This document shows positions 1 through 64,000 of a stretch of DNA of 64,000 nt, piece after piece; the stretch's first letter is position 1, and each line of letters opens with the position of its first letter. This DNA comes from Photobacterium sanguinicancri (GTDB lineage: Bacteria > Pseudomonadota > Gammaproteobacteria > Enterobacterales > Vibrionaceae). Where the stretch lies: positions 3,534,001 through 3,598,000 of the forward strand of contig NZ_AP024850.1 in the NCBI RefSeq assembly GCF_024346675.1, given 5' to 3'. The notes beneath the pieces are model-generated. The model did no database searches and had not been told where the DNA came from. It was given only the letters and a program-made list of their open reading frames with translations. The position numbers and the translations under genes were made by a program.

Positions 1-712
1 AGTGATGAATAACAATATCAGCCGCATTTGGAATATGTGCTTCAGCAACGATATTGGTCTCAGTTACAAGCTTATCGGCTTCATCTGTATCTACCGAAGC
101 TGCCATATCACCAGAATCATCAACATCTGCGTTATCAAGATCTGCCGTCGCAATAATGGGGGCATTTTGAGCCAATAGCCAACTACCTAACCAACTTGCT
201 TCCGCGGCTACACCTTGTGTTTCTGATTGACGAACCAGCCACTGTTCGTCCAACTGCGCAGCACAATAACCCTGCTCAAAAAGCGGTAAACATAAAGCAT
301 CGGGTAGGAGTTTTTTCACTTCCATACCGGCATCATTAAGCGCTGTAAGCCATGCTTGCATACGTTTATGTTCAACAACCGCAACATGGGCAATATCCCC
401 GTCACGTTTCAGTAGGTGCACATGCAAGGCATCGATATCTTGTGCTAACTCTTCTTCAAGTAAGAAGGGCAGGACAGCAGCTAATTGACGGCCACTTCCG
501 GTAGGAATCGCAACTTGGGTTAGCAAAATATCTTGTGCAGGTGCCAACGCCAGCACTTGGCGCTGTGCTGCATAATCAGCTAATTCATTTAACTGGGTCA
601 TATCACTTAGCTGCCCTGAAGCAATCACTTCATTCTGCTGTGACGACCACACCAACCAATGTACAGGTTGGTCAGGACGGCTACTTAGCCTGATTGTCAG
701 CAACTCGCTCAC
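1..712 (-). CDS. gspL: Type II secretion inner-membrane protein GspL, N-terminal part (cut by window edge)
   Basis: This is the cytoplasmic, actin-fold-like part of GspL (EpsL in Vibrio), which anchors the GspE ATPase to the inner-membrane platform. The minus-strand reading begins with GTG at 712 (SELLTIRLSSRPDQPVHWLV) and stays open for 237 codons to the window edge. The transmembrane helix and periplasmic ferredoxin-like domain would lie outside the window. The start lies 32 bases inside the end of gspK, typical of translational coupling in this operon. Identity rests on operon position after gspK and on the general GspL N-terminal pattern; the frame is clear of stops. Confidence 0.88.
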   Translation of the reverse strand, partial: MSELLTIRLSSRPDQPVHWLVWSSQQNEVIASGQLSDMTQLNELADYAAQRQVLALAPAQDILLTQVAIPTGSGRQLAAVLPFLLEEELAQDIDALHVHLLKRDGDIAHVAVVEHKRMQAWLTALNDAGMEVKKLLPDALCLPLFEQGYCAAQLDEQWLVRQSETQGVAAEASWLGSWLLAQNAPIIATADLDNADVDDSGDMAASVDTDEADKLVTETNIVAEAHIPNAADIVIHH

Positions 713-1712
713 TGATTCCTCCATAACGGCGACGTACAACCGTCACCTGTTTTTGTTCGTCACGTTTAAGCAAGGCCACGACGCGAACTCGGGCGCGATC
801 CACTAGGATCTCAGCATCCAGCTGAAAGTAGTCGCTTTTAATATCAATATGTTCTTTCGCTTTAGACTGCGTCGCACCATCGATACGAGCAATCACCCCT
901 TCAGCAAAAAAATCATCTACATTTTGCCAGCCATCATAAGGGCGATTGGATAATAATGTCTTAGCGTCAGACACCGATAATTCAGGGGTGAATAACGCAG
1001 CAAGTAGCGCAGCATTATTTTCGCTAACGGTATTCACATTCAATTTGAACGTATCAACGGGTAATGCACAGACAGCACCCTTTACTTGGTTAAAGGCTTT
1101 CGCTGTTACTCCGTTAACGGCTCTTAGCTCACTCACATCTGCTATAAAATGATTAGCAGGCAAGTATGCCGGTTTAAAGCCTTCGTAGGTGCTATCTTCC
1201 GCCCCGAAGGCGGATTGTACTGTGTCATCGGGGTCGACGAATTCCCATGTCGATTCCGCTATCACTTCAGCTTCATAGCTTTCAATTCCCGATTCTTCCA
1301 ATAATGCTTGTAGTACTTTAATCAAATAGGGTTTGGTACTGCGATCAGCTTCAGGCGCTACCGACGACAAGGCATTAAGGTTAAAACACGCTTGGCGATC
1401 GAGAATATCACCCACAGCATCACCACCTTCGAGTGGGTAACGCTGACCTTTGGTTGCCCATGCCTGACTTAAATTCACCGTATCGCTATCATCAATCCCT
1501 TCTTTGATGGCGACTTTTGCCAATGCTTCCAATCCCACGCTGTACCAATACGCTTGCTGGTGCTGAATTTGATTTTCTACTCGATAGAAATTGTGGTGAA
1601 GACGCTCCGTCATTTGCACCGCCAACAAGGTCATCATGGCCAATAGCATCAATACAACAATTAATGCGACACCGCCCTGTTTGCCTTTCGGTGATTTCAT
1701 GCGAAGACTCAT
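681..1712 (-). CDS. gspK: Type II secretion minor pseudopilin GspK
   Basis: GspK is the large minor pseudopilin that caps the tip of the type II secretion pseudopilus with GspI and GspJ. It has 343 residues, the family length. The N-terminus carries a prepilin-like cleavage site and hydrophobic helix (KQGGVALIVVLMLLAMM). The +5 glutamate present in other pseudopilins is replaced by a hydrophobic residue, which is the hallmark of GspK. The rest is an alpha-helical insert plus an SAM-like region as in EpsK. Its ATG overlaps the gspJ stop by four bases (ATGA). Confidence 0.95.
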   Translation of the reverse strand: MSLRMKSPKGKQGGVALIVVLMLLAMMTLLAVQMTERLHHNFYRVENQIQHQQAYWYSVGLEALAKVAIKEGIDDSDTVNLSQAWATKGQRYPLEGGDAVGDILDRQACFNLNALSSVAPEADRSTKPYLIKVLQALLEESGIESYEAEVIAESTWEFVDPDDTVQSAFGAEDSTYEGFKPAYLPANHFIADVSELRAVNGVTAKAFNQVKGAVCALPVDTFKLNVNTVSENNAALLAALFTPELSVSDAKTLLSNRPYDGWQNVDDFFAEGVIARIDGATQSKAKEHIDIKSDYFQLDAEILVDRARVRVVALLKRDEQKQVTVVRRRYGGISERVADNQAK

Positions 1713-2377
1713 TGGTTATCATCCTCGCTATTGGTTTGCGCTAAGCCTGACTGTGGCACCAAATATACGCGCTCAATCTCGCCTCTGTCTTTTAACGTCA
1801 ACCGCACTTCAATACCTTGCGGTAAGCTACCTGCTTGTTCCCATTTATCAGTCCACTTTTTATCAGCAAAAAAACGAAACGACAGCGCAGTCACATCGGC
1901 CAATACCTCACGAACCAGCGGTTCTGCACCCGCGACATTGTCTGGGTAGCGAAACCACACTCGCTCTAGCTTATCGTCGATAACACGATAACCAACGCGC
2001 ACGACTTCACCCCGTGGAAACATTTGCTGTGGGTTTTGCCACCCAAGGCGCGTAAACATGATCCCTTCGCTGGCGGAATCCAGCACATACTCACCCGCTA
2101 ACAAATATTTATCACTTGGCTTCTCACCCTGGCTACGGGTTTTACGGGCAACGATTTGACGAAAGTCGTTATCCATCATCACACTCATACGCTGGATTGC
2201 TTTAAGCCGCGCGTTGTGATCGCGAGATTGCTCATCGCTGCGCTGGACACCATTTAGTACTTGGTACGCTGATAAACTCAACATCGCAAAAACGGCGATA
2301 GCCACCAGCACTTCAAGAAGTGTAAAACCTTGCTGAAAATGGGATGAGCGACAAGGGGCTTGTTTAGTTGGCAACAT
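1709..2377 (-). CDS. gspJ: Type II secretion minor pseudopilin GspJ
   Basis: GspJ is a minor pseudopilin of the tip complex. It has 222 residues with a class III prepilin signal: a basic leader, then G-FTLLEVLVAIAVFAML, in which the Gly is the peptidase cleavage site, Phe is N-methylated and Glu5 is retained. The globular domain contains the DFRQIVAR-type segment common in GspJ. It overlaps gspI by 14 bases upstream and gspK by four bases downstream, so the group is translated as a tightly coupled set. Confidence 0.95.
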   Translation of the reverse strand: MLPTKQAPCRSSHFQQGFTLLEVLVAIAVFAMLSLSAYQVLNGVQRSDEQSRDHNARLKAIQRMSVMMDNDFRQIVARKTRSQGEKPSDKYLLAGEYVLDSASEGIMFTRLGWQNPQQMFPRGEVVRVGYRVIDDKLERVWFRYPDNVAGAEPLVREVLADVTALSFRFFADKKWTDKWEQAGSLPQGIEVRLTLKDRGEIERVYLVPQSGLAQTNSEDDNQ

Positions 2378-2723
2378 ACGTTCTCACTGTCACTACTGAT
2401 TGCTTACGGTCTTTATCTGTCGCAACAACCATTTCTAACTGTCGTAGGTAGCCGTCTGTTGTTTTGGTACTTGATACTGTCCAATACCATTTGCGGCCTG
2501 CAAATTCACTTTCCCCACGCTTACTCGATGTCGGGATCTTGCCACTCAGCTGTAAACGGGCTAATTCATTATCCGCCACCATGGCGGCGAAGGTTTTCTC
2601 TTCCAGATAGCCCATGGTATTAATATGCTGAGTGACCGCTTTCATCACACTCAACGCAGCTGTTGCAAACACCGCGAGTGCCACTAGCACTTCAAGTAAC
2701 GTCATCCCGCGTTGGGTCTTCAT
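2364..2723 (-). CDS. gspI: Type II secretion minor pseudopilin GspI
   Basis: GspI is a small minor pseudopilin (119 residues, normal length) that nucleates the pseudopilus tip with GspJ and GspK. The prepilin motif is QRG-MTLLEVLVALAVF, with methionine rather than phenylalanine at +1, as usual for GspI. The start overlaps the gspH stop by four bases. Confidence 0.95.
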   Translation of the reverse strand: MKTQRGMTLLEVLVALAVFATAALSVMKAVTQHINTMGYLEEKTFAAMVADNELARLQLSGKIPTSSKRGESEFAGRKWYWTVSSTKTTDGYLRQLEMVVATDKDRKQSVVTVRTYVAN

Positions 2724-3307
2724 CGACGTGATTTCCTTTCTGGCATTTCTTCACCAGGTGCTAATAAATACAGCTCTCCAAGTTCGTCTGCGCGCACTTG
2801 CCAAAATTCATTCTCGCCGTCGATCTCAAACGCTAAGCTAAACGGGGTGTACTCCCCACTAGCCATAACAATCAATTGCGGCGGCTTTATTTTCTTCTTA
2901 TCAGTTTGGTCAGCAAACAAGTCTTCATCGAATAAAGAGCCAGGCTTAAACAAGCGATCATTGTCTTGCCATGCATAGCCACCTAATTCAACTTCCAGCG
3001 TGATGTCATCCCCCACTTCAACCTCACTGAAATAGCGAGATTCTTTCATGGGCTGCCACTCTGTACCTGTTAGCTCAAGAAACTGATAACGGTGGCGCTC
3101 AATGCGAATACCGAAATCCGTTCCGTTAAGCAGTGCATCTTCACCAAGAAGCTGCACTAGTTGAAAGAAACGCGCCGCCTCTTCTTTCGCCTTATCATCA
3201 TGACGCTCAGGGAGAGTCGCAATCACGGCCACAGCACTGCTTGCTAACAGCACCAGTACCAACATGATTTCAATCAGCGTAAAGCCCGCAGCACGTTTCA
3301 TCATCAT
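2720..3307 (-). CDS. gspH: Type II secretion minor pseudopilin GspH
   Basis: GspH joins the pseudopilin tip to the GspG fibre. It has 195 residues, with the prepilin motif AAG-FTLIEIMLVLVLLASS followed by a basic and acidic helix and a beta-rich domain. It starts 23 bases after gspG and ends in a four-base overlap with gspI. Three consecutive Met codons precede the leader, so the exact initiator among them is uncertain by one or two codons. Confidence 0.94.
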   Translation of the reverse strand: MMMKRAAGFTLIEIMLVLVLLASSAVAVIATLPERHDDKAKEEAARFFQLVQLLGEDALLNGTDFGIRIERHRYQFLELTGTEWQPMKESRYFSEVEVGDDITLEVELGGYAWQDNDRLFKPGSLFDEDLFADQTDKKKIKPPQLIVMASGEYTPFSLAFEIDGENEFWQVRADELGELYLLAPGEEMPERKSRR

Positions 3308-3330
3308 TCTTTTACCAACATCGCTCAGAC

Positions 3331-3765
3331 TTAAAAGTCCAGCATGTTCCAGTTACCGATGTCAGTATTCACTTCTTCACCGCCTTCTTGACCATCAGCA
3401 CCTAAGCTGAAGATATCAACCGCGCCATGCTCACCTGGCATCACGTAATTGTACTCATTGCCCCAAGGGTCATTAGGTAGTCGCTTGATGTAACCGCCGT
3501 TACGGTAGTTACGCGGCTCTGGACTTGAAGACGGCTTAGACACTAACGCATCAAGACCTTGGTCTGTCGTTGGGTAAACACTGTTATCCAACTTATACAT
3601 ATCCAATGCTTGCTCTAAAGCACTAATATCCGTTACCACTTTCTGTTGGTCGGCTTTTTCTTTGTTACCTAGTAAGTTAGGTACGACTAAACTTGCCAGC
3701 ACCCCTAGGATCACAATCACGACCATAACTTCGAGCAGCGTAAAGCCACGTTGTTTGCGTTGCAT
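3331..3765 (-). CDS. gspG: Type II secretion major pseudopilin GspG
   Basis: GspG is the major pseudopilin that polymerises into the periplasmic piston. The prepilin motif QRG-FTLLEVMVVIVILG is near residues 6-20, followed by the conserved VVPNLLGNKEKADQQK helix and the calcium-binding C-terminal region (SLGADGQEGGE). The frame is open from a TTG at 3780, but that codon lies inside the Shine-Dalgarno GGAGGT; the ATG at 3765 sits nine bases downstream of the GGAGGT and gives 144 residues, the family length. Confidence 0.96.
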   Translation of the reverse strand: MQRKQRGFTLLEVMVVIVILGVLASLVVPNLLGNKEKADQQKVVTDISALEQALDMYKLDNSVYPTTDQGLDALVSKPSSSPEPRNYRNGGYIKRLPNDPWGNEYNYVMPGEHGAVDIFSLGADGQEGGEEVNTDIGNWNMLDF

Positions 3766-3785
3766 TAACTTAACCTCCAAAAGAA

Positions 3786-5006
3786 TTACATTCCGACCAT
3801 ATTATTGAGTTCAATGATCGGCATTAAAGTAGCGATAACGATGAACATGACAATGCCTGCCATCGCTACAATTAATAGGGGTTCAAATACCCCTAGCGCC
3901 ATATTGACGAGGGATTCAAAGTCACGGTCTTGGTTATCCGCCGACCGTGTGAGCATCTGTTCTAACTCACCACTGCGCTCACCACTGGCAATCATGTGTA
4001 ACATCATGGGTGGGAATAGCTTGGTTTGCTCAAGGGCGATACGTAACGTTGACCCTTCACGCACTTTGTCTGACGCCTCCAGAATTTGTTGATTAACCCA
4101 AGTATTGGTCATCACATCAGAAGCCACCTTCATTCCGTCCAGCAATGGAATGGCGCTAGAGGTACAAATAGACAAGGTACGCGCAAAACGAGAGGTGTTT
4201 AACCCACGAGCCACTTTTCCTATCACCGGGATATTCAGTACCCAGCGATCCCAGCGTAATCTGAAATCAGGCCTCTTCAATGCGGTTTTAATACCCATAA
4301 CGATGGCAATGATGACAATCACCACCACGATGCCCCAATTCTGCACAAAGTCACTGGCAACAAGTAAGACTTCGGTAATACCCGGTAACTGCTGACCCAT
4401 CTGCACAAATTGATCGACAATTTTCGGAACCACTGTCGCCAACAAGAAAGCCACCACAGACACGGCCACCAACGTTAGCATGGTAGGGTAAATCATCGCT
4501 TGTTGTAGCTTACTGCGCATTTGCTGACGATTTTCAGTGTAATCCGCCAAGCGATTCAACACCGTATCGAGGTGCCCTGATTTTTCACCTGCCGCCACCA
4601 TGGCACGGAATAACTGATCAAACACATGCGGGTATTCCGCCATACTGTCAGATAAGGTGTAACCTTCAACAACACGCGAACGCACCGCTAATAGCATATT
4701 CTTCAATCGTGGCTTTTCACTTTGCTCTGCCACCGCTTTTAAACACTCTTCTAGCGGCATCCCCGCTTGTACTAAAGTGGCTAACTGGCGGGTGATCAGA
4801 GACAAGTCATGCGTGCTAATACCACGGCGAAAAGAAAAACTACTGCTCGCTTTTTTCTTTTCTCGCTCATTGGTTTGCACCACTTCGGTGGCCATCAAAC
4901 CTTTTTCACGCAATTGCTGGCGTACTTGGCGGGCATTATCCCCTTCCAAGACCCCTTTTTTCTGTCGGCCCTTAGTATCAAGCGCTTTATATTCAAATGC
5001 CGCCAT
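3786..5006 (-). CDS. gspF: Type II secretion inner-membrane platform protein GspF
   Basis: GspF is the polytopic platform protein that couples the GspE ATPase to the pseudopilus. It has 406 residues with two homologous T2SSF domains: cytoplasmic segments followed by membrane helices near 170-195, 220-240 and 370-395. The motif LFRAMVAAGEKSGHLDTVL and its repeat LHMIASGERSGELEQML mark the duplicated domains. It begins at the last base of gspE (overlap of one base) and ends 20 bases before gspG. Confidence 0.96.
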   Translation of the reverse strand: MAAFEYKALDTKGRQKKGVLEGDNARQVRQQLREKGLMATEVVQTNEREKKKASSSFSFRRGISTHDLSLITRQLATLVQAGMPLEECLKAVAEQSEKPRLKNMLLAVRSRVVEGYTLSDSMAEYPHVFDQLFRAMVAAGEKSGHLDTVLNRLADYTENRQQMRSKLQQAMIYPTMLTLVAVSVVAFLLATVVPKIVDQFVQMGQQLPGITEVLLVASDFVQNWGIVVVIVIIAIVMGIKTALKRPDFRLRWDRWVLNIPVIGKVARGLNTSRFARTLSICTSSAIPLLDGMKVASDVMTNTWVNQQILEASDKVREGSTLRIALEQTKLFPPMMLHMIASGERSGELEQMLTRSADNQDRDFESLVNMALGVFEPLLIVAMAGIVMFIVIATLMPIIELNNMVGM

Positions 5007-6499
5007 TAGCTTTCCTTGGTTACTCGCATGACTTCTTCAAGCGTAGTAATTCCTAGGCGTACTTTCGATAGGCCATCATCACGAATGCTTGGCGTGTATT
5101 CTCGTACTGCACGTTCAATCGCTTGTTCACCGGCTTCACCGTGAATAAGTTCTTGTACTCGATCATCAATTAATAATAATTCATGAATACCTGTACGCCC
5201 TCGGTAACCTTTATTATTACAGTGCTCACAACCAACAGGGTGGTACAGGGTTAATGATTCCTGCTCTGGCACATTAAACAGCTTTTTCTGTTCCGCATTC
5301 GCTTCGTACGGGTCACGACACTCCTTGCACAAGGTACGCACTAAACGTTGCGCTAACACGCCCAATAGCGACGATGACACTAAGAATGGTTCAATCCCCA
5401 TATCGCGTAAGCGGGTGATTGCACCTACCGCCGTGTTGGTGTGCAACGTAGACATCACCATATGGCCCGTTAACGATGCCTGAACGGCAATTGCGGCAGT
5501 TTCTAAGTCTCGAACCTCACCAATCATCACCACATCAGGATCTTGACGCAAGATGGCACGAAGCCCCCGAGCAAAAGTCATATCGACTTTGGTATTCACT
5601 TGGGTTTGACCAATCCCATCGATATCAAATTCAATCGGGTCTTCCACCGTCAGAATATTGCGCTCTTGGCTGTTAAGCTCTTGCAAGCCTGCGTATAAGG
5701 TCGTGGATTTACCCGAACCTGTAGGGCCTGTTACCAAGATAATGCCATGCGGCCGATCGATGATTTTACGGAAATTAGCATGGTTAGCAGCGGTCATACC
5801 CAAGCTATGTAAATCAAGGCGGGTCGCATTCTTGTCCAATAGACGTAATACCACGCGCTCGCCATGAGACGACGGCATAGTCGAAACTCGGACATCCACG
5901 GCTCGGCCACCGATACGCAGAGAGATACGACCATCTTGTGGTACGCGTTTTTCAGCGATATCAAGTTTCGCCATAACCTTGATCCGCGAAACAAGTAGCG
6001 GTGCCAGTTTACGGCTTGGCTGTAGTACCTCACGTAACACGCCATCAATCCGAAAACGGATCGACAGCACTTTTTCAAAGGTTTCGATATGAATATCTGA
6101 CGCAGCTTCTTTGATGGCTTCCGCTAACATGGCATTGATCAATTTAATGATCGGCGCATCATCTTCGGATTCAAGCAAATCTTCAGTTTCAGGTAAATCT
6201 TCTGCTAATGAGAAGAAATCATCATCAGAGCCTAAATCTTCCATCAATTGACGCGCTTCTGAAGAGTCACGTTGGTACGCTTCTGTCAGCTTCAATTCAA
6301 AGGCTTTCGCATCCAGTGCTACGGGAGTAAACCCCCGCGCAGCAACACGGCGCACTTCAGCCAACACAGTGGCAGATAGCGTGCCTGAATACAGTAATAG
6401 CCAACCTTCTTCACTCGCTTCAAGCACCACTTTATGGCGCTTAGCAAACGAAAAAGGTAAACGAAAGTACGGCTGCGTATCAGCAGCAAAGGTACTCAT
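5006..6499 (-). CDS. gspE: Type II secretion ATPase GspE
   Basis: GspE is the hexameric secretion ATPase on the cytoplasmic face of the platform. Of 497 residues, the N-terminal region binds GspL, the Walker A motif GPTGSGKST lies near 258-266, the Walker B region includes [12 protein letters not shown], and a tetracysteine zinc site (CKEC...CEHC) lies near 395-430. All catalytic motifs are intact. The ATG is coupled to the gspD stop by a one-base overlap. Confidence 0.97.
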
Positions 6500-8523
6500 T
6501 ACTGCTTCTCCAACTGCGCCACAAATGCACGTACTTCAGCAGGCAAAGCAATGTCTTCGCCATATTTTGGTATCACTGGAATTTGTGTATTCGGCATCAA
6601 CTTCAAGCCTTGATCGGCTTTATACAGTTGCTCTGCTCGGATGTAGTTGTATTTACGTTGAGTAATACCATCAGCGGTCACACCATCACGGATAATGGTT
6701 GGTTTAATAAAGACCATCAAATTGGTTTTACTGGTGGTGGTATTGGTCGATTTGAACAAATACCCTAAGACAGGAATATCGCCCAAGATTGGAATTTTTG
6801 ATTCACTCTCTTTGGTCTCTTCGTTAATCAAACCGCCTAAAGCAAGCATCTGACCATCTTGTACCAACACCGAGGTATTCAGCTGACGCTTAGCAAAACG
6901 GACATCGACTGCGCCATTAGCACCTAAGACACTCGAGACTTCTTGCTCGATTTTCAGTTGAACCGAATCACCTTCGTTGATCTGTGGCGTCACGTTCAGT
7001 TTGACACCCACTTCTTTACGTTCGATGGTTTGGAATGGGTTGTCATTATTCGAACTTGAAGCGGAGCCCGTAACAACAGGCACTTCCTCACCAACAATGA
7101 ATGACGCTTCGCCGTTATCCATCACGGTAATACTCGGGCTAGATAGAATGTTTGAGTTACTGTCGGTTGATACCGCATTGACCAACATAGTCCAGTCACC
7201 CAATACAATCCCCATCATGGCACCATTAACACCACCAAGAGCTTTACCCAAGGTGCTGTAGTCACCGTTTTTATCTGGTGTCGTGGTTGTAACTGTACCC
7301 GTAGAGTTAACCGTGGTGGTGGTTGACCCTTTGATATCTTCGGCTTCTTTCAAACCAATCGCGTATTGTGAAATCGGTACGCCAGAGTTAGCAAATTGCA
7401 CCACGCCACCTTGCTCAGACCCCCATTGCACACCGAAGTTAACACCGTCACCTTCTGAGATTTCAACAATCATGGCTTCAATCAGTACCTGAGCACGACG
7501 AATATCCAGCTGAGCGATCACATTCTCTAGGGCACGCATCACATCAGGCGGCGCGGTCAGAACTAAGGCATTGGTATCCGCATGAGCAGATATCATCACT
7601 GTATCTTTACTTGATGACGAACCGCCTTTCGCACTGTTACCTTTTTTTTCTGACTGGATATTGTCAGATACACCTTTAAGTACATCGACCATCTCTTCTG
7701 CATTGGCATATTTTAAATACACCACGCGGTTATTACCCGATGAGGCCATCTCTTTATCAAGCTGACGGATCAAGCGCTTTAAGCGCGCGCGTACTTTAGG
7801 GTCACCAGATAAAAGGACTGAGTTGGTTCTATCATCTGCCACTAATTTAGGCTGAAGAAAACTTGGGGTGGCTTTAGCGTCGGCCGTTTTATTTAACGCT
7901 TCAACAATACGCACCATTTCAGCAGCAGAAGCATTATTGAGTTCCACTACATCGATATCTTTATCACCTGCACGGTCTACACGCTCGATGATTTCCGCTA
8001 AGCGATTCACCACCGCGGCACGACCCGTGATCATAATGATATTCGCAGGATCGTAATGCACGACGTTACCCGCCCCGGCATTATCATTCAGCTGGCGTAG
8101 TAGCGGCGACAGTTCACGTACCGAAACATTACGTACCGCAATAACACGAGTAACAACCGCATCACCCGTTACTCCGTCTTTGCCATCTACAACGGGAATG
8201 GCTGAAATCTTGGCGTCTTTATCACGAATAACTTTAAGAACACCGTTCTCCATCTCAACCACAGCAAAACCGTAGACTTCCAATACATTTAAGAAGAATT
8301 GATAATACTGTTCATCATTAAGCAAGTCGTAACTACGCACATTGACTTGTCCACGAACCGCAGGATCAACAATGATAGTCTTTTCAAGGTTCCGTCCAAC
8401 TATGTTGATGAACTCTTGAATATCAGTACCTTTAAAACTGGCGCTGAATTCACTGGCTGATACGGTGCCACATAGCAAACTACCAAGTAGCAGCCAAGCG
8501 CGCTTATTCATCCATCTTTTCAC
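6499..8523 (-). CDS. gspD: Type II secretion secretin GspD
   Basis: GspD forms the outer-membrane secretin channel. A signal peptide (hydrophobic core [11 protein letters not shown], cleavage near SASE-FSAS) is followed by N0 ([20 protein letters not shown]), N1-N3 repeats and the C-terminal secretin domain (VPVVTGS gate region; [12 protein letters not shown]). The frame extends to an ATG at 8547, but the AGGAG Shine-Dalgarno lies between that ATG and a GTG at 8523. The GTG version (MKRWMNKR...) gives 674 residues and resembles the N-terminus I recall for Vibrio EpsD. Confidence in the function is very high and in the start is moderate to high. Confidence 0.96.
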
Positions 8524-8561
8524 TAATCTCTCCTGCGTATTACGCATGCTTGCTTTGGTTG

Positions 8562-9464
8562 CTACTGCAACTCAATATAAATATCGTGTAACTGACCTTC
8601 ACGCTCTACTGTCAAAGTAAAACTGGTCGCTTGAGATAGCTCAGTCCAGAGCTTCGCCATCACGGTTGGATCGGTTAAATCATTGCCATTTAAGCTAACG
8701 GCTAAATCATTGGCTTTTAAACCAACGGCGTCGAATAACACTCGCTCTTTACCAGGGTTAACGCGGTAACCTATCAGATCACCATCTTTTTTAACTTGAG
8801 AAAGGCGAATGTAACTAAAGAGGTTTTGCGGCTTATCGAGGATTTCTTGCTTAATCTTGCTCAGTTGCTCACCGGATACATTGCTTTGGCGATCTTTCGT
8901 TTGTGGCTTAGCTCGAGAAACAGGTGCAGCTCGTGACTGGGCTTTACCAAATTCCACACCATCAAGCATCAAAGTTTCATCTCGCCCGCTATTACGAATA
9001 ATGACACGATCCGCATACACAGCTTGCAATGTTGCACGCGTACCATCAATTGCTTCGCTCAAGCCGTAGGTGTTTTGTTTTCCCTGATGCGCGATAACAG
9101 CAAGAGTCGTTTTGGTCTGAGAGCTCGCAACAACCCCAACCAAACGTAAATTCAGCCGTGTTTGAGGGGCATCTTGCTTAACAGGTTCTTGTTTAACAAC
9201 TGCCGCACCTTGCTGATAGTTACCAAAAAGATTCATCGCAAGAATATCAGACACTTTTAAACCAGCTTGCTGACTGCTTGCCGATGCTTGAACTTGCGGT
9301 TGCCAACGTGAAACCGCCGTAGTGGGTTGTACCGCAGCCCAAATTAAACGCCCAAGGATCCATGCAAACATCACCACCAAAAGCCACGTTATACCGCGGG
9401 TTAATGTTTTTGTAGAAACGGGTCTTTTGTTGGGCAACATACCCAACCATTTTGATACAACCAT
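8562..9464 (-). CDS. gspC: Type II secretion protein GspC (secretin-platform linker)
   Basis: GspC is a bitopic inner-membrane protein that contacts the secretin in the periplasm and helps select substrates. It has 300 residues: a short cytoplasmic tail, a membrane helix near 26-46 (ITWLLVVMFAWILGRLIWAA), an HR domain near 80-175 and a C-terminal PDZ domain (GLKANDLAVSLNGNDLTDP). It is the promoter-proximal gene of the operon. The Shine-Dalgarno is weak; Met9 is an alternative start that would leave the membrane helix intact. Confidence 0.94.
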   Translation of the reverse strand: MVVSKWLGMLPNKRPVSTKTLTRGITWLLVVMFAWILGRLIWAAVQPTTAVSRWQPQVQASASSQQAGLKVSDILAMNLFGNYQQGAAVVKQEPVKQDAPQTRLNLRLVGVVASSQTKTTLAVIAHQGKQNTYGLSEAIDGTRATLQAVYADRVIIRNSGRDETLMLDGVEFGKAQSRAAPVSRAKPQTKDRQSNVSGEQLSKIKQEILDKPQNLFSYIRLSQVKKDGDLIGYRVNPGKERVLFDAVGLKANDLAVSLNGNDLTDPTVMAKLWTELSQATSFTLTVEREGQLHDIYIELQ

Positions 9465-9565
9465 ATAAAATCCGTATTGAGTTGTTTTATAAAGCTACGT
9501 TATATGTGTGACGGACGATACAGAATACTCTGAGACAGGACAGTACACAGCTATTCTTTGCATGA

Positions 9566-9600
9566 TCCACGTAATATACCAGAGCAGATCACGAAAAAAA
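9566..9600 (-). promoter_or_regulatory. Candidate promoter of the gsp operon
   Basis: On the minus strand an extended -10 element, TGGTATATT, has its hexamer at 9578-9573, with a T-rich, poorly matching -35 region about 17 bases upstream. It would give a leader of about 100 bases before gspC. The assignment is by pattern only, and other AT-rich hexamers exist in this spacer. Confidence 0.35.
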
Positions 9601-9654
9601 CACACTAGCTATCAATAGACTAGCCATTTAGGAGAATTAATTCCCATTTTAGCG

Positions 9655-9683
9655 TTGAAAACTCGATCATATATCACCATTTA
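9655..9683 (+). promoter_or_regulatory. Sigma-32-like promoter for hslR-hslO
   Basis: TTGAAA at 9655 and CACCATTTA at 9675, separated by 14 bases, resemble the heat-shock sigma factor consensus (CTTGAAA and CCCCATnT). The hslR and hslO homologues are heat-shock genes in Escherichia coli, so the placement 76 bases ahead of hslR makes sense. Only sequence similarity supports it. Confidence 0.42.
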
Positions 9684-9758
9684 CTTGTCTTAACCCACAG
9701 CTGACGCTATCGCAGTAATATGCTATTTTTAGCGCCAAATTTTGGTAAGGAGCACGTT

Positions 9759-10166
9759 GTGAGCAACCGTTCAAGCGCATCAGAAGATACCCAAGTTCGC
9801 CTAGATAAATGGCTTTGGGCTGCCCGTTTTTATAAAACACGCTCAATCGCCCGTAATATGGTTGATGGTGGCAAGGTGCATTACAACGGCCAACGTTCAA
9901 AGCCAAGCAAAGTGGTTGAACTTGGTGCTGAAGTTCGAATACGACAAGGTAATGAAGAAAAAACCATCGTTATCATTAAATTGTCGAGTGCTCGCCGCGG
10001 CGCTCCCGAAGCACAAACTTTGTATCAGGAAACAGAAGACAGCATTAAACAACGCGAAGAGCATGCTAAATTGCGTAAGCTCAACGCCTTTGATAATCCA
10101 AGTCCTGAGAAACGTCCTGATAAGAAACAACGACGCGATATAATTAAATTTAAGAGCAGTAACTAA
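9759..10166 (+). CDS. hslR: Ribosome-associated heat shock protein Hsp15
   Basis: Hsp15 binds stalled 50S subunits carrying peptidyl-tRNA and helps recycle them. The S4-type RNA-binding domain occupies about residues 9-70 ([37 protein letters not shown]), followed by a basic tail ([10 protein letters not shown]). The reading frame is open from 9720, but the AAGGAG at 9747-9752 points to the GTG at 9759, which yields 135 residues, close to the E. coli protein. It is followed 19 bases later by hslO. Confidence 0.94.
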
Positions 10167-10185
10167 ATTACCTGCTGGAGAAGAC

Positions 10186-11067
10186 ATGAACATGACAAAC
10201 GACAGTCTCTATCGTTACCTATTTGAAGGTGTTTCTGTACGTGGTGAATTGGTACAGCTTGCTGACACCTACCAACAAATCATTTCCAGCAAGGAATACC
10301 CAGCACCGGTACAAAGCTTGCTTGGTGAACTCCTCGTTGCAACTAGCCTTCTTACGGCAACTTTAAAGTTCGAAGGTTCAATTACCGTTCAGCTTCAAGG
10401 TGACGGCCCGATCAAATTGGCAGTGATCAATGGTGATCACGACCAAAAAATGCGCGGTGTGGCTCGTTGGGAAGGAGATGTACCAACGACAGGTAACATC
10501 CACGATCTGCTTGGTAAAGGCCATATGGTTATTACCATCACCCCAACAAAAGGTGAACGCTACCAAGGTGTTGTTGGCCTTGAAGGTACAACACTGGCTG
10601 AGTGCCTTGAAGGTTACTTCGCTAATTCTGAACAGCTAAAAACGCAAATTATCCTGCGCGTTGGTGAGCACGAAGAAAAAGCGATGGCAGCAGGTATGTT
10701 GTTACAAATCATGCCGGATGGCCAAGGTAGTGCTGATGATTTCGATCACCTGTCTCAACTCACCAGCACAGTGAAGAACGAAGAACTATTTGGCTTAAAA
10801 GCAGAAGACGTTCTGTTCCGTCTCTATCACCAAGAAGAAGTGAAGCTGTTTGAACCACAACCCGTCGAATTCCACTGTGGTTGTTCACGTGAACGTAGCG
10901 CTTCGGCAATTTGTTCGGTTGAGCGAGTAGAAGTAGAGAAAATCTTAGCGGAAGACGGTAAGGTTTCTTTACACTGTGATTACTGTGGCACAACCTATGA
11001 CTTTGATAGTGTTGACGTTGCAGCGCTGCATGAAAATGCAACAACAGGCGACAACCAAGTACACTGA
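10186..11067 (+). CDS. hslO: Redox-regulated chaperone Hsp33
   Basis: Hsp33 is a cytoplasmic holdase activated when oxidation releases a zinc ion from its C-terminal switch. It has 293 residues, the usual length. The four zinc cysteines are present as C-x-C (HCGCSRE, near 230) and C-x-x-C (HCDYCG, near 266). A GGAG lies five bases before the ATG. It is co-oriented with hslR and ends before a strong terminator, so hslR-hslO is a two-gene unit. Confidence 0.97.
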
Positions 11068-11105
11068 TTAATTTTTGTCCCGTATTAACTGACAGAAAAA
11101 ATGAT

Positions 11106-11136
11106 AATAGCCGAATTTAATTCGGCTATTTTTTTA
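11106..11136 (+). terminator. Rho-independent terminator of hslR-hslO
   Basis: A perfect 10-bp stem (AATAGCCGAA / TTCGGCTATT) with a five-base loop is followed by a run of T. It lies 38 bases after the hslO stop. Confidence 0.9.
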
Positions 11137-11390
11137 ACTGAAGCACACTTCTAGCCCTGCCTTACATTCATTTTTCACGCCTAAATATCGCTTTTTTCAA
11201 GAGAAATATTAATTTCGAGACCTAGCGCAAACGCGTAACACACCTGTAAACTAACAACCCCAATAGCATTAAATAAAATTACTTAGCCTTAACAAGTTAA
11301 TGGTTAATTTTTGATAAACCTCCCTGAATTACCCATTTAGGGTTGTTAGCATGGTCAACAGTTAAACTACATCTTACCCAAGGAGCACCT

Positions 11391-13022
11391 ATGACCGTCA
11401 TGAACGTCGAAAAAAAGGTTGCAAAAAACATGGATCTGTCTAAATACGGTATCAATAATGTTACAGAAGTAGTACGTAACCCTTCTTACGAAGTTTTATT
11501 CGAAGAAGAGACTAAACCTGGCTTAGAAGGATACGAAAAAGGTATCGTGACTGAGCTTGGTGCAGTATCAGTCGATACAGGTATTTTCACAGGCCGTTCG
11601 CCAAAAGATAAATTCATCGTAAAAGATGATACGACCCGCGATACCCTATGGTGGGCCGACCAAGGCAAGAACGACAACAAAGCTATTGACCAAAATGTTT
11701 GGAACGACCTGAAAACCCTAGTAACAGGTCAACTTTCTGGCAAGCGTCTTTTTGTTATCGACGGTTACTGTGGTGCTAATCCTGATACTCGCTTATGTAT
11801 CCGTGTTATCACTGAAGTTGCATGGCAAGCACACTTCGTAAAAAACATGTTCATCCGCCCCACAGAAGATGAATTAGAAAGCTTTGAGCCTGATTTCGTC
11901 GTAATGAATGGCGCGAAGTGCACCAACGAGAAGTGGGAAGAGCAAGGTCTGAACTCTGAAAACTTCACCGTCTTTAACCTCACAGAAAAAATGCAGCTCA
12001 TTGGCGGTACTTGGTACGGCGGTGAAATGAAGAAAGGCATGTTCGCAATGATGAACTACTTCCTTCCTCTGCAAGATATCGCATCGATGCACTGTTCTGC
12101 CAACATGGGCGAAAATGGCGATGTTGCGGTGTTCTTCGGCCTTTCAGGCACAGGTAAAACGACATTATCGACCGATCCTAAACGTGCATTAATCGGCGAT
12201 GATGAGCATGGTTGGGATGACAACGGTGTCTTCAATTTTGAAGGCGGCTGTTACGCAAAAACCATCAACCTATCTAAAGAAGCTGAACCTGATATCTACA
12301 ACGCTATCCGTCGCGATGCCTTGCTAGAAAACGTAACGGTTCGTGCTGACGGTGCCATTGATTTCGACGACAACTCGAAAACAGAAAACACCCGTGTTTC
12401 TTACCCGATCTACCACATTGAAAACATTGTTAAGCCAGTATCGAAAGGTGGTCATGCTAACAAAGTTATTTTCTTGTCGGCTGATGCATTCGGGGTTTTA
12501 CCGCCAGTATCTAAACTGACACCAGAGCAAACTAAGTACCACTTCCTATCAGGCTTTACCGCTAAACTAGCAGGTACTGAACGTGGTATCACGGAGCCAA
12601 CACCCACTTTCTCGGCATGTTTCGGTAATGCATTCCTAACACTTCACCCAACGCAATACGCGGAAGTTTTAGTGAAACGTATGGAAGCGGCAGGCGCAGA
12701 AGCTTACCTAGTGAACACAGGCTGGAACGGTACAGGTAAACGTATTTCTATCCAAGATACGCGTGGCATCATTGATGCGATCCTTGATGGCTCGATTGAT
12801 ACTGCTGAAACCAAAGACATTCCAATCTTTAACCTAGAAGTGCCAACCTCGCTACCAGGAGTTGATCCTGCGATCCTCGATCCTCGCGACACTTACACTG
12901 ATCCACTTCAGTGGCAAAGTAAAGCTGACGATCTAGCCCAGCGCTTTATCAACAACTTCGAGAAGTACACAGATACAACTGAAGGTGCATCATTAGTGGC
13001 TGCAGGTCCGCAAGTCGACTAA
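11391..13022 (+). CDS. pckA: Phosphoenolpyruvate carboxykinase (ATP)
   Basis: This is the ATP-dependent enzyme that converts oxaloacetate to PEP at the entry to gluconeogenesis. It has 543 residues, the family length. The P-loop [11 protein letters not shown], the nearby metal-binding [21 protein letters not shown] region and the oxaloacetate-binding [10 protein letters not shown] segment near residue 60 are all intact. The frame is open from 11343, but AAGGAG at 11380 selects the ATG at 11391. A terminator follows 26 bases after the stop, so it is monocistronic. I see no convincing CRP site in the upstream 250 bases. Confidence 0.97.
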
Positions 13023-13048
13023 TTATCCGCCGCATTAAATGGATACCT

Positions 13049-13075
13049 AAGCCCCTTATAAAAGGGGCTTTTTTT
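13049..13075 (+). terminator. Rho-independent terminator of pckA
   Basis: The 9-bp stem AAGCCCCTT / AAGGGGCTT with a four-base loop is followed by T5. Confidence 0.92.
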
Positions 13076-13222
13076 ATTTTCACGCGACCTATTTCATTCA
13101 GATATAGGGCCAACACACGCTACGCGCAGATAGCTTTCATGCTTTTGTGCTCAACAGCTTGCCTGATCTCCGCTTTTACGCCACTCTGAACTATCTACAT
13201 TAATTTGAGTTATGGGCACTGT

Positions 13223-15433
13223 ATGCGACTGTTAGGGAAAATCATCGCAACCATTTTCATCATGCTACTTTTGGTGCTAACCATCATTGTCGCGCTACTG
13301 CATACTCGTCATGCAGCCCCAGTAATCAGCCAACTCACACAACGCCTGACCAATTACCAGTTTGATGCCGAAGTGGTCACTTACACCATCACAGATCCTT
13401 GGCACCTCACGATTGAACAACCAAGCGTTATCGATCCACAGCAGCAACGTTATCAGGCACAGCAAGCGCAAATTTGGCTAGCACCACACGAAACACTGGC
13501 GGCTTTACTCGGATTCTCGTCATCAACGACCACCTCCAAATCCGTCGCTGACTCGCAAACGCAGTTTGACTCTCCTCACTGGTACTTTGATAGCATTTTG
13601 ATCAGCGGCATCGACATCCACCAGCCTGCGTTATCGAATATTCGTGATTCTGCGACGGCAGAGACAACGCTAGTCACTGCACAGACACCGCCTAGATCAA
13701 GCCTGCCCGCAATCTATACTCACCGTCTTGCTCTCACGCATTTCAACCTCACTACACCGACATTCGCCATCAGTGATGGCCAGATTCAACTCGATAACTG
13801 GCAACCAAGTGCCTCTTTCTGGGGTGACTTTTCTGGCGATTTTCGCATTGCGGCACCACGCTTAGATTGGCAACAACAAGCTTTCACGAACATCTTACTT
13901 GATGGCGAAAAAGGCAAAGGGAATAAAGCGCATGATGATTGGACAATTTATGGTTATTCATTTGAATGGTTAGGTGCCAGCATCAATGGCCAAGCAAGCA
14001 TAGACACACAGGCCCGTCAGTTAATACTCAATCAGCTCACCATGACAGATTTTCATTTTCAATCTGACTTAACCATCGACCAGTTAACCCAGCAGACTAA
14101 CGCCTTGGTATCTGATGCATTGAGGCTAGATAGTGATAAGCCAGACAATATTGCACTTCGCATAGGGCGATTAGACCTGATCGATAGCCAAATTGAACTC
14201 AATGATTTGTCACTCAACCAGCTCAATTTATCTCTACTCAATTGGCAGCACGGCCGCTCTGCATGGCAACAAACCGATAGTCAACTTTCACTCAGTGCCG
14301 ACAGCGTTTTATGGCTCGAGACTGTCTTTGATAGCCCGCTGTTGGATCTGCGTTTTACGCCTGATGATATCCTCATTGAGGGGCTTTCAAGCAAAGTATG
14401 GCAAGGTTATCTACGTGCCAATGGCGAGATAACGCCAACGTCGATTGCACTCAACCAGCTGACACTGAATAACATCAAGGCTTTTTTACCATCCCAATGG
14501 CGCACTCGTGTCACGGATATTTTCGCGCCATATCAAGACATCCAGATTGATGAATTAGATATTGGCAACCTTCAGCTGACAGATACCACCCCCGAACGCC
14601 CTTTCCAGCTCAGCGGGGTCAATATCGATGGTAATGACCTGAGTATCAAGCAAGACAATCACTATGGACTATGGCAAGGCACCTTAGTTGCCAATGCAGG
14701 GTTTGCGAGTATCAACACGATTGAACTGGTTGAACCGTATATCAGTACCCATAGCCAAGCCGGAGAGTGGCAACTCGACCAACTGACGATCCCATTTAAA
14801 AATGGCTTACTGGAAGCCACAGGTCATTGGGGGTTAGCGCAACCAGCACAGCCTTGGCAATTCACTCTCACCACAGATAGCGCACCACTATTGTTGCTCA
14901 AGCAATGGTTCGACTTTCCGCTACCGCTTGAAGGCAACATCGACAGTTCACTCACCTTAAGTGGTCTAGCACACAATCGCGCCAGCTTTAATTACAGCTT
15001 GGTGGGCTCTTTACAAGCCGATTTCAGAGATACCCGTTTACTCAGTACACCTGCTGAATTTAATCAGCAACTCGCCAACTGGCGTCAGACGCAGAAAACA
15101 AAAACCACAACGTCAGGGGCGCACACACTCACCCAAACAAGACCGACCGCGAATGTTTCTCCTAAAAAAAACGCATTACCGACCGCACCTTTGATTGCCG
15201 TATCGCCGCTCAGCTTAACCAGTGATCGCGGCCGTATTACCCTAAAACCATTCAATATTGAAAATAAAGATATTCAGGCGACACTTGAGGGGGGATGGGA
15301 TTTAGCGACACCGCAGAAACAAAAACTACGCCTTAATGTGGCGCAGTCTTGTCATCAATTAGAGCGTATTTGGCAACACAATCAGCAACACGTCTCCGTA
15401 TCGCCGTCATCTTGTGAAGGAAACAACATATAA
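13223..15433 (+). CDS. AsmA-family envelope protein
   Basis: This is a predicted inner-membrane-anchored periplasmic protein of 736 residues. A single N-terminal membrane helix (residues about 7-30) precedes a long beta-rich region with repeated L-x-L and Q-L-x-L-x-N segments, as in AsmA/TamB-like proteins that bridge the envelope and are linked to phospholipid transport. The short C-terminal block (TSDRGRITLKPFNIENKDI, then QKLRLNVAQSC) resembles the conserved AsmA C-terminus. The ATG at 13223 is preferred over a TTG at 13205 because it places the helix at the N-terminus. Its last 52 bases overlap the convergent acetyltransferase gene. The function is inferred from the fold type only. Confidence 0.75.
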   Translation: MRLLGKIIATIFIMLLLVLTIIVALLHTRHAAPVISQLTQRLTNYQFDAEVVTYTITDPWHLTIEQPSVIDPQQQRYQAQQAQIWLAPHETLAALLGFSSSTTTSKSVADSQTQFDSPHWYFDSILISGIDIHQPALSNIRDSATAETTLVTAQTPPRSSLPAIYTHRLALTHFNLTTPTFAISDGQIQLDNWQPSASFWGDFSGDFRIAAPRLDWQQQAFTNILLDGEKGKGNKAHDDWTIYGYSFEWLGASINGQASIDTQARQLILNQLTMTDFHFQSDLTIDQLTQQTNALVSDALRLDSDKPDNIALRIGRLDLIDSQIELNDLSLNQLNLSLLNWQHGRSAWQQTDSQLSLSADSVLWLETVFDSPLLDLRFTPDDILIEGLSSKVWQGYLRANGEITPTSIALNQLTLNNIKAFLPSQWRTRVTDIFAPYQDIQIDELDIGNLQLTDTTPERPFQLSGVNIDGNDLSIKQDNHYGLWQGTLVANAGFASINTIELVEPYISTHSQAGEWQLDQLTIPFKNGLLEATGHWGLAQPAQPWQFTLTTDSAPLLLLKQWFDFPLPLEGNIDSSLTLSGLAHNRASFNYSLVGSLQADFRDTRLLSTPAEFNQQLANWRQTQKTKTTTSGAHTLTQTRPTANVSPKKNALPTAPLIAVSPLSLTSDRGRITLKPFNIENKDIQATLEGGWDLATPQKQKLRLNVAQSCHQLERIWQHNQQHVSVSPSSCEGNNI

Positions 15434-16308
15434 GTTCCGGTAAAAGTAGAAGCATGATGATCACCACTGAAGACATTCACTTCAACGGTGACGCGGCCTT
15501 TACGGCCACTGGCTAGGCGATCGAGGTCACCACTTAAGCCTTCAACAGATGCCACCGCGCGTGGTCGCTCTTTTACCGCAGCGCTGTAGCGGATATGACT
15601 ATCCACCAGCACGATGTCGGCACTCAACTGACGCTCTTTGAGCAACATCCAAATAAAGCCCCAACCAGCCAAGGTTGCCATGGTAAATATGCTGCCAGCA
15701 AACATGGATTCATTAGGGTTTAAATTCGCATTAAAGAGCGCACTCACTTCAAAACGATAACCTGTGTATTGGCTGATTTTTATCCCCATTTTGTCGCTGA
15801 TCGGGATTTGATATTGCCATAGTTCTTGCAGGGCTTGGCACCATTCAGGATGGCGCACCACCTCTGTGAGAGGGTCTAAATGTTTAAGCATTTGTTGGTG
15901 ACGAACAGGACCACGTTCTTCACTCAACTCACCTTGGCTATCAAAACCGTTTTTAAGGTAGAAAGGGATCGCGTCTTCTCGCGCATTACACACTAAACGC
16001 TTAGCCCCTTCTTGGCGCGCCAAAGACTCTAAGGCCATCAGCACTAATGCGCCCATCCCCTTATGGCGATAATCCGTATGTACGGCCATAAAACGGATCT
16101 GGCCATCGTTATCAGGCGTCATATATAAACGTCCAATGGCTATAGCATCACCTTTGTCATCGACAATCATCCGATGGCAGCACAGCTCATCATAAGCATC
16201 CCGCTCTGAGCCTACGGGCATGTGCCATGGTTCACGCAGCATCCGCCAACGGAAGTCATAGTAACCTGCCAGCTCTTCATCTGTACTTGGGGTGATAAGT
16301 CGAAACAT
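15382..16308 (-). CDS. Bifunctional GNAT acetyltransferase / hotdog thioesterase (YiiD-like)
   Basis: Two domains are visible in 308 residues. Residues about 1-145 are a GNAT acetyltransferase with an acetyl-CoA loop (VHTDYRHKGMGALVLMALE) and the typical NAREDAIPFYLKNGF strand-helix. Residues about 150-300 match the YiiD C-terminal hotdog domain (thioesterase-like; NPNESMFAGSIFTMATLAGWG). This fusion is known in E. coli YiiD and vibrios; the physiological substrate is not established. AGAGGG lies five bases before the ATG. It lies on the strand opposite the AsmA-like gene and the two 3' ends overlap. Confidence 0.88.
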   Translation of the reverse strand: MFRLITPSTDEELAGYYDFRWRMLREPWHMPVGSERDAYDELCCHRMIVDDKGDAIAIGRLYMTPDNDGQIRFMAVHTDYRHKGMGALVLMALESLARQEGAKRLVCNAREDAIPFYLKNGFDSQGELSEERGPVRHQQMLKHLDPLTEVVRHPEWCQALQELWQYQIPISDKMGIKISQYTGYRFEVSALFNANLNPNESMFAGSIFTMATLAGWGFIWMLLKERQLSADIVLVDSHIRYSAAVKERPRAVASVEGLSGDLDRLASGRKGRVTVEVNVFSGDHHASTFTGTYMLFPSQDDGDTETCC

Positions 16309-16370
16309 GAATTCCCTCTCTTAGTTATTACCCACAACTTGTCCATGTGGTGAACCCACACCAGGAAAAG

Positions 16371-16808
16371 CTAGACTTGAAGCCAGAATGTCACAGGGCC
16401 ATCATTCAATAATGCCACTTTCATATCTGCCGCAAAGATACCCGTTTCAGTTTGGATTTCTTTACCCTTACAACATTCGACAAAATATTCGTACAGTCGT
16501 TCCGCTTCAGTAGGCGCTGCGCCTTTTGAAAAGCTAGGACGCATACCGCTATTGGTATCAGCGGCTAGCGTAAACTGAGATACAACCAACACGCTGCCAC
16601 CCGCTTGCTGCACATTAAGATTCATCTTACCCGCGTCATCTTCAAACACTCGATAACCCAAGACTTTGTCACGTAACCGCTGCGCTTTTTTTTCATCATC
16701 GTCTTTCTCAACGCCAAGTAAGACTAATAACCCTTTACCAATTGCACCAGTGACTTGTCCATCGGCAGTCACACTGGCTTCACTAACGCGTTGAATAAGC
16801 GCAATCAT
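16371..16808 (-). CDS. dtd: D-aminoacyl-tRNA deacylase
   Basis: Dtd hydrolyses D-aminoacyl-tRNA (and glycyl-tRNA-Ala), preventing D-amino acids from entering protein. It has 145 residues, the family length. The two signature motifs are present: SQFTLAAD (near 78-85) and the C-terminal [11 protein letters not shown] (the cross-subunit Gly-Pro motif; here GPV). The ATG overlaps the yihY stop by four bases, so the pair is co-translated. Confidence 0.97.
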
Positions 16809-17761
16809 TCCATTCTTTCCTTTTTAGTATCTATATCTTTTTCTGACACTGTTGTCTTATTTGTCGGATAAGCTTGGTTTGTCTCATCCTTTTGCTGAAG
16901 TGGGCACCACTGCGGACGCTCACCAAGGCTGGCGGTAATTTCAGCCCCCAGCAATACAATACACCAACACAAATAAACCCATACAAATAAAATCGGGATC
17001 ACTGCCAATGCCCCGTAAATCACTTGGTATGAAGGAAAGTTAGTAATATACAGCGCAAAACCAGTTTTACTGGCTTCAAACAAGACACTGGCAATTAATG
17101 CTCCGATCAGCGCGTGGTTAAACTTCACTTTGGTATTGGGCACCAGCAAGTACAAACCAAGAAAGGCCAAGCTCGACATCACAACAGGTAAACCACGTAA
17201 CATCTGCTGGAAGAACCCATTCACAAGCTCGCTTCCCAATAAGTTCAGCGACCCTAAATATGAGCTCACCGCAATGCTTGAACCCACTAAGATTGGCCCT
17301 AAAGTCAGCACCATCCAATAAATAGAAAATGACGTAATAGGCCGACGCTTTTCATGTATTCGCCAAATATAATTCAATGCCGTGTCAATAGTTGAAATCA
17401 GCATCATCGCCACGACAAACAAAGCCCCCATCCCGACAGCTGTCATCTTGCCTGCGTTAGCAACAAATTCATTGAGGTAGGTTTTAACGATCTCGCCCGC
17501 TGCGGGCACAAAGTTCTCTATCACAAAGTTTTGTAATAATTCCCCCAAGCCCGCAAACACAGGAAAGCTCGATAAAGCCGACAACACCACAGTGATCATT
17601 GGCACTAACGACAATAACGTCACATAGGCCATCGATCCTGCTGTCACCGTCAATCTGTCGTGCATCGCTCGCTGTTGAAGATAGCGCAAAAACGCAAATC
17701 CGACTTTTACGCGTTTAAATAATTGCAGCTTGCCAGTTGTCTTGTTGTCAGCCATATTCAT
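16805..17761 (-). CDS. yihY: YihY/BrkB-family inner-membrane protein
   Basis: This is a polytopic inner-membrane protein of 318 residues with about six membrane helices (for example near 45-65, 105-130, 145-170, 185-205, 220-240, 250-275). The [19 protein letters not shown] segment is the family signature. The family was once annotated as ribonuclease BN in error; the actual role is unknown. The charged tail ([14 protein letters not shown]...) is cytoplasmic by the positive-inside pattern. It is coupled to dtd by a four-base overlap. No clear Shine-Dalgarno is seen; Met3 is an equally possible start. Confidence 0.9.
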
Positions 17762-17840
17762 TTAATCTATTGGTTGAGTTATTCATCTTGCTTGCCAACC
17801 TCTCGAATCAGCAAGAATTTTTACCACAAGGAGTGTGTTT

Positions 17841-18482
17841 ATGCCTTACCTACTTGCGCTGCTATTAAGTGTATCGTTACTTTCTGGCTGCCAAAGTGCT
17901 TATTATTCCGCCATGGAAAAAGTTGGTGTTCACAAGCGCGATATCATGGTCGATCGCGTTGAAGAAGCGTCTGAAGCACAGCAAGATGCTCAGCAACAAT
18001 TCACCAGTGCATTAGATGCGCTAAAAGCCTTGAATCAGTTTGACGGCGGTGAACTTGAAGCGGCATACAACAGCATTAACGATCAGTACGAAGACAGTGT
18101 CGATGCGGCTGATAAAGTCAGTAGTCGTATTGCGGCTATCGAAGATGTGGCTGATGCACTTTTTATTGAGTGGCAAGAAGAGCTTGAGCTTTACTCAAGC
18201 GCGAAGCTAAAACGCGATAGCCAAACCAAATTACGATCCACTAAAGCTTCTTACCAAACCATGCTCAGTGCCATGCACCGTGCCGAACAAAAAATGGCGC
18301 CAGTGCTTGATACGCTACGTGACAACACCTTGTACCTTAAGCATAACCTGAATGCCGCTGCCATTGGCTCTCTACAAGGTGAATTCAATGATTTGCAGCG
18401 TGATATTCAGCGCGCGATCAAAGATATGGAGACTGCCATTTCTGAATCTGAACGCTTTATTGCTCAGCTCAAAAAGGCGTAA
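17841..18482 (+). CDS. DUF2959 lipoprotein
   Basis: This is a 213-residue predicted lipoprotein. A signal peptide ends in the lipobox LLSG-C near residue 15. The mature part is nearly all alpha-helical and charged, with heptad-like stretches (EEASEAQQDAQQQFTSALDA; ESERFIAQLKKA), which fits the DUF2959 family found in Vibrionaceae, Shewanella and Pseudomonas. AAGGAG at 17828 selects the ATG at 17841 rather than the GTG two codons earlier. It diverges from yihY and converges with the next gene. No function is known to me. Confidence 0.82.
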   Translation: MPYLLALLLSVSLLSGCQSAYYSAMEKVGVHKRDIMVDRVEEASEAQQDAQQQFTSALDALKALNQFDGGELEAAYNSINDQYEDSVDAADKVSSRIAAIEDVADALFIEWQEELELYSSAKLKRDSQTKLRSTKASYQTMLSAMHRAEQKMAPVLDTLRDNTLYLKHNLNAAAIGSLQGEFNDLQRDIQRAIKDMETAISESERFIAQLKKA

Positions 18483-18510
18483 ATCATTCACACCCTATCC
18501 GCGATTCAAC

Positions 18511-19041
18511 TTAATGGTTATTTAAACGAGTCAACACCCAGTTGGCTCGTTCTTCAACACTGCCCCAAGGCACATCGACGACGTCATATCCTAGCGCTTT
18601 ATAAGTGCTAATTAACTGTAGATGAATAGCTTGCGCTTCTTCAAATGGGTATGGTCGCTCAGCATCTTGCACGTAAATAGTTTGGTTCGGTGCACAGAAA
18701 AAAACCGTCGAATGATAACCGACCGCCGCTTCTTGGTATTGAGCCGTCACCTCACAGCCACCAATGGTCAAATACGCACAGATGTCAGGGATTGCCCGAT
18801 CAACAAACGCGGGCATAGTGTTACGTAAGGCTTCTCGACGCTGACGACTCATTGCGGTTAAGCATAGTTCAGCAAACGCAGGTAGGTTGGTCCATGGCAG
18901 CACACCATCAGGCTGTTGTGCTTGGTCTCGGATCAAAGTGCGTGATACTTCAGGAAAGACTAAATAGCCCTTATTCGCCAACGTATTCAGTAACGTTGTT
19001 TTCCCTGCGCCAGGGCCACCAGTAATGATGATTGGTTGCAT
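18511..19041 (-). CDS. Small AAA/NTPase-domain protein (AAA_28-like)
   Basis: This is a 176-residue P-loop protein. Walker A is GGPGAGKTTLL near residues 8-18, and the VFPEVSRTLI and VDRAIPDICAYL segments resemble the nucleotide-kinase-like AAA_28 group (related to the kinase half of NadR). A single domain fills the whole protein, so it is likely a small-molecule kinase or GTPase-like switch. The substrate is not known. A clear AAGGA precedes the ATG by eight bases. It stands alone between convergent DUF2959 and typA. Confidence 0.72.
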   Translation of the reverse strand: MQPIIITGGPGAGKTTLLNTLANKGYLVFPEVSRTLIRDQAQQPDGVLPWTNLPAFAELCLTAMSRQRREALRNTMPAFVDRAIPDICAYLTIGGCEVTAQYQEAAVGYHSTVFFCAPNQTIYVQDAERPYPFEEAQAIHLQLISTYKALGYDVVDVPWGSVEERANWVLTRLNNH

Positions 19042-19123
19042 TGTTGTATTCCTTTATAAGCTCAATGCCATCATACCAAACCTCAGCCAAGCACGAGGGC
19101 TAATACTGAAATTCAGGCATAAA

Positions 19124-19158
19124 AAAATCCCCCCAAAGCATGCGCCATGGAGGGATTT
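19124..19158 (-). terminator. Rho-independent terminator of typA
   Basis: On the minus strand AAATCCCTCC pairs with GGGGGGATTT (one G-T pair) and is followed by a T run. It starts 22 bases after the typA stop. Confidence 0.88.
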
Positions 19159-19180
19159 CTTAACGGAGGTTACTGGCTAA

Positions 19181-21010
19181 TTACTTAGCTGTACGACCTG
19201 CACGTTTACGATCGTTTTCTGTAAGAAGTTTCTTACGGATACGAATGCTTACTGGTGTTACTTCTACTAGCTCATCGTTATCGATGAATTCTAGTGCTTG
19301 CTCAAGTGTGTACTTGATAGCAGGAGAAAGCGTTTGAGCTTCATCAGTACCAGATGCACGAACGTTAGTTAGCTGCTTACCTTTAAGACAGTTAACAGTC
19401 AGGTCGTTTGCACGGTTATGAATACCGATTACTTGGCCTTCGTATACTTCATCAGCGTGCTCTGCAAATAAGCGACCGCGCTCTTGAAGGTTGAATAGTG
19501 CGTAAGTTAGGGCTTTACCCGTAGCGTTAGAGATTAGAACGCCGTTGTTACGCTGACCAATAGTACCGCCCTTGTGAGGACCGTAGTGATCGAAAGAGTG
19601 GTAGATAAGACCAGAACCTGAAGTCAATGTCATGAATTCAGTTTGGAAGCCGATAAGACCACGAGAAGGCATCATGAAGTCCATGCGAACACGGCCTTTA
19701 CCATCTGGTGCCATATCAGTCAGTTCACCTTTACGTAAACCGATGTTTTCCATGATACCGCCCTGGTGTTCTTCAACCACGTCGATAGTCACAGTTTCGA
19801 ACGGTTCCATTAGTTGACCATCTTCTTCTTTGATGATTACTTCTGGACGAGATACCGCTAGCTCAAAACCTTCACGACGCATGTTTTCGATCAGGATAGA
19901 TAGGTGAAGTTCACCACGGCCTGAAACACGGAAACGATCTGGGTTATCAGTTTCTTCAACGCGAAGTGCCACGTTGTGTACTAATTCTTTTTGAAGACGC
20001 TCAAGAATGTTACGAGAAGTAACGAACTTACCTTCTTTACCAGCAAACGGAGAAGTGTTTACTTGGAAAGTCATGGTTACTGTTGGTTCATCAACAGAAA
20101 GCGCAGGAAGTGCTTCAACGTCGCTTACGTCACAGATAGTGTCTGAAATTTTCAGCTCACCAAGACCTGTGATAGCGATGATGTCACCTGCTTTTGCTTC
20201 TTCAACTTCGTGACGCTCAAGACCAAGGTAACCAAGAACCGTACCTACTTTACCGTTACGTTTCTTACCGTCAGCACCAACAATAGTTACTTGTTGGTTA
20301 GGCTTAACTGTACCACGAGCAATACGAGCAACACCGATAACACCTACGTAAGAGCTGTAATCAAGTTGAGATACTTGCATCTGTAGTGCGCCATCAACGT
20401 CAACGCTTGGAGCGTCTACAGTATCAACTACTGCTTGGAACAATGGTTCCATATCTTCGCCAACTTCGCCTTCTTCCATTGTTGCCCAGCCGTTAAGAGC
20501 TGAAGCGTAAACAACAGTGAAGTCTAGTTGTTCGTCGGTTGCACCAAGGTTGTCGAATAGGTCGAATACTTGATCCATAACCCACTCAGGACGAGCACCT
20601 GGACGGTCAATCTTGTTGATTACAACGATTGGCTTAAGACCGTATGCGAACGCTTTTTGTGTAACGAAACGCGTTTGTGGCATTGGGCCATCAACGGCAT
20701 CAACGATAAGAAGAACAGAGTCAACCATCGACATGATACGCTCAACTTCACCACCGAAATCGGCGTGTCCTGGGGTATCTACGATGTTGATACGGTAGTC
20801 ATTCCAGTTAATTGCTGTGTTCTTAGCAAGAATGGTAATGCCACGCTCTTTCTCGATATCGTTAGAGTCCATTACGCGCTCTTCAGCTTCGCCGCGACCT
20901 TCTAGCGTACCAGATTGCTGTAACAGCTTATCAACCAGGGTAGTTTTACCGTGGTCAACGTGAGCAATAATTGCGATATTTCTTAGTTTATCGATCTGTT
21001 GATTAGACAT
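19181..21010 (-). CDS. typA: Ribosome-associated translational GTPase TypA/BipA
   Basis: TypA is an EF-G-like GTPase that acts on the ribosome and supports growth at low temperature and under stress. It has G1 AHVDHGKTT (near 16), G3 DTPGHADF and G4 NKID, followed by EF-G domain II/III/V-like parts and the BipA-specific C-terminal domain ([15 protein letters not shown]). The ATG at 21010 gives 609 residues, the family length; the longer frame adds five codons without a good ribosome site. It is divergent from glnA, as in E. coli and vibrios. Confidence 0.97.
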
Positions 21011-21112
21011 GGATTTCACATTCACTCAGAACATGCAGCGACCAACGGGCAGCTACTTGGTTAAAAAAACGGCTCATAATTTAACAGATTTTACGCCAAA
21101 ACCCACGAAATA

Positions 21113-21128
21113 TGTGATTTATATCACC
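21113..21128. promoter_or_regulatory. CRP-cAMP binding site between typA and glnA
   Basis: TGTGA-TTTATA-TCACC matches the CRP consensus at nine of ten key bases. A TTATAA box at 21167 would place the site near -60 of a plus-strand start at about 21180, the class I position. This matches the CRP-dependent glnA promoter 1 known in E. coli. An effect on the divergent typA promoter is also possible. Confidence 0.7.
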
Positions 21129-21327
21129 AGCTTTTTGAATTTAATCGCTGTAATACCGCTAAACCCTTATAAACACTGGGCTCAGCGAAAGATTAAGTTA
21201 CTAAAAATACACTGTCATTTAGGCTAACAGTCAACGATAATGGCGAAAAATCACCCAGATATGGAATTGACAACGACCCTACCTACGATAAGGTAGTAGT
21301 CGCACTAAAAGGTAGTAAAGGCTTTAT

Positions 21328-21344
21328 TGCACCAAAATGGTGCA
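21328..21344. promoter_or_regulatory. NtrC binding site upstream of glnA (strong)
   Basis: TGCACCAAAATGGTGCA is a 17-base near-perfect dyad matching the NtrC operator. It is centred about 118 bases upstream of the start predicted from the sigma-54 promoter, as in the enterobacterial glnA enhancer. Confidence 0.9.
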
Positions 21345-21350
21345 ATTGAA

Positions 21351-21407
21351 TCACCATAATTGTGCAGAAATGGATTCTCATTGTCTCAAAAACACCAAAA
21401 TCGTGCA
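21351..21407. promoter_or_regulatory. Two weaker NtrC sites upstream of glnA
   Basis: CACCATAATTGTGC (from 21352) and ACACCAAAATCGTGCA (21392-21407) are degenerate copies of the strong NtrC dyad. They sit between it and the sigma-54 promoter, where low-affinity governor sites are known in enteric glnA. Confidence 0.65.
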
Positions 21408-21426
21408 TTTTTTGGGACTTTAAAAA

Positions 21427-21443
21427 TTGGCACACTTTTCGCT
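21427..21443 (+). promoter_or_regulatory. Sigma-54 promoter of glnA
   Basis: TTGGCAC at 21427 and TCGCT at 21439 place the invariant GG (21429) and GC (21441) with the required ten-base gap. The predicted start is near 21454, about 70 bases before the glnA ATG. Confidence 0.88.
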
Positions 21444-21526
21444 TAGCATAATTCATATAGCTCATCATCGAGCAATGAAAAAGTTTTGCGGCCAGTTGCC
21501 CAATCTAACACCGGAGGTTACTCAAG

Positions 21527-22936
21527 ATGTCAGTAGAAAACGTACTCGCGCTAATCCAGGAAAATGAAGTTAAGTTTATTGATCTACGTTTTACCGATAC
21601 CAAAGGTAAAGAACAGCACATCTCTATCCCTTCTCACCAAATCGATGCTGATTTTTTTGAAGAAGGTAAAATGTTTGATGGTTCATCTGTTGCTGGCTGG
21701 AAAGGCATTAATGAATCTGACATGGTGATGATGCCTGACGCATCAAGCGCAGTACTCGACCCATTCACGGAAGATGCAACGCTTAACATTCGCTGTGACA
21801 TCCTTGAGCCTGCAACTATGCAAGGCTACGATCGTGACCCTCGCTCTATCGCTAAACGTGCTGAAGAGTTCATGCGCTCTACAGGCCTAGCAGATAACGT
21901 ACTTGTGGGTCCTGAACCAGAGTTCTTCCTATTTGATGACGTGAAGTTCAACACTGACATGTCAGGCTCTTTCTTCAAAATTGACGATGTTGAAGCGGCA
22001 TGGAACACAGGCTCTGATTTCGATGGCGGTAACAAAGGTCACCGTCCAGGCGTGAAAGGCGGTTACTTCCCAGTCGCGCCAGTTGATTCATCACAAGATA
22101 TCCGTTCTGCTATGTGTTTAATCATGGAAGAAATGGGCCTTGTGGTTGAAGCGCACCACCACGAAGTGGCAACAGCGGGCCAAAATGAGATCGCGACACG
22201 CTTCAACACCCTAACCACCAAAGCTGATGAAATCCAAATCTACAAATACGTCGTACACAACGTGGCGCACGCATTTGGTAAAACAGCGACCTTCATGCCA
22301 AAACCACTGGTAGGTGATAACGGCAGCGGTATGCACGTACATATGTCACTAGGCAAAGACGGTGTAAACCTATTTGCTGGCGACAAGTACGGCGGCCTAT
22401 CTGAAATGGCGCTTTTCTACATCGGCGGTATCATCAAGCACGCACGTGCAATCAACGCATTCGCAAACCCTGCAACTAACTCGTACAAACGTCTAGTTCC
22501 TGGTTTTGAAGCACCTGTAATGCTGGCTTACTCAGCACGTAACCGTTCGGCATCTATCCGAATTCCAGTAGTACCAAGCCCTAAAGGTCGTCGTATCGAA
22601 GTTCGCTTTGGTGACCCAGCAGCTAACCCATACTTAGCATTCGCAGCAATGCTGATGGCAGGTCTTGACGGTATCCAGAACAAAATTCACCCAGGTGAAG
22701 CGATGGATAAAGACTTGTACGACCTACCAGCAGAAGAAGCAGCTGAAATTCCAACAGTGGCTGAATCACTACAAGGTGCCCTACAGTCTCTAGACGAAGA
22801 CCGTGAGTTCCTAACCGCTGGTGGCGTATTCTCTAACGACTTCATTGATTCTTACATCAAGCTAAAATCTGAAGACGTAGAGAAAGTAAACATGACAACT
22901 CACCCACTTGAGTTTGAACTTTACTACTCAGTATAA
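21527..22936 (+). CDS. glnA: Glutamine synthetase, type I
   Basis: GlnA makes glutamine from glutamate, ammonia and ATP and is the centre of nitrogen assimilation. It has 469 residues, the family length. Landmarks are the DGSSVAGW substrate region near 50, the metal- and ATP-binding EPEFF and HHEVATAGQ segments, the NRSASIRIP segment and the adenylylation site in MDKDLYDLP (Tyr398 counting Met). GGAGGT lies eight bases before the ATG. Transcription has a sigma-54/NtrC promoter and probably a CRP-linked sigma-70 promoter upstream, and a strong terminator follows. Confidence 0.98.
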
Positions 22937-22968
22937 GTAACTGAGAAACCAATCAGTAAGTAAAACTT

Positions 22969-22997
22969 CGACCCGCTTCACAAGCGGGTCGTTTTAT
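22969..22997 (+). terminator. Rho-independent terminator of glnA
   Basis: A ten-base stem CGACCCGCTT / AAGCGGGTCG with loop CAC is followed by TTTTATTATT. It separates glnA from the glnL-glnG unit. Confidence 0.92.
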
Positions 22998-23060
22998 TAT
23001 TGCCCCACTAGCTCTAATCACTAACCTCGATGTATCCATTCTTATTTTTTAGGTTATAGC

Positions 23061-23639
23061 GTGTTCAAATCATGGCTTACCTTCGCACTGGTTATTTGCT
23101 GCACCATCACATCGATACAGGCACAAGCAAACATTTACACCTGGACCGACGAAAATGGCATCGTGCATTTTTCTGATCAGCCCCACGCTAAAGCGGATAT
23201 TTTCCCTATTGATGTCGCACCCGTATCAAAACCGCCAAAACAACCTACGAATAAAAACAGCGCCACCTCGGCGCAAGGTAATAACGGGGATAGCCGTCAC
23301 CTTCTTTTTGATACTGAGTTACCTAAACATACCAAGCCATCAAGTATCCAAATCATGTCGCCATTACATGAGCAAACCATCCGTAACAACGAAGGTATTA
23401 TCACGCTTTCTGCCGTCGCGAATCGCACTATGGATAAGGGGCATACCGCCAAGCTCTACCTCGATGGTAAGGCATATGGAAAAAGCCAAACCCGACTCGA
23501 TTGGCGCTTAGTCGATATCGATCGTGGTAGCCATCAATTACAAGTTAAGTTATTAAAATACGGCAAGGTTATTGCATCATCAGAAAAGATAACTGTCTTT
23601 CTTCACCGCGCTTCACGCTTACACCCCAATAGGCCATAA
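23061..23639 (+). CDS. DUF4124-domain secreted protein
   Basis: This is a 192-residue predicted periplasmic protein starting with GTG. The signal peptide is near 1-22 (cleavage near QAQA-NIY). It is followed directly by the DUF4124 motif (IYTWTDENGIVHFSDQP, residues about 24-40). The C-terminal half (residues about 95-180) looks like a beta-sandwich (IQIMSPLHEQTIRNNEGI...). The function is unknown. It lies between glnA and glnL, a place I recall a DUF4124 gene occupying in other Vibrionaceae, but no nitrogen role can be read from the sequence. Confidence 0.8.
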   Translation: MFKSWLTFALVICCTITSIQAQANIYTWTDENGIVHFSDQPHAKADIFPIDVAPVSKPPKQPTNKNSATSAQGNNGDSRHLLFDTELPKHTKPSSIQIMSPLHEQTIRNNEGIITLSAVANRTMDKGHTAKLYLDGKAYGKSQTRLDWRLVDIDRGSHQLQVKLLKYGKVIASSEKITVFLHRASRLHPNRP

Positions 23640-23714
23640 CAGGTACTATCGGGGGGCAAGTGTGCAAGGTTAGCCACCCCGCTATCACTCCGTAGTCAGA
23701 CAGGTTACACTTGA

Positions 23715-23733
23715 TTGCACCAACATAGTGCAA
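23715..23733. promoter_or_regulatory. NtrC binding site in front of glnL
   Basis: TTGCACCAACATAGTGCAA is a dyad with perfect six-base arms on the NtrC pattern (TGCAC-N7-GTGCA core). It lies 54 bases ahead of the glnL start. In enteric bacteria an NtrC site overlaps the glnL promoter and represses it, so autoregulation of glnL-glnG is likely. Confidence 0.8.
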
Positions 23734-23786
23734 TGCGATTTTTGGGAAATTACCTTTCAAGAATACGCACCACAAGGAAGATGACC

Positions 23787-24836
23787 GTGACTGCTGACTT
23801 TATGCCGCTGATTTTAGATAACCTCGTAACTGCGATCGTGCTACTCGATGAAGAGCTCACCATTCGCTATGTTAACCCAGCCACCGAGCAACTTTTTTCT
23901 TCAAGTCAGCGACGCCTCACTCATAGCCACTTCCCTGACTTACTGCAGCACTCGTCACTCGATTTAGGGCTAATACAAGCGACGTTACAAAGCGGTCAAG
24001 GCTTAGCCGACAGTGATGTCACCTTTGTTATTGATGGCCGTCACCACACCTTAGAGCTCAACGCGAGCCCAGTTTCGTGGCAAAAAGAATTACTGATCTT
24101 ATTGGAACTCAAACCGATTGATCAACAACGTCGGATCAGCCAAGAGCAAAACCAATATGTGCAGCAGCAAGCCGCAAAAGAGCTTGTGCGCGGACTGGCG
24201 CACGAGATTAAAAACCCGCTTGGTGGCTTACGAGGTGCAGCCCAGCTCCTTGAAAAAACCTTGCCAGATCCAAGCTACACCGAATACACCCAAATGATCA
24301 TCGAGCAAGCCGATCGCTTACGAAACTTGGTTGACCGCTTATTAGGCCCCCAACGTCCAGGGAATCGCCAAGTAGACAACATTCACGTGGTATTAGAAAA
24401 AGTACGCCAACTGGTGAGCTTAGACAATAATGATGCCATCACGATCGCCCGTGATTATGATCCTAGCCTACCCGATTTCACCATGGACCCCGAGCAGCTC
24501 GAACAAGCACTACTGAATATTGTCGGTAATGCCGCACTGGCGCTTCGCGATACCGAACAAGGGCGTATCACACTGAAGACACGCACTGCGCATCAAGCAT
24601 TAATTCACGGCAAGCGCTTTCGCGTCGCAGCGAAAATCGACATTATCGATAACGGCCCAGGGATCCCGAGTGATATTCAAGATACCTTGTTTTACCCCAT
24701 GGTCACTGGCCGTGATGGCGGTACAGGGCTGGGATTGTCGATTGCACGTAACTTGATTGATCAACACCAAGGAAAAATCGAAGTATTAAGTTGGCCGGGG
24801 CATACTCAATTTACGATTTTCCTACCCATTAAATAA
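23787..24836 (+). CDS. glnL: Nitrogen regulation sensor kinase/phosphatase NtrB
   Basis: NtrB phosphorylates or, with PII, dephosphorylates NtrC according to glutamine status. A PAS domain (residues about 1-115) precedes the dimerisation helix with the phospho-acceptor H139 ([12 protein letters not shown]) and the ATPase domain: N box [11 protein letters not shown]1 DNGPGIP and G2 [10 protein letters not shown]. The frame is open from 23715, but AAGGAAG at 23774 points to the GTG at 23787, giving 349 residues, identical in length to E. coli NtrB. glnG follows 33 bases later. Confidence 0.96.
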
Positions 24837-24869
24837 TCACAATAACGACAATTTCACTGAGGAGGCACA

Positions 24870-26273
24870 ATGAGCAAAGGAATGATCTGGGTCGTTGACG
24901 ACGACAATTCAATTCGTTGGGTATTAGAAAAAACCCTGACCACTGCAGGCATGCGCTGTGAAACATTTGCAGATGCTGACAGCGTGCTTGAAGCCTTAGA
25001 ACGCAGTGTACCCGATGTACTCGTCTCTGATATTCGAATGCCAGGCACCGATGGTCTAACACTGCTTAAAGGCTTACAACAGGATCATCCAACGCTTCCC
25101 GTTATAATCATGACCGCCCATTCAGATCTTGATGCAGCCGTGAATGCCTATCAAGAAGGGGCTTTTGAATACCTGCCAAAACCCTTTGATATTGATGAAA
25201 CCGTCAGTTTGGTTGAACGAGCCGTCAGTCACAGCCAAGAACAAAAACGCCAACAACCCGAGCAAGTGCTAAAACCGGCGCCTGAAATTATTGGTGAAGC
25301 GCCGGCAATGCAGGAAGTCTTCCGTGCTATTGGGCGACTATCTCGCTCCTCGATTTCAGTGCTGATCAACGGTGAATCTGGCACAGGTAAAGAACTCGTC
25401 GCGCACGCACTGCACCGCCACAGTCCACGTAAGAGCAATGCATTCATCGCTTTAAACATGGCTGCGATCCCTAAAGACTTGATTGAGTCTGAATTATTTG
25501 GTCACGAGAAAGGAGCATTTACAGGGGCGAACAGCGTACGCCAAGGGCGCTTTGAGCAAGCGAATGGAGGCACACTGTTTTTAGATGAAATCGGGGATAT
25601 GCCACTGGATATTCAAACCCGATTATTGCGTGTATTAGCTGATGGTCAATTCTACCGTGTCGGCGGCCACTCTCCCGTCAACGTTGATGTTCGTATCATC
25701 GCGGCGACCCACCAAAACCTTGAGCGTCTCGTGGCTGATGGTGGTTTTCGTGATGATTTATTCCATCGCCTCAATGTTATTCGCGTCCATTTACCCGCAC
25801 TCAAAGACCGCCGCCAAGATATTCCGCAACTCACCCAGCATTTTTTACAACGCGCCTCAGATGAACTCGCCGTTGAAGTAAAAACGTTGCATTCGAGCAC
25901 TGAAGTGATGTTATCCAACTTGGATTGGCCGGGTAATGTTCGACAGCTTGAGAACACCTGCCGTTGGCTGACAGTTATGGCTAGTGGTAAAGAAATACTG
26001 CCTGCTGACTTGCCACCAGAGCTCATCCAACCGACACCTACAGTACAAGTTGGTGATCTCCCTGACTGGCACACTGCATTAGCCCGTTGGGCCAAAGAAG
26101 CCTTAGCTCAGGGCGAACATGACTTACTGAGTGAAGCGCTACCCGCTTTTGAAAAAATTTTATTAGATACGGCACTGGCACATACTCATGGCCATAAACA
26201 AGAGGCCGCAAAATTACTGGGATGGGGACGCAATACCCTTACGCGAAAGCTCAAAGAACTGGATATAAGCTAG
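24870..26273 (+). CDS. glnG: Nitrogen regulation response regulator NtrC
   Basis: NtrC is the sigma-54-dependent activator of nitrogen genes. A receiver domain (about 1-120; acidic pair DDD at 10-12, phospho-acceptor D54, K104 region LPKPFD) is followed by an AAA+ domain (Walker A GESGTGKE, sigma-54 loop GAFTGA, Walker [12 protein letters not shown]) and a Fis-type helix-turn-helix ([20 protein letters not shown]). It has 467 residues, the usual length. GAGGAG at 24858 is placed seven bases before the ATG. It is co-transcribed with glnL. Confidence 0.97.
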
Positions 26274-26521
26274 TCTACTATTGCGTGCTTGCACAATCCC
26301 AAAAACAAACATCGCCAATGCGATTAAACCTTACCTTTTACAGTGGTAATTAGGGGTTTATTCGCATTACTCATTACGTTGCTAAATATGACTACCCCTT
26401 GATCATAAAAGGTATATTTGATGGCAACAAAATGTACTTTTTTCGACATGTTTAGTTGCATCAAAATTCAAGATAAGCCACTATCCCCTATCTCATTATA
26501 CTGTACGATTCTCCAATAAGA

Positions 26522-29086
26522 ATGATACGCCTTCCCATGTTGACGCTCCGCACAGCAGTGATGTTACCTTTTACTATGGTCCTACTTTTAACCGTGGGCG
26601 TCATCGCAATCGCACAACATAATAGCTATGAGCGCATGTTAGCGGAAGTCAGTAATAAGCTCTTATCGTCGTACACCAAAAACATCAGTAATGATTTAAA
26701 TTTATTTCTTGGCGACCCATTCAAAACGAATAAAACGCTAGCCGACAGTATCCAACGACACCGCTTATATCAACCGCCAACACTCACGGTGCTGGAAGGC
26801 TACTTATTCGATGCTATTTCTTCGCTTTATATCAGCCAAAAACAAATCAATACCATCGCTTTTGCCAGCGAAGAAAAATTCTTCGTCGGTTACCGTAAAG
26901 AAAAAAATCAGCAATATTCATTACTGCTCAAAGATCAGCGTACGGCCAATGATTTATACATCTTTGATGGTAATAGCTACCACCACCCAACCAGCCATAA
27001 AATCAAAAATTACAACCCAGTAGAGCGACCTTGGTACCGCCCATTTGCCCAAAAACGTCAAGCTGGTTGGTCTGATGTTTATACCAATATGGACGAAAAT
27101 CAGACCCTTACCATTTCTGCAGCCTCTCCAGTCATGCAAAATAATCGTCTTATCGGGGTCACAGTTACCGACATCAACCTCAGCCATATTAATAAATTTT
27201 TAGCCAATGAAGCACGATCGACTACTGGCACAACGTATATTTTGGATGATAAAGGGTTACTGATTGCCACATCCGTCAATCAAAAAGTAGTCAGTAATAC
27301 TTTCAAACGCCTTCCGCCATCAGAAAGCGCTTCATCTGTGGTTGCTGCGAGTGGTCAGTATATTCAGGACCGCCAACTCAACACGCTTAGTCGCAGTACG
27401 GTTTTTTCATTCTCACACAACAATACCCGTTATTTCAGTCGTATCACGCCCTATCAAGATGAATATAACCTCAATTGGTCGATTGTTGTCACCACTGCCG
27501 AAACCGATTTATTAGGTCAGTTACCGCAACAGCAAATGATGGGGCTTATTGCCGCATTAATCCTCGGCGGTGGCGGGCTACTGATAGGTTTATCCGTTTT
27601 AGGGCGGATTACCCGCCCAATCACAGATATCGCTGAAGCGTCAAAAAAATTGACTGAAAGTAACTGGGACATCCCTGTGCGTGAAGGGATCTCGTTGAAA
27701 GAGACCCAGCAGCTCGTTAGTTCAATCAAATCCATGTCACACCGCTTGCAGCAGTCGTTCACTTCTCTGAGAAAGCATGTCCTTTTTGATAACTTAACGG
27801 GTTTATTAAGCCAGCAAGGTTTGGTGGATAGCACCAGTAAACTGCGTTCAGGAACAGATGCAGGGTTAGTGCTGATTGGCTTGAAATCGTTTAGGAATAT
27901 CAACGACAGCTTGGGCCACATCAATGGTGACCAGCTATTAGTACAGATTGCCACTCGCTTTGAACAAGTAATGTCTAATCACATTCAATTAAGTCGACTC
28001 AGCCGTGATGAGTTTGCGCTTTTTAGCCAACAATCCTTCACTACAGAGCAAATTGAACAACTAGCAAAGCGGGCATTAGAAATTTTCCATCGACCTTTTG
28101 TTATTGATGGTATCGACGTAATGCTGCGGGCTCGGGCAGGTATCGTGAATGGGGCATTACCGGAGAGTGGCATCAATGGATGGTTGCGTAATGCGAGCTT
28201 GGCGCTCAGTGAAGCAAAACAACATGAGCACCCACTTCACTGCCATTACCAACCAAGCATGATGACAACGTCAATCGAACAAACACGATTAACCGCCGAT
28301 CTAAAACGGGCAATCGACAATCATGAATTTGAAGTGTATTACCAACCCATCATCGATTTACACCACAATAAAGCCTGTGGTGCAGAAGCATTGGTGCGCT
28401 GGCATAGCCCGACACGAGGCTTAGTACCACCTAATGACTTCATTCCCTTAGCCGAAGATAGCGGCATGATTATCGAAATTGGCCACCAAATTTTGCATCA
28501 AGCCTGTATGCAGACTTACGACCAAATTCAAAAAGGCCACTGGCCAACCGACTTCTTACTACACGTGAATTTATCGGTCTGCCAACTGCTACAAACTGGA
28601 TTCCTTGCTCAACTGGAAACCGTATTAGCAGAAACCAAACTTCCTGCGAAAAATTTGACCTTAGAAGTCACTGAATCACGTTTAGTGACTCAACCATTAC
28701 TGACAACACAGATATTGAAGGAAATTCAAAGCTTAGGAATCCACATTGCCATCGATGATTTTGGCACGGGTTACTCTTCCCTGGCTTACCTAAATCAGCT
28801 TCCGTTTAATAGCCTTAAAATTGACCGCTCATTCATCAATCAAATGATGGTGACAGAAAACTACAGCGCCATTGTCACCGCCGTCATTAGCATTGCACAC
28901 AACTTTCAAGCTGATACGGTGGCAGAAGGTGTCGAAACGGCCGAGCAAGCAACTAAGCTCAAGCAGTTAGGTTGCCGCTATGCCCAAGGCTTTTACTATG
29001 CACAGCCTAAACCAATGAGTGAATGGTCAACAGAAACGGTAAACAAATCAGGAAAGACACATCAGTTGGCTGAATATCAGGCCTGA
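26522..29086 (+). CDS. Membrane sensor with Cache, HAMP, degenerate GGDEF and intact EAL domain
   Basis: This is an 854-residue inner-membrane protein likely to hydrolyse cyclic-di-GMP. Helix 1 (about 13-30), a periplasmic Cache sensor (about 35-335; RPWYRPFA and GVTVTDINLSHI are typical), helix 2 (about 340-362) and HAMP (about 363-415) come first. The GGDEF domain that follows has SRDEF in place of GGDEF and lacks the first metal aspartate (GLKSFRNIND), so it should not make c-di-GMP. The EAL domain (about 595-840) keeps EAL, the EVTESR glutamate, DDFGTGYSS and the KIDRSF lysine. It is monocistronic, 248 bases after glnG. The signal sensed is unknown. Confidence 0.88.
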   Translation: MIRLPMLTLRTAVMLPFTMVLLLTVGVIAIAQHNSYERMLAEVSNKLLSSYTKNISNDLNLFLGDPFKTNKTLADSIQRHRLYQPPTLTVLEGYLFDAISSLYISQKQINTIAFASEEKFFVGYRKEKNQQYSLLLKDQRTANDLYIFDGNSYHHPTSHKIKNYNPVERPWYRPFAQKRQAGWSDVYTNMDENQTLTISAASPVMQNNRLIGVTVTDINLSHINKFLANEARSTTGTTYILDDKGLLIATSVNQKVVSNTFKRLPPSESASSVVAASGQYIQDRQLNTLSRSTVFSFSHNNTRYFSRITPYQDEYNLNWSIVVTTAETDLLGQLPQQQMMGLIAALILGGGGLLIGLSVLGRITRPITDIAEASKKLTESNWDIPVREGISLKETQQLVSSIKSMSHRLQQSFTSLRKHVLFDNLTGLLSQQGLVDSTSKLRSGTDAGLVLIGLKSFRNINDSLGHINGDQLLVQIATRFEQVMSNHIQLSRLSRDEFALFSQQSFTTEQIEQLAKRALEIFHRPFVIDGIDVMLRARAGIVNGALPESGINGWLRNASLALSEAKQHEHPLHCHYQPSMMTTSIEQTRLTADLKRAIDNHEFEVYYQPIIDLHHNKACGAEALVRWHSPTRGLVPPNDFIPLAEDSGMIIEIGHQILHQACMQTYDQIQKGHWPTDFLLHVNLSVCQLLQTGFLAQLETVLAETKLPAKNLTLEVTESRLVTQPLLTTQILKEIQSLGIHIAIDDFGTGYSSLAYLNQLPFNSLKIDRSFINQMMVTENYSAIVTAVISIAHNFQADTVAEGVETAEQATKLKQLGCRYAQGFYYAQPKPMSEWSTETVNKSGKTHQLAEYQA

Positions 29087-29164
29087 CTATACTGATAGTC
29101 TGTGCTGCTTTACGTATAATAACGCACCAAATTTTCTCAGACTTCAATTAGGGCACCCAAAATT

Positions 29165-30169
29165 ATGATTACTAAGCACCTTCCTCTTACCGATATTCAC
29201 CGTCACCTTGATGGTAATATTCGTATCAAAACTATCTTAGAGCTTGGTCAACAATTTGGTATGACCCTACCTGCAAATGACATTGAAGCATTGCGCCCGC
29301 ATGTACAAATTGTCGAAGCTGAACCAAGTTTGGTGGCGTTTCTTTCTAAGCTAGATTGGGGGGTTGCGGTACTGGGTGACTTAGATGCTTGTCGCCGTGT
29401 CGCATACGAAAACGTTGAAGACGCCCTGAATGCTCAGATCGATTATGCCGAGTTACGCTTCTCACCTTACTACATGGCAATGAAACATAACCTACCTGTT
29501 GCGGGTGTGGTTGAAGCGGTTGTTGATGGTGTAAAAGCAGGTTGTCGTGACTTCAACGTACAAGCCAACCTGATCGGTATCATGAGCCGTACTTTTGGTA
29601 TTGATGCTTGCCAACAAGAGCTAGATGCATTGCTAACACAAAAAGAAAACTTGGTGGCTATCGATCTAGCGGGTGACGAATTAGGTCAACCGGGCGATCA
29701 ATTTGTAAAACACTTTAAGCAAGTACGCGATGCTAACCTTCGCGTCACCGTGCATGCTGGTGAAGCTGCTGGCCCTGAAAGTATGTGGCAGGCAATTCAA
29801 GAACTGGGCGCGGTACGTATCGGCCACGGTGTTAAAGCGGTGCACGATCCAAAGCTGATGGACTACCTAGCAGAAAACAACATAGGTATCGAATCTTGCC
29901 TAACGTCTAACATTCAAACCAGTACCGTTGAGTCTTACCAATCTCACCCTGTGAAGCAGTTCCTTGACCACGGTATTCTGGCCTGCCTAAATACCGACGA
30001 TCCTGCTGTTGAAGGTATAGAGTTACCATACGAATACGAAGTGGCAGCACCTAAAGTTGGTCTGAGCCAAGATCAAATTCGCCAAGCACAAATTAATGGC
30101 CTAGCGCTGTCTTTCCTATCGGATAGTGAAAAACAAAACTTAAAAGATAAAGCGGCCAAGCGCGCTTAA
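29165..30169 (+). CDS. add: Adenosine deaminase
   Basis: Add deaminates adenosine and deoxyadenosine to inosine forms in purine salvage. It has 334 residues, the family length. The zinc and catalytic residues are visible: H12-x-H14 (DIHRHLDGN), HAGEAAG (His and the catalytic Glu), GHGV and NTDDPAV (Asp pair). A TATAAT box at 29116 is a plausible -10. It stands alone between the EAL gene and the small 42-residue ORF. Confidence 0.97.
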
Positions 30170-30178
30170 TAAATTGAT

Positions 30179-30226
30179 GAAATATTGCGCAAAAACAGTT
30201 TTCAATAGCAATATTTCGCGTAGAAT
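30179..30226 (+). promoter_or_regulatory. Promoter with flanking inverted repeat ahead of the 42-residue ORF
   Basis: TTTTCA (30199) and TAGAAT (30221) form a sigma-70-like promoter with a 16-base gap. A perfect ten-base inverted repeat, GAAATATTGC (30179-30188) and GCAATATTTC (30208-30217), spans the -35 region. This arrangement suits an operator, but no regulator can be assigned. Confidence 0.5.
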
Positions 30227-30245
30227 ACGCCCACTTTACAATTTT

Positions 30246-30273
30246 CAGTTACCGATATTGCTATCGGTAACTG
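30246..30273 (+). other. Perfect 12-bp hairpin in the leader of the 42-residue ORF
   Basis: CAGTTACCGATA (30246-30257) pairs perfectly with TATCGGTAACTG (30262-30273) around the tetraloop TTGC. It is followed by TTTAAAT rather than a long T run, so it is a weak terminator at best. A transcript from the promoter above would begin about 13 bases before it. An RNA-stabilising or attenuating role is possible. Confidence 0.55.
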
Positions 30274-30302
30274 TTTAAATAACGTCATTGTGGGGAAATT
30301 CC

Positions 30303-30431
30303 ATGCTCGAAAGTTTACTTTCAGTTAGCGTGGCTATGCCAGCCGTCAGTGATTTAGCCGCAGGTGGTATTAACCATTTTGCTGCTGGGGTACTGGCTTT
30401 AATAGCCGCCGTAAATATGTTTTCAAATTAG
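30303..30431 (+). CDS. Small hydrophobic protein, 42 residues, unknown function
   Basis: I do not recognise this protein. ATG at 30303, preceded by GGGGAAA at a normal distance, opens a 42-codon frame ending in TAG. The N-terminus is MLESLLSVSVAMPAVSDLAA and the second half (FAAGVLALIAAVNMF) is a short hydrophobic helix. It has its own promoter-like sequence, a leader hairpin and a strong terminator, which together are the main evidence that it is expressed. It could be a membrane micropeptide, or the transcript could act chiefly as RNA. Confidence 0.6.
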   Translation: MLESLLSVSVAMPAVSDLAAGGINHFAAGVLALIAAVNMFSN

Positions 30432-30455
30432 TTTTACTTAGTTTGAAAGCATATT

Positions 30456-30492
30456 AAAAAAGCCGCGTTATCTGAGATAACGCGGCTTTTTT
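30456..30492. terminator. Bidirectional rho-independent terminator between the small ORF and hemN
   Basis: A perfect 17-bp stem, AAAAAAGCCGCGTTATC / GATAACGCGGCTTTTTT, with loop TGA has T runs on both strands. It serves the small ORF on plus and hemN on minus. Confidence 0.93.
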
Positions 30493-30527
30493 TGTATTCA
30501 AATTATGGTTAACCTAACACGTAAAAG

Positions 30528-31901
30528 TTAGATAACACGAGAGAACTGCTGCTGACGGGCGCGGTCACGCAGGTACTTATCGAAACACATACAAATATTA
30601 CGGATCAATAAGCGCCCTTTTAGCTCAACAAAAATCTGATCATCACTCACGGTAACCAGTTCATCGTTAATGAAGGTTTTCAGCAACGCTAAATCTTCTG
30701 CAAAGTAGCTATCAAAATCGAGATTAAACTCAGCCTCAATGGCTTTTTTGTCTAACTGGAAGTTACAAATTAGCGCTTTAATCACTTCACGACGTAGTAA
30801 ATCATCAGCGTCTAAACCCACGCCTCGCCACAGCGCATGGTGATGATCGTTCACATCCGCATAGTACGCTTTCAACTCTTTTTGGTTCTGCGCATAGCAA
30901 TCACCAATCATCGAAATTGCAGATACGCCAAAGCCTAGCAAGTCACAATCGCCTTGGGTGGTATAGCCCTGGAAATTACGGTGCAAGATACCTTCGCGCT
31001 GTGCCACCGCTAATTCATCATCGGGTAACGCAAAGTGATCCATGCCGATAAACTGGTAGCCCTCACCCGTTAAGGTCGCAATCGTATCTTGCAGCATCGC
31101 CAGTTTTTCTTTCGCCTCGGGTAAATCTTCATCTTTAATTTTACGCTGAGCAGCAAACAAGCTAGGCATGTGTGCGTAGTTAAAGACCGACAGACGCCCC
31201 GGTTTCATTTCGAGTACTTGCTTCAGTGTTTCGGCAAATAATGCTTGGTTTTGTTTTGGCAAACCATAGATCAGATCGAGGTTAGTTGAACGAAAGCCGA
31301 GGTCTGTAGCCCGTTGCACCATGGCAAAAATGAATTCTTCATCTTGCTCACGGTTAACCAGTTTCTGCACTTCTTTATTGAAATCCTGTACACCGATACT
31401 CAGGCGATTAAAGCCTTCGCTACGCAGGTGATCCAGCATATCCAATTCAATTTCGCGCGGGTCAACTTCAATACTGATTTCAGCATCAGCGTCGAAGTTA
31501 AATTGCTCGCGCAAAATGGTCATTAATCGTGTCACTTGCGGCTTAGTCAAAAACGTTGGCGTACCACCACCCCAGTGAAGTTGGCTCACTTGGCGTTGGC
31601 CCATTGTCTTGCCGCGCTGACGGATCTCTTGCTCTAGCACATCAAGGTACTGATCCGCTTTGTGCTGATGACGAGTAATAATTTTATTACAACCGCAGTA
31701 ATAACAAAGCTTATGACAAAATGGAATGTGTACATACAACGACAGTTTACGGTCAGGGTATTGTACGCACGCGCTGTCAAACGCCGCCTCGGTGAAGTCT
31801 TCATGAAACTCCAGTGCGGTTGGGTATGAGGTGTAACGTGGCCCTGAATAGTTATACTTTTCGATCAGTGCCTGATCCCAAATAATCTGCTCGTTCGACA
31901 T
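30528..31901 (-). CDS. hemN: Oxygen-independent coproporphyrinogen III oxidase
   Basis: HemN is a radical-SAM enzyme that decarboxylates coproporphyrinogen III without oxygen in haem synthesis. It has 457 residues, the family length. The iron-sulfur cluster cysteines are C62, C66 and C69 (FCHKLCYYCGC), followed by GGGTPTFL and the HemN C-terminal domain. GGAA precedes the ATG by nine bases. I do not see a proper FNR box (TTGAT-N4-ATCAA) upstream, although anaerobic induction would be expected. Confidence 0.97.
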   Translation of the reverse strand: MSNEQIIWDQALIEKYNYSGPRYTSYPTALEFHEDFTEAAFDSACVQYPDRKLSLYVHIPFCHKLCYYCGCNKIITRHQHKADQYLDVLEQEIRQRGKTMGQRQVSQLHWGGGTPTFLTKPQVTRLMTILREQFNFDADAEISIEVDPREIELDMLDHLRSEGFNRLSIGVQDFNKEVQKLVNREQDEEFIFAMVQRATDLGFRSTNLDLIYGLPKQNQALFAETLKQVLEMKPGRLSVFNYAHMPSLFAAQRKIKDEDLPEAKEKLAMLQDTIATLTGEGYQFIGMDHFALPDDELAVAQREGILHRNFQGYTTQGDCDLLGFGVSAISMIGDCYAQNQKELKAYYADVNDHHHALWRGVGLDADDLLRREVIKALICNFQLDKKAIEAEFNLDFDSYFAEDLALLKTFINDELVTVSDDQIFVELKGRLLIRNICMCFDKYLRDRARQQQFSRVI

Positions 31902-31998
31902 GGCGTAATTCCAATAGTGTAGGGATTTTGTTAATGGCTAAGTGTGCCACAAGTCAGTAAAGATGTAGAACACTTGCGTGTTATAAGAAGAATAAACT

Positions 31999-32029
31999 CC
32001 GCCTTGATCACTGCGTGTTATCAAGGCGG
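31999..32029 (-). terminator. Hairpin downstream of DUF2489 gene
   Basis: CCGCCTTGAT (31999-32008) pairs perfectly with ATCAAGGCGG (32020-32029) around an 11-base loop, five bases after the DUF2489 stop. The T tract on the minus strand is weak (GTTTATTC), so termination efficiency is uncertain. Confidence 0.55.
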
Positions 32030-32034
32030 TGCTT

Positions 32035-32511
32035 TTATTTCGTTGCGAGGATGGCATCAAGCTCGAGTTTAATGCTGTCTTGCAAACGCGCTTCGGCTTT
32101 CATTCGTTCCAAATCTAGCTTCATGCGCTCTTGCTTCTGGAGGATCTTACGAGCCTCACCGCGTGGCATGTCTTTCACCACTTGATAAAGTTCATACATT
32201 GCAGGGTATGAGAGAGCAAAATTAATTGCCTTTTCAGCCTGTAATACTTCCATCAGCTTATACAGTCGAATAGAGACTTCCGACATATCACACTGCGCCT
32301 GTTTACCCGCATCAGCGATAATAAACACGCTTTCCATAATAGTAGCATTTCGCTGTTTGAGCTTTTCCCCTTGCTCGGCTTCAGCCCGAACAAGGAATGC
32401 TTTATGGCGTTGAGTTTGTTGGTACAGTTTAAATAACAAATAGCCTGCATAACACGCGAGTACTGTAACAATACTCCCAGCAAGACCTAACCACAGTGTC
32501 ATATTCTGCAA
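32035..32511 (-). CDS. DUF2489 family membrane protein
   Basis: This is a 158-residue protein with one N-terminal membrane helix (residues about 5-27) and a long charged helical cytoplasmic part (LQKQERMKLDLERMKAEARL), in line with DUF2489. Its role is unknown. It follows yihI by three bases in a compact unit with yihI and a methyltransferase gene, an arrangement typical of Vibrionaceae. Confidence 0.8.
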   Translation of the reverse strand: MQNMTLWLGLAGSIVTVLACYAGYLLFKLYQQTQRHKAFLVRAEAEQGEKLKQRNATIMESVFIIADAGKQAQCDMSEVSIRLYKLMEVLQAEKAINFALSYPAMYELYQVVKDMPRGEARKILQKQERMKLDLERMKAEARLQDSIKLELDAILATK

Positions 32512-32514
32512 GGG

Positions 32515-33051
32515 TTACTCCTTGTCGAAGTCGTCAAAGCCCATGTTTTCAAACTGATCTAATAGGTCGTCGTCAGATTTAGGGCCTTTCGCGACAGGTT
32601 TTACTTCTTCAACAGGCTCTTCATCAAGAAGACCCAGTTGCTTCATCAGTCTTTCGATACGATCAAGTTTGTCATCAACTTGCTTTTGCAAACCAGCACC
32701 TAGTGACTCGCCCGCTTCAATACGGTCAAGTAATACCATTAGCTGTGCATCGTTTTCTAGCATCGCAAGCTCTTGCTCAGCACTTAGACGACGCTCTTTC
32801 TTGCTCTTTGGCTTCGTATCCACAACCAGAGGGACCAATTTTTTGCTGCCTAGACGTGGATCTTTTCCACGGCCATTGCCTTTTTGTTGCTCATCAAGAC
32901 CCGCAGAGTGACGGCTACCTGATTTTAAACCTTTACGCTTTTTATCTTTCTGACGCTTACGAGCATCAAGTTCACTTTGCGAAGCTGTTTTTTCGCGATA
33001 TACCGCAGGGCCTTCACTGCCGACTTTACGGGCTCTTTTCTTACGAGTCAT
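32515..33051 (-). CDS. yihI: Der GTPase-activating protein YihI
   Basis: YihI stimulates the GTPase Der and so influences 50S ribosome assembly. It has 178 residues. The N-terminus is very basic (TRKKRARKVGSEGPAVYREK and KRQKDKKRKGLKSGSRHS), and the C-terminal half is acidic and helical (LDRIERLMKQLGLL). Its start overlaps the methyltransferase stop by one base. As in E. coli it neighbours a Csr-type regulatory RNA gene and engB (yihA). Confidence 0.93.
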   Translation of the reverse strand: MTRKKRARKVGSEGPAVYREKTASQSELDARKRQKDKKRKGLKSGSRHSAGLDEQQKGNGRGKDPRLGSKKLVPLVVDTKPKSKKERRLSAEQELAMLENDAQLMVLLDRIEAGESLGAGLQKQVDDKLDRIERLMKQLGLLDEEPVEEVKPVAKGPKSDDDLLDQFENMGFDDFDKE

Positions 33052-33692
33052 TACTGGGTCTTCCTCAGCAAAATTACATCATTGCCAACAAATTCAACTT
33101 CCAGTCCGTCACGTTGCGCTAAGTAGCGGAACGTCTCACGGCTGAAGAAGCTCACATGGGTTGGGTCGTTTTTATAATACCAATGTGCGAAATCATCAGT
33201 ACTAGGTGCTAGTTTGGTCATAATGCCCAGCCAACCGCCGGTTTTAACCATATTCACTAGCTGCCCCCATTCCTTAGCAGGCGTATTAAAGTGCTCAATT
33301 GCCTCAGTACAGGTAACAAAATCATACTGTTGCCTTAATACTGCAGGTTCATAAGCAAAATAGGGATCATATATCGTCATATTATACCCCATCTCGCTCA
33401 ACATTATGGATAATGTCGGCCCCGGACCACTGCCAAAATCAAGCCCATATAAAGGAGGGGCTGTTAGTTTGGTCACTAAGGGGATAGCTAAACGGTTTAA
33501 AAATTGACGATAACCCTGATCTAAAGGGGTATTTTGGTGTTGTTGATACACCTTTTTTTCTTGCTCTGCAGATAACTGGAAGGCGGGGTCGGCAAAGATC
33601 AATGCACACTGCTGGCACTGAAAATACGGCCTGAGACGATCTTCAAAAAAGACCACAGCCGCAACATTGTGACAAAGTGGACATGCCTGCAT
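33051..33692 (-). CDS. Class I SAM-dependent methyltransferase with N-terminal zinc ribbon
   Basis: This is a 213-residue protein. An N-terminal zinc-ribbon-like pair of CxxC motifs (CPLC near 4-7; CQQC near 26-29) precedes a Rossmann-type methyltransferase core. The SAM motif I is GLDFGSGPGPT, then YDPYF, and FVTCTEAIEHF is the typical post-motif region. The substrate is not identifiable; similar proteins are annotated only as class I methyltransferases. It is the first gene of the methyltransferase-yihI-DUF2489 unit and starts just upstream of the Csr RNA terminator. Confidence 0.82.
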   Translation of the reverse strand: MQACPLCHNVAAVVFFEDRLRPYFQCQQCALIFADPAFQLSAEQEKKVYQQHQNTPLDQGYRQFLNRLAIPLVTKLTAPPLYGLDFGSGPGPTLSIMLSEMGYNMTIYDPYFAYEPAVLRQQYDFVTCTEAIEHFNTPAKEWGQLVNMVKTGGWLGIMTKLAPSTDDFAHWYYKNDPTHVSFFSRETFRYLAQRDGLEVEFVGNDVILLRKTQ

Positions 33693-33749
33693 GATGACTC
33701 CCTCCTCTTAGCAAAGAATGGGCAGAAACATAACAGAAACGCCATAAAG

Positions 33750-34194
33750 AAAAAAGCGACAGGCTTTCGCCTATCGCTCTATGAGTTGCCATCGCTGGCT
33801 AAATTCTGTCTAGTCGTCCATAACCAGTATAAAAACATCCCGGTTCGACAATAATCCTTTTGTTATTGGTGCTTTCCCTGCCAAACATTGTTGTTCTTCA
33901 TCATCCTGATGAATTTTCGCTGTCCTTTACACATCCTGTGTCTTCAGCTCATCCTAAGCTGGCTTTCCTTTTGCGTGTTATCGTCCTGATAACAAATTTC
34001 ACCATCCATGTGGATACACGATTCCTTCATGTATCTGTCTCACGCTTTCGCGTAATCCTTGAGTCCCGTCCTAGGTATCCAATCGCATCCTGCGAATTAT
34101 TTGGTCTCCGAACCAGACAGCCTTGTATCCTTCGAGCTCCTGCTCATGCCAATCAATGGCGCTTCCTGTTCCCTTGCCGCGTTCCTTGTCGACA
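33750..34194 (-). ncRNA. csrB: CsrB/CsrC-family regulatory RNA
   Basis: Read on the minus strand, this 445-base region carries about 20 GGA motifs, many as AGGA or CAGGA in the loops of short hairpins. Examples on the plus strand are TCATCCTGATGA, ACACATCCTGTGT, GTTATCGTCCTGATAAC and TCGCATCCTGCGA. Such RNAs sequester the translational regulator CsrA. The 5' part contains GTCGACAAGGAACG, like the start of E. coli CsrB, just after a TTGTTT-16-TAAAGT promoter. The 3' end is a terminator (stem GCGA-AGGC, T run at 33755-33749). It lies between yihI and engB (yihA), as csrC does in E. coli. The 5' end could be about 30 bases further upstream, from a TATAGT box at 34237. Confidence 0.9.
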
Positions 34195-34421
34195 GGGGTA
34201 ACTTTACGCGAATACCAACACCAAACAAGGCACTATAAAAGAAGGAGTTACTGTAATATTTTTACAACAAACCTAACTCTTTATAAATAAAGAAATTTAC
34301 TTCTATTGGCTTTCATTTATTCAGCTTGAACAACCGCCATGAATGGCCGATCTCGCACACACTAGACAGTCATTCGCATATTTAAGATAACACTCAGAGC
34401 AAATACCGTTCTTTAGATACA

Positions 34422-34447
34422 AAAAAAGCAGCCGAAGCTGCTTTTTT
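34422..34447. terminator. Terminator of the cytochrome c4 gene
   Basis: The stem AAAAAAGCAGC / GCTGCTTTTTT with loop CGAA has T runs on both strands, 16 bases beyond the cytochrome c4 stop. It also insulates the csrB promoter region. Confidence 0.9.
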
Positions 34448-34462
34448 CACACTGGTCATCAA

Positions 34463-35080
34463 TCAGTGTAATCCACCAACATACTGCGATAGCGCGGTAA
34501 TTTCGCCATCACTCAGTTTTGCGGCAACCGCACGCATCATGGTGTTCATATCATTCTGGCGCTGGCCTGCACGGAATTTTTCCAGCTGCAGTTTTACGTA
34601 TTCCGCATTCTGACCTGAAATTTTAGGGAAGCCAGACAAGCTTGTACCATTACCACGTGGGCCATGACACGCCGTACATGCAGCAATACCACGCTCGGCA
34701 TCACCAAAACGGTAAAGTTGTTGACCAATTTCAATCGAAGACTCAGGGGTGGTGCTTTCTGAAATAGGTAAAGATGCATAGTATGCAGCAAGATCTGACA
34801 TATCTTGTTCTGATAACGGCATCGCCATTGCACTCATCACAGGATCGTTACGACCTTGTTGACCACCAGAGGTAATACCTAACTTAAATTCTTTCAGCTG
34901 CTTTTCCAAATAGCCAGGGTGCTGACCAGCAATTTTAGGGTATTGCGCCATAATGCTATTTCCATCTGCACCATGACAAGCTGCACATGTCGCAGCTTTC
35001 GCTTTCCCTGCCTCTGCGTCTCCCTGGGCCCAGGCTGAGCAACTGGCAAGAAGAGACAATATCAATACTAATTTCTTCAT
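34463..35080 (-). CDS. Dihaem cytochrome c4
   Basis: This is a periplasmic electron carrier of 205 residues. The signal peptide spans residues 1 to about 19 (cleavage near SAWA-QGD). It has two cytochrome c domains with haem motifs CAACH and CTACH and distal methionines in the NDPVMSAMA and QNDMNTMM segments. Such proteins pass electrons to cbb3-type oxidases. The frame is open from 35191, but the ATG at 35080, with GGAA upstream, starts the signal peptide. It is divergent from engB. Confidence 0.94.
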   Translation of the reverse strand: MKKLVLILSLLASCSAWAQGDAEAGKAKAATCAACHGADGNSIMAQYPKIAGQHPGYLEKQLKEFKLGITSGGQQGRNDPVMSAMAMPLSEQDMSDLAAYYASLPISESTTPESSIEIGQQLYRFGDAERGIAACTACHGPRGNGTSLSGFPKISGQNAEYVKLQLEKFRAGQRQNDMNTMMRAVAAKLSDGEITALSQYVGGLH

Positions 35081-35236
35081 GACATTCCGTTTATAATTAT
35101 TGAGCTTCCAGTACCACAAGTAATGCTCAGCAACATGGTATACAATCGACCACAAACCGAGCACGGTTAGATATATTTTACACAATTTCACATAAAAGTA
35201 ATCAGTCGACTACATGAAGACTTGACGGAGTTAACA

Positions 35237-35908
35237 GTGAATCAACTTCTCAACTATAGAAATACACGTTTTATCACAAGTGCACCTGATATTCGCCACT
35301 TGCCTACTGACGCTGGTGCTGAAATCGCATTTGCTGGTCGCTCGAATGCTGGTAAGTCAAGCGCACTTAACCGTCTGACTGACCAGAAAGGTTTAGCGCG
35401 TACGTCTAAAACTCCAGGTCGTACTCAGCTGATCAATATGTTTGAAGTCACGCCGGGTTGTAACCTGATCGATTTACCAGGCTACGGCTTTGCACAAGTA
35501 CCGCTTGAACTTAAAAAGAAGTGGCAACGTGCATTAGGTGAATACCTGCAAAAACGTGAATGTTTACAAGGCTTAGTGGTGTTGATGGATATCCGTCACC
35601 CAATGAAAGATCTCGACCAACAAATGATTTTGTGGGCTGTCGAGAGCCGCCTACCAGTGCTTGTTTTGTTAACAAAAGCAGACAAACTGAAAAGCGGTGC
35701 GCGTAAGCAGCAACTGATGAAAACCCGTAAAGACTCATTAGCCTTTGGTGGCGATGTTCAAGTCGAGTTTTTCTCATCATTGAAAGGCTTAGGTGTTGAT
35801 CAAGTACGTGCAAAACTAACTGAATGGTTTACGCCGGAACTAGAGCGCCAACAAGCATTTTTAGCAGAAGATGACGCAGAACAAATCAGCGAGAACACGG
35901 ACGATTAA
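35237..35908 (+). CDS. engB: Ribosome biogenesis GTPase EngB (YihA/YsxC)
   Basis: EngB is a small essential GTPase that acts in late 50S subunit assembly. G1 is [10 protein letters not shown]2 is in KTPGRTQ, G3 is DLPGYG and G4 is TKAD. It has 223 residues from the GTG at 35237, which is six bases after CGGAG; the frame also offers a TTG at 35222 upstream of the ribosome site. It lies between polA-spf and the cytochrome c4 gene, as in other gammaproteobacteria. Confidence 0.96.
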
Positions 35909-35929
35909 TTCAACGTGTACTGCTATTTA

Positions 35930-35976
35930 TTGCTCTAAGGACAGAGCAATAAAAATTCCCCACCAGCATGGTGGGG
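35930..35976. terminator. Two hairpins after engB
   Basis: TTGCTCT / AGAGCAA (35930-35949) is followed by CCCCACCA / TGGTGGGG with loop GCA (35958-35976). The second has a T-rich tail on the minus strand (AATTTTTATT) and none directly on plus. It would therefore stop minus-strand transcription better than engB transcription. Confidence 0.55.
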
Positions 35977-36245
35977 CAACGGGAGAGAAATAGGAGGTTT
36001 TTTTATTTTTATCCAAAAAGGATCAATGATTTCCCCCCCCAACGCAAGTTTTTTGTCCTACCTTTGTTGATATTTCCAACAGCTATACCTCAGGCTTTAT
36101 CACTAGTCTACAGCCAAAACATCACCTTTTAGTGACTTGACCGACAAAACCCTTTCAGTTGTTTTTTATTACAAATTAAGCAAACTGAAAACAAGTCACT
36201 CGGCATACCCAAGTGAAATTTTATTACATAACTCAAATTTCAGGC
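35977..36245. other. Spacer with a nested inverted repeat
   Basis: There is no gene here. The notable structure is AGTGACTTG (36131-36139) pairing with CAAGTCACT (36192-36200). Inside it, TTTCAGTT (from 36153) pairs with AACTGAAA, giving a two-step stem with an asymmetric internal loop over about 70 bases. There is no T run on either side and no reading frame. Its role is unknown. Confidence 0.5.
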
Positions 36246-36344
36246 AAAAAAAAGCCACCGCTAAAATGTGGGTGGCTATTTCATGTCTTTGTAAACAAAG
36301 CGACAAATGATCGCATTGCTTAATACAAATATGAACAAGAAGCT
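36246..36344 (-). ncRNA. Candidate small RNA between engB and spf
   Basis: A perfect TATAAT box on the minus strand (36356-36351) would start a transcript near 36344. About 70 bases later a stem AGCCACC / GGTGGCT with an 8-T tail (36277-36246) would end it, giving roughly 100 bases. No reading frame is visible. The -35 region is poor. From memory, a second conserved Vibrionaceae small RNA near spf has been reported in Aliivibrio salmonicida (VSsrna24). Whether this is its homologue cannot be decided here. Confidence 0.55.
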
Positions 36345-36603
36345 GGGGCTATTATACCGTATCAATCTTTAAATTAAAGTAATTGCTCTAATTTTTATTC
36401 GAATGCACTGCAACTAAGTTTTTATATGTAACTGCGCTCATATTGAAGGTGCGATTAAAGTGTTCTTATCCAAAAGTGTATTAATAGAGTGAGTGACTGA
36501 TACCGCTGGCTTGAAAGCAGACGTAAGGCTGTTTAGGTAATAAAGAAAAGGAATGAGGAAAAAAGAAGGATGTAGGTGATAACATCAATTTTAGTTGGCC
36601 CAA
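36345..36603. other. AT-rich spacer between the candidate small RNA and spf
   Basis: Apart from the TATAAT box at its left end, I see no gene, strong hairpin or repeat here. It may hold upstream elements for the candidate small RNA. Confidence 0.4.
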
Positions 36604-36706
36604 TAAAAAACGCCCCGGTCAAAAGACCAGGGCGGCTGAATCAGCCAAATCCAATAACGTGAAACAAAAGGTCTGAAAGATAGAACATCTTACCTCTGTA
36701 CCCTAC
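36604..36706 (-). ncRNA. spf: Spot 42 small RNA
   Basis: Spot 42 is an Hfq-dependent RNA that represses catabolic genes when glucose is present. The minus strand begins GTAGGGTACAGAGGTAAGAT, identical to the E. coli 5' end. It continues with TTCTATCTTTCAGACC and GGATTTGGCTGA, which are also conserved. It ends in the terminator GCCCTGGTC / GACCGGGGC with a T run at 36610-36605. Length is about 103 bases (E. coli 109). A TACAGT box seven bases upstream of the start matches the known -10. It lies directly upstream of polA's 3' end, the usual place. Confidence 0.97.
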
Positions 36707-36881
36707 GTTGCTAACTGTATAACAAACGCTCAGGTAATGAAAGTATATTTCGTTATTTTTTTTCACATATTTGTAATTTGCTTTTACATATAATTGTCAT
36801 TAGCCGCTTAATTCACATAAAAAAATAGCCAGCTAAGGCTGACTATTCGTCTTCTTTCTCAATAAATAGAGTGTTGAGCCC

Positions 36882-39659
36882 TTAGTGGGCTTGATCCCAG
36901 TTATCCCCAGAATCAGCGTCAGCAACAAGAGGAACATCCAATTGTGCCGCCGCTTCCATCAAACGCTGTACCTCTGCAGTTACAGCATCTAAATGCTCAT
37001 TCTGTACTTCAAATACAAGTTCATCGTGCACTTGCATGAGTAGACGAACTTGACCTTCAGGTTGCTGTTGGACCCACTCATCAACCAACACCATTGCACG
37101 CTTAATAATATCAGCCGCGGTACCTTGCATCGGCGCATTTATAGCAGCTCGTTCTGCTGCTTTACGACGAATACCGTTACGTGATTTGATATCAGGCAGG
37201 TGCAAACGACGACCAAATAAGGTTTCAACAAAGCCCTGCTCGCTCGCGGTATTACGGGTGCTTTCCATATATTCCAGCACACCAGGGTAACGTTCAAAGT
37301 ACAGATCCATATACTCTTGCGCTTCGTTACGCCCCATGCCCAGTTGTTTCGCTAAACCAAATGCACTCATGCCATAGATCAAACCGAAGTTGATCGCTTT
37401 AGCACGACGACGCTGCTCGGTTGATACCGAGTCAATCGGCAAGCCAAGGATCTCAGCCGCTGTTGCAGCATGAATATCTTTACCCGTGCGGAACGCCTCA
37501 AGCAATGCTTCATCACCCGACAAATGCGCCATAATACGTAATTCGATTTGCGAGTAATCGACCGCCAGTACTTTGTATCCCGTTGGGGCTATAAACGCTT
37601 GGCGAATTCGACGGCCTTCAGCATTACGAATAGGGATATTCTGTAAATTTGGATCGCTTGACGACAAGCGCCCAGTCGCTGTTACCGCTTGATGGTACGA
37701 GGTATGTACTCGCCCAGTAGCCGGATTCACCATTTTCGGCAGTTTATCGGTGTACGTTGACTTCAACTTCGACAAACTACGGTATTCCAAAATTAATTTG
37801 GGTAATGGGTAATCAAGCGCCAATTCTTGCAGCACTTCTTCATTAGTAGAAGCCGCACCAGACGGTGTTTTCTTCAAGATAGGTAAACCCATCTTTTCAA
37901 ACAAAATAGCTTGCAGTTGCTTCGGTGAACTTAAGTTAAATTCTTGCTCTGCAATTTCATACGCTTGCTGTTGGAGTTCGTCTAAGCGCACGGCTAATTC
38001 TGACGATTGTGCGCCCATTAGCATGCTGTCAATCAACACACCGGTACGTTCAATACGCGAGAGAACAGGCACCAGTGGCATTTCAATCTCTTCAAATACA
38101 GATTTTAATTTCTCGTCTGCATTCACTTTGGCAATCAGTACGTTATGAAGGCGTAAAGTAATATCCGCATCTTCCGCCGCATAAGGGCCAGCTTGTTCTA
38201 GATCGATTTGATTAAACGTCAGCTGCTTTTTGCCTTTACCTGCGATATCTTCAAAGCTAATTGTTTTATGCTCTAGGTAACGCAGCGACAGGCTATCCAT
38301 ATCATGGCGGCCAACCACGCTATTGAACACGTACGACTCCAGCATGGTATCAAACACAATACCCTGCATATCAATATCGTATCGCGCCAAAATGCTGGCA
38401 TCAAACTTCAGATTTTGACCCACTTTCGCTTTGGTTGCATCTTCAAGTAATGGTTTTAGCTGTGCTAATACCCAATCTCGATCCAATTGTGCTGGAGCAT
38501 CAAGGTAATCATGCGCGACAGGTACGTATGCCGCTTTCCCTTCTTCAACCGCAAATGACACACCAATCAAGTTAGCGGTCATGTAATCTAGGCCGTCCGT
38601 TTCGGTATCAAACGCGACAACCTCTGCGGTATTCAGTTGCTCAAGCCAAGCGCTAAAGCTGGCTTCATCTAATACGGTTTCGTAACCGCTGCGATCAATG
38701 ACTGGCGCAACAATTTTAGGCTCATCCGTTGCGCTACCACCAACAACGCGTTCATCGGCCACGATTTTACCATCGCTACCATCAAGCATTTCGCTCAACC
38801 AACGACGGAACTGTAATTTACCAAAGAGTTTGGTCAGCTCATCGGTATCTGGGGTGGTTTTAACCAACTCATGCGGTGCCATCTCAAGCTCAACATCCAG
38901 CTTGATCGTTGCCAGTTGGTACGACATATATGCCGCATCTTTGTTATCTTCCAGCTTTTTAGGCATGGTTTTCGAACCACGGAAACCTAAGGCTGGAATC
39001 GCATCAAGATTGTCATACAGCGCATCTAAACTACCAATACCTGTTAGCAAGGCTTTCGCTGTCTTTTCACCCACACCCGGTACACCCGGAATGTTATCAA
39101 CTTTATCGCCCATCAAGGCTAAATAGTCGATGATCAGTTCGGGACCAATACCAAACTTCTCTACTACGCCAGCAGGATCCATCACCACATCTGTCATGGT
39201 ATTGATCAGAGTGACATTCTCATCCACTAGCTGCGCCATATCCTTATCACCCGTACTGATCAGTACAGGCATCCCCGCCTGTGATGCTTGGCTTGCTAAC
39301 GTACCAATCACATCATCGGCTTCCACCCCTGAAATCGAGATCAAGGGTAAACCCATTGCTTTAATTACAGCGTGAAGTGGTTCAATTTGACCACGAAGAT
39401 CGTCCGGCATTGGTGGACGATTCGCTTTGTATTCCGGATACATATCATCACGGAAAGTCTTGCCTTTCGCATCGAAAATGACCGCAATATGTTCAGTTGA
39501 GAACTGGCGCAACATACTGCGCAGCATGTTCACAACACCATATACCGCTCCTGTTGGTTCTCCATCAGAATTGGTGAAGTTAGGTGCAGCATGGTAAGCA
39601 CGGTAAAGATAAGATGATCCATCGATCAAAATAAGCGGGTTATCTGGAATAGTAGCCAT
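36882..39659 (-). CDS. polA: DNA polymerase I
   Basis: Pol I removes primers and fills gaps. It has 925 residues and three domains. The first is a 5'-nuclease (about 1-290; [27 protein letters not shown]). The second is a 3'-5' exonuclease (about 330-520; [10 protein letters not shown] keeps the metal-binding Asp and Glu, so proofreading should be active). The third is the polymerase, with motif [13 protein letters not shown], motif [14 protein letters not shown] and motif [10 protein letters not shown]. The ATG at 39659 is preferred; the frame extends 14 codons further without a ribosome site. It is divergent from elbB. Confidence 0.97.
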
Positions 39660-40036
39660 AGAGATATTCTTATATCCGGAAAAGTCATAATCACTCGGCA
39701 CACAGATTGCGCATAATATATGCTCAAAGAGAGGAATCTGTATGGCGGGTTACTAGAATGCCACGACAACTCGCCAGTGTTAACTGATGTTTTCCCCGAG
39801 ACACCCTCAATCTGTGGATAACTTTGTTAGTATTTAATTTTAAAGCTGGGATCAACTTTTAAAACAAAATCAAAACATCGCCCAAAAACCATTAAATTCA
39901 ATAAGATAACAAAAAACAGGCAAATAGATCTTTGATCGAGCAATGATCATTGATTGTGGACAACGTTAGCGTAGCAATCTTAAATTAAGCATACAGACTG
40001 TAAAAATAGACAATTTTGACTAGAAAGGAAGCCAGA
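39660..40036. other. Divergent polA/elbB spacer with DnaA-box-like and GATC sequences
   Basis: TGTGGATAA at 39813 is a perfect DnaA box (TTATCCACA on minus), and TGTGGACAA at 39955 is a one-mismatch copy. Three GATC sites cluster at about 39927-39949, one inside the palindrome CAATGATCATTG (39941-39952). There are no reading frames of note. The AT-rich stretch suits promoters for both genes, but I cannot assign boxes. Confidence 0.45.
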
Positions 40037-40687
40037 ATGAAAAGAATTGCGGTAATTTTAAGCGGCTGTGGGGTCTTTGATGGCAGTGAGATTCACGAAT
40101 CGGTACTTTCCCTGCTAGCAATTGAACAAGAAGGCGCCAGCTGGCACTGCTTTGCTCCCAATATTGATCAACACCATGTGATCAACCACCTCACTGGTGA
40201 AGAAAGTACAGAATCTCGCAATGTATTGATCGAAGCCGCCCGCATTGCCCGTGGTCAGATCCAAGACGTCAAAGATCTTAGTGCGAACCAATTCGATGCA
40301 TTGTTGGTACCTGGGGGATTTGGCGCAGCCAAAAACCTATCAGACTTTGCCATCAAAGGCAGTGATTGCACGATCCACCCCGACGTACTCAGTGCCTGCC
40401 AAACTTTTGCCCAAGCCGACAAACCAGCGGGTTATCTGTGTATAGCCCCGGCGATGATCCCGCTCATTTATGGCTCAGGAGCGAAAGGGACGATCGGCAC
40501 GGATCCTGACACTGCCCAAGTCTTTAATAATATGGGGGGGGAACACATTGAATGCCCAGTTCATGACTTCGTATTAGACCAAAAACGCCGTTTACTCACC
40601 ACACCTGCATACATGCTTGCTGGCAGTTTAAGTGAGGCTGCAAGTGGCATTAATAAGCTGGTCAAAGAGTTGGTGAAATTAGCGTGA
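40037..40687 (+). CDS. elbB: Glyoxalase ElbB, DJ-1/PfpI superfamily
   Basis: ElbB is a DJ-1/PfpI-superfamily protein with glyoxalase activity, historically linked to isoprenoid production. It has 216 residues. The nucleophile-elbow segment GYLCIAPAMIP carries the conserved cysteine, and LLVPGGFGAAKNLSDFA and GCGVFDGSEIHES (catalytic Glu region) are the family signatures. AAAGGAAG at 40023 selects the ATG at 40037. Confidence 0.93.
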   Translation: MKRIAVILSGCGVFDGSEIHESVLSLLAIEQEGASWHCFAPNIDQHHVINHLTGEESTESRNVLIEAARIARGQIQDVKDLSANQFDALLVPGGFGAAKNLSDFAIKGSDCTIHPDVLSACQTFAQADKPAGYLCIAPAMIPLIYGSGAKGTIGTDPDTAQVFNNMGGEHIECPVHDFVLDQKRRLLTTPAYMLAGSLSEAASGINKLVKELVKLA

Positions 40688-40740
40688 TCGGATTGGTCAA
40701 AAAGATTGGAATAAGAAGTAAAATGGGTAAACGCTAGAAA

Positions 40741-40906
40741 AGAAAAAGCGGCGCAACTTTGGAAGGCGCCGCTCAGCAGAAGTGGTGTATTGTTCCTAGC
40801 CCTACACTGGGAACATTCATCCATGAGCTGAAGTACACTGGAAGCAATGTGAGCAATGTCGTGCCTTCAGAACGCTAGCTGATGTAACCGCCATCGCCTG
40901 AGTGCC
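40741..40906 (-). ncRNA. ryhB: RyhB iron-responsive small RNA
   Basis: RyhB represses iron-using proteins when iron is scarce. The minus strand at 40865-40840 reads GGCACGACATTGCTCACATT and continues GCTTCC, the same as the target-pairing core of E. coli RyhB. A promoter TTGCAA-16-TATTAT (-10 at 40917-40912) predicts a start near 40906. A terminator AGCGGCGC / GCGCCGCT with T5 ends it at 40741. At about 166 bases it is longer than the E. coli RNA (90) and in line with the longer Vibrio form. The position near polA also matches Vibrio cholerae. Confidence 0.94.
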
Positions 40907-40910
40907 TGTT

Positions 40911-40929
40911 AATAATAACCATTCTCATC
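40911..40929. promoter_or_regulatory. Fur box over the ryhB promoter
   Basis: AATAATAACCATTCTCATC agrees with the 19-base Fur consensus at about 12 positions and covers the -10 and spacer of ryhB. A second weaker match (TTGAGAATTAATTTCATT) lies just upstream. Iron-Fur repression is expected. Confidence 0.75.
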
Positions 40930-41048
40930 TTTATTGCAAGTACTTATTGAGAATTAATTTCATTTAGATGCTAACCAGAGGTCCTTTACGTCTTTACTCT
41001 GCCCATTTAACACCCACTAAAACCACGTGAAGCACCCGTAAGACATTG

Positions 41049-41483
41049 TTATTTAGCCAGTACCTTCTCAAAGTACAAACGGTAATCAGCCACTTGACCT
41101 TTCTTTTCAAGATCAAGGATCTGATAGCCATTACGCAGCAACAAGCGCAACATGGCAGCAAACCGATTACGAGACTTCACCGTTAAGCGTTTATAGCCCT
41201 CTGCTTTTACCCATGCTTCTTGTGCTTCTAACAAAGCTTGCGCGACGCCATGACCACGTCCTGAGGGTGAAACACCGCCTATCCAGCTATAAAACTCATC
41301 ATCAGATTTCGCATACCCGACTTTAACGCCAACAAGTTGCTGATTCATTTGGGCGACTAATACCAGCGCAGGCTGATCCGCGATCCGAGCCTGTAAACTC
41401 TCTACTGTTTCAACATGATCAAACTCTTTGATCGTAGCAAGCACCGTGAGTGCATCTTCCAAACTCGCTTGACGAACCAACAT
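41049..41483 (-). CDS. GNAT family N-acetyltransferase
   Basis: This is a single-domain GNAT enzyme of 144 residues. The acetyl-CoA loop region is GVSPSGRGHGVAQALL (near 77-92), preceded by the beta-strand LVGVKVGYAK and followed by the strand-helix RFAAMLRLLLRNGY. The substrate is unknown. The frame also opens at GTG 41492, but that codon lies inside the GAGG ribosome site, so ATG 41483 is taken. Its 3' end lies about 110 bases before the ryhB promoter, and no terminator is visible between them. Confidence 0.85.
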   Translation of the reverse strand: MLVRQASLEDALTVLATIKEFDHVETVESLQARIADQPALVLVAQMNQQLVGVKVGYAKSDDEFYSWIGGVSPSGRGHGVAQALLEAQEAWVKAEGYKRLTVKSRNRFAAMLRLLLRNGYQILDLEKKGQVADYRLYFEKVLAK

Positions 41484-41547
41484 AGTTTTCACCTCATTTC
41501 ACCTTAACGTTCATCAACAGCACAGCATACTGCACCCTATTTCAAAT

Positions 41548-41575
41548 GAAAAAAAACCAGCAAAATTTGCTGGCT
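41548..41575 (-). terminator. Terminator of yhhQ
   Basis: The dyad CCAGCAAAATTTGCTGG (41557-41573) is followed on the minus strand by an 8-T tract, 20 bases after the yhhQ stop. Confidence 0.85.
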
Positions 41576-41594
41576 TCTTGTTTGATACTGAGTA

Positions 41595-42272
41595 TCACAC
41601 TAATTTTTGCTCCCCCATATAATTGGGGTTCAATGCGGTAAGCTTTTTCACTAAGTAGTTAAGCAATACACCATAAATAGGCACAAATAAACCTAAACTA
41701 ATTAATAACTTAAATGTGTAATCCACTAAGGCGATTTCAGTCCAGTTCGCAGCCATAAAAGCATCTGGACTGTTGTAGAAAGCGATAGAGAAAAACGCAA
41801 TCGTATCTAAAGCATTACCAATAATGGTTGAGCATGTTGGGGCAACCCACCAGCTTTTAGCTTGGCGTAAGCGGTTAAATACCGAGACATCCAAAATTTG
41901 GCCCAATAGATAAGCCATAAAGCTCGCGACAGCAATACGAGCAACAAACAGGTTAAATTCCAATAAGTGAGCAAAACCTTGGTACTCCCCTTGGAAAAAT
42001 ACCACCGACAAACCATAAGATATCAGTAAGGCGGGCATCATCACGCGCAGAATGATTTTACGCGCCATCTGAGCACCAAAAATGCGTACGGTTAAATCCG
42101 TTGCCAAGAAGATAAAAGGAAAGGTAAACGCCCCCCACGTGGTATGGAATCCCATCACCGTAAAAGGAAGTTGTACTAAGTAGTTGCTTGAAGCAATGAT
42201 CACTAAGTGGAATAACACTAAGTAGGAAAGTGCTTTGCGCTGCTGCGCGGGTGTAAATTGCGAAGTCGTCAT
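41595..42272 (-). CDS. yhhQ: 7-cyano-7-deazaguanine/preQ1 transporter YhhQ
   Basis: YhhQ is an inner-membrane importer of queuosine precursors (COG1738). It has 225 residues with about six membrane helices (for example near 20-40, 48-68, 78-98, 110-130, 150-175, 190-212). Family features include ASSNYLVQLP, FIFLATDLTVRIFG and STIIGNALDTIAFF. The ATG at 42272 has AAGG eight bases upstream, and that AAGG is also the 3' end of the riboswitch-like leader. The longer frame from 42311 would translate through the riboswitch and is rejected. Confidence 0.95.
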   Translation of the reverse strand: MTTSQFTPAQQRKALSYLVLFHLVIIASSNYLVQLPFTVMGFHTTWGAFTFPFIFLATDLTVRIFGAQMARKIILRVMMPALLISYGLSVVFFQGEYQGFAHLLEFNLFVARIAVASFMAYLLGQILDVSVFNRLRQAKSWWVAPTCSTIIGNALDTIAFFSIAFYNSPDAFMAANWTEIALVDYTFKLLISLGLFVPIYGVLLNYLVKKLTALNPNYMGEQKLV

Positions 42273-42280
42273 TAAAGAGA

Positions 42281-42312
42281 CCTTTTTGTCATTGGGGGAG
42301 AGGGAACCCAAA
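42281..42312 (-). promoter_or_regulatory. preQ1-I-type riboswitch in the yhhQ leader
   Basis: On the minus strand, TTGGG and CCCAA form a five-base stem around the C-rich ten-base loop TTCCCTCTCC, followed by the A-rich tail TGACAAAAAGG. This is the same layout as the Thermoanaerobacter preQ1-I aptamer (five-base stem, ten-base loop, A-rich tail ending in GG). The terminal AAGG is the Shine-Dalgarno of yhhQ, so ligand binding would block translation. The gene product imports the ligand or its precursor, giving a clear feedback logic. A TATAAT box at 42363-42358 would start the transcript. Confidence 0.72.
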
Positions 42313-42450
42313 TATATTCACGCGGTAGGATCTCACCCCTACGCGACCAAGCGGGCGATTATACAGTAACCAATCGAGCTGCCTAGCCCTGCTGCTGCCA
42401 TCCACCACACGCAATCGTTTCACTGCGGAAGAAAAGGACACACGAGCCGA

Positions 42451-42777
42451 TTAACAATATTGTGCTGTATCTGTCGGTAGCATACTCGCGATAAAAGCCA
42501 AGGTGTCATTATCGGCACTCGACATCGCTTCTATCCACAGCGCCCCACTGTAGTGCTCGCCTTTGAGCAAGAGTCGACAGCCTTCGAAATCAATCAGCCA
42601 AACATGTAAATCGGCATTTTTTTCTTGCTCAATGACAGTTGAGTCAATCCGCACGACTAACGCTGTCGCCACTTCACTAAAAGTGTCGTAATCAAAGTCA
42701 GGCGCAGTTAATAGTAAATGACTGTGTTCAAAATCAAGGCGACGAACCGAGAAAGGTTCGTAGGGAAATGATGACAT
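42451..42777 (-). CDS. DUF3630-like small protein
   Basis: This is a 108-residue soluble protein with no signal or membrane helix (LDFEHSHLLLTAPDFDYDTF...). I associate it with DUF3630, found in vibrios next to recQ, but I cannot confirm this. The pattern is alternating beta and alpha (WLIDFEGCRLLLKGEHYSGALWIE), and it is acidic overall. AGGACTC lies before the ATG. The function is unknown. Confidence 0.65.
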   Translation of the reverse strand: MSSFPYEPFSVRRLDFEHSHLLLTAPDFDYDTFSEVATALVVRIDSTVIEQEKNADLHVWLIDFEGCRLLLKGEHYSGALWIEAMSSADNDTLAFIASMLPTDTAQYC

Positions 42778-43125
42778 ATAGAGTCCTTTTTCGGCGATTT
42801 AGTAGCTAAAATTCGCTATTTGGCTTAATTCCTGTAACCAATTGTTGCTATGGGTATCAAACCATAAGACAACTATAGCCAAGCGCTATAGCTTCATGGT
42901 TTTATAACTGTGTTGCCGACAATACTGCATTAATACGGCTCATCACCCTTAATGCAATGTTGGTAACCGGTGATGTTAACATTCTCACCAAATACGCAAG
43001 CTGTTTTGTTGCGACGACAACATAGTCTTATTATGTTCGAAACGCATTTTATACCGGACTCGGATAAGTCCGGTATTTTTTTGCCTGCCATGTACCAAGC
43101 AAAAATAGTACTTCAATCGCAACGG
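42778..43125. other. Intergenic region between DUF3630 gene and recQ, with an orphan terminator
   Basis: No supported gene lies here. A plus-strand terminator is clear at 43051-43082: stem ATACCGGACT / AGTCCGGTAT with a six-base loop and T7. Both flanking genes lie on the minus strand, so its transcript is unidentified. TTGTTG-17-TATTAT (ending near 43034) could be a promoter only a few bases upstream, and other starts are possible. A short plus-strand frame (42970-43170) runs through the terminator and into recQ and is not credible. Confidence 0.5.
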
Positions 43126-44970
43126 CTAATAATCAACGGTCGCCATCAAGTGCTCTTCAATCAGCGTTAAAAAAGCGTCGCCGTATTTTTCCAACTTACG
43201 CTGGCCTACGCCATTCACCGCAAGTAAAGCCCCCGATGAGGTCGGTAATTTCTCTGCCATTTCCATCAAGCTGGCATCGTTAAATACCACATACGGTGGC
43301 AAATCATCTTCATCGGCAATCGCTTTGCGTAGCTTGCGTAATTTCGCGAACAGTTTTTTATCGTACTGACGATTGGCCAATTTATCATTTTTCGCCGTAC
43401 GTGCTGCGCTATCCAGCCTTGGCACTGCTAACTCTAAGTTGATTTCACTGCGCAATACCAAACGGGCTTTTTCCGTCAGTTGTAATGTTGAGCTACGCAT
43501 GATGTTTTGATTTAAAAAACCCAAATGCACCAATTGACGCAAAATGCTGATCCAAAATTCATTACTGTGCTCACGGCCAATACCGTAGGTGGTCAATTGA
43601 TCATGACCATGCTCGCGGATCCGCTGATTTTGCATCCCGCGTAGTACTTCCACCACATAGGTCATGCCAAAGTTTTGATTGACGCGGTAAACACACGATA
43701 ACGCCTTCTGCGCGACTTCAAGGGCAGCAAAGCGTTTAGGTGGGTCGATACAAATATCACAGTTACCGCAGGGCTGTTCTCGGTGCTCACCAAAGTAATG
43801 CAGCAAAACTTGGCGGCGACAAGTTTGCGCTTCAGCAAACGCGCCCATTGCATTCAGTTTATGGCTCTCAACCCTTTTTTGCTCCCCTTCTTCTTTCTCA
43901 TCGAGGCAACGGCGTAGCCACGCGAGATCTGAAGGGTCATAAAAGGTCACCGCTTCAGCGGGTAGGCCATCTCGCCCTGCGCGCCCTGTCTCTTGATAAT
44001 AAGATTCGATATTGCGGGGAATATCGTAATGCACCACAAAGCGAACATTGGGCTTATTAATCCCCATGCCAAATGCCACGGTGGCCACCACAATATGAAC
44101 ATCATCACGCTGAAAACTTTCTTGTACATGCGCTCGCTCGCTAAAATCGAGCCCTGCATGGTAAGCCGCCGCGCGAATGCCTTCGCCACACAGCTTTTCA
44201 GTTATTTGTTCTACCCGTTTACGGCTATTGCAATAAATAATACCGCACTGGCCACGTACCCCGGCTAGGTAGCGGGTTAGTTGCGCCATAGGTTTGTATT
44301 TTTCTTGCAAGGTATAGCGAATATTAGGGCGATCAAAACTGCCCAAATACACATGCGGATCCATCAACGCTAAGCGTCCCATAATGTCACTGCGTGTGGT
44401 GTCATCGGCCGTGGCAGTTAACGCTAAAATAGGCACGTCAGGGAAATGTTGTTTAAGTAACCCCAGCTCGGCGTATTCACGGCGGAAATCATGTCCCCAC
44501 TGCGAAATACAGTGCGCTTCATCCACCGCAATTAAACATAGTGGGATGCCCTTAAGACGCTCAATAAAATCATACATCAGGGCGCGCTCAGGTGAGACAT
44601 ACACCAATTTCACGGTCCCCGACTGCATCGCCTCAAAGGTTTCCATTACCGCTTCACGAGTCATGGTCGAATTTAAGTATGCCGCCGCTACCCCATTGGC
44701 TTGCAGTTGATCGACCTGATCTTTCATTAATGAGATAAGCGGTGAGATCACCAAGGTCAGGCCATCTAACATCAACGCTGGAATTTGATAGCACAGTGAT
44801 TTGCCGCCACCAGTAGGCATGATCACTAAACCGTCTTGCCCTGCTGCCGCTGCTTCAATGACTTCTTGTTGACCCAGACGGAACGCTTGGTAGCCAAACA
44901 CATCCTGCAAAATTTGTTCGCTTGCAGATGGGGCGCTCGGCGTCTGAGATTCAGCACAGCTTGATGACAT
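43126..44970 (-). CDS. recQ: ATP-dependent DNA helicase RecQ
   Basis: RecQ is a 3'-5' helicase of the RecF recombination pathway. It has 614 residues. Walker A is PTGGGKSLCYQIP (near 52-64), Walker B is DEAH and the RecQ loop is present. A helicase C domain ends in HYDIPRNIESYYQETGRAGRDG. The zinc-binding RQC cysteines (CRRQVLLHYFGE...CGNCDIC) follow, and a C-terminal HRDC domain (about 535-605) closes it. It is divergent from rarD. Confidence 0.97.
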   Translation of the reverse strand: MSSSCAESQTPSAPSASEQILQDVFGYQAFRLGQQEVIEAAAAGQDGLVIMPTGGGKSLCYQIPALMLDGLTLVISPLISLMKDQVDQLQANGVAAAYLNSTMTREAVMETFEAMQSGTVKLVYVSPERALMYDFIERLKGIPLCLIAVDEAHCISQWGHDFRREYAELGLLKQHFPDVPILALTATADDTTRSDIMGRLALMDPHVYLGSFDRPNIRYTLQEKYKPMAQLTRYLAGVRGQCGIIYCNSRKRVEQITEKLCGEGIRAAAYHAGLDFSERAHVQESFQRDDVHIVVATVAFGMGINKPNVRFVVHYDIPRNIESYYQETGRAGRDGLPAEAVTFYDPSDLAWLRRCLDEKEEGEQKRVESHKLNAMGAFAEAQTCRRQVLLHYFGEHREQPCGNCDICIDPPKRFAALEVAQKALSCVYRVNQNFGMTYVVEVLRGMQNQRIREHGHDQLTTYGIGREHSNEFWISILRQLVHLGFLNQNIMRSSTLQLTEKARLVLRSEINLELAVPRLDSAARTAKNDKLANRQYDKKLFAKLRKLRKAIADEDDLPPYVVFNDASLMEMAEKLPTSSGALLAVNGVGQRKLEKYGDAFLTLIEEHLMATVDY

Positions 44971-45141
44971 AACACGGCTCTTTGAACAAAAGGGGCGAGT
45001 ATTCTATACCAAACTCCGTCGTCGGGCATTCTCTGTTGAATCTGGTTGGTTTCTGTTCGACCCTCGTTTTATACTGCAGCCACATTTTTTGGCAAAAAAT
45101 GCCTTTCTTTCGCTTTTTTATAAAACAAGATTTGGAATTCA

Positions 45142-46053
45142 ATGGACGAACAAGCACAACAAACACGACGAGGCGTTTTTCTCGCTCTTGCCGCCTATAC
45201 CATGTGGGGCATTGCGCCTATCTATTTCAAATCGCTGCAACATGTCAGCGCATTTGAGATTTTAAGCAGCCGTGTTATTTGGTCTTTCTTTTTTTTAGCA
45301 GCCATCATAGGTGTACGCCGTCACTGGCATAAAGTGTCGGTGATCATGCGCCAACCCAAAATGCTGTTGATCTTGGCACTAACCTCGGTGTTGGTGGGCA
45401 GTAACTGGCTGATTTTCATTTGGGCAATTAATAATAACTACATGCTTGATGCCAGCTTAGGCTATTTTATCAATCCTTTGTTTAATGTCGTTTTAGCCAT
45501 GGTTTTTTTAGGCGAACGGTTACGCCCATGGCAATGGGTTGCGGTTACACTTGCGACATGTGGTGTGTTGGTTCAACTGATCAAATTTGGTTCCTTACCT
45601 TGGATAGCGCTGGCGCTAGCTGCCACCTTTGCTAGCTATGGTTTACTTAGGAAAAAAGTCAACCTTGATGCGCAGACCGGTCTTTTTATTGAAACCTGCT
45701 TACTGCTGCCTGTCGCCGCTTTTTATGTTTTCATGATTGCCGATACTCCCACCTCTGATTGGTCACAAAACAGTACAACGACCAACTTGCTGTTAATGGC
45801 AGCAGGGATTGTGACGACAGTACCTTTACTCTGTTTTACTGGCGCCGCCACTAAGTTGAAGTTCTCAACATTGGGCTTCTTCCAGTACATAGGGCCAAGC
45901 TTAATGTTCTTACTGGCTGTCGCGGTTTATGGCGAAGCCTTTACGGCTGATAAAGGCATAACATTTGGCTTTATTTGGGCTGGTCTGGTGATATTCAGTG
46001 CCGATGGCTTACGCACTCACCGCAAGAATAAAAAACAAATACCACTTGTTTAG
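45142..46053 (+). CDS. rarD: RarD-type EamA transporter
   Basis: RarD belongs to the drug/metabolite transporter superfamily. It has 303 residues with ten predicted membrane helices in two EamA repeats. The N-terminal segment GVFLALAAYTMWGIAPIYFK and the SRVIWSFFFL helix are typical of RarD (called a chloramphenicol-sensitivity protein). The natural substrate is not known. It starts 171 bases from recQ on the opposite strand, and a hairpin without a T run follows it (46082-46112). Confidence 0.92.
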   Translation: MDEQAQQTRRGVFLALAAYTMWGIAPIYFKSLQHVSAFEILSSRVIWSFFFLAAIIGVRRHWHKVSVIMRQPKMLLILALTSVLVGSNWLIFIWAINNNYMLDASLGYFINPLFNVVLAMVFLGERLRPWQWVAVTLATCGVLVQLIKFGSLPWIALALAATFASYGLLRKKVNLDAQTGLFIETCLLLPVAAFYVFMIADTPTSDWSQNSTTTNLLLMAAGIVTTVPLLCFTGAATKLKFSTLGFFQYIGPSLMFLLAVAVYGEAFTADKGITFGFIWAGLVIFSADGLRTHRKNKKQIPLV

Positions 46054-46213
46054 CCCTTACCGATAAATACCTTTAGCCATTCGGTGCTGTGAATTTTTTA
46101 CAAGCAGCACCGCCATGGCTATGTTGTACTCACTACGCACCAAGAAACGGGGAGTGTCTTCAATTTCCTCTTCGGCATTACTGACTGTTACGCAATATCA
46201 TTGGGGAGTTGTT

Positions 46214-47008
46214 ATGAATAAAATCAGCCATCGCAAAAGCCCCATTGACGACATCAACCTCATTGACGCCCACTATCAAAACTTTGCATTTAAACGCCAC
46301 TATCACCTGGATTACCATTTAGGGTTGATCACCCAAGGCCAACAACAGTATTTTTATCAAGGCGAGAAACACATCGCAGGGGCGGGACAGCTGGTGATCA
46401 TGCCACCGGATGAAATTCATGACGGTCAGGCCAAAGAGCAATCAGGCTATCGCGTGAAAGTATTTAGTATTACGCCAGATTGGCTTAGCCAGCAAGCTGA
46501 AGAAGTTTCAGGCAAAGGCCACTACTGCTTTCCACAAAACAACATTGCCGATCAGCCGTTATTTCACCAATTAACGCAGCTCCACCAACAGCTCGATAAT
46601 CCGTTGGTCTCGCAGCTGGCCCGAGATAGCCTACCCATCGAATCGTTTTCTTATTTATTAACGCATTATGGGCAAGTTCGTGAAGCACCCATCACGGCGT
46701 TAGGCAGTAAAGATTTATCCCAGCTACGTGACTATGTGATGGCCCATTTGGATCAAAAAATCGGCTTAGAGGATTTGGCTTCCTTATGCGGGCTTAGCCC
46801 TTCTCAAATGCTGCGCCAATTTAAAAAAGCAACCGCAATGACGCCGTATGCATGGTTAGCCCGCCTTCGGTTAGAGCATGCCATGGCGCTATTAAAAGCG
46901 GGCTTTAGCAGTACTGAAGTAGCATATCATGTCGGTTTTTACGACCAAGCCCACTTCGCCAACGCGTTCAAACAGACCTATGGCATTGCCCCTTCACATA
47001 TCAAATAG
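46214..47008 (+). CDS. AraC-family transcriptional regulator
   Basis: This is a 264-residue regulator. The N-terminal cupin domain (about 1-100; HYHLDYHLGLITQGQQQYFY and VIMPPDEIHDGQ) likely binds a small ligand. Two C-terminal helix-turn-helix motifs form the AraC DNA-binding domain (IGLEDLASLCGLSPSQMLRQ and FSSTEVAYHVGFYDQAHFAN). GGGGAG at 46203 selects the ATG at 46214. The next gene, a LysE exporter, is co-oriented 110 bases downstream and is the likely target. Confidence 0.9.
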   Translation: MNKISHRKSPIDDINLIDAHYQNFAFKRHYHLDYHLGLITQGQQQYFYQGEKHIAGAGQLVIMPPDEIHDGQAKEQSGYRVKVFSITPDWLSQQAEEVSGKGHYCFPQNNIADQPLFHQLTQLHQQLDNPLVSQLARDSLPIESFSYLLTHYGQVREAPITALGSKDLSQLRDYVMAHLDQKIGLEDLASLCGLSPSQMLRQFKKATAMTPYAWLARLRLEHAMALLKAGFSSTEVAYHVGFYDQAHFANAFKQTYGIAPSHIK

Positions 47009-47118
47009 CCGTTAAGCCTATTCACTGTCATTATTTTACAAGCTTCTATCTGCAAACTACGGCATTCTGACGGCCGCTGGGCATTCCGCCTCGCCATTTG
47101 AAGGATGTCATCGCCACA

Positions 47119-47817
47119 ATGATCAACGAAGTCACCACGCTATTCACGCTTGTCACTGTCCACATTATTGCCCTGATGAGCCCTGGGCCTGATTTTGCCT
47201 TAGTGGTGCAAAATGCAGGTCGCTATGGTCGTCAAACAGGGATCAGTATTGCCTTGGGATTATCTCTAGGTATTTTGATGCATTCTATTTTGAGCCTCAC
47301 AGGGGCAAGCCTGCTTATTCATCAACATCCGATGTTATTTGCCTTACTGCAAGCCGCAGGCGGTAGTTACTTATTGTGGCTTGGGATTGGCGCAGTAAAG
47401 GGGATTTTATTGCCTCTGTGGCGAGCAAAGCGCAGCAGTGAACACAGGAATGAAAAGTCGCAGCCAGCCACACAACCAGCCGCTTCACCAACACCACCGC
47501 GTGTCTTGGCAAACCGTAAGCAAGCCCTGATGAAAGGCTTCACCACCAATATTCTTAACCCGAAAGCCTTGGTGTTTTTTATTAGCTTACTCTCAACGCT
47601 AGTGCCTGCCGATATGTCGCTAACGGGGAAAATCAGTGCCATCGCTATTTTATGGCTCACCTCTTTTATGTGGTTTGCGCTATTAGCTTGGCTCTTAACG
47701 GGAAAACGTCTTCAGCAAAAACTGCAATATGCCGCTCCCTACATTGACGGTATCTGCGGTGTGCTTTTCATCAGTATTGGTTCAATCATTCTATGGTCTG
47801 TGGTCAGCGGAATTTGA
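47119..47817 (+). CDS. LysE/RhtB-family amino acid exporter
   Basis: This is a 232-residue inner-membrane exporter of the LysE superfamily. The signature MSPGPDFALVVQNAGRYGRQ lies near residues 20-39. About six helices are predicted, with a hydrophilic, Ala/Pro-rich loop near 105-135 before FTTNILNPKALVFF. The amino acid exported cannot be told. The frame can begin at TTG 47098, but ATG 47119 fits the usual N-terminus. The nearest AAGGA is 13 bases upstream, so the start is uncertain. It is probably controlled by the preceding AraC protein. Confidence 0.88.
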   Translation: MINEVTTLFTLVTVHIIALMSPGPDFALVVQNAGRYGRQTGISIALGLSLGILMHSILSLTGASLLIHQHPMLFALLQAAGGSYLLWLGIGAVKGILLPLWRAKRSSEHRNEKSQPATQPAASPTPPRVLANRKQALMKGFTTNILNPKALVFFISLLSTLVPADMSLTGKISAIAILWLTSFMWFALLAWLLTGKRLQQKLQYAAPYIDGICGVLFISIGSIILWSVVSGI

Positions 47818-47916
47818 ATTTAAGCACAAAACCTGTCCAATAATTAGACAAGGCATAATAAGGCTGCCACTCTGATTTCATTGCAAATGGAATGCACATA
47901 AATCAGAGGACACCCA

Positions 47917-49683
47917 ATGCCGAAAATGACGCCCCCAACTCTCGCCAAGCTCACTCTCAGCTTGGCGTTTGTTTTTTCTAGCTCCTCACTTTTTGCCAGC
48001 CAAACCACAGACAGCATCGCCCCAGAAGCGGCGACAGGTTTACAACAACAAACGCTGGTCAAAGGCACTGAATGGATGGTGGCCGCTGCCAATCCATTGG
48101 CCAGTGATGCAGGGGCGCAAATGCTGCGCCAAGGCGGGAATGCGATTGATGCCATGATTGCCACCCAGCTCGTACTTGGCTTAGTGGAGCCGCAATCATC
48201 GGGCATTGGTGGCGGCGCCTTCTTGGTCTATTGGGATGCAAAAAAGCAAGCGATGACCACCTTTGATGGCCGTGAAACCGCACCTTATGCTGTCACCCCC
48301 ATTTTGTTTCAAGACAACAAAGGCCAACCGTTAAAGTTCTTTGATGCCGTGGTAGGCGGACGGTCTGTGGGCACGCCGGGCACCGTCAAATTGCTTTGGC
48401 ACACCCACCAGCGTTTAGGGAAATTAAAATGGAAAGATCTGTTTGCGCCAGCACTCAAACTGGCACAGAAAGGGTTTCCTGTCAGCCCTCGCTTGGCGTC
48501 ACTCGTCGAGAAAGACCAAGAATATCTTCAACGTTTCGCCCCAACCAAAGCCTACTTTTTTAACGATGATGGCACCCCAATTCAAGCAGGGCAACAACTC
48601 AAAAATCCTGAATACGCCAAGACACTGCGCCTAATCGCCGATCAAGGTGCGACCGCCTTTTACCACGGTCAGATCGCCAAAGACATCGTCAAAACAGTGC
48701 GGAGCGTGGAAGAAAACCCTGGGGTATTGAGCGCCATGGATTTCGCCACTTACCAAGTGAAAGAACGTCCTGCGGTGTGCGCCCCTTACCGCCAGTACAG
48801 TATCTGTGGCATGGGACCTCCGAGCTCTGGGGCACTCACGCTCGGGCAAATCATGAGCATGCTAAGCTATTATCCGCTCGATAAAATGGGGGCCAGTGAT
48901 GTCCACAGCTGGCGCTTACTTGGCGATGCTTCACGCCTCGCTTTTGCCGATCGAGGCCGTTATATGGCCGATAGCGACTATGTGCCGATGCCTACCAAAG
49001 GCTTGCTCGCCGATGACTATATTGAAGAGCGCGCGAAGTTACTTAAGGGTAATCAGGTACTAACAAAAGCAGAAGCCGGTATGCCGACTTGGAACTACGC
49101 CAACACCTACGCGCCAGATGAATCCATAGAGCTGCCCTCCACCAGCCATTTCACTATTGTCGATAAAGATCGCAATGTCGTATCCATGACCACCACGATA
49201 GAAAATGGCTTTGGCTCTCGCTTAATGGTACGGGGATTCTTGCTCAACAATGAGCTGACCGACTTTTCTTTCCGCAGCCATGTCGATGGTATTCCCATTG
49301 CTAATCGCATTGAGCCAGGCAAACGCCCTCGCTCATCGATGGCACCGACTATCGTGTTAGAAGATGGGGAACCACGCTTAGCCGTTGGTTCACCCGGTGG
49401 CAGTCAGATTATTGGGTATGTCGCTAAAACTTTGGTCGGCCATCTCGATTGGGGGCTCGATTTACAGCAGGCCATCAACTTACCTAACATGAACAACCGC
49501 TTTGGTGCTTTTGAGCTAGAACAAGACACCAATGCTGAACTCTGGGCGCCAAAATTAGAGCGATTAGGCTTTGATGTGAAAATAAAGCCGCTTAACTCTG
49601 GGGTACAAGCAATCCGCATTGACGGCAAAAACCTGATTGGCGCCGCCGATCCACGTCGCGAAGGCAAAGTCGTCGCCCAGTAA
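47917..49683 (+). CDS. ggt: Gamma-glutamyltransferase
   Basis: GGT is a periplasmic enzyme that cleaves glutathione and transfers gamma-glutamyl groups. It is made as a proenzyme that cuts itself before the catalytic Thr. It has 588 residues. The signal peptide is near 1-28, and the large subunit includes GGNAIDAMIATQLVLGLVEPQ and SSGIGGGAF. The cleavage site precedes Thr409 (LPS-TSHFTIVDKDRNVVSMT), and the small subunit carries SSMAPTIV and GSPGGSQII. All key motifs are intact. It is monocistronic; the terminator after it mainly serves uvrD. Confidence 0.95.
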   Translation: MPKMTPPTLAKLTLSLAFVFSSSSLFASQTTDSIAPEAATGLQQQTLVKGTEWMVAAANPLASDAGAQMLRQGGNAIDAMIATQLVLGLVEPQSSGIGGGAFLVYWDAKKQAMTTFDGRETAPYAVTPILFQDNKGQPLKFFDAVVGGRSVGTPGTVKLLWHTHQRLGKLKWKDLFAPALKLAQKGFPVSPRLASLVEKDQEYLQRFAPTKAYFFNDDGTPIQAGQQLKNPEYAKTLRLIADQGATAFYHGQIAKDIVKTVRSVEENPGVLSAMDFATYQVKERPAVCAPYRQYSICGMGPPSSGALTLGQIMSMLSYYPLDKMGASDVHSWRLLGDASRLAFADRGRYMADSDYVPMPTKGLLADDYIEERAKLLKGNQVLTKAEAGMPTWNYANTYAPDESIELPSTSHFTIVDKDRNVVSMTTTIENGFGSRLMVRGFLLNNELTDFSFRSHVDGIPIANRIEPGKRPRSSMAPTIVLEDGEPRLAVGSPGGSQIIGYVAKTLVGHLDWGLDLQQAINLPNMNNRFGAFELEQDTNAELWAPKLERLGFDVKIKPLNSGVQAIRIDGKNLIGAADPRREGKVVAQ

Positions 49684-49732
49684 TAACGCGCACCTGTAAT
49701 ACCTTGTAATAAGCGCGCCTGCACCTACCAAC

Positions 49733-49764
49733 AAAAAGCCCGCGATATTTTCATATCGCGGGCT
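49733..49764. terminator. Terminator between ggt and uvrD
   Basis: A perfect 12-bp stem AGCCCGCGATAT / ATATCGCGGGCT with loop TTTC is followed by T5 on the minus strand (for uvrD) and by a weak T-rich tail on plus (for ggt). Confidence 0.9.
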
Positions 49765-49791
49765 GTTCATTATTTAACACATACGCTGTGA

Positions 49792-51963
49792 TTACATCGG
49801 ATCAAGCTTGGCGTATTGGGTTACCAACCACTTAATCCCTTCACCGTTAAAGGCGACTTGCACGCGACTTTGCGCACCACTGCCTTCAAAGTTGATAATT
49901 GTCCCCTCACCAAATTTCGGATGCTGAACACGCTGGCCTAAGCTAAATCCGGTTTGGTTAAAGTTGTCGTTCACCGTAGTTTGGCTAAAGCGCCCACCAG
50001 TCGCTGGGCGCGACACTTGCGCCTTCATGCGGACTTCTTCGACATGCTGCTCGGGGATCTCCCGAATAAAACGTGACGGCTTGTGGTAATTATCTTTACC
50101 GTATAAGCGGCGCATTTCAGCATGGGTGATGTAGAGCTTTTTCATGGCGCGGGTCATGCCCACGTAACACAAACGACGCTCTTCTTCTAACCGACCCACT
50201 TCTTCGGTCGTGCGAGAACTCGGGAACATGCCCTCTTCAACGCCGACCATAAAGACCACTGGGAACTCCAAACCTTTGGCACTGTGCATTGTCATCAGCT
50301 GCACAGCATCATCAAACTCATCGGCTTGGCCTTCACCCGCTTCCAGTGCCGCATGCGACAAGAACGCCGATAACGGACTCATCTCTTCGGCTTCTTCTGG
50401 TACTTCAAACTGACGGGTTGCGGTCACCAGCTCTTCCAAGTTTTCGATCCGCGCTTGCGCTTTTTCGCCTTTCTCTTGCTCGTACATCGCACGTAAGCCA
50501 GAGTTTCGGATCACTTCATCGGTTTGCTGGTACATAGGTAACTCAGCAGTATCGTCTTCTAACGCGTTCACCAATTCGATGAAACGACGTAGCGCATTGG
50601 CCGCACGGCCTGCGAGCACTTGTTCTTCAAGCAAGGAAATACTCGCCTGCCACATCGTCATGCCACGATCACGCGCCGCTAAACGAATAGTTTCTAAAGT
50701 GCGATCACCAATGCCACGCGTTGGGGTATTCACCACCCGCTCAAACGACGCATCATCGTTACGATTGCTCATTAAGCGCAAGTAAGACAATGCATCTTTA
50801 ATTTCTTGGCGTTCGAAGAAACGCATCCCGCCGTAAATACGGTAAGGCATACCCGCTTGGATTAAGGCTTCTTCCAACACGCGCGATTGGGCATTACTAC
50901 GGTACAAGAATGCCGTGTCTTTCAACACCCCACCTTGTTCACGCCACTCTTTGATTTTACCGACCGCAAAGCGAGCTTCATCAAGCTCGTTAAACGCCGA
51001 GTAAATTGAGATCAAATCGCCTTCGGCACCGTCGGTCCACAAACTCTTGCCCATACGCTCATTGTTATTGGCAATCAGTTCATTGGCCGCTTTTAGAATA
51101 TTCCCTGTCGAACGGTAGTTTTGCTCGAGGAAAATAGATGACGCCCCTTGGAAATCATTCAAGAAACGTTGAATATTCTCAACTTTCGCCCCACGCCAAC
51201 CGTAGATAGATTGGTCATCATCACCGACGATCATCACATTACAATCTGGTCCCGCCATTAGGCGTAACCATGCAAATTGGATGTTGTTGGTATCTTGGAA
51301 TTCGTCGACCAAAATATGCTTAAAGCGCGCTTGGTAATGCTCACGAATATGTTTGTTATCGCGGATTAACTCAAAGGCACGCAGCAATAATTCAGCAAAA
51401 TCGACTAAACCAGCACGATCACAGGCTTCTTGATACGCGGTGTATAAACGCAGCCAGGTTTGTTCAACCGGGTCGTTGAAGGTATCGATATGTTTCGGGC
51501 GTAGCCCTTCGTCTTTTTTACCGTTGATGTACCATACCGCCTGACGGGCAGGCCATTGTTTTTCATCAAGGTTATGCAGCTTAATCAGACGGCGCATCAA
51601 ACGCATCTGATCATCAGAATCAAGGATATTGAAGTCTTCAGGCAAACGCGCTTCAAGATAATGCGCCCGTAGCATGCGGTGACATAGACCATGGAAAGTA
51701 CCATTCCACATGCCCGCCGATGAGCCATGCATTAGCTCGTTAATACGGCCTCGCATTTCTGCCGCCGCTTTATTGGTAAAGGTCACCGACATAATCGAAT
51801 ACGGTGACGCTTGCTCAATCGACATTAACCAAGCAATACGATGAACCAGCACCCGTGTTTTACCACTGCCCGCACCTGCCAGCACTAAGTGGTTACCTAA
51901 CGGTGCTGCCACCGCTTCGCGTTGTTTGTCATTAAGACCATCTAACAGGAGTGATACGTCCAT
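49792..51963 (-). CDS. uvrD: DNA helicase II (UvrD)
   Basis: UvrD is a 3'-5' helicase of nucleotide excision and mismatch repair. It has 723 residues. Walker A is GAGSGKT near 29-35, with FTNKAAAEM, Walker B DEFQDTN, GDDDQSIYGWRGA, LEQNYRS, TMHSAKGLEFP and VGMTRA. The C-terminal tail (FGEGTIINFEGSGAQSRVQVAF) is the Tudor-like domain. ATG 51963 begins MDVSLLLDGLND as in E. coli (MDVSYLL); another ATG two codons upstream is possible. A LexA box lies just upstream. Confidence 0.97.
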   Translation of the reverse strand: MDVSLLLDGLNDKQREAVAAPLGNHLVLAGAGSGKTRVLVHRIAWLMSIEQASPYSIMSVTFTNKAAAEMRGRINELMHGSSAGMWNGTFHGLCHRMLRAHYLEARLPEDFNILDSDDQMRLMRRLIKLHNLDEKQWPARQAVWYINGKKDEGLRPKHIDTFNDPVEQTWLRLYTAYQEACDRAGLVDFAELLLRAFELIRDNKHIREHYQARFKHILVDEFQDTNNIQFAWLRLMAGPDCNVMIVGDDDQSIYGWRGAKVENIQRFLNDFQGASSIFLEQNYRSTGNILKAANELIANNNERMGKSLWTDGAEGDLISIYSAFNELDEARFAVGKIKEWREQGGVLKDTAFLYRSNAQSRVLEEALIQAGMPYRIYGGMRFFERQEIKDALSYLRLMSNRNDDASFERVVNTPTRGIGDRTLETIRLAARDRGMTMWQASISLLEEQVLAGRAANALRRFIELVNALEDDTAELPMYQQTDEVIRNSGLRAMYEQEKGEKAQARIENLEELVTATRQFEVPEEAEEMSPLSAFLSHAALEAGEGQADEFDDAVQLMTMHSAKGLEFPVVFMVGVEEGMFPSSRTTEEVGRLEEERRLCYVGMTRAMKKLYITHAEMRRLYGKDNYHKPSRFIREIPEQHVEEVRMKAQVSRPATGGRFSQTTVNDNFNQTGFSLGQRVQHPKFGEGTIINFEGSGAQSRVQVAFNGEGIKWLVTQYAKLDPM

Positions 51964-51990
51964 CGCCATCTACTGGTTATTTATACAATG

Positions 51991-52006
51991 CTGTCGATTA
52001 TAACAG
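51991..52006. promoter_or_regulatory. LexA (SOS) box upstream of uvrD
   Basis: CTGT-CGATTATA-ACAG has perfect outer tetramers and an AT-rich centre, 28 bases before the uvrD start. SOS induction of uvrD is well known in E. coli. Confidence 0.9.
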
Positions 52007-52196
52007 CTCCATTTCAGAATACTCTGAGAAGTTATCAGTGATTCAACCTCTTGCTGACTATTTTTTGTTCTATGCTTGGAACTAGCGGAAAGTTACACCT
52101 AAGTAAATTAATTGTAAAAAAGGTGAAATTATTTTCTTGCTACCCCTTTCTTATGTTCCGAGAGCGCAAAAAGCGCCATTAAAAACCAAAAGGAAA

Positions 52197-52216
52197 TGTT
52201 GCTACATCAAGCAACA
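52197..52216 (+). other. Leader hairpin upstream of bufA
   Basis: TGTTGCT and AGCAACA form a perfect seven-base stem around ACATCA, 24 bases before the bufA ATG. It lies just upstream of the Shine-Dalgarno and could stabilise or control the mRNA. No known metal-responsive operator is evident in the 230-base spacer back to uvrD. Confidence 0.45.
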
Positions 52217-52240
52217 GTCAGCGTATAAAGAGGAATTACT

Positions 52241-52504
52241 ATGAAGAAGACAAATATCGCCCTAGCCACTGCTGTTACTGGTCTTATTGCACTTGCAGGT
52301 ACTATGGCTTCAACGTCAGCTGTTGCGGCTGATGGCGCAAAAGAGAAATGCTACGGCGTCGCTAAAGCAGGTAAAAATGATTGTGCGACTAAGACGAGTT
52401 CATGTGCTGGTACATCTAAAGTCGATGGTCAGAAAGATGCCTTCATCATGGTACCAAAAGGTTTATGTGACCGTCTGTCTGGTAGCGCTTCAGAGGCGAA
52501 ATAA
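52241..52504 (+). CDS. bufA: Bufferin-type metallophore precursor (DUF2282)
   Basis: This is the precursor of a ribosomally made, modified copper-binding peptide. It has 87 residues: a Sec signal peptide (1 to about 30, cleavage after AVAA) and a mature part with four cysteines, C37 (EKCYG), C48 (NDC), C55 (SSCAG) and C76 (GLC). This spacing is the DUF2282/bufferin signature. In the characterised Caulobacter system the two central cysteines are turned into thiooxazole rings by the BufB-BufC pair. AGAGGA lies about eight bases before the ATG. The bufB start follows the stop codon without a gap. Confidence 0.93.
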
Positions 52505-53365
52505 TTGAGCAGACTGACACAGCAACAGATGGTTGGGGTGGGCTTACGCTCCCCCCACATCTTACAAATCATCGAACAGCGCCCCAACATTGGCTGGCTT
52601 GAAATCCATAGTGAAAATTACTTCAATCCCCATTCCACTGCGCGTGAACAGCTTCGAGAAATAGTAAACCACTACCCCATCAGCTGCCACGGAATTGGGT
52701 TATCACTGGGGTCTACTGATCCGTTGGATAAACAACACCTCAAACAGCTCAAGCACTTAGTGGATGAAGTAAATCCAATTGCGGTATCGGATCATTTAAG
52801 TTGGAGTTCGGTCGACGGCCAGTATTTTAATGATTTACTGCCACTGCCCTACACCGAAGAGGCCTTAGCAAATTTTTGCCATAAGGTTGAGCAAGTTCAA
52901 GATTACTTAGGGCGAGAGTTTCTGGTTGAGAACCCCTCGAGCTATCTCAGCTTTCGCCATTCAGCGATCCCCGAGTGGGAGTTTCTGCACGAAGTACAAC
53001 AGCGCACTGGCTGCGGTTTATTGCTCGATTTCAATAATATTTACGTCAGTAGCTTTAACCATGGCTTTGATTGCCAGCAATATATCAGCGCGCTCAACCC
53101 AGCTGCCGTCAAAGAGATTCACCTCGCAGGCTTTACGGTAAAAGAGTTTGAACAAGGTGAGATTTGGATCGACACCCATAGCCGCCCAGTCAGTAAACCC
53201 GTCTGGTTACTCTATCAGCTGTGGATCCGCCAGCATGGCGCAGTTCCGACCCTGATTGAGTGGGATCTAGATATACCTGAATTAGATGTTTTGTTGGCAG
53301 AGGCCCATAAAGCAACCACCATTATTACGCAGGAGGCGCACTATGGAAAAATCACCCTCCCCTGA
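52505..53365 (+). CDS. bufB: DUF692 multinuclear iron enzyme (BufB/MbnB family)
   Basis: This is a TIM-barrel oxygenase of the MbnB/BufB family that modifies cysteines of the precursor peptide. It has 286 residues. Conserved metal-ligand segments are visible in order: WLEIHSENYF, SCHGIGLSLGS, VSDHLSW, FLVENPSSYLSF, LLLDFNNIYVSS, EIHLAG, WIDTHSRPV and TLIEWDLDIPE. The start is TTG at 52505, eight bases after AGAGG at the end of bufA. An internal ATG (52529) would remove eight residues. It overlaps bufC by 23 bases. Confidence 0.93.
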   Translation: MSRLTQQQMVGVGLRSPHILQIIEQRPNIGWLEIHSENYFNPHSTAREQLREIVNHYPISCHGIGLSLGSTDPLDKQHLKQLKHLVDEVNPIAVSDHLSWSSVDGQYFNDLLPLPYTEEALANFCHKVEQVQDYLGREFLVENPSSYLSFRHSAIPEWEFLHEVQQRTGCGLLLDFNNIYVSSFNHGFDCQQYISALNPAAVKEIHLAGFTVKEFEQGEIWIDTHSRPVSKPVWLLYQLWIRQHGAVPTLIEWDLDIPELDVLLAEAHKATTIITQEAHYGKITLP

Positions 53366-54131
53366 TTCAGCACCCGCTTTGCACCAATTACAGCAAGACT
53401 TTTCGACGGCCTTGCACTATCAACCCAGCGATGTGACCGAGCATATTCAGGTGGGCCGCTTTCCCGCCGACCAACTCATTCAGGTATATCGCAATAATTT
53501 CGTCGTAAGTCTATGCGAAGTACTTGAAGCAACCTACCCCTGTACCCAGGCGGTAATTGGTGAAGAGTGCTTTACCCAATTAGCCCGCCAGCATGTGCTC
53601 AATTACCCTCTCAAGCAAGGTGACGTAACACCATACGGTGCGTGTTTCGGTAATACAGTATGTACTCATCCCAGCTTATTAGAAGCGGTGCCTTATCTAG
53701 TCGAATTAATTCAACTGGAATGGCTGATCGACAGCGCGAATCAGCACCCTTGCCATGCCATCAACTTCCCCTTCGAGAAATTACAATATCTCACCGAAGA
53801 CAATATCGCCCACGCAACGCTAACGGTGCCTGAGCATACCTATTTACTGGATGCTAACTACCCAGTCGGCAGTATCTGGCATATGGTCCATCAAGATAAG
53901 GTCGAAGAGATCGATCTCACCCAAGCCGAGTCGGTCATTATTCAACATCACCCCGAGCAGCTATCAGTGCTTACCACCACCCCCGCCGCCACCGCGCTGG
54001 TGCAATTAAGCCAACAAGGTCGTTCACTAGGGGAAGCCACTGCGGCAATGATGGCAATACTCGGCGAATTGATCCAACAGCAGGTTTTTTCAGACATTCA
54101 AGGATTGCCACAGGGAGATAGCGCATGCTGA
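53343..54131 (+). CDS. bufC: DUF2063 partner protein (BufC)
   Basis: BufC is the partner that brings the precursor to the DUF692 enzyme. It has 262 residues. The N-terminal DUF2063 domain (about 10-105; QLIQVYRNNFVVSLCEVLEATYPCTQAVIGEECF) is the recognisable part and was earlier called a putative DNA-binding domain. The rest is a mixed alpha-beta region. GGAGG seven bases upstream selects the ATG at 53343; the open frame extends further but inside bufB. Its end overlaps the DoxX gene by seven bases. Confidence 0.9.
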   Translation: MEKSPSPDSAPALHQLQQDFSTALHYQPSDVTEHIQVGRFPADQLIQVYRNNFVVSLCEVLEATYPCTQAVIGEECFTQLARQHVLNYPLKQGDVTPYGACFGNTVCTHPSLLEAVPYLVELIQLEWLIDSANQHPCHAINFPFEKLQYLTEDNIAHATLTVPEHTYLLDANYPVGSIWHMVHQDKVEEIDLTQAESVIIQHHPEQLSVLTTTPAATALVQLSQQGRSLGEATAAMMAILGELIQQQVFSDIQGLPQGDSAC

Positions 54132-54583
54132 ATTTTATGAAACACATCGATGGGGTCGCTAAACGGATCACCGATCCCCTGATCCCTTTTCTATTGCTCT
54201 TTACTCGCCTGTGGGTCGCATGGGTCTTTTTTAAATCAGGAATGGTGAAATATTCCAGCTGGGACAGCACCCTGTATTTATTTGAATTTGAATACCAAGT
54301 TCCACTTATTCCGTGGCAATTAGCCGCCTACATGGGGACAGCGGCAGAATTAATTTTACCGGCTTTCTTAGTACTTGGGTTATTTACCCGTCCAATGGCG
54401 TTGGTGCTGTTTGTGTTTAACATTATCGCCGTAGTGTCCTATCCCTTACTGTGGGAGAAAGGTTTTTTCGACCACCAGCTATGGGGCATGATGATGCTAG
54501 TGAACGTCTTCTGGGGGGCTGGCTTATTCTCGGTAGACAAACTGATCAGCAGCGAACCGAAAAAACACAGCGCACTGCAATAA
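54125..54583 (+). CDS. DoxX-family membrane protein of the bufferin operon
   Basis: This is a 152-residue integral membrane protein with four helices (about 17-40, 60-82, 88-108, 118-136). It has DoxX-type motifs LLFTRLWVAWVFFKSGMVK and ELILPAFLVLGLFTRPMA. DoxX proteins are often the last gene of bufferin operons; their task there is not settled (redox or membrane support are suggestions). It overlaps bufC and is followed by a terminator. Confidence 0.9.
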   Translation: MLNFMKHIDGVAKRITDPLIPFLLLFTRLWVAWVFFKSGMVKYSSWDSTLYLFEFEYQVPLIPWQLAAYMGTAAELILPAFLVLGLFTRPMALVLFVFNIIAVVSYPLLWEKGFFDHQLWGMMMLVNVFWGAGLFSVDKLISSEPKKHSALQ

Positions 54584-54620
54584 AGCCTTTCCTGACGAGA
54601 CACAACAAAAAAAAGCTCAA

Positions 54621-54650
54621 TAAAAAAGGCGACGTGAATAACGTCGCCTT
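54621..54650. terminator. Bidirectional terminator between the bufferin operon and yigB
   Basis: A perfect ten-base stem AAGGCGACGT / ACGTCGCCTT with loop GAATA has a strong T run on minus and a weaker T-rich tail on plus. It lies 38 bases after the DoxX stop and 27 bases after the yigB stop. Confidence 0.88.
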
Positions 54651-54676
54651 GTTGTTTCTGTTCACTTGCTTATTCG

Positions 54677-55399
54677 CTATTCAGCGACCACATCCAATAA
54701 TGCCGCCAACGATGATATCTCAATATCGGGTAACCGACGGGCGCGCGGCTCACGATGCAAACAACGGTTAAGATCGTTAAACCAGCAGGCTTGATAGCCA
54801 TTCAATAAGGCACCACTAACATCGGTATGTAAGTGATCGCCGACATGGAGAATATTTTCACAAGGTACACCAATGAGCTGAGCAGCCCGAACAAACATAT
54901 CAGGCGCGGGTTTAGCCGCCCCATCACGACCTGCCTGTAATAGGTGGCTAAAATAGCCACTCAAGCCAATCTTATCAGCATCCACGTTACCATTGGTGAT
55001 GGCCACTAACGGCACGCGTTGGGCTAACAATGCCAGCACACGGTGGGTCTCTGGCGGGACATCAACCTGATTACGGACTGCCAACACTGTCGCGACACCG
55101 TCGTTTGCGGCTTGAGTCGCTTGATTGAGCGAATAACCTAACTGCATTAAGCCTATTTTCAATAACTCAAAACGCCAAAGGGTCACATCATGGCGCAACC
55201 AAGGGTCGATGTTCGCCAACCGCAACTTTAACGCCATCCAATCGGCAACGGTCAGCATGCGTGACACTGGGTGCTTCGAATGCAACCAGTCATACATCGC
55301 CTGCTCGGCACGACGGATAACAGGGCGGTTATCGTAAAGTGTATCGTCTAAATCAAAGGTTAAGGCTTTGATTGGCTTTAAAGGTCGGTAAAACTGCAT
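54677..55399 (-). CDS. yigB: HAD phosphatase YigB
   Basis: YigB is a haloacid-dehalogenase phosphatase that can act on the riboflavin intermediate 5-amino-6-(5-phosphoribitylamino)uracil. It has 240 residues. HAD motif I is DLDDTL (near 16), motif II is AITNGN, the lysine region is AGRDGAAKPAPDMF and motif IV is HVGDHLHTDVSGA. It starts 15 bases after xerC and is the last gene of the lptM-lysA-dapF-DUF484-xerC-yigB run. Confidence 0.93.
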   Translation of the reverse strand: MQFYRPLKPIKALTFDLDDTLYDNRPVIRRAEQAMYDWLHSKHPVSRMLTVADWMALKLRLANIDPWLRHDVTLWRFELLKIGLMQLGYSLNQATQAANDGVATVLAVRNQVDVPPETHRVLALLAQRVPLVAITNGNVDADKIGLSGYFSHLLQAGRDGAAKPAPDMFVRAAQLIGVPCENILHVGDHLHTDVSGALLNGYQACWFNDLNRCLHREPRARRLPDIEISSLAALLDVVAE

Positions 55400-55414
55400 T
55401 ACTCGCTCAACACA

Positions 55415-56329
55415 TTATTTATTGCCGCGCTTGGCACGTGGATGGGATTCATCGTACACCTTCGCAAGGTGTTGAAAATCAAGATGGGTATAGATTTGGG
55501 TCGTTGATAGGTTCGCGTGACCCAGTAGTTCTTGTACCGCACGTAAATCCCCGCTCGATTCCAGCATATGGGTAGCAAAGCTGTGGCGGAGTTTATGCGG
55601 GCTAATGTGGCTCGACACTGATTGTTTCTGCCCCCATTCAGCCATCCGTTTTTGAACATTACGGGTCGAAATACGGGTACCTAGCTTAGAAACAAATAAC
55701 GCAGGTTCACCTGCACTCGCCAATTGGCCACGAACTTTTAGCCATTTTGCCACCCATTCACGGGCAAGACCTGCAAACGGCACTATCCGCTCTTTATCAC
55801 CTTTACCTATCACGCGAAGATCGCCTTTGCTTAAACTGATGTCACGAACATTCACGCCGACAATTTCAGCTAAACGTAATCCCGCGCCATACATCAATTC
55901 CATCAAAGCACGATCACGAATCGATAATGGATCATCCTCGTTCACATTCAGCAGCTGATCCATTTCATCGACGTCGAGGTTTTTCGGTAGCGGCCGCGCT
56001 TTACGCGGTGCCGATACCCCTTTCGCTGGATTGGCAGCTAGCACTTTAATCTGAACTAAATAATCAAAGAAGCTGCGCAGCGCCGATAAACGCATCGATA
56101 AACTACTGGCTTTTAAGCCATCGCGCATGCCTTTACTCGCAAGCTGACGTACCCAGCCAGCATCCACTTGCTGCCAATCTGTCACGCCGAGCACCACTAG
56201 CTGCTCTGCCATGGTCGTTAACTGACGCTTATAGTTATGCTGAGTATGTAAGCTCAGTTCACGCTCACTACGAATATACTCGTAAAAGCGATTAAGCGAC
56301 TTTTCTAAGCTCACGGGTAACCCACTCAC
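55415..56329 (-). CDS. xerC: Tyrosine recombinase XerC
   Basis: XerC acts with XerD at dif to resolve chromosome dimers. It has 304 residues. An N-terminal SAM-like core-binding domain (about 10-100) is followed by the catalytic domain with Arg in [11 protein letters not shown], Lys near VIGKGDKE, His-x-x-Arg in [12 protein letters not shown], His in LGHANLSTT and the nucleophile Tyr in QIYTHLDF. All five are intact. It overlaps DUF484 by four bases. Confidence 0.97.
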
Positions 56330-57042
56330 TCAAATATCTCACGGCTGTATTCCCAGTGGCTGATCAAACGCGAAATGATCAACGCCAACTGTTCAACAAA
56401 CAAGGTATCCATATTGGGCTGAAAATGCCCGCCATCGGCACTTGAGAAACTCAAGACTCCAATCGGACGGTCTAGTCCTAGCGGTAACACCACAAATGAA
56501 CCTAATTGTGGTGGTTGCTCAAACAGCATTTCACTCTCTTTTTTACGCAAGCGGCCTAAATACACCGAGCGACGAGACATATGTGAAACACGGAAAGATT
56601 CAAACTCGCGACGATCTAAAAATAAGTTATCGTCCATGCTATCGAACAAACGCAAACTGTATTCAAGGTTCAATTCAGTGGTTAATTCATCCAGCACGAG
56701 CAAAGCTTGATAGATATTGTGAGTTTGGAACAACTTCACCTGTGCTTGTGAAAATAACGCATGTAAGTCGCTATTTTTCGCGGCGATATCCACTAAGCGC
56801 GTAATGTTGCCTTCCAGTTCATTCACTCTATGGCGTAAACGCTCAAGCTGGATTTCAACCAAAGACACTACGCCACGTTCACTTTGTGGTATGTGCAAAT
56901 ACGCCAGCAAATCAGGCTGGCGTAAAAAGAACTCAGGGTGACTCAGTAAATACTCCGCCACCGCTTCATCGTGTAATTTGTCATTCAACGGGGTGTCTGA
57001 CACCACTTCGGTCAGTTCATCCAGTTGCGATACATCGGTCAT
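56326..57042 (-). CDS. DUF484 family protein
   Basis: This is a 238-residue protein with a GAF-like C-terminal domain ([21 protein letters not shown]) and an N-terminal helical part ([22 protein letters not shown], then [15 protein letters not shown]). DUF484 proteins sit between dapF and xerC in many gammaproteobacteria (YigA in E. coli). Their function is unknown. It overlaps dapF and xerC by four bases each. Confidence 0.9.
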
Positions 57043-57869
57043 AATACAATTTGTCCATCATAGACATGCGCCACAGGCCCAGTCATGTAGAGGGGTTTCC
57101 CTTCACCAGCCCAGCTGATGTGCAGGTCACCACCAGGTAATACTACTTTTACTTTTTCGTCGAGCAAGCCTTGGCGCTGGCCAATCGCAACAGCCGCACA
57201 CGCACCACTGCCACAGGCCTGAGTTTCACCTGCGCCACGCTCGTACACACGCAACTTCACTTCATTGGCGCTAATCACTTGCATGAAACCAGCATTAACA
57301 CGTTCAGGAAAACGTTCATGCGACTCCATCAATGGCCCTAACGTTTCGACACCAGCGGTATCTACATCGTCCACCACGGTGACACAGTGAGGATTGCCCA
57401 TGCTGACCGCACCACAAAAAAGGGTGCTATCGCCGACGCGCAATAAATAGGTTTTTTCTGTCTGTTTGGCACGAAATGGAATCTTGCTCGGCTCGAAAAT
57501 CGGCTCACCCATGTTGACGGTGACTTGGTTGTCGTTCTCAAGCTTCAGTAACATTTTGCCCGCTTTGGTGCTAACCGAAATCAGGTACTTATTGGTTAAC
57601 CCTTTCATCCAGACAAAACGCGCAAAACAACGCGCACCATTGCCACACTGTTCAACTTCACTGCCATCCGCATTGAATATGCGGTAATGGAAGTCGGTTT
57701 CAGGATCGTACGGCGGTTCAACTACCAGCAACTGATCAAAACCGACACCACGATGGCGATCCGCTAAGCGGCGGATCGCATCAGGTGAGAAGAATACGTT
57801 TTGTGTGACACAGTCGACCACCATGAAGTCATTGCCCAAACCATGCATTTTGGAAAAATTAATCTGCAT
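57039..57869 (-). CDS. dapF: Diaminopimelate epimerase
   Basis: DapF converts LL- to meso-diaminopimelate for lysine and peptidoglycan synthesis. It has 276 residues, the family length. The two catalytic cysteines are in [10 protein letters not shown] (C75) and [10 protein letters not shown] (near 219). It starts 59 bases after lysA and overlaps DUF484 by four bases. Confidence 0.97.
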
Positions 57870-57928
57870 GTTGTTCCTTTTTTATAGTTATACCCATAGA
57901 GGTGCCTGTGTGTTCAATACCGTAAAGA

Positions 57929-59179
57929 TTAAGGCAATAGCGATTCAGACTGCCAAAGTTGCTCTAGCTGCTCACGTTGGCGAACAACATGTGCAGTATC
58001 ACCGTCGACCATAATTTCAGCCGCGCGGGCGCGGGTATTGTAATTCGATGACATCACAAAACCATAAGCACCCGCCGAACGAACCGCGAGTAGATCACCT
58101 TCAGCTAAACAAAGCAGGCGTTCTTTACCCAGATAATCACCCGTTTCACAGATTGGTCCGACAAAATCATACTCAGTAGTTTCACCATCACGAGGAACAA
58201 CAGCGATAATATCTTGCCATGCTTGGTACAAGGTTGGACGGATCAAATCATTCATTGCCGCATCAATAATGGCAAAGTTTTTATGTTCAGTATGTTTGAG
58301 GTATTCAACGCGAGTCAGCAAAATACCCGCATTGGCCGCAATGGCTCGACCAGGCTCAAAAATCAGTTCAAGTTCAGGATGATTCTCTAACCGCTTGAGC
58401 AACGCCGTTGCGTATTCCGACGGTAACGGTGGCTGCTCTTCATTATACGTCACTCCCAAACCACCACCGACATCAAGGTGATCGATATAAATGCCTTCCG
58501 CTTTTAGTTCGTCTACCAACGCCAGTAAGCGATCTGTCGCATCAATGAACGGATCGATATCCGTCAGCTGAGAGCCAATATGACAGTCCATGCCTGTCAC
58601 TTTTAAATTCGGTAAACTGTGCGCTAATCGGTACACCACTGGTGCACGGTCAAAGGCAATACCGAATTTATTATCACGCAGTCCCGTTGAAATATAAGGG
58701 TGCGTTTTCGCATCCACATCTGGGTTAATACGCAGTGAAATAGGAGCAATAACACCAAGCTCTGCCGCAACACGGTTTAAACGCTCTAACTCAGGTTCAG
58801 ATTCGACATTGAAACACTTTATACCTAATTCTAGCGCACGTTTCATTTCGGCCGAGGTTTTACCCACCCCCGAAAAGACAATCTTGGCTGGATCACCACC
58901 GGCCGTTATTACACGTTCTAACTCACCTTGCGAAACAATGTCGAAGCCCGATCCCAAACGCGCCAGAACATTCAGTACACCAATGTTCGAGTTTGCCTTC
59001 ACGGCATAGCAAATGAGGTGTGGCTGATCGGCAACCGCATGATCAAACGCTTTCCAGTGACGCTCTAACGTCGCACGAGAATATACATACAATGGTGTGC
59101 CATGTTGCTCGGCGAGCTCAGTGAGTGCCACTTCTTCGGCCCATAACTGGCCATCTTGCTGGTAATTAAAGTAATCCAA
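57929..59179 (-). CDS. lysA: Diaminopimelate decarboxylase
   Basis: LysA is a PLP enzyme that makes lysine from meso-diaminopimelate. It has 416 residues. The PLP lysine is K61 in YAVKANSN; HIGSQ, DVGGGLG and the GPICETGDYLG loop are present. The frame is open to 59284, overlapping lptM, but AGGGA nine bases upstream and the conserved N-terminus DYFNYQQDG support TTG 59179. It follows lptM by 25 bases. Confidence 0.95.
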   Translation of the reverse strand: MDYFNYQQDGQLWAEEVALTELAEQHGTPLYVYSRATLERHWKAFDHAVADQPHLICYAVKANSNIGVLNVLARLGSGFDIVSQGELERVITAGGDPAKIVFSGVGKTSAEMKRALELGIKCFNVESEPELERLNRVAAELGVIAPISLRINPDVDAKTHPYISTGLRDNKFGIAFDRAPVVYRLAHSLPNLKVTGMDCHIGSQLTDIDPFIDATDRLLALVDELKAEGIYIDHLDVGGGLGVTYNEEQPPLPSEYATALLKRLENHPELELIFEPGRAIAANAGILLTRVEYLKHTEHKNFAIIDAAMNDLIRPTLYQAWQDIIAVVPRDGETTEYDFVGPICETGDYLGKERLLCLAEGDLLAVRSAGAYGFVMSSNYNTRARAAEIMVDGDTAHVVRQREQLEQLWQSESLLP

Positions 59180-59204
59180 TGTCTTTCTTCCCTGTTCGGT
59201 ATCG

Positions 59205-59318
59205 CTACTGTTGTTGTTGCTGATCGGCATCTTGCGGCATGTACAATGCGCCACTCTGGCCACAACCCGAGATCGCCAACACACCCAGTACTAAAATCGC
59301 TAATAAACCTTTACGCAT
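59205..59318 (-). CDS. lptM: LptM (YifL) lipoprotein
   Basis: LptM is a tiny lipoprotein that assists oxidative maturation of the LPS translocon LptD in E. coli. This 37-codon frame encodes a signal peptide with lipobox AISG-C (Cys19) and the family hallmark right after it: CGQSGALYMP (compare CGLKGPLYFP in E. coli). A Gln-rich tail ends the protein. It precedes lysA-dapF as in many gammaproteobacteria and is divergent from cyaY. Confidence 0.93.
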   Translation of the reverse strand: MRKGLLAILVLGVLAISGCGQSGALYMPQDADQQQQQ

Positions 59319-59395
59319 TTTTAAAGCCAGTGATTATCGTTTCAATGCCCTCTATAATCGCACCAAGAATAGGAAAAGCAATAGGACGTAATGGG

Positions 59396-59707
59396 ATGAA
59401 TGATACTGAATTTCACAACTTGGCTGATCTAGCCCTACAAGCACTTGAAGATGGCATCGATGAATCGGGTGCAGATATCGAGCCTGAGACGACTGGTAAT
59501 GTCCTGACACTGGAGTTTGAAAACCGTAGCCAAATCGTTATTAACCGCCAAGAGCCGCTTCATGAATTGTGGTTGGCATCTAAATCTGGTGGCTACCATT
59601 TCAAATTTGATGGCACAGAATGGCGCTGCACCCGCAGTGGCGAAGAGTTTTTTGCCTTGGTTAAACGTGAGTGTTCTTTGCATGCAGGTGAAGCTGTGGA
59701 GTGGTAA
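59396..59707 (+). CDS. cyaY: Frataxin-like iron-sulfur assembly protein CyaY
   Basis: CyaY binds iron and the cysteine desulfurase IscS and tunes iron-sulfur cluster assembly. It has 103 residues. It has the acidic first helix (FHNLADLALQALEDGIDESGAD) and the conserved sheet (GNVLTLEF, QIVINRQEPLHELWLAS, GGYHFKF, WRCTRSGEEFF). ATG 59396 is preceded by AGGA at nine bases; the open frame upstream is non-coding and overlaps lptM. It is followed by a terminator. Confidence 0.96.
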   Translation: MNDTEFHNLADLALQALEDGIDESGADIEPETTGNVLTLEFENRSQIVINRQEPLHELWLASKSGGYHFKFDGTEWRCTRSGEEFFALVKRECSLHAGEAVEW

Positions 59708-59735
59708 CCACCGCTTCTTTTGCTTGCCACATAAC

Positions 59736-59774
59736 AAAAAAGCCTTCCAACGTGATGAACGGGAAGGCTTTTTT
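59736..59774. terminator. Bidirectional terminator between cyaY and cyaA
   Basis: A perfect 13-base stem AAAAAAGCCTTCC / GGAAGGCTTTTTT with a 13-base loop has T runs on both strands. It serves convergent cyaY and cyaA. Confidence 0.92.
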
Positions 59775-59806
59775 ATTTTATTGCTCATTAAGGTTGAGCA
59801 AAGTAA

Positions 59807-62371
59807 TTAACGCGATGAAAACGACATAACGGCTGCTGCTGAGCTACCAGAGCTAGGTCGACGCTGTACTTGCTGACCACTCTTAAACGGAATAACTTGG
59901 CAACCACCAGATTCAGAATGCACGATGTCATAAAACTGCGGCAGGTTGAAGTTAATGAAGTTCGCACTGTAACTGAAGCGATCTTGTGCTGAGGTGTAGA
60001 AACGGTTTACACCGTGCACCATCTCGTCTTTATCGCCGCTGCATTGACGGTATACTTCAATCCGATTGGTTTCATCCAAAATATAAATATTGAAACCCTG
60101 ATCGCAATCTTCAAAGAAAAATTGGATTAAACCTTCACTCGCATACGCATCAACAATTTCAGGTGGATGCGGTTCATCCGTCTTACCCATCACCAACTGC
60201 GGTGAACCAATCAGCTTGTTACTGGAAATGCAGCTGTAGAAATCGACCGAATTTTCCAGCTTCTGTACCGATACACCACGACGCTCAAAGAACAGGCCAT
60301 GGGTTTGGTCACCAATGCGAATGGCTTTAAAACGGCGACGTTTTTCTTGTTCAACCGGCTTCAAGCGCATTTCAATACACTCAGCCACCAATTGATACAC
60401 CAAGTTACGGATCAAGCCGCGCATGTGTTTGCTATAACAGAACACATCCACCGATTCTGGTGGAATCGCATCTTGGTGCATTTTGCCCAACACCGTTTTC
60501 AGCGCATCAAGCATCGAATTTTCACCACTGAAATTCAGGGTACGCACTTCATTCCACGAATTGCGGTACACCAAATCAACACTGCCGACTAAGCACTGCT
60601 GGTCTGGGCCGTAGCTGAAAATATCGGTGTTTTTAAAATCAAAACGGATCGAGCGATTTTTTAATTCAGTCGTCGGATCATTTTCAAGGTTGATAAATAA
60701 CCCTAACTGACGAATTTCACATGGGCTCGATAACGCTTGTAAACTTGGCTGTGGGCGACGAATAGGGAAAGTATTACGAATGTCACTGACCAATTGGTAC
60801 AGCTTATCGATATCCAAATCGGTGTCACGCACCACATTGTGCAAACAGGTTGATTCCGTTAGCAGACCATTAAAGTAGGACCATGCCACCAGCTTGCTGA
60901 GGTAACGGTTATGCTCTAACGATGGCTGCCCCAAAATCGCGTATGGATCGAGCGGCTGCTTGTACAAATACCACCCTGCAGCATTAGTACGCCCCGCTGG
61001 TACTTGAATAAATGTCAGGTCTGATTCGTGCAAATCCGGTGAAATCTGCGGATTCAGCAGCGTCACCTTGCCCGGAAGCACCTCAAATGCCGCGTACAGT
61101 TTACGCGCCAAAATACTGATATCTTCAGGGCTGATTGCCGAGGTAATGTCGTTACGACGCGCAAAACGGATCAGGTTACGGTAGCTCAGCATTAAGGCAT
61201 CAAGCAGCTCATTGTGAGCACGTTTAACCTGACCGACTTTCCAATTACGACGATTATCAAGTTCACTTAATACTTCGTGTGACCATTGCCACTCGGTAGT
61301 CAATTCTTGCAACACCCGACGACGCCATGCCACTGAACCAGAAGACGGTTCACGGGTGAGCTTCTCGTGGGTTTTAAGGTAAAAGCAGCGACGCACTAAA
61401 TCTAAACGACGGTGATCGTCGATACGTTCAAGATAGCGAGTCACTTTTTCCAGCATCAGGTAATACGCGTCCATACAGTACTCAAAGCGCTCTTCCGCAA
61501 AGAAGCGACGCTTAGCATCTACGCTCAGTAGCTGGGTATGCGGGTATTCCCAAGAATAAGCTTCAAGCAGAATGGCTTTCAGTACCGACTTATACGGTGA
61601 GTCGATACTCTTATAAAGCTGCCATAAGCTTGAGCCAAAATATTCTTCAGCTGGAATGCGGGTTAATCCGCCAAAATCGATCCATTCTTCACGGCGAATA
61701 TGACCAGCAGAAACAAGGTAATCGACATATTCGTCGTAACACTCTTCCATTTCTGGCGGTACCATAAACCACAATAGCGGCTGGCCTGCCATTAGCACGG
61801 CAGAACGGTAAAACTCGTCCAATAGCAACAAGTGCTGACTTGAACCACAGTTTTCCCCAGTCATGGCTTCAGAGAAGTTGTCGCGGAATCGATTTTCATC
61901 AATTAAAAAGAAATTAGCTTCAACACCTTGTGCCATCGCCCAATCAGAAATCAGGGAACATTTGCTGTCGAGCGCTTCACGCTCATCAACTGGCATATTG
62001 GTGCGAATACAGACCCAAATATCCAAATCGCTGGTCAAGCTTTGTCCCAGCGAAGAGGTACTGCCCATCGCATACAAGCCCAGGATCGGTGAAGAGAGTC
62101 CATTAGAAGGAAGTGTTAGTTCAGCGCCAACAGCTAACCCACAGTCGTCAACGAACTGTTGCTGTTGCTCAGATAGCGAAAACGACACAATACCGTGCTG
62201 TACCTCTTGATCGAGATAGCCCGGAATTGCAGGGTGATTATAATGCAGTAAGACAGGCAACAAGTGATACACCTGCTGCGAGGTCGCCGTCATTGCGGCA
62301 TGAGCACGTTCATTACGAAGTATATGAAGTGCATCCAGTCTACTTTTTAGCGTCTGAATATAGTTGTGCAA
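59807..62371 (-). CDS. cyaA: Class I adenylate cyclase
   Basis: CyaA makes cAMP, the ligand of CRP. It has 854 residues, the class I length. The catalytic nucleotidyltransferase-like motif is [19 protein letters not shown] near 103-121, with both metal aspartates. The C-terminal glucose-regulated half is complete. The frame is open to 62464, but GGAAG six bases ahead of TTG 62371 and the sequence [14 protein letters not shown] (like the start of E. coli CyaA, which also uses TTG) fix the start. It is divergent from hemC. Confidence 0.96.
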
Positions 62372-62455
62372 ATTACTCTTCCAAGAGCTGCCAGCATTAA
62401 GCGGCCCAAATCTTGTCATTAATAGTGTAGAGAACGTTCTACATACGAGCAAAAA

Positions 62456-62491
62456 CGTGATCAATCTAACACTTTTTGCATTACTCGTAAA
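62456..62491 (-). promoter_or_regulatory. Candidate cyaA promoter
   Basis: TTTACG (62491-62486) and TAGATT (62468-62463) are 17 bases apart on the minus strand, predicting a start near 62456 and an 85-base leader. Confidence 0.5.
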
Positions 62492-62631
62492 GTTAGTGAC
62501 GATTTATGACAACTTATGAATAGCAGATGCGGTGATGGCCGGCGTTATCCTTTTGCCTCATCCCTCAAGCTAGTATATTCCGGCAATTTCGCCAGCGCAC
62601 CAACGGGGTTACCGTGGCATCTTGAGGGTTA

Positions 62632-62647
62632 TGTGAGAAATATCACA
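62632..62647. promoter_or_regulatory. CRP-cAMP binding site between cyaA and hemC
   Basis: TGTGA-GAAATA-TCACA is a perfect CRP core. A CAATAC box at 62670 would put the site near -42 of a hemC start (class II activation). It lies about 183 bases upstream of the candidate cyaA promoter. In E. coli a CRP site in this same spacer represses cyaA, so feedback on cAMP synthesis is also possible. Confidence 0.85.
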
Positions 62648-62769
62648 TTAATCGAGACACATTTCAAGACAATACAACTTCCATGCATTCCTGACTAGTT
62701 GTTCATTACCATCACGCGGCAGGAGTGATACGATTAGCGAAAATAACGCCTTTTTATGGATCCTATTCT

Positions 62770-63702
62770 ATGACCGATAAACCCATCCGTATTGCTACGC
62801 GCAAGAGTCCACTCGCCATGTGGCAAGCTGAATTTGTAAAAGCTGAACTAGAACAAGCGCACCCAGGCTTAACGGTAGAATTAGTACCTATGGTCACTAA
62901 AGGCGACATTATCCTTGATACCCCACTCGCCAAAGTGGGTGGTAAAGGATTGTTCGTGAAAGAGCTGGAAGTGGCGATGTTAGAAGACCGCGCCGATATT
63001 GCCGTGCATTCGATGAAAGATGTACCGGTCGAATTCCCTGAAGGCTTGGGCTTAGTGACAATTTGTGAACGTGAAGACCCACGTGATGCATTTGTCTCGA
63101 ATACCTACAACAACATTGATGAACTGCCTGAAGGTGCCATTGTGGGCACATCTAGCTTACGTCGCCAATGCCAACTACGCGCCAACCGTCCTGATCTTGT
63201 GGTGAAGGATTTACGCGGCAACGTTAACACACGCTTACGTAAACTTGATGAAGGCCAATACGATGCCATCATTCTTGCGTGTGCTGGCCTTATCCGTCTA
63301 AAAATGGAAGACCGTATTCGTTGTGCGATTGAGCCTGAAGTCAGCCTACCAGCTGTAGGCCAAGGCGCAGTAGGCATTGAATGTCGTTTAGATGATGAGC
63401 GTGTCCGCCGCTTATTAGCCCCACTTAACCACCCAGACACCGCAACGCGCGTCTTGTGTGAGCGTGCGATGAACAATCGCCTGCAAGGTGGCTGCCAAGT
63501 GCCAATCGGCAGTTACTCTTTGCTTGATGGTGACCAAATCTGGTTACGTGCCCTTGTGGGTGAGCCCGATGGTAGCAAGATTGTAAGTGGCGAGATTTCT
63601 GGCGCTGCCGCTGATGCTGAAAAACTCGGCACAGAACTAGCAGAGCAACTACTGGCTGATGGCGCTAAAACCATTCTTGATGAATTGTACGGCAACGCGT
63701 AA
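62770..63702 (+). CDS. hemC: Porphobilinogen deaminase (hydroxymethylbilane synthase)
   Basis: HemC joins four porphobilinogens into hydroxymethylbilane in tetrapyrrole synthesis. It has 310 residues. [13 protein letters not shown] near 8, the catalytic Asp in the VHSMKDVP region, [12 protein letters not shown] and the dipyrromethane-cofactor Cys242 ([13 protein letters not shown]) are all present. ATG 62770 is chosen over the longer frame by family length. It overlaps hemD by one base (TAATG). Confidence 0.97.
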
Positions 63703-64000
63703 TGACCATTTTGATCACCCGCCCATCACCCGATGGTGAGCAACTCGCTCAACAGCTTAACAGTGCGGGGATCAAAGCCATTGTCCAACCACTCCTTACA
63801 ATCCAGGCAGGTCCCGACCTGCCGACCCTCATTTCTCAACTAAATTTACTGCAACCAAATGATTTTCTGATTGCCGTCAGTGTTCATGCAGTAAATTTAG
63901 CTCACAATTACTTACTTTCACACTGTGCTAGCTGGCCAAAAAACGTGCATTATATAGCTGTTGGTCATAAAACGGCTGCTGCCCTGAGCAAAGCAACGGG
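63702..64000 (+). CDS. hemD: Uroporphyrinogen-III synthase, N-terminal part (cut by window edge)
   Basis: HemD closes hydroxymethylbilane to uroporphyrinogen III. The frame starts with ATG at 63702, overlapping the hemC stop by one base, and runs open to the window edge (about 99 codons). The N-terminus ILITRPSPDGEQLAQQLNSA and the FLIAVSVHAV strand are typical. Only the first of the two lobes is in the window. Confidence 0.92.
   Translation, partial: MTILITRPSPDGEQLAQQLNSAGIKAIVQPLLTIQAGPDLPTLISQLNLLQPNDFLIAVSVHAVNLAHNYLLSHCASWPKNVHYIAVGHKTAAALSKAT

Follow-up and report, generated by a model that had tools for sequence, protein, structure and literature searches.

What product is made by the four closely packed genes that lie between uvrD and a yigB-type phosphatase gene in Photobacterium sanguinicancri, and how might these genes be switched on? 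We analyzed a 64,000-nucleotide stretch of the genome (contig NZ_AP024850.1, positions 3,534,001 to 3,598,000), referred to here as the window, and coordinates are counted from its first letter unless otherwise indicated. The four genes very probably constitute a Buf1-type bufferin operon, which would give rise to a periplasmic copper-holding peptide with modified cysteines. Both the kind of system and its mechanism are already known; what is less expected is its regulation without a linked sigma factor or NrsF gene.

Layout and family membership of the four genes

The initial annotation had assigned the genes, in order, to the DUF2282, DUF692, DUF2063, and DoxX families. A Pfam HMM search bore out the order bufA-bufB-bufC-doxX as well as all four families, with DUF692 now being referred to as MNIO. 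The scores were 83.3 bits for BufA with PF10048 (DUF2282; cut-off, 22.4), 360.7 bits for BufB with PF05114 (MbnB_TglH_ChrH, or MNIO; cut-off, 25), 64.8 bits for BufC, scanned from the longer open reading frame start at 53286, with PF09836 (DUF2063; cut-off, 27.2), and 61.6 bits for DoxX with PF07681 (cut-off, 23.6). Given these scores relative to the cut-offs, the four assignments are not due to chance.

Table 1 Features of the buf locus and its flanks in the window
Feature	Position	Strand	Description
uvrD	49792..51969	-	flanking gene
promoter-like element TGAAA-N17-CTTTC	52124..52150	+	90 nt before bufA
short hairpin, bufA leader	52164..52176	+	one base pair is G-C in half (7) of the 14 Photobacterium leaders and A-U in the other 7
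short hairpin GTTGC..GCAAC, bufA leader	52198..52215	+	14 Photobacterium leaders
bufA	52241..52504	+	Buf1/DUF2282 bufferin precursor, 87 aa, Cys 37/48/55/76; PF10048
bufB	52505..53365	+	MNIO bufferin maturase, 286 aa, TTG start; PF05114, NCBIfam MNIO_BufB
bufC	53343..54131	+	DUF2063 MNIO partner (PME type 1, predicted), 262 aa; PF09836
doxX	54125..54583	+	DoxX membrane protein, 152 aa; PF07681
terminator-like hairpin	54626..54650	+	between doxX (+) and yigB (-); 10-bp stem
yigB-type phosphatase gene	54677..55399	-	flanking gene

The gene coordinates and couplings described previously proved exact on rereading. The TAA stop codon of bufA is followed at the next base by the TTG start codon of bufB, the end of bufB overlaps bufC by 23 nt, and that of bufC overlaps doxX by 7 nt, with both bufC and doxX starting at ATG. 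In many relatives, a TTG, GTG, or ATG codon occupies the position of the bufB start, lending support to TTG as the initiation codon. The mechanical list of open reading frames places the start of bufC at 53286, upstream of the ATG at 53343. Ribosome-binding-like stretches are located 5' of the starts of bufA (AGAGGAA), bufB (AGAGG), bufC (AGGAGG), and doxX (AGGGAG). The terminator-like hairpin is a consensus match only, with four such sites having been detected in the scan compared with a shuffle mean of 3.0. The distance from the bufA stop codon to the conserved VGVGLR-type codons of bufB was 26 to 42 bases in 32 Photobacterium sequences and 54 to 172 bases at 34 Vibrio loci. Given the longer spacing in Vibrio, the tight coupling of bufA and bufB is, among the sequences sampled, characteristic of Photobacterium.

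The precursor peptide, its maturation, and its role

Buf1 precursors are described as DUF2282 proteins with four cysteines, the central two of which are modified and the outer two linked by a disulfide; the resulting thiooxazoles chelate copper, and the core genes encode the precursor, the MNIO, a DUF2063 protein, and DoxX (PMC12452194). The positions previously given for the four cysteines of BufA were confirmed, and their spacing (C-x10-C-x6-C-x18..22-C) was retained in 89 of 90 bufA copies from the 80 related loci. All 89 spacing-conserving copies contain NDCA at the equivalent of C48 (89/89), and the equivalent of C55 is present within SSCA in 72 copies, GSCA in 12, and TSCA in 5. The odd copy (L100), from a draft genome of Vibrio aestivus, looks frame-broken after the first cysteine. 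As read by eye, the NH2-terminus of BufA comprises MKK, a hydrophobic stretch, and AVA-A, with a similar arrangement in relatives. Given that this putative Sec signal was identified by eye, the mature length of 57 residues is an assumption, and cleavage after residue 29 would yield 58 residues. Comparison of the BufA sequence with the PDB gave no match at E ≤ 1.

BufB reached 387 bits with the NCBIfam model MNIO_BufB ("MNIO family bufferin maturase"; cut-off, 310), and it remained below the NCBIfam cut-offs for HvfB (239.6 versus 360 bits), MbnB (70 versus 325), ApyH, and ChrH. It also matched solved MNIO structures in the PDB, the best of which was 3BWW (7.4e-41) and which included MbnB. Across 77 BufB sequences (the window and 76 of the 80 loci, with 4 loci having been missed by the script), 87 positions were invariant, including H62, D96, H97, E142, D175, N178, H206, D223, H225, and E252. 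These ten residues fall in stretches that align with 3BWW, with D223, H225, and E252 being situated in a weak second segment, and residues of this kind are putative metal ligands.

The distant relationship of BufB to MbnB, apparent from both the model score and the PDB match, raises the question of whether the peptide acquires copper, in the manner of a chalkophore such as methanobactin, rather than buffers it. We consider this highly improbable, given that the score of BufB is far below the MbnB cut-off, that the four-gene operon contains no transporter or receptor gene, and that the precursor is a DUF2282 protein with four cysteines. It is similarly very unlikely that the genes form an oxazolin (HvfA-type) or Buf2-type cluster instead of a Buf1 cluster. 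The match of BufB to the HvfB model and a weak match of BufA to BufA2 (29.2 bits) would favor such an assignment, but both scores are below the corresponding cut-offs (360 and 60), no EGKCG repeat was found in the BufA sequence, the number of cysteines is four rather than six, and the DUF2282 score exceeds its cut-off. In the NCBIfam search with BufA, no model exceeded its cut-off, and BufA2 was the sole model listed, with no BufA1 model among the results; the BufA2 model probably describes the other, Cys-Lys group. The captophorins fontiphorin, oxazolin, and gonophorin resemble the buf system in that an MNIO and a DUF2063 partner generate 5-thiooxazoles on cysteines, whereas their precursors contain EGKCG repeats, unlike the DUF2282 protein BufA (PMC12668002). 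DUF2282 precursors are described in the same source as one captophorin group, and a 5-thiooxazole corresponds to a change of -4 Da per cysteine in related products (PMC12668002).

Given that a sequence search of the PDB with BufC yielded no match at E ≤ 0.001, its fold was predicted with AlphaFold2 from a 21-sequence alignment (mean pLDDT, 83.2; pTM, 0.77). The model matched three PDB entries at E ≤ 0.001, two for TglI (8hi7, 8hci) and one for NGO1945 (3dee), all of which are MNIO partner proteins. With TM-scores of 0.49 to 0.64 and rmsd values of 5.6 to 10.3, these matches are loose. On the basis of its DUF2063 score and this loose match over the whole protein, BufC is predicted to be a partner of PME type 1, consisting of DUF2063 and an RRE-type domain. 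Neither BufC nor DoxX reached an NCBIfam cut-off (HvfC, 27.5 versus 142; HvfX, 48.7 versus 80).

The Buf1 operon of Caulobacter vibrioides/crescentus matches the present operon in its four gene families, in their order, and in its four-cysteine DUF2282 precursor (PMC3511200, PMC12452194). Its genes, CC3254 (DUF2282), CC3255 (DUF692), CC3256 (DUF2063), and CC3257 (DoxX), are under the control of sigma-F (PMC3511200), and Caulobacter Buf1 is reported to result in better growth under copper excess (PMC12452194). If the Photobacterium operon operates in the manner of the characterized family, BufA would be synthesized with a Sec signal sequence, and a BufB-BufC complex, consisting of an iron oxygenase and a substrate-presenting partner, would oxidize C48 and C55 to 5-thiooxazoles before export. 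The signal would be removed in the periplasm, a disulfide would form between C37 and C76, and the mature peptide would hold excess Cu(I)/Cu(II), with DoxX serving as a putative membrane accessory. Modification, export, disulfide formation, and copper binding are all modeled here on that family, and homology suggests that thiooxazoles on C48 and C55 as well as copper buffering are also features of P. sanguinicancri.

The same biosynthetic pathway might instead serve a response to another metal or to general stress (gold, mercury, chromium). Bufferin operons have also been named gold-induced, or gig, operons, the gig operons of Cupriavidus and Legionella are described as bufferin clusters, and fusions of MerC with bufferins are known (PMC12452194). 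The gig operon of Legionella, which contains DUF2282 and DUF692 genes, as does the operon described here, responds to gold and copper and may be regulated by RpoS (PMC5413113), and the Caulobacter operon was studied as a sigma-F-dependent operon under chromium (PMC3511200). The direct work on Caulobacter Buf1 concerns copper, however (PMC12452194), and the immediate neighbors of the present operon, uvrD and yigB, are not metal genes. We therefore regard a role other than one in copper handling as unlikely. The bufferin-type reading put forward in the initial annotation was supported by family membership, gene order, the partner protein, and the cysteine pattern, all of which were positive.

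Distribution of the operon in Vibrionaceae

The initial annotation was silent on how common the operon is in Vibrionaceae. DUF2282 was present in 158 of the 197 Vibrionaceae genomes searched, and Vibrionales are reported to be enriched for MNIO-partner clusters (PMC12668002). The order uvrD-bufA-bufB-bufC-doxX was found at 81 of 81 loci, consisting of the window and the 80 best related loci; these 80 were the best of 145 confirmed relatives obtained from a pattern scan, are biased to close kin, and include L100 with its broken bufA. The yigB gene was found by similarity in the fetched stretch at 34 of the 81 loci (the window, 31 Photobacterium loci, L063, and L065). Among the best 80 of the 145 relatives, the closest named BufB was that of a P. 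sanguinicancri locus (L061), with 98% identity. Linkage to uvrD, checked in 30 of the 158 DUF2282 genomes, was apparent in 25 and not in 5, with these 30 genomes overlapping in species with the 80 loci. The uvrD-linked buf operon appears to be a vertically kept locus. BufB relatives were found in 355 plasmid records, all with <60% identity, and no recent plasmid origin is therefore indicated.

Some of the orthologs in Photobacterium and Vibrio are named "BufA1 family periplasmic bufferin-type metallophore" by NCBI, and others "DUF2282 domain-containing." Among the matches listed (120 of 2019), the 119 other than the cluster of the query itself show 66 to 87% identity over 92 to 100% of BufA. 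The BufA1-named orthologs show nothing of substance that differs from the present system, other than the tandem arrangement of bufA at ten loci. Given that the bufferin system has already been described, is common in Vibrionaceae, and has orthologs named by automatic annotation, the finding, although well supported, is unexceptional. It lends support to the notion that modified peptides for copper buffering are part of the standard gene complement of a large marine family; if this is true, little else would change.

At the ten loci with tandem genes, all from Photobacterium (L033-L035, L037-L043), two bufA copies lie upstream of a single bufB-bufC pair. The window genome contains one bufA copy, and a genome search yielded one MNIO match and one DUF2282 match. 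Such an operon with one precursor gene in Photobacterium would serve reasonably well as a test case.

A distant buf operon, located away from uvrD and encoding a BufB with 44 to 47% identity, was observed in five genomes (G153, G167, G173, G151, and G180; L002-L006), all with the genus label g12. An ECF sigma factor gene precedes this operon at the four loci whose reading frames were inspected (L002, L004, L005, L006), and a gene for a zf-HC2 zinc-finger protein was confirmed after it at two loci, L005 and L006.

The upstream element and candidate regulators

Sigma factor and NrsF genes occur in Buf1 clusters (PMC12452194) as a frequent but not a defining trait, and the Caulobacter operon is described as being controlled by sigma-F, together with DUF1109/NrsF, from a GTAACC-N16-CGAA promoter (PMC3511200). 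No sigma factor or NrsF gene is present next to the Photobacterium operon, and a search for NrsF (PF06532) was negative in all of 20 genomes (12 of the genus and 8 of the order), with the Caulobacter control being positive. No sigma-F-type GTAACC-N16-CGAA sequence was found before bufA, the best candidate having 3 mismatches versus a mean of 2.99 for 200 shuffles. One match to this pattern was present in the window, at 62588-62612 (-), and 24 of 100 shuffles also contain one. A consensus scan of the + strand from 51950 to 54750 detected no sigma-70-like site.

A strict TGAAA-N17-CTWTC element (N15-18 allowed) was identified upstream of bufA at 58 of 78 Photobacterium and Vibrio loci, compared with 0.6% of 1560 shuffled regions; this count left out L081, L087, and L095, for which the script did not find the bufA start, and, given that the loci are related by descent, part of the sharing is plain conservation. 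This element is unlike the sigma-F site of Caulobacter. The spacing was N17 at 57 of the 58 element-bearing loci and N18 at one. The end of the element nevertheless varied, being CTTTC at 22 loci and CTATC at 36, with core and spacing being constant. The strict element was absent from the remaining 20 loci (L046-L058, L063, L065, L088, L094, L099, L102, and L104). In the linkage-checked genomes, it was present in 18 of the 25 uvrD-linked operons, absent from 7, and found in 0 of 5 unlinked operons. The element gives rise to a simple prediction of how these bacteria switch on buf. A scan of the own genome with a pattern that includes the buf site gave 7 matches versus 2 for the reversed control, and an earlier pattern that misses the buf site gave 5 versus 1; no coherent regulon was seen among these copies. 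One copy (N16; C1 2599943-2599968, L125:1501-1526) lies 34 nt upstream of the gene for a PrkA-type kinase, and another (L126) about 137 nt upstream of a different open reading frame.

An unlinked gene for an ECF sigma factor, PRK12517, followed by that for a DUF3379 protein (L113:732-2016), was present in 151 of 153 bufA genomes versus 14 of 44 others (p = 1.9e-22), and, after removal of 14 listed g10 genomes, in 151 of 153 versus 14 of 30 (p = 4.9e-13); shared ancestry inflates these p values, phylogeny confounds the count, and the comparison was compiled by hand. Of the 153 bufA genomes, 25 were checked for uvrD linkage, and the five genomes with the distant buf operon were counted among the others. 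The two bufA genomes without PRK12517 are G150, which is 74% complete, and G004, in which the element is also missing from the uvrD-linked operon (L009). In the case of six further uvrD-linked operons (L012, L016, L025, L026, L027, and L030), the sigma factor is present but the element is not. The 450 nt preceding the PRK12517 sigma gene did not contain the strict element at any of the 30 loci (0 of 30), with L165 showing a looser match 413 nt away. No paper mentioning DUF3379 or PRK12517 was found in the literature collection searched. A link between PRK12517/DUF3379 and the buf operon is a tentative proposal, which we consider rather unlikely. With similar reserve, we suggest that the uvrD-linked buf operon of Vibrionaceae may have moved from control by a linked SigF/NrsF pair to that by the unlinked PRK12517/DUF3379 pair via TGAAA-N17-CTWTC, and that buf operons acquired separately by a few Vibrio may instead come with linked genes of their own for an ECF sigma factor and a zinc-finger protein.

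Two other sigma factors were considered. A SigZ-like ECF sigma factor of the own genome (L114) has a similar element upstream and close orthologs in ~24 of 197 genomes, and it was rejected because these orthologs show no association with bufA (17 of 153 versus 7 of 44). A ChrR-type ECF sigma factor (L115), which is present in genera without bufA and missing from many Photobacterium genomes that have it, was set aside; its association with bufA (126 of 153 versus 26 of 44; Fisher p = 0.002) was weak and far below that of PRK12517/DUF3379.

The 22 Vibrio bufA leaders share one weak hairpin (-1.3 kcal/mol). The 14 Photobacterium leaders contain two short hairpins with a few compensated pairs, the covariation term being only -0.15; the innermost pair of GTTGC..GCAAC is unchanged in 5 of these leaders, changed on both sides in 5, and broken in 4. 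These hairpins might conceivably stabilize the precursor message.
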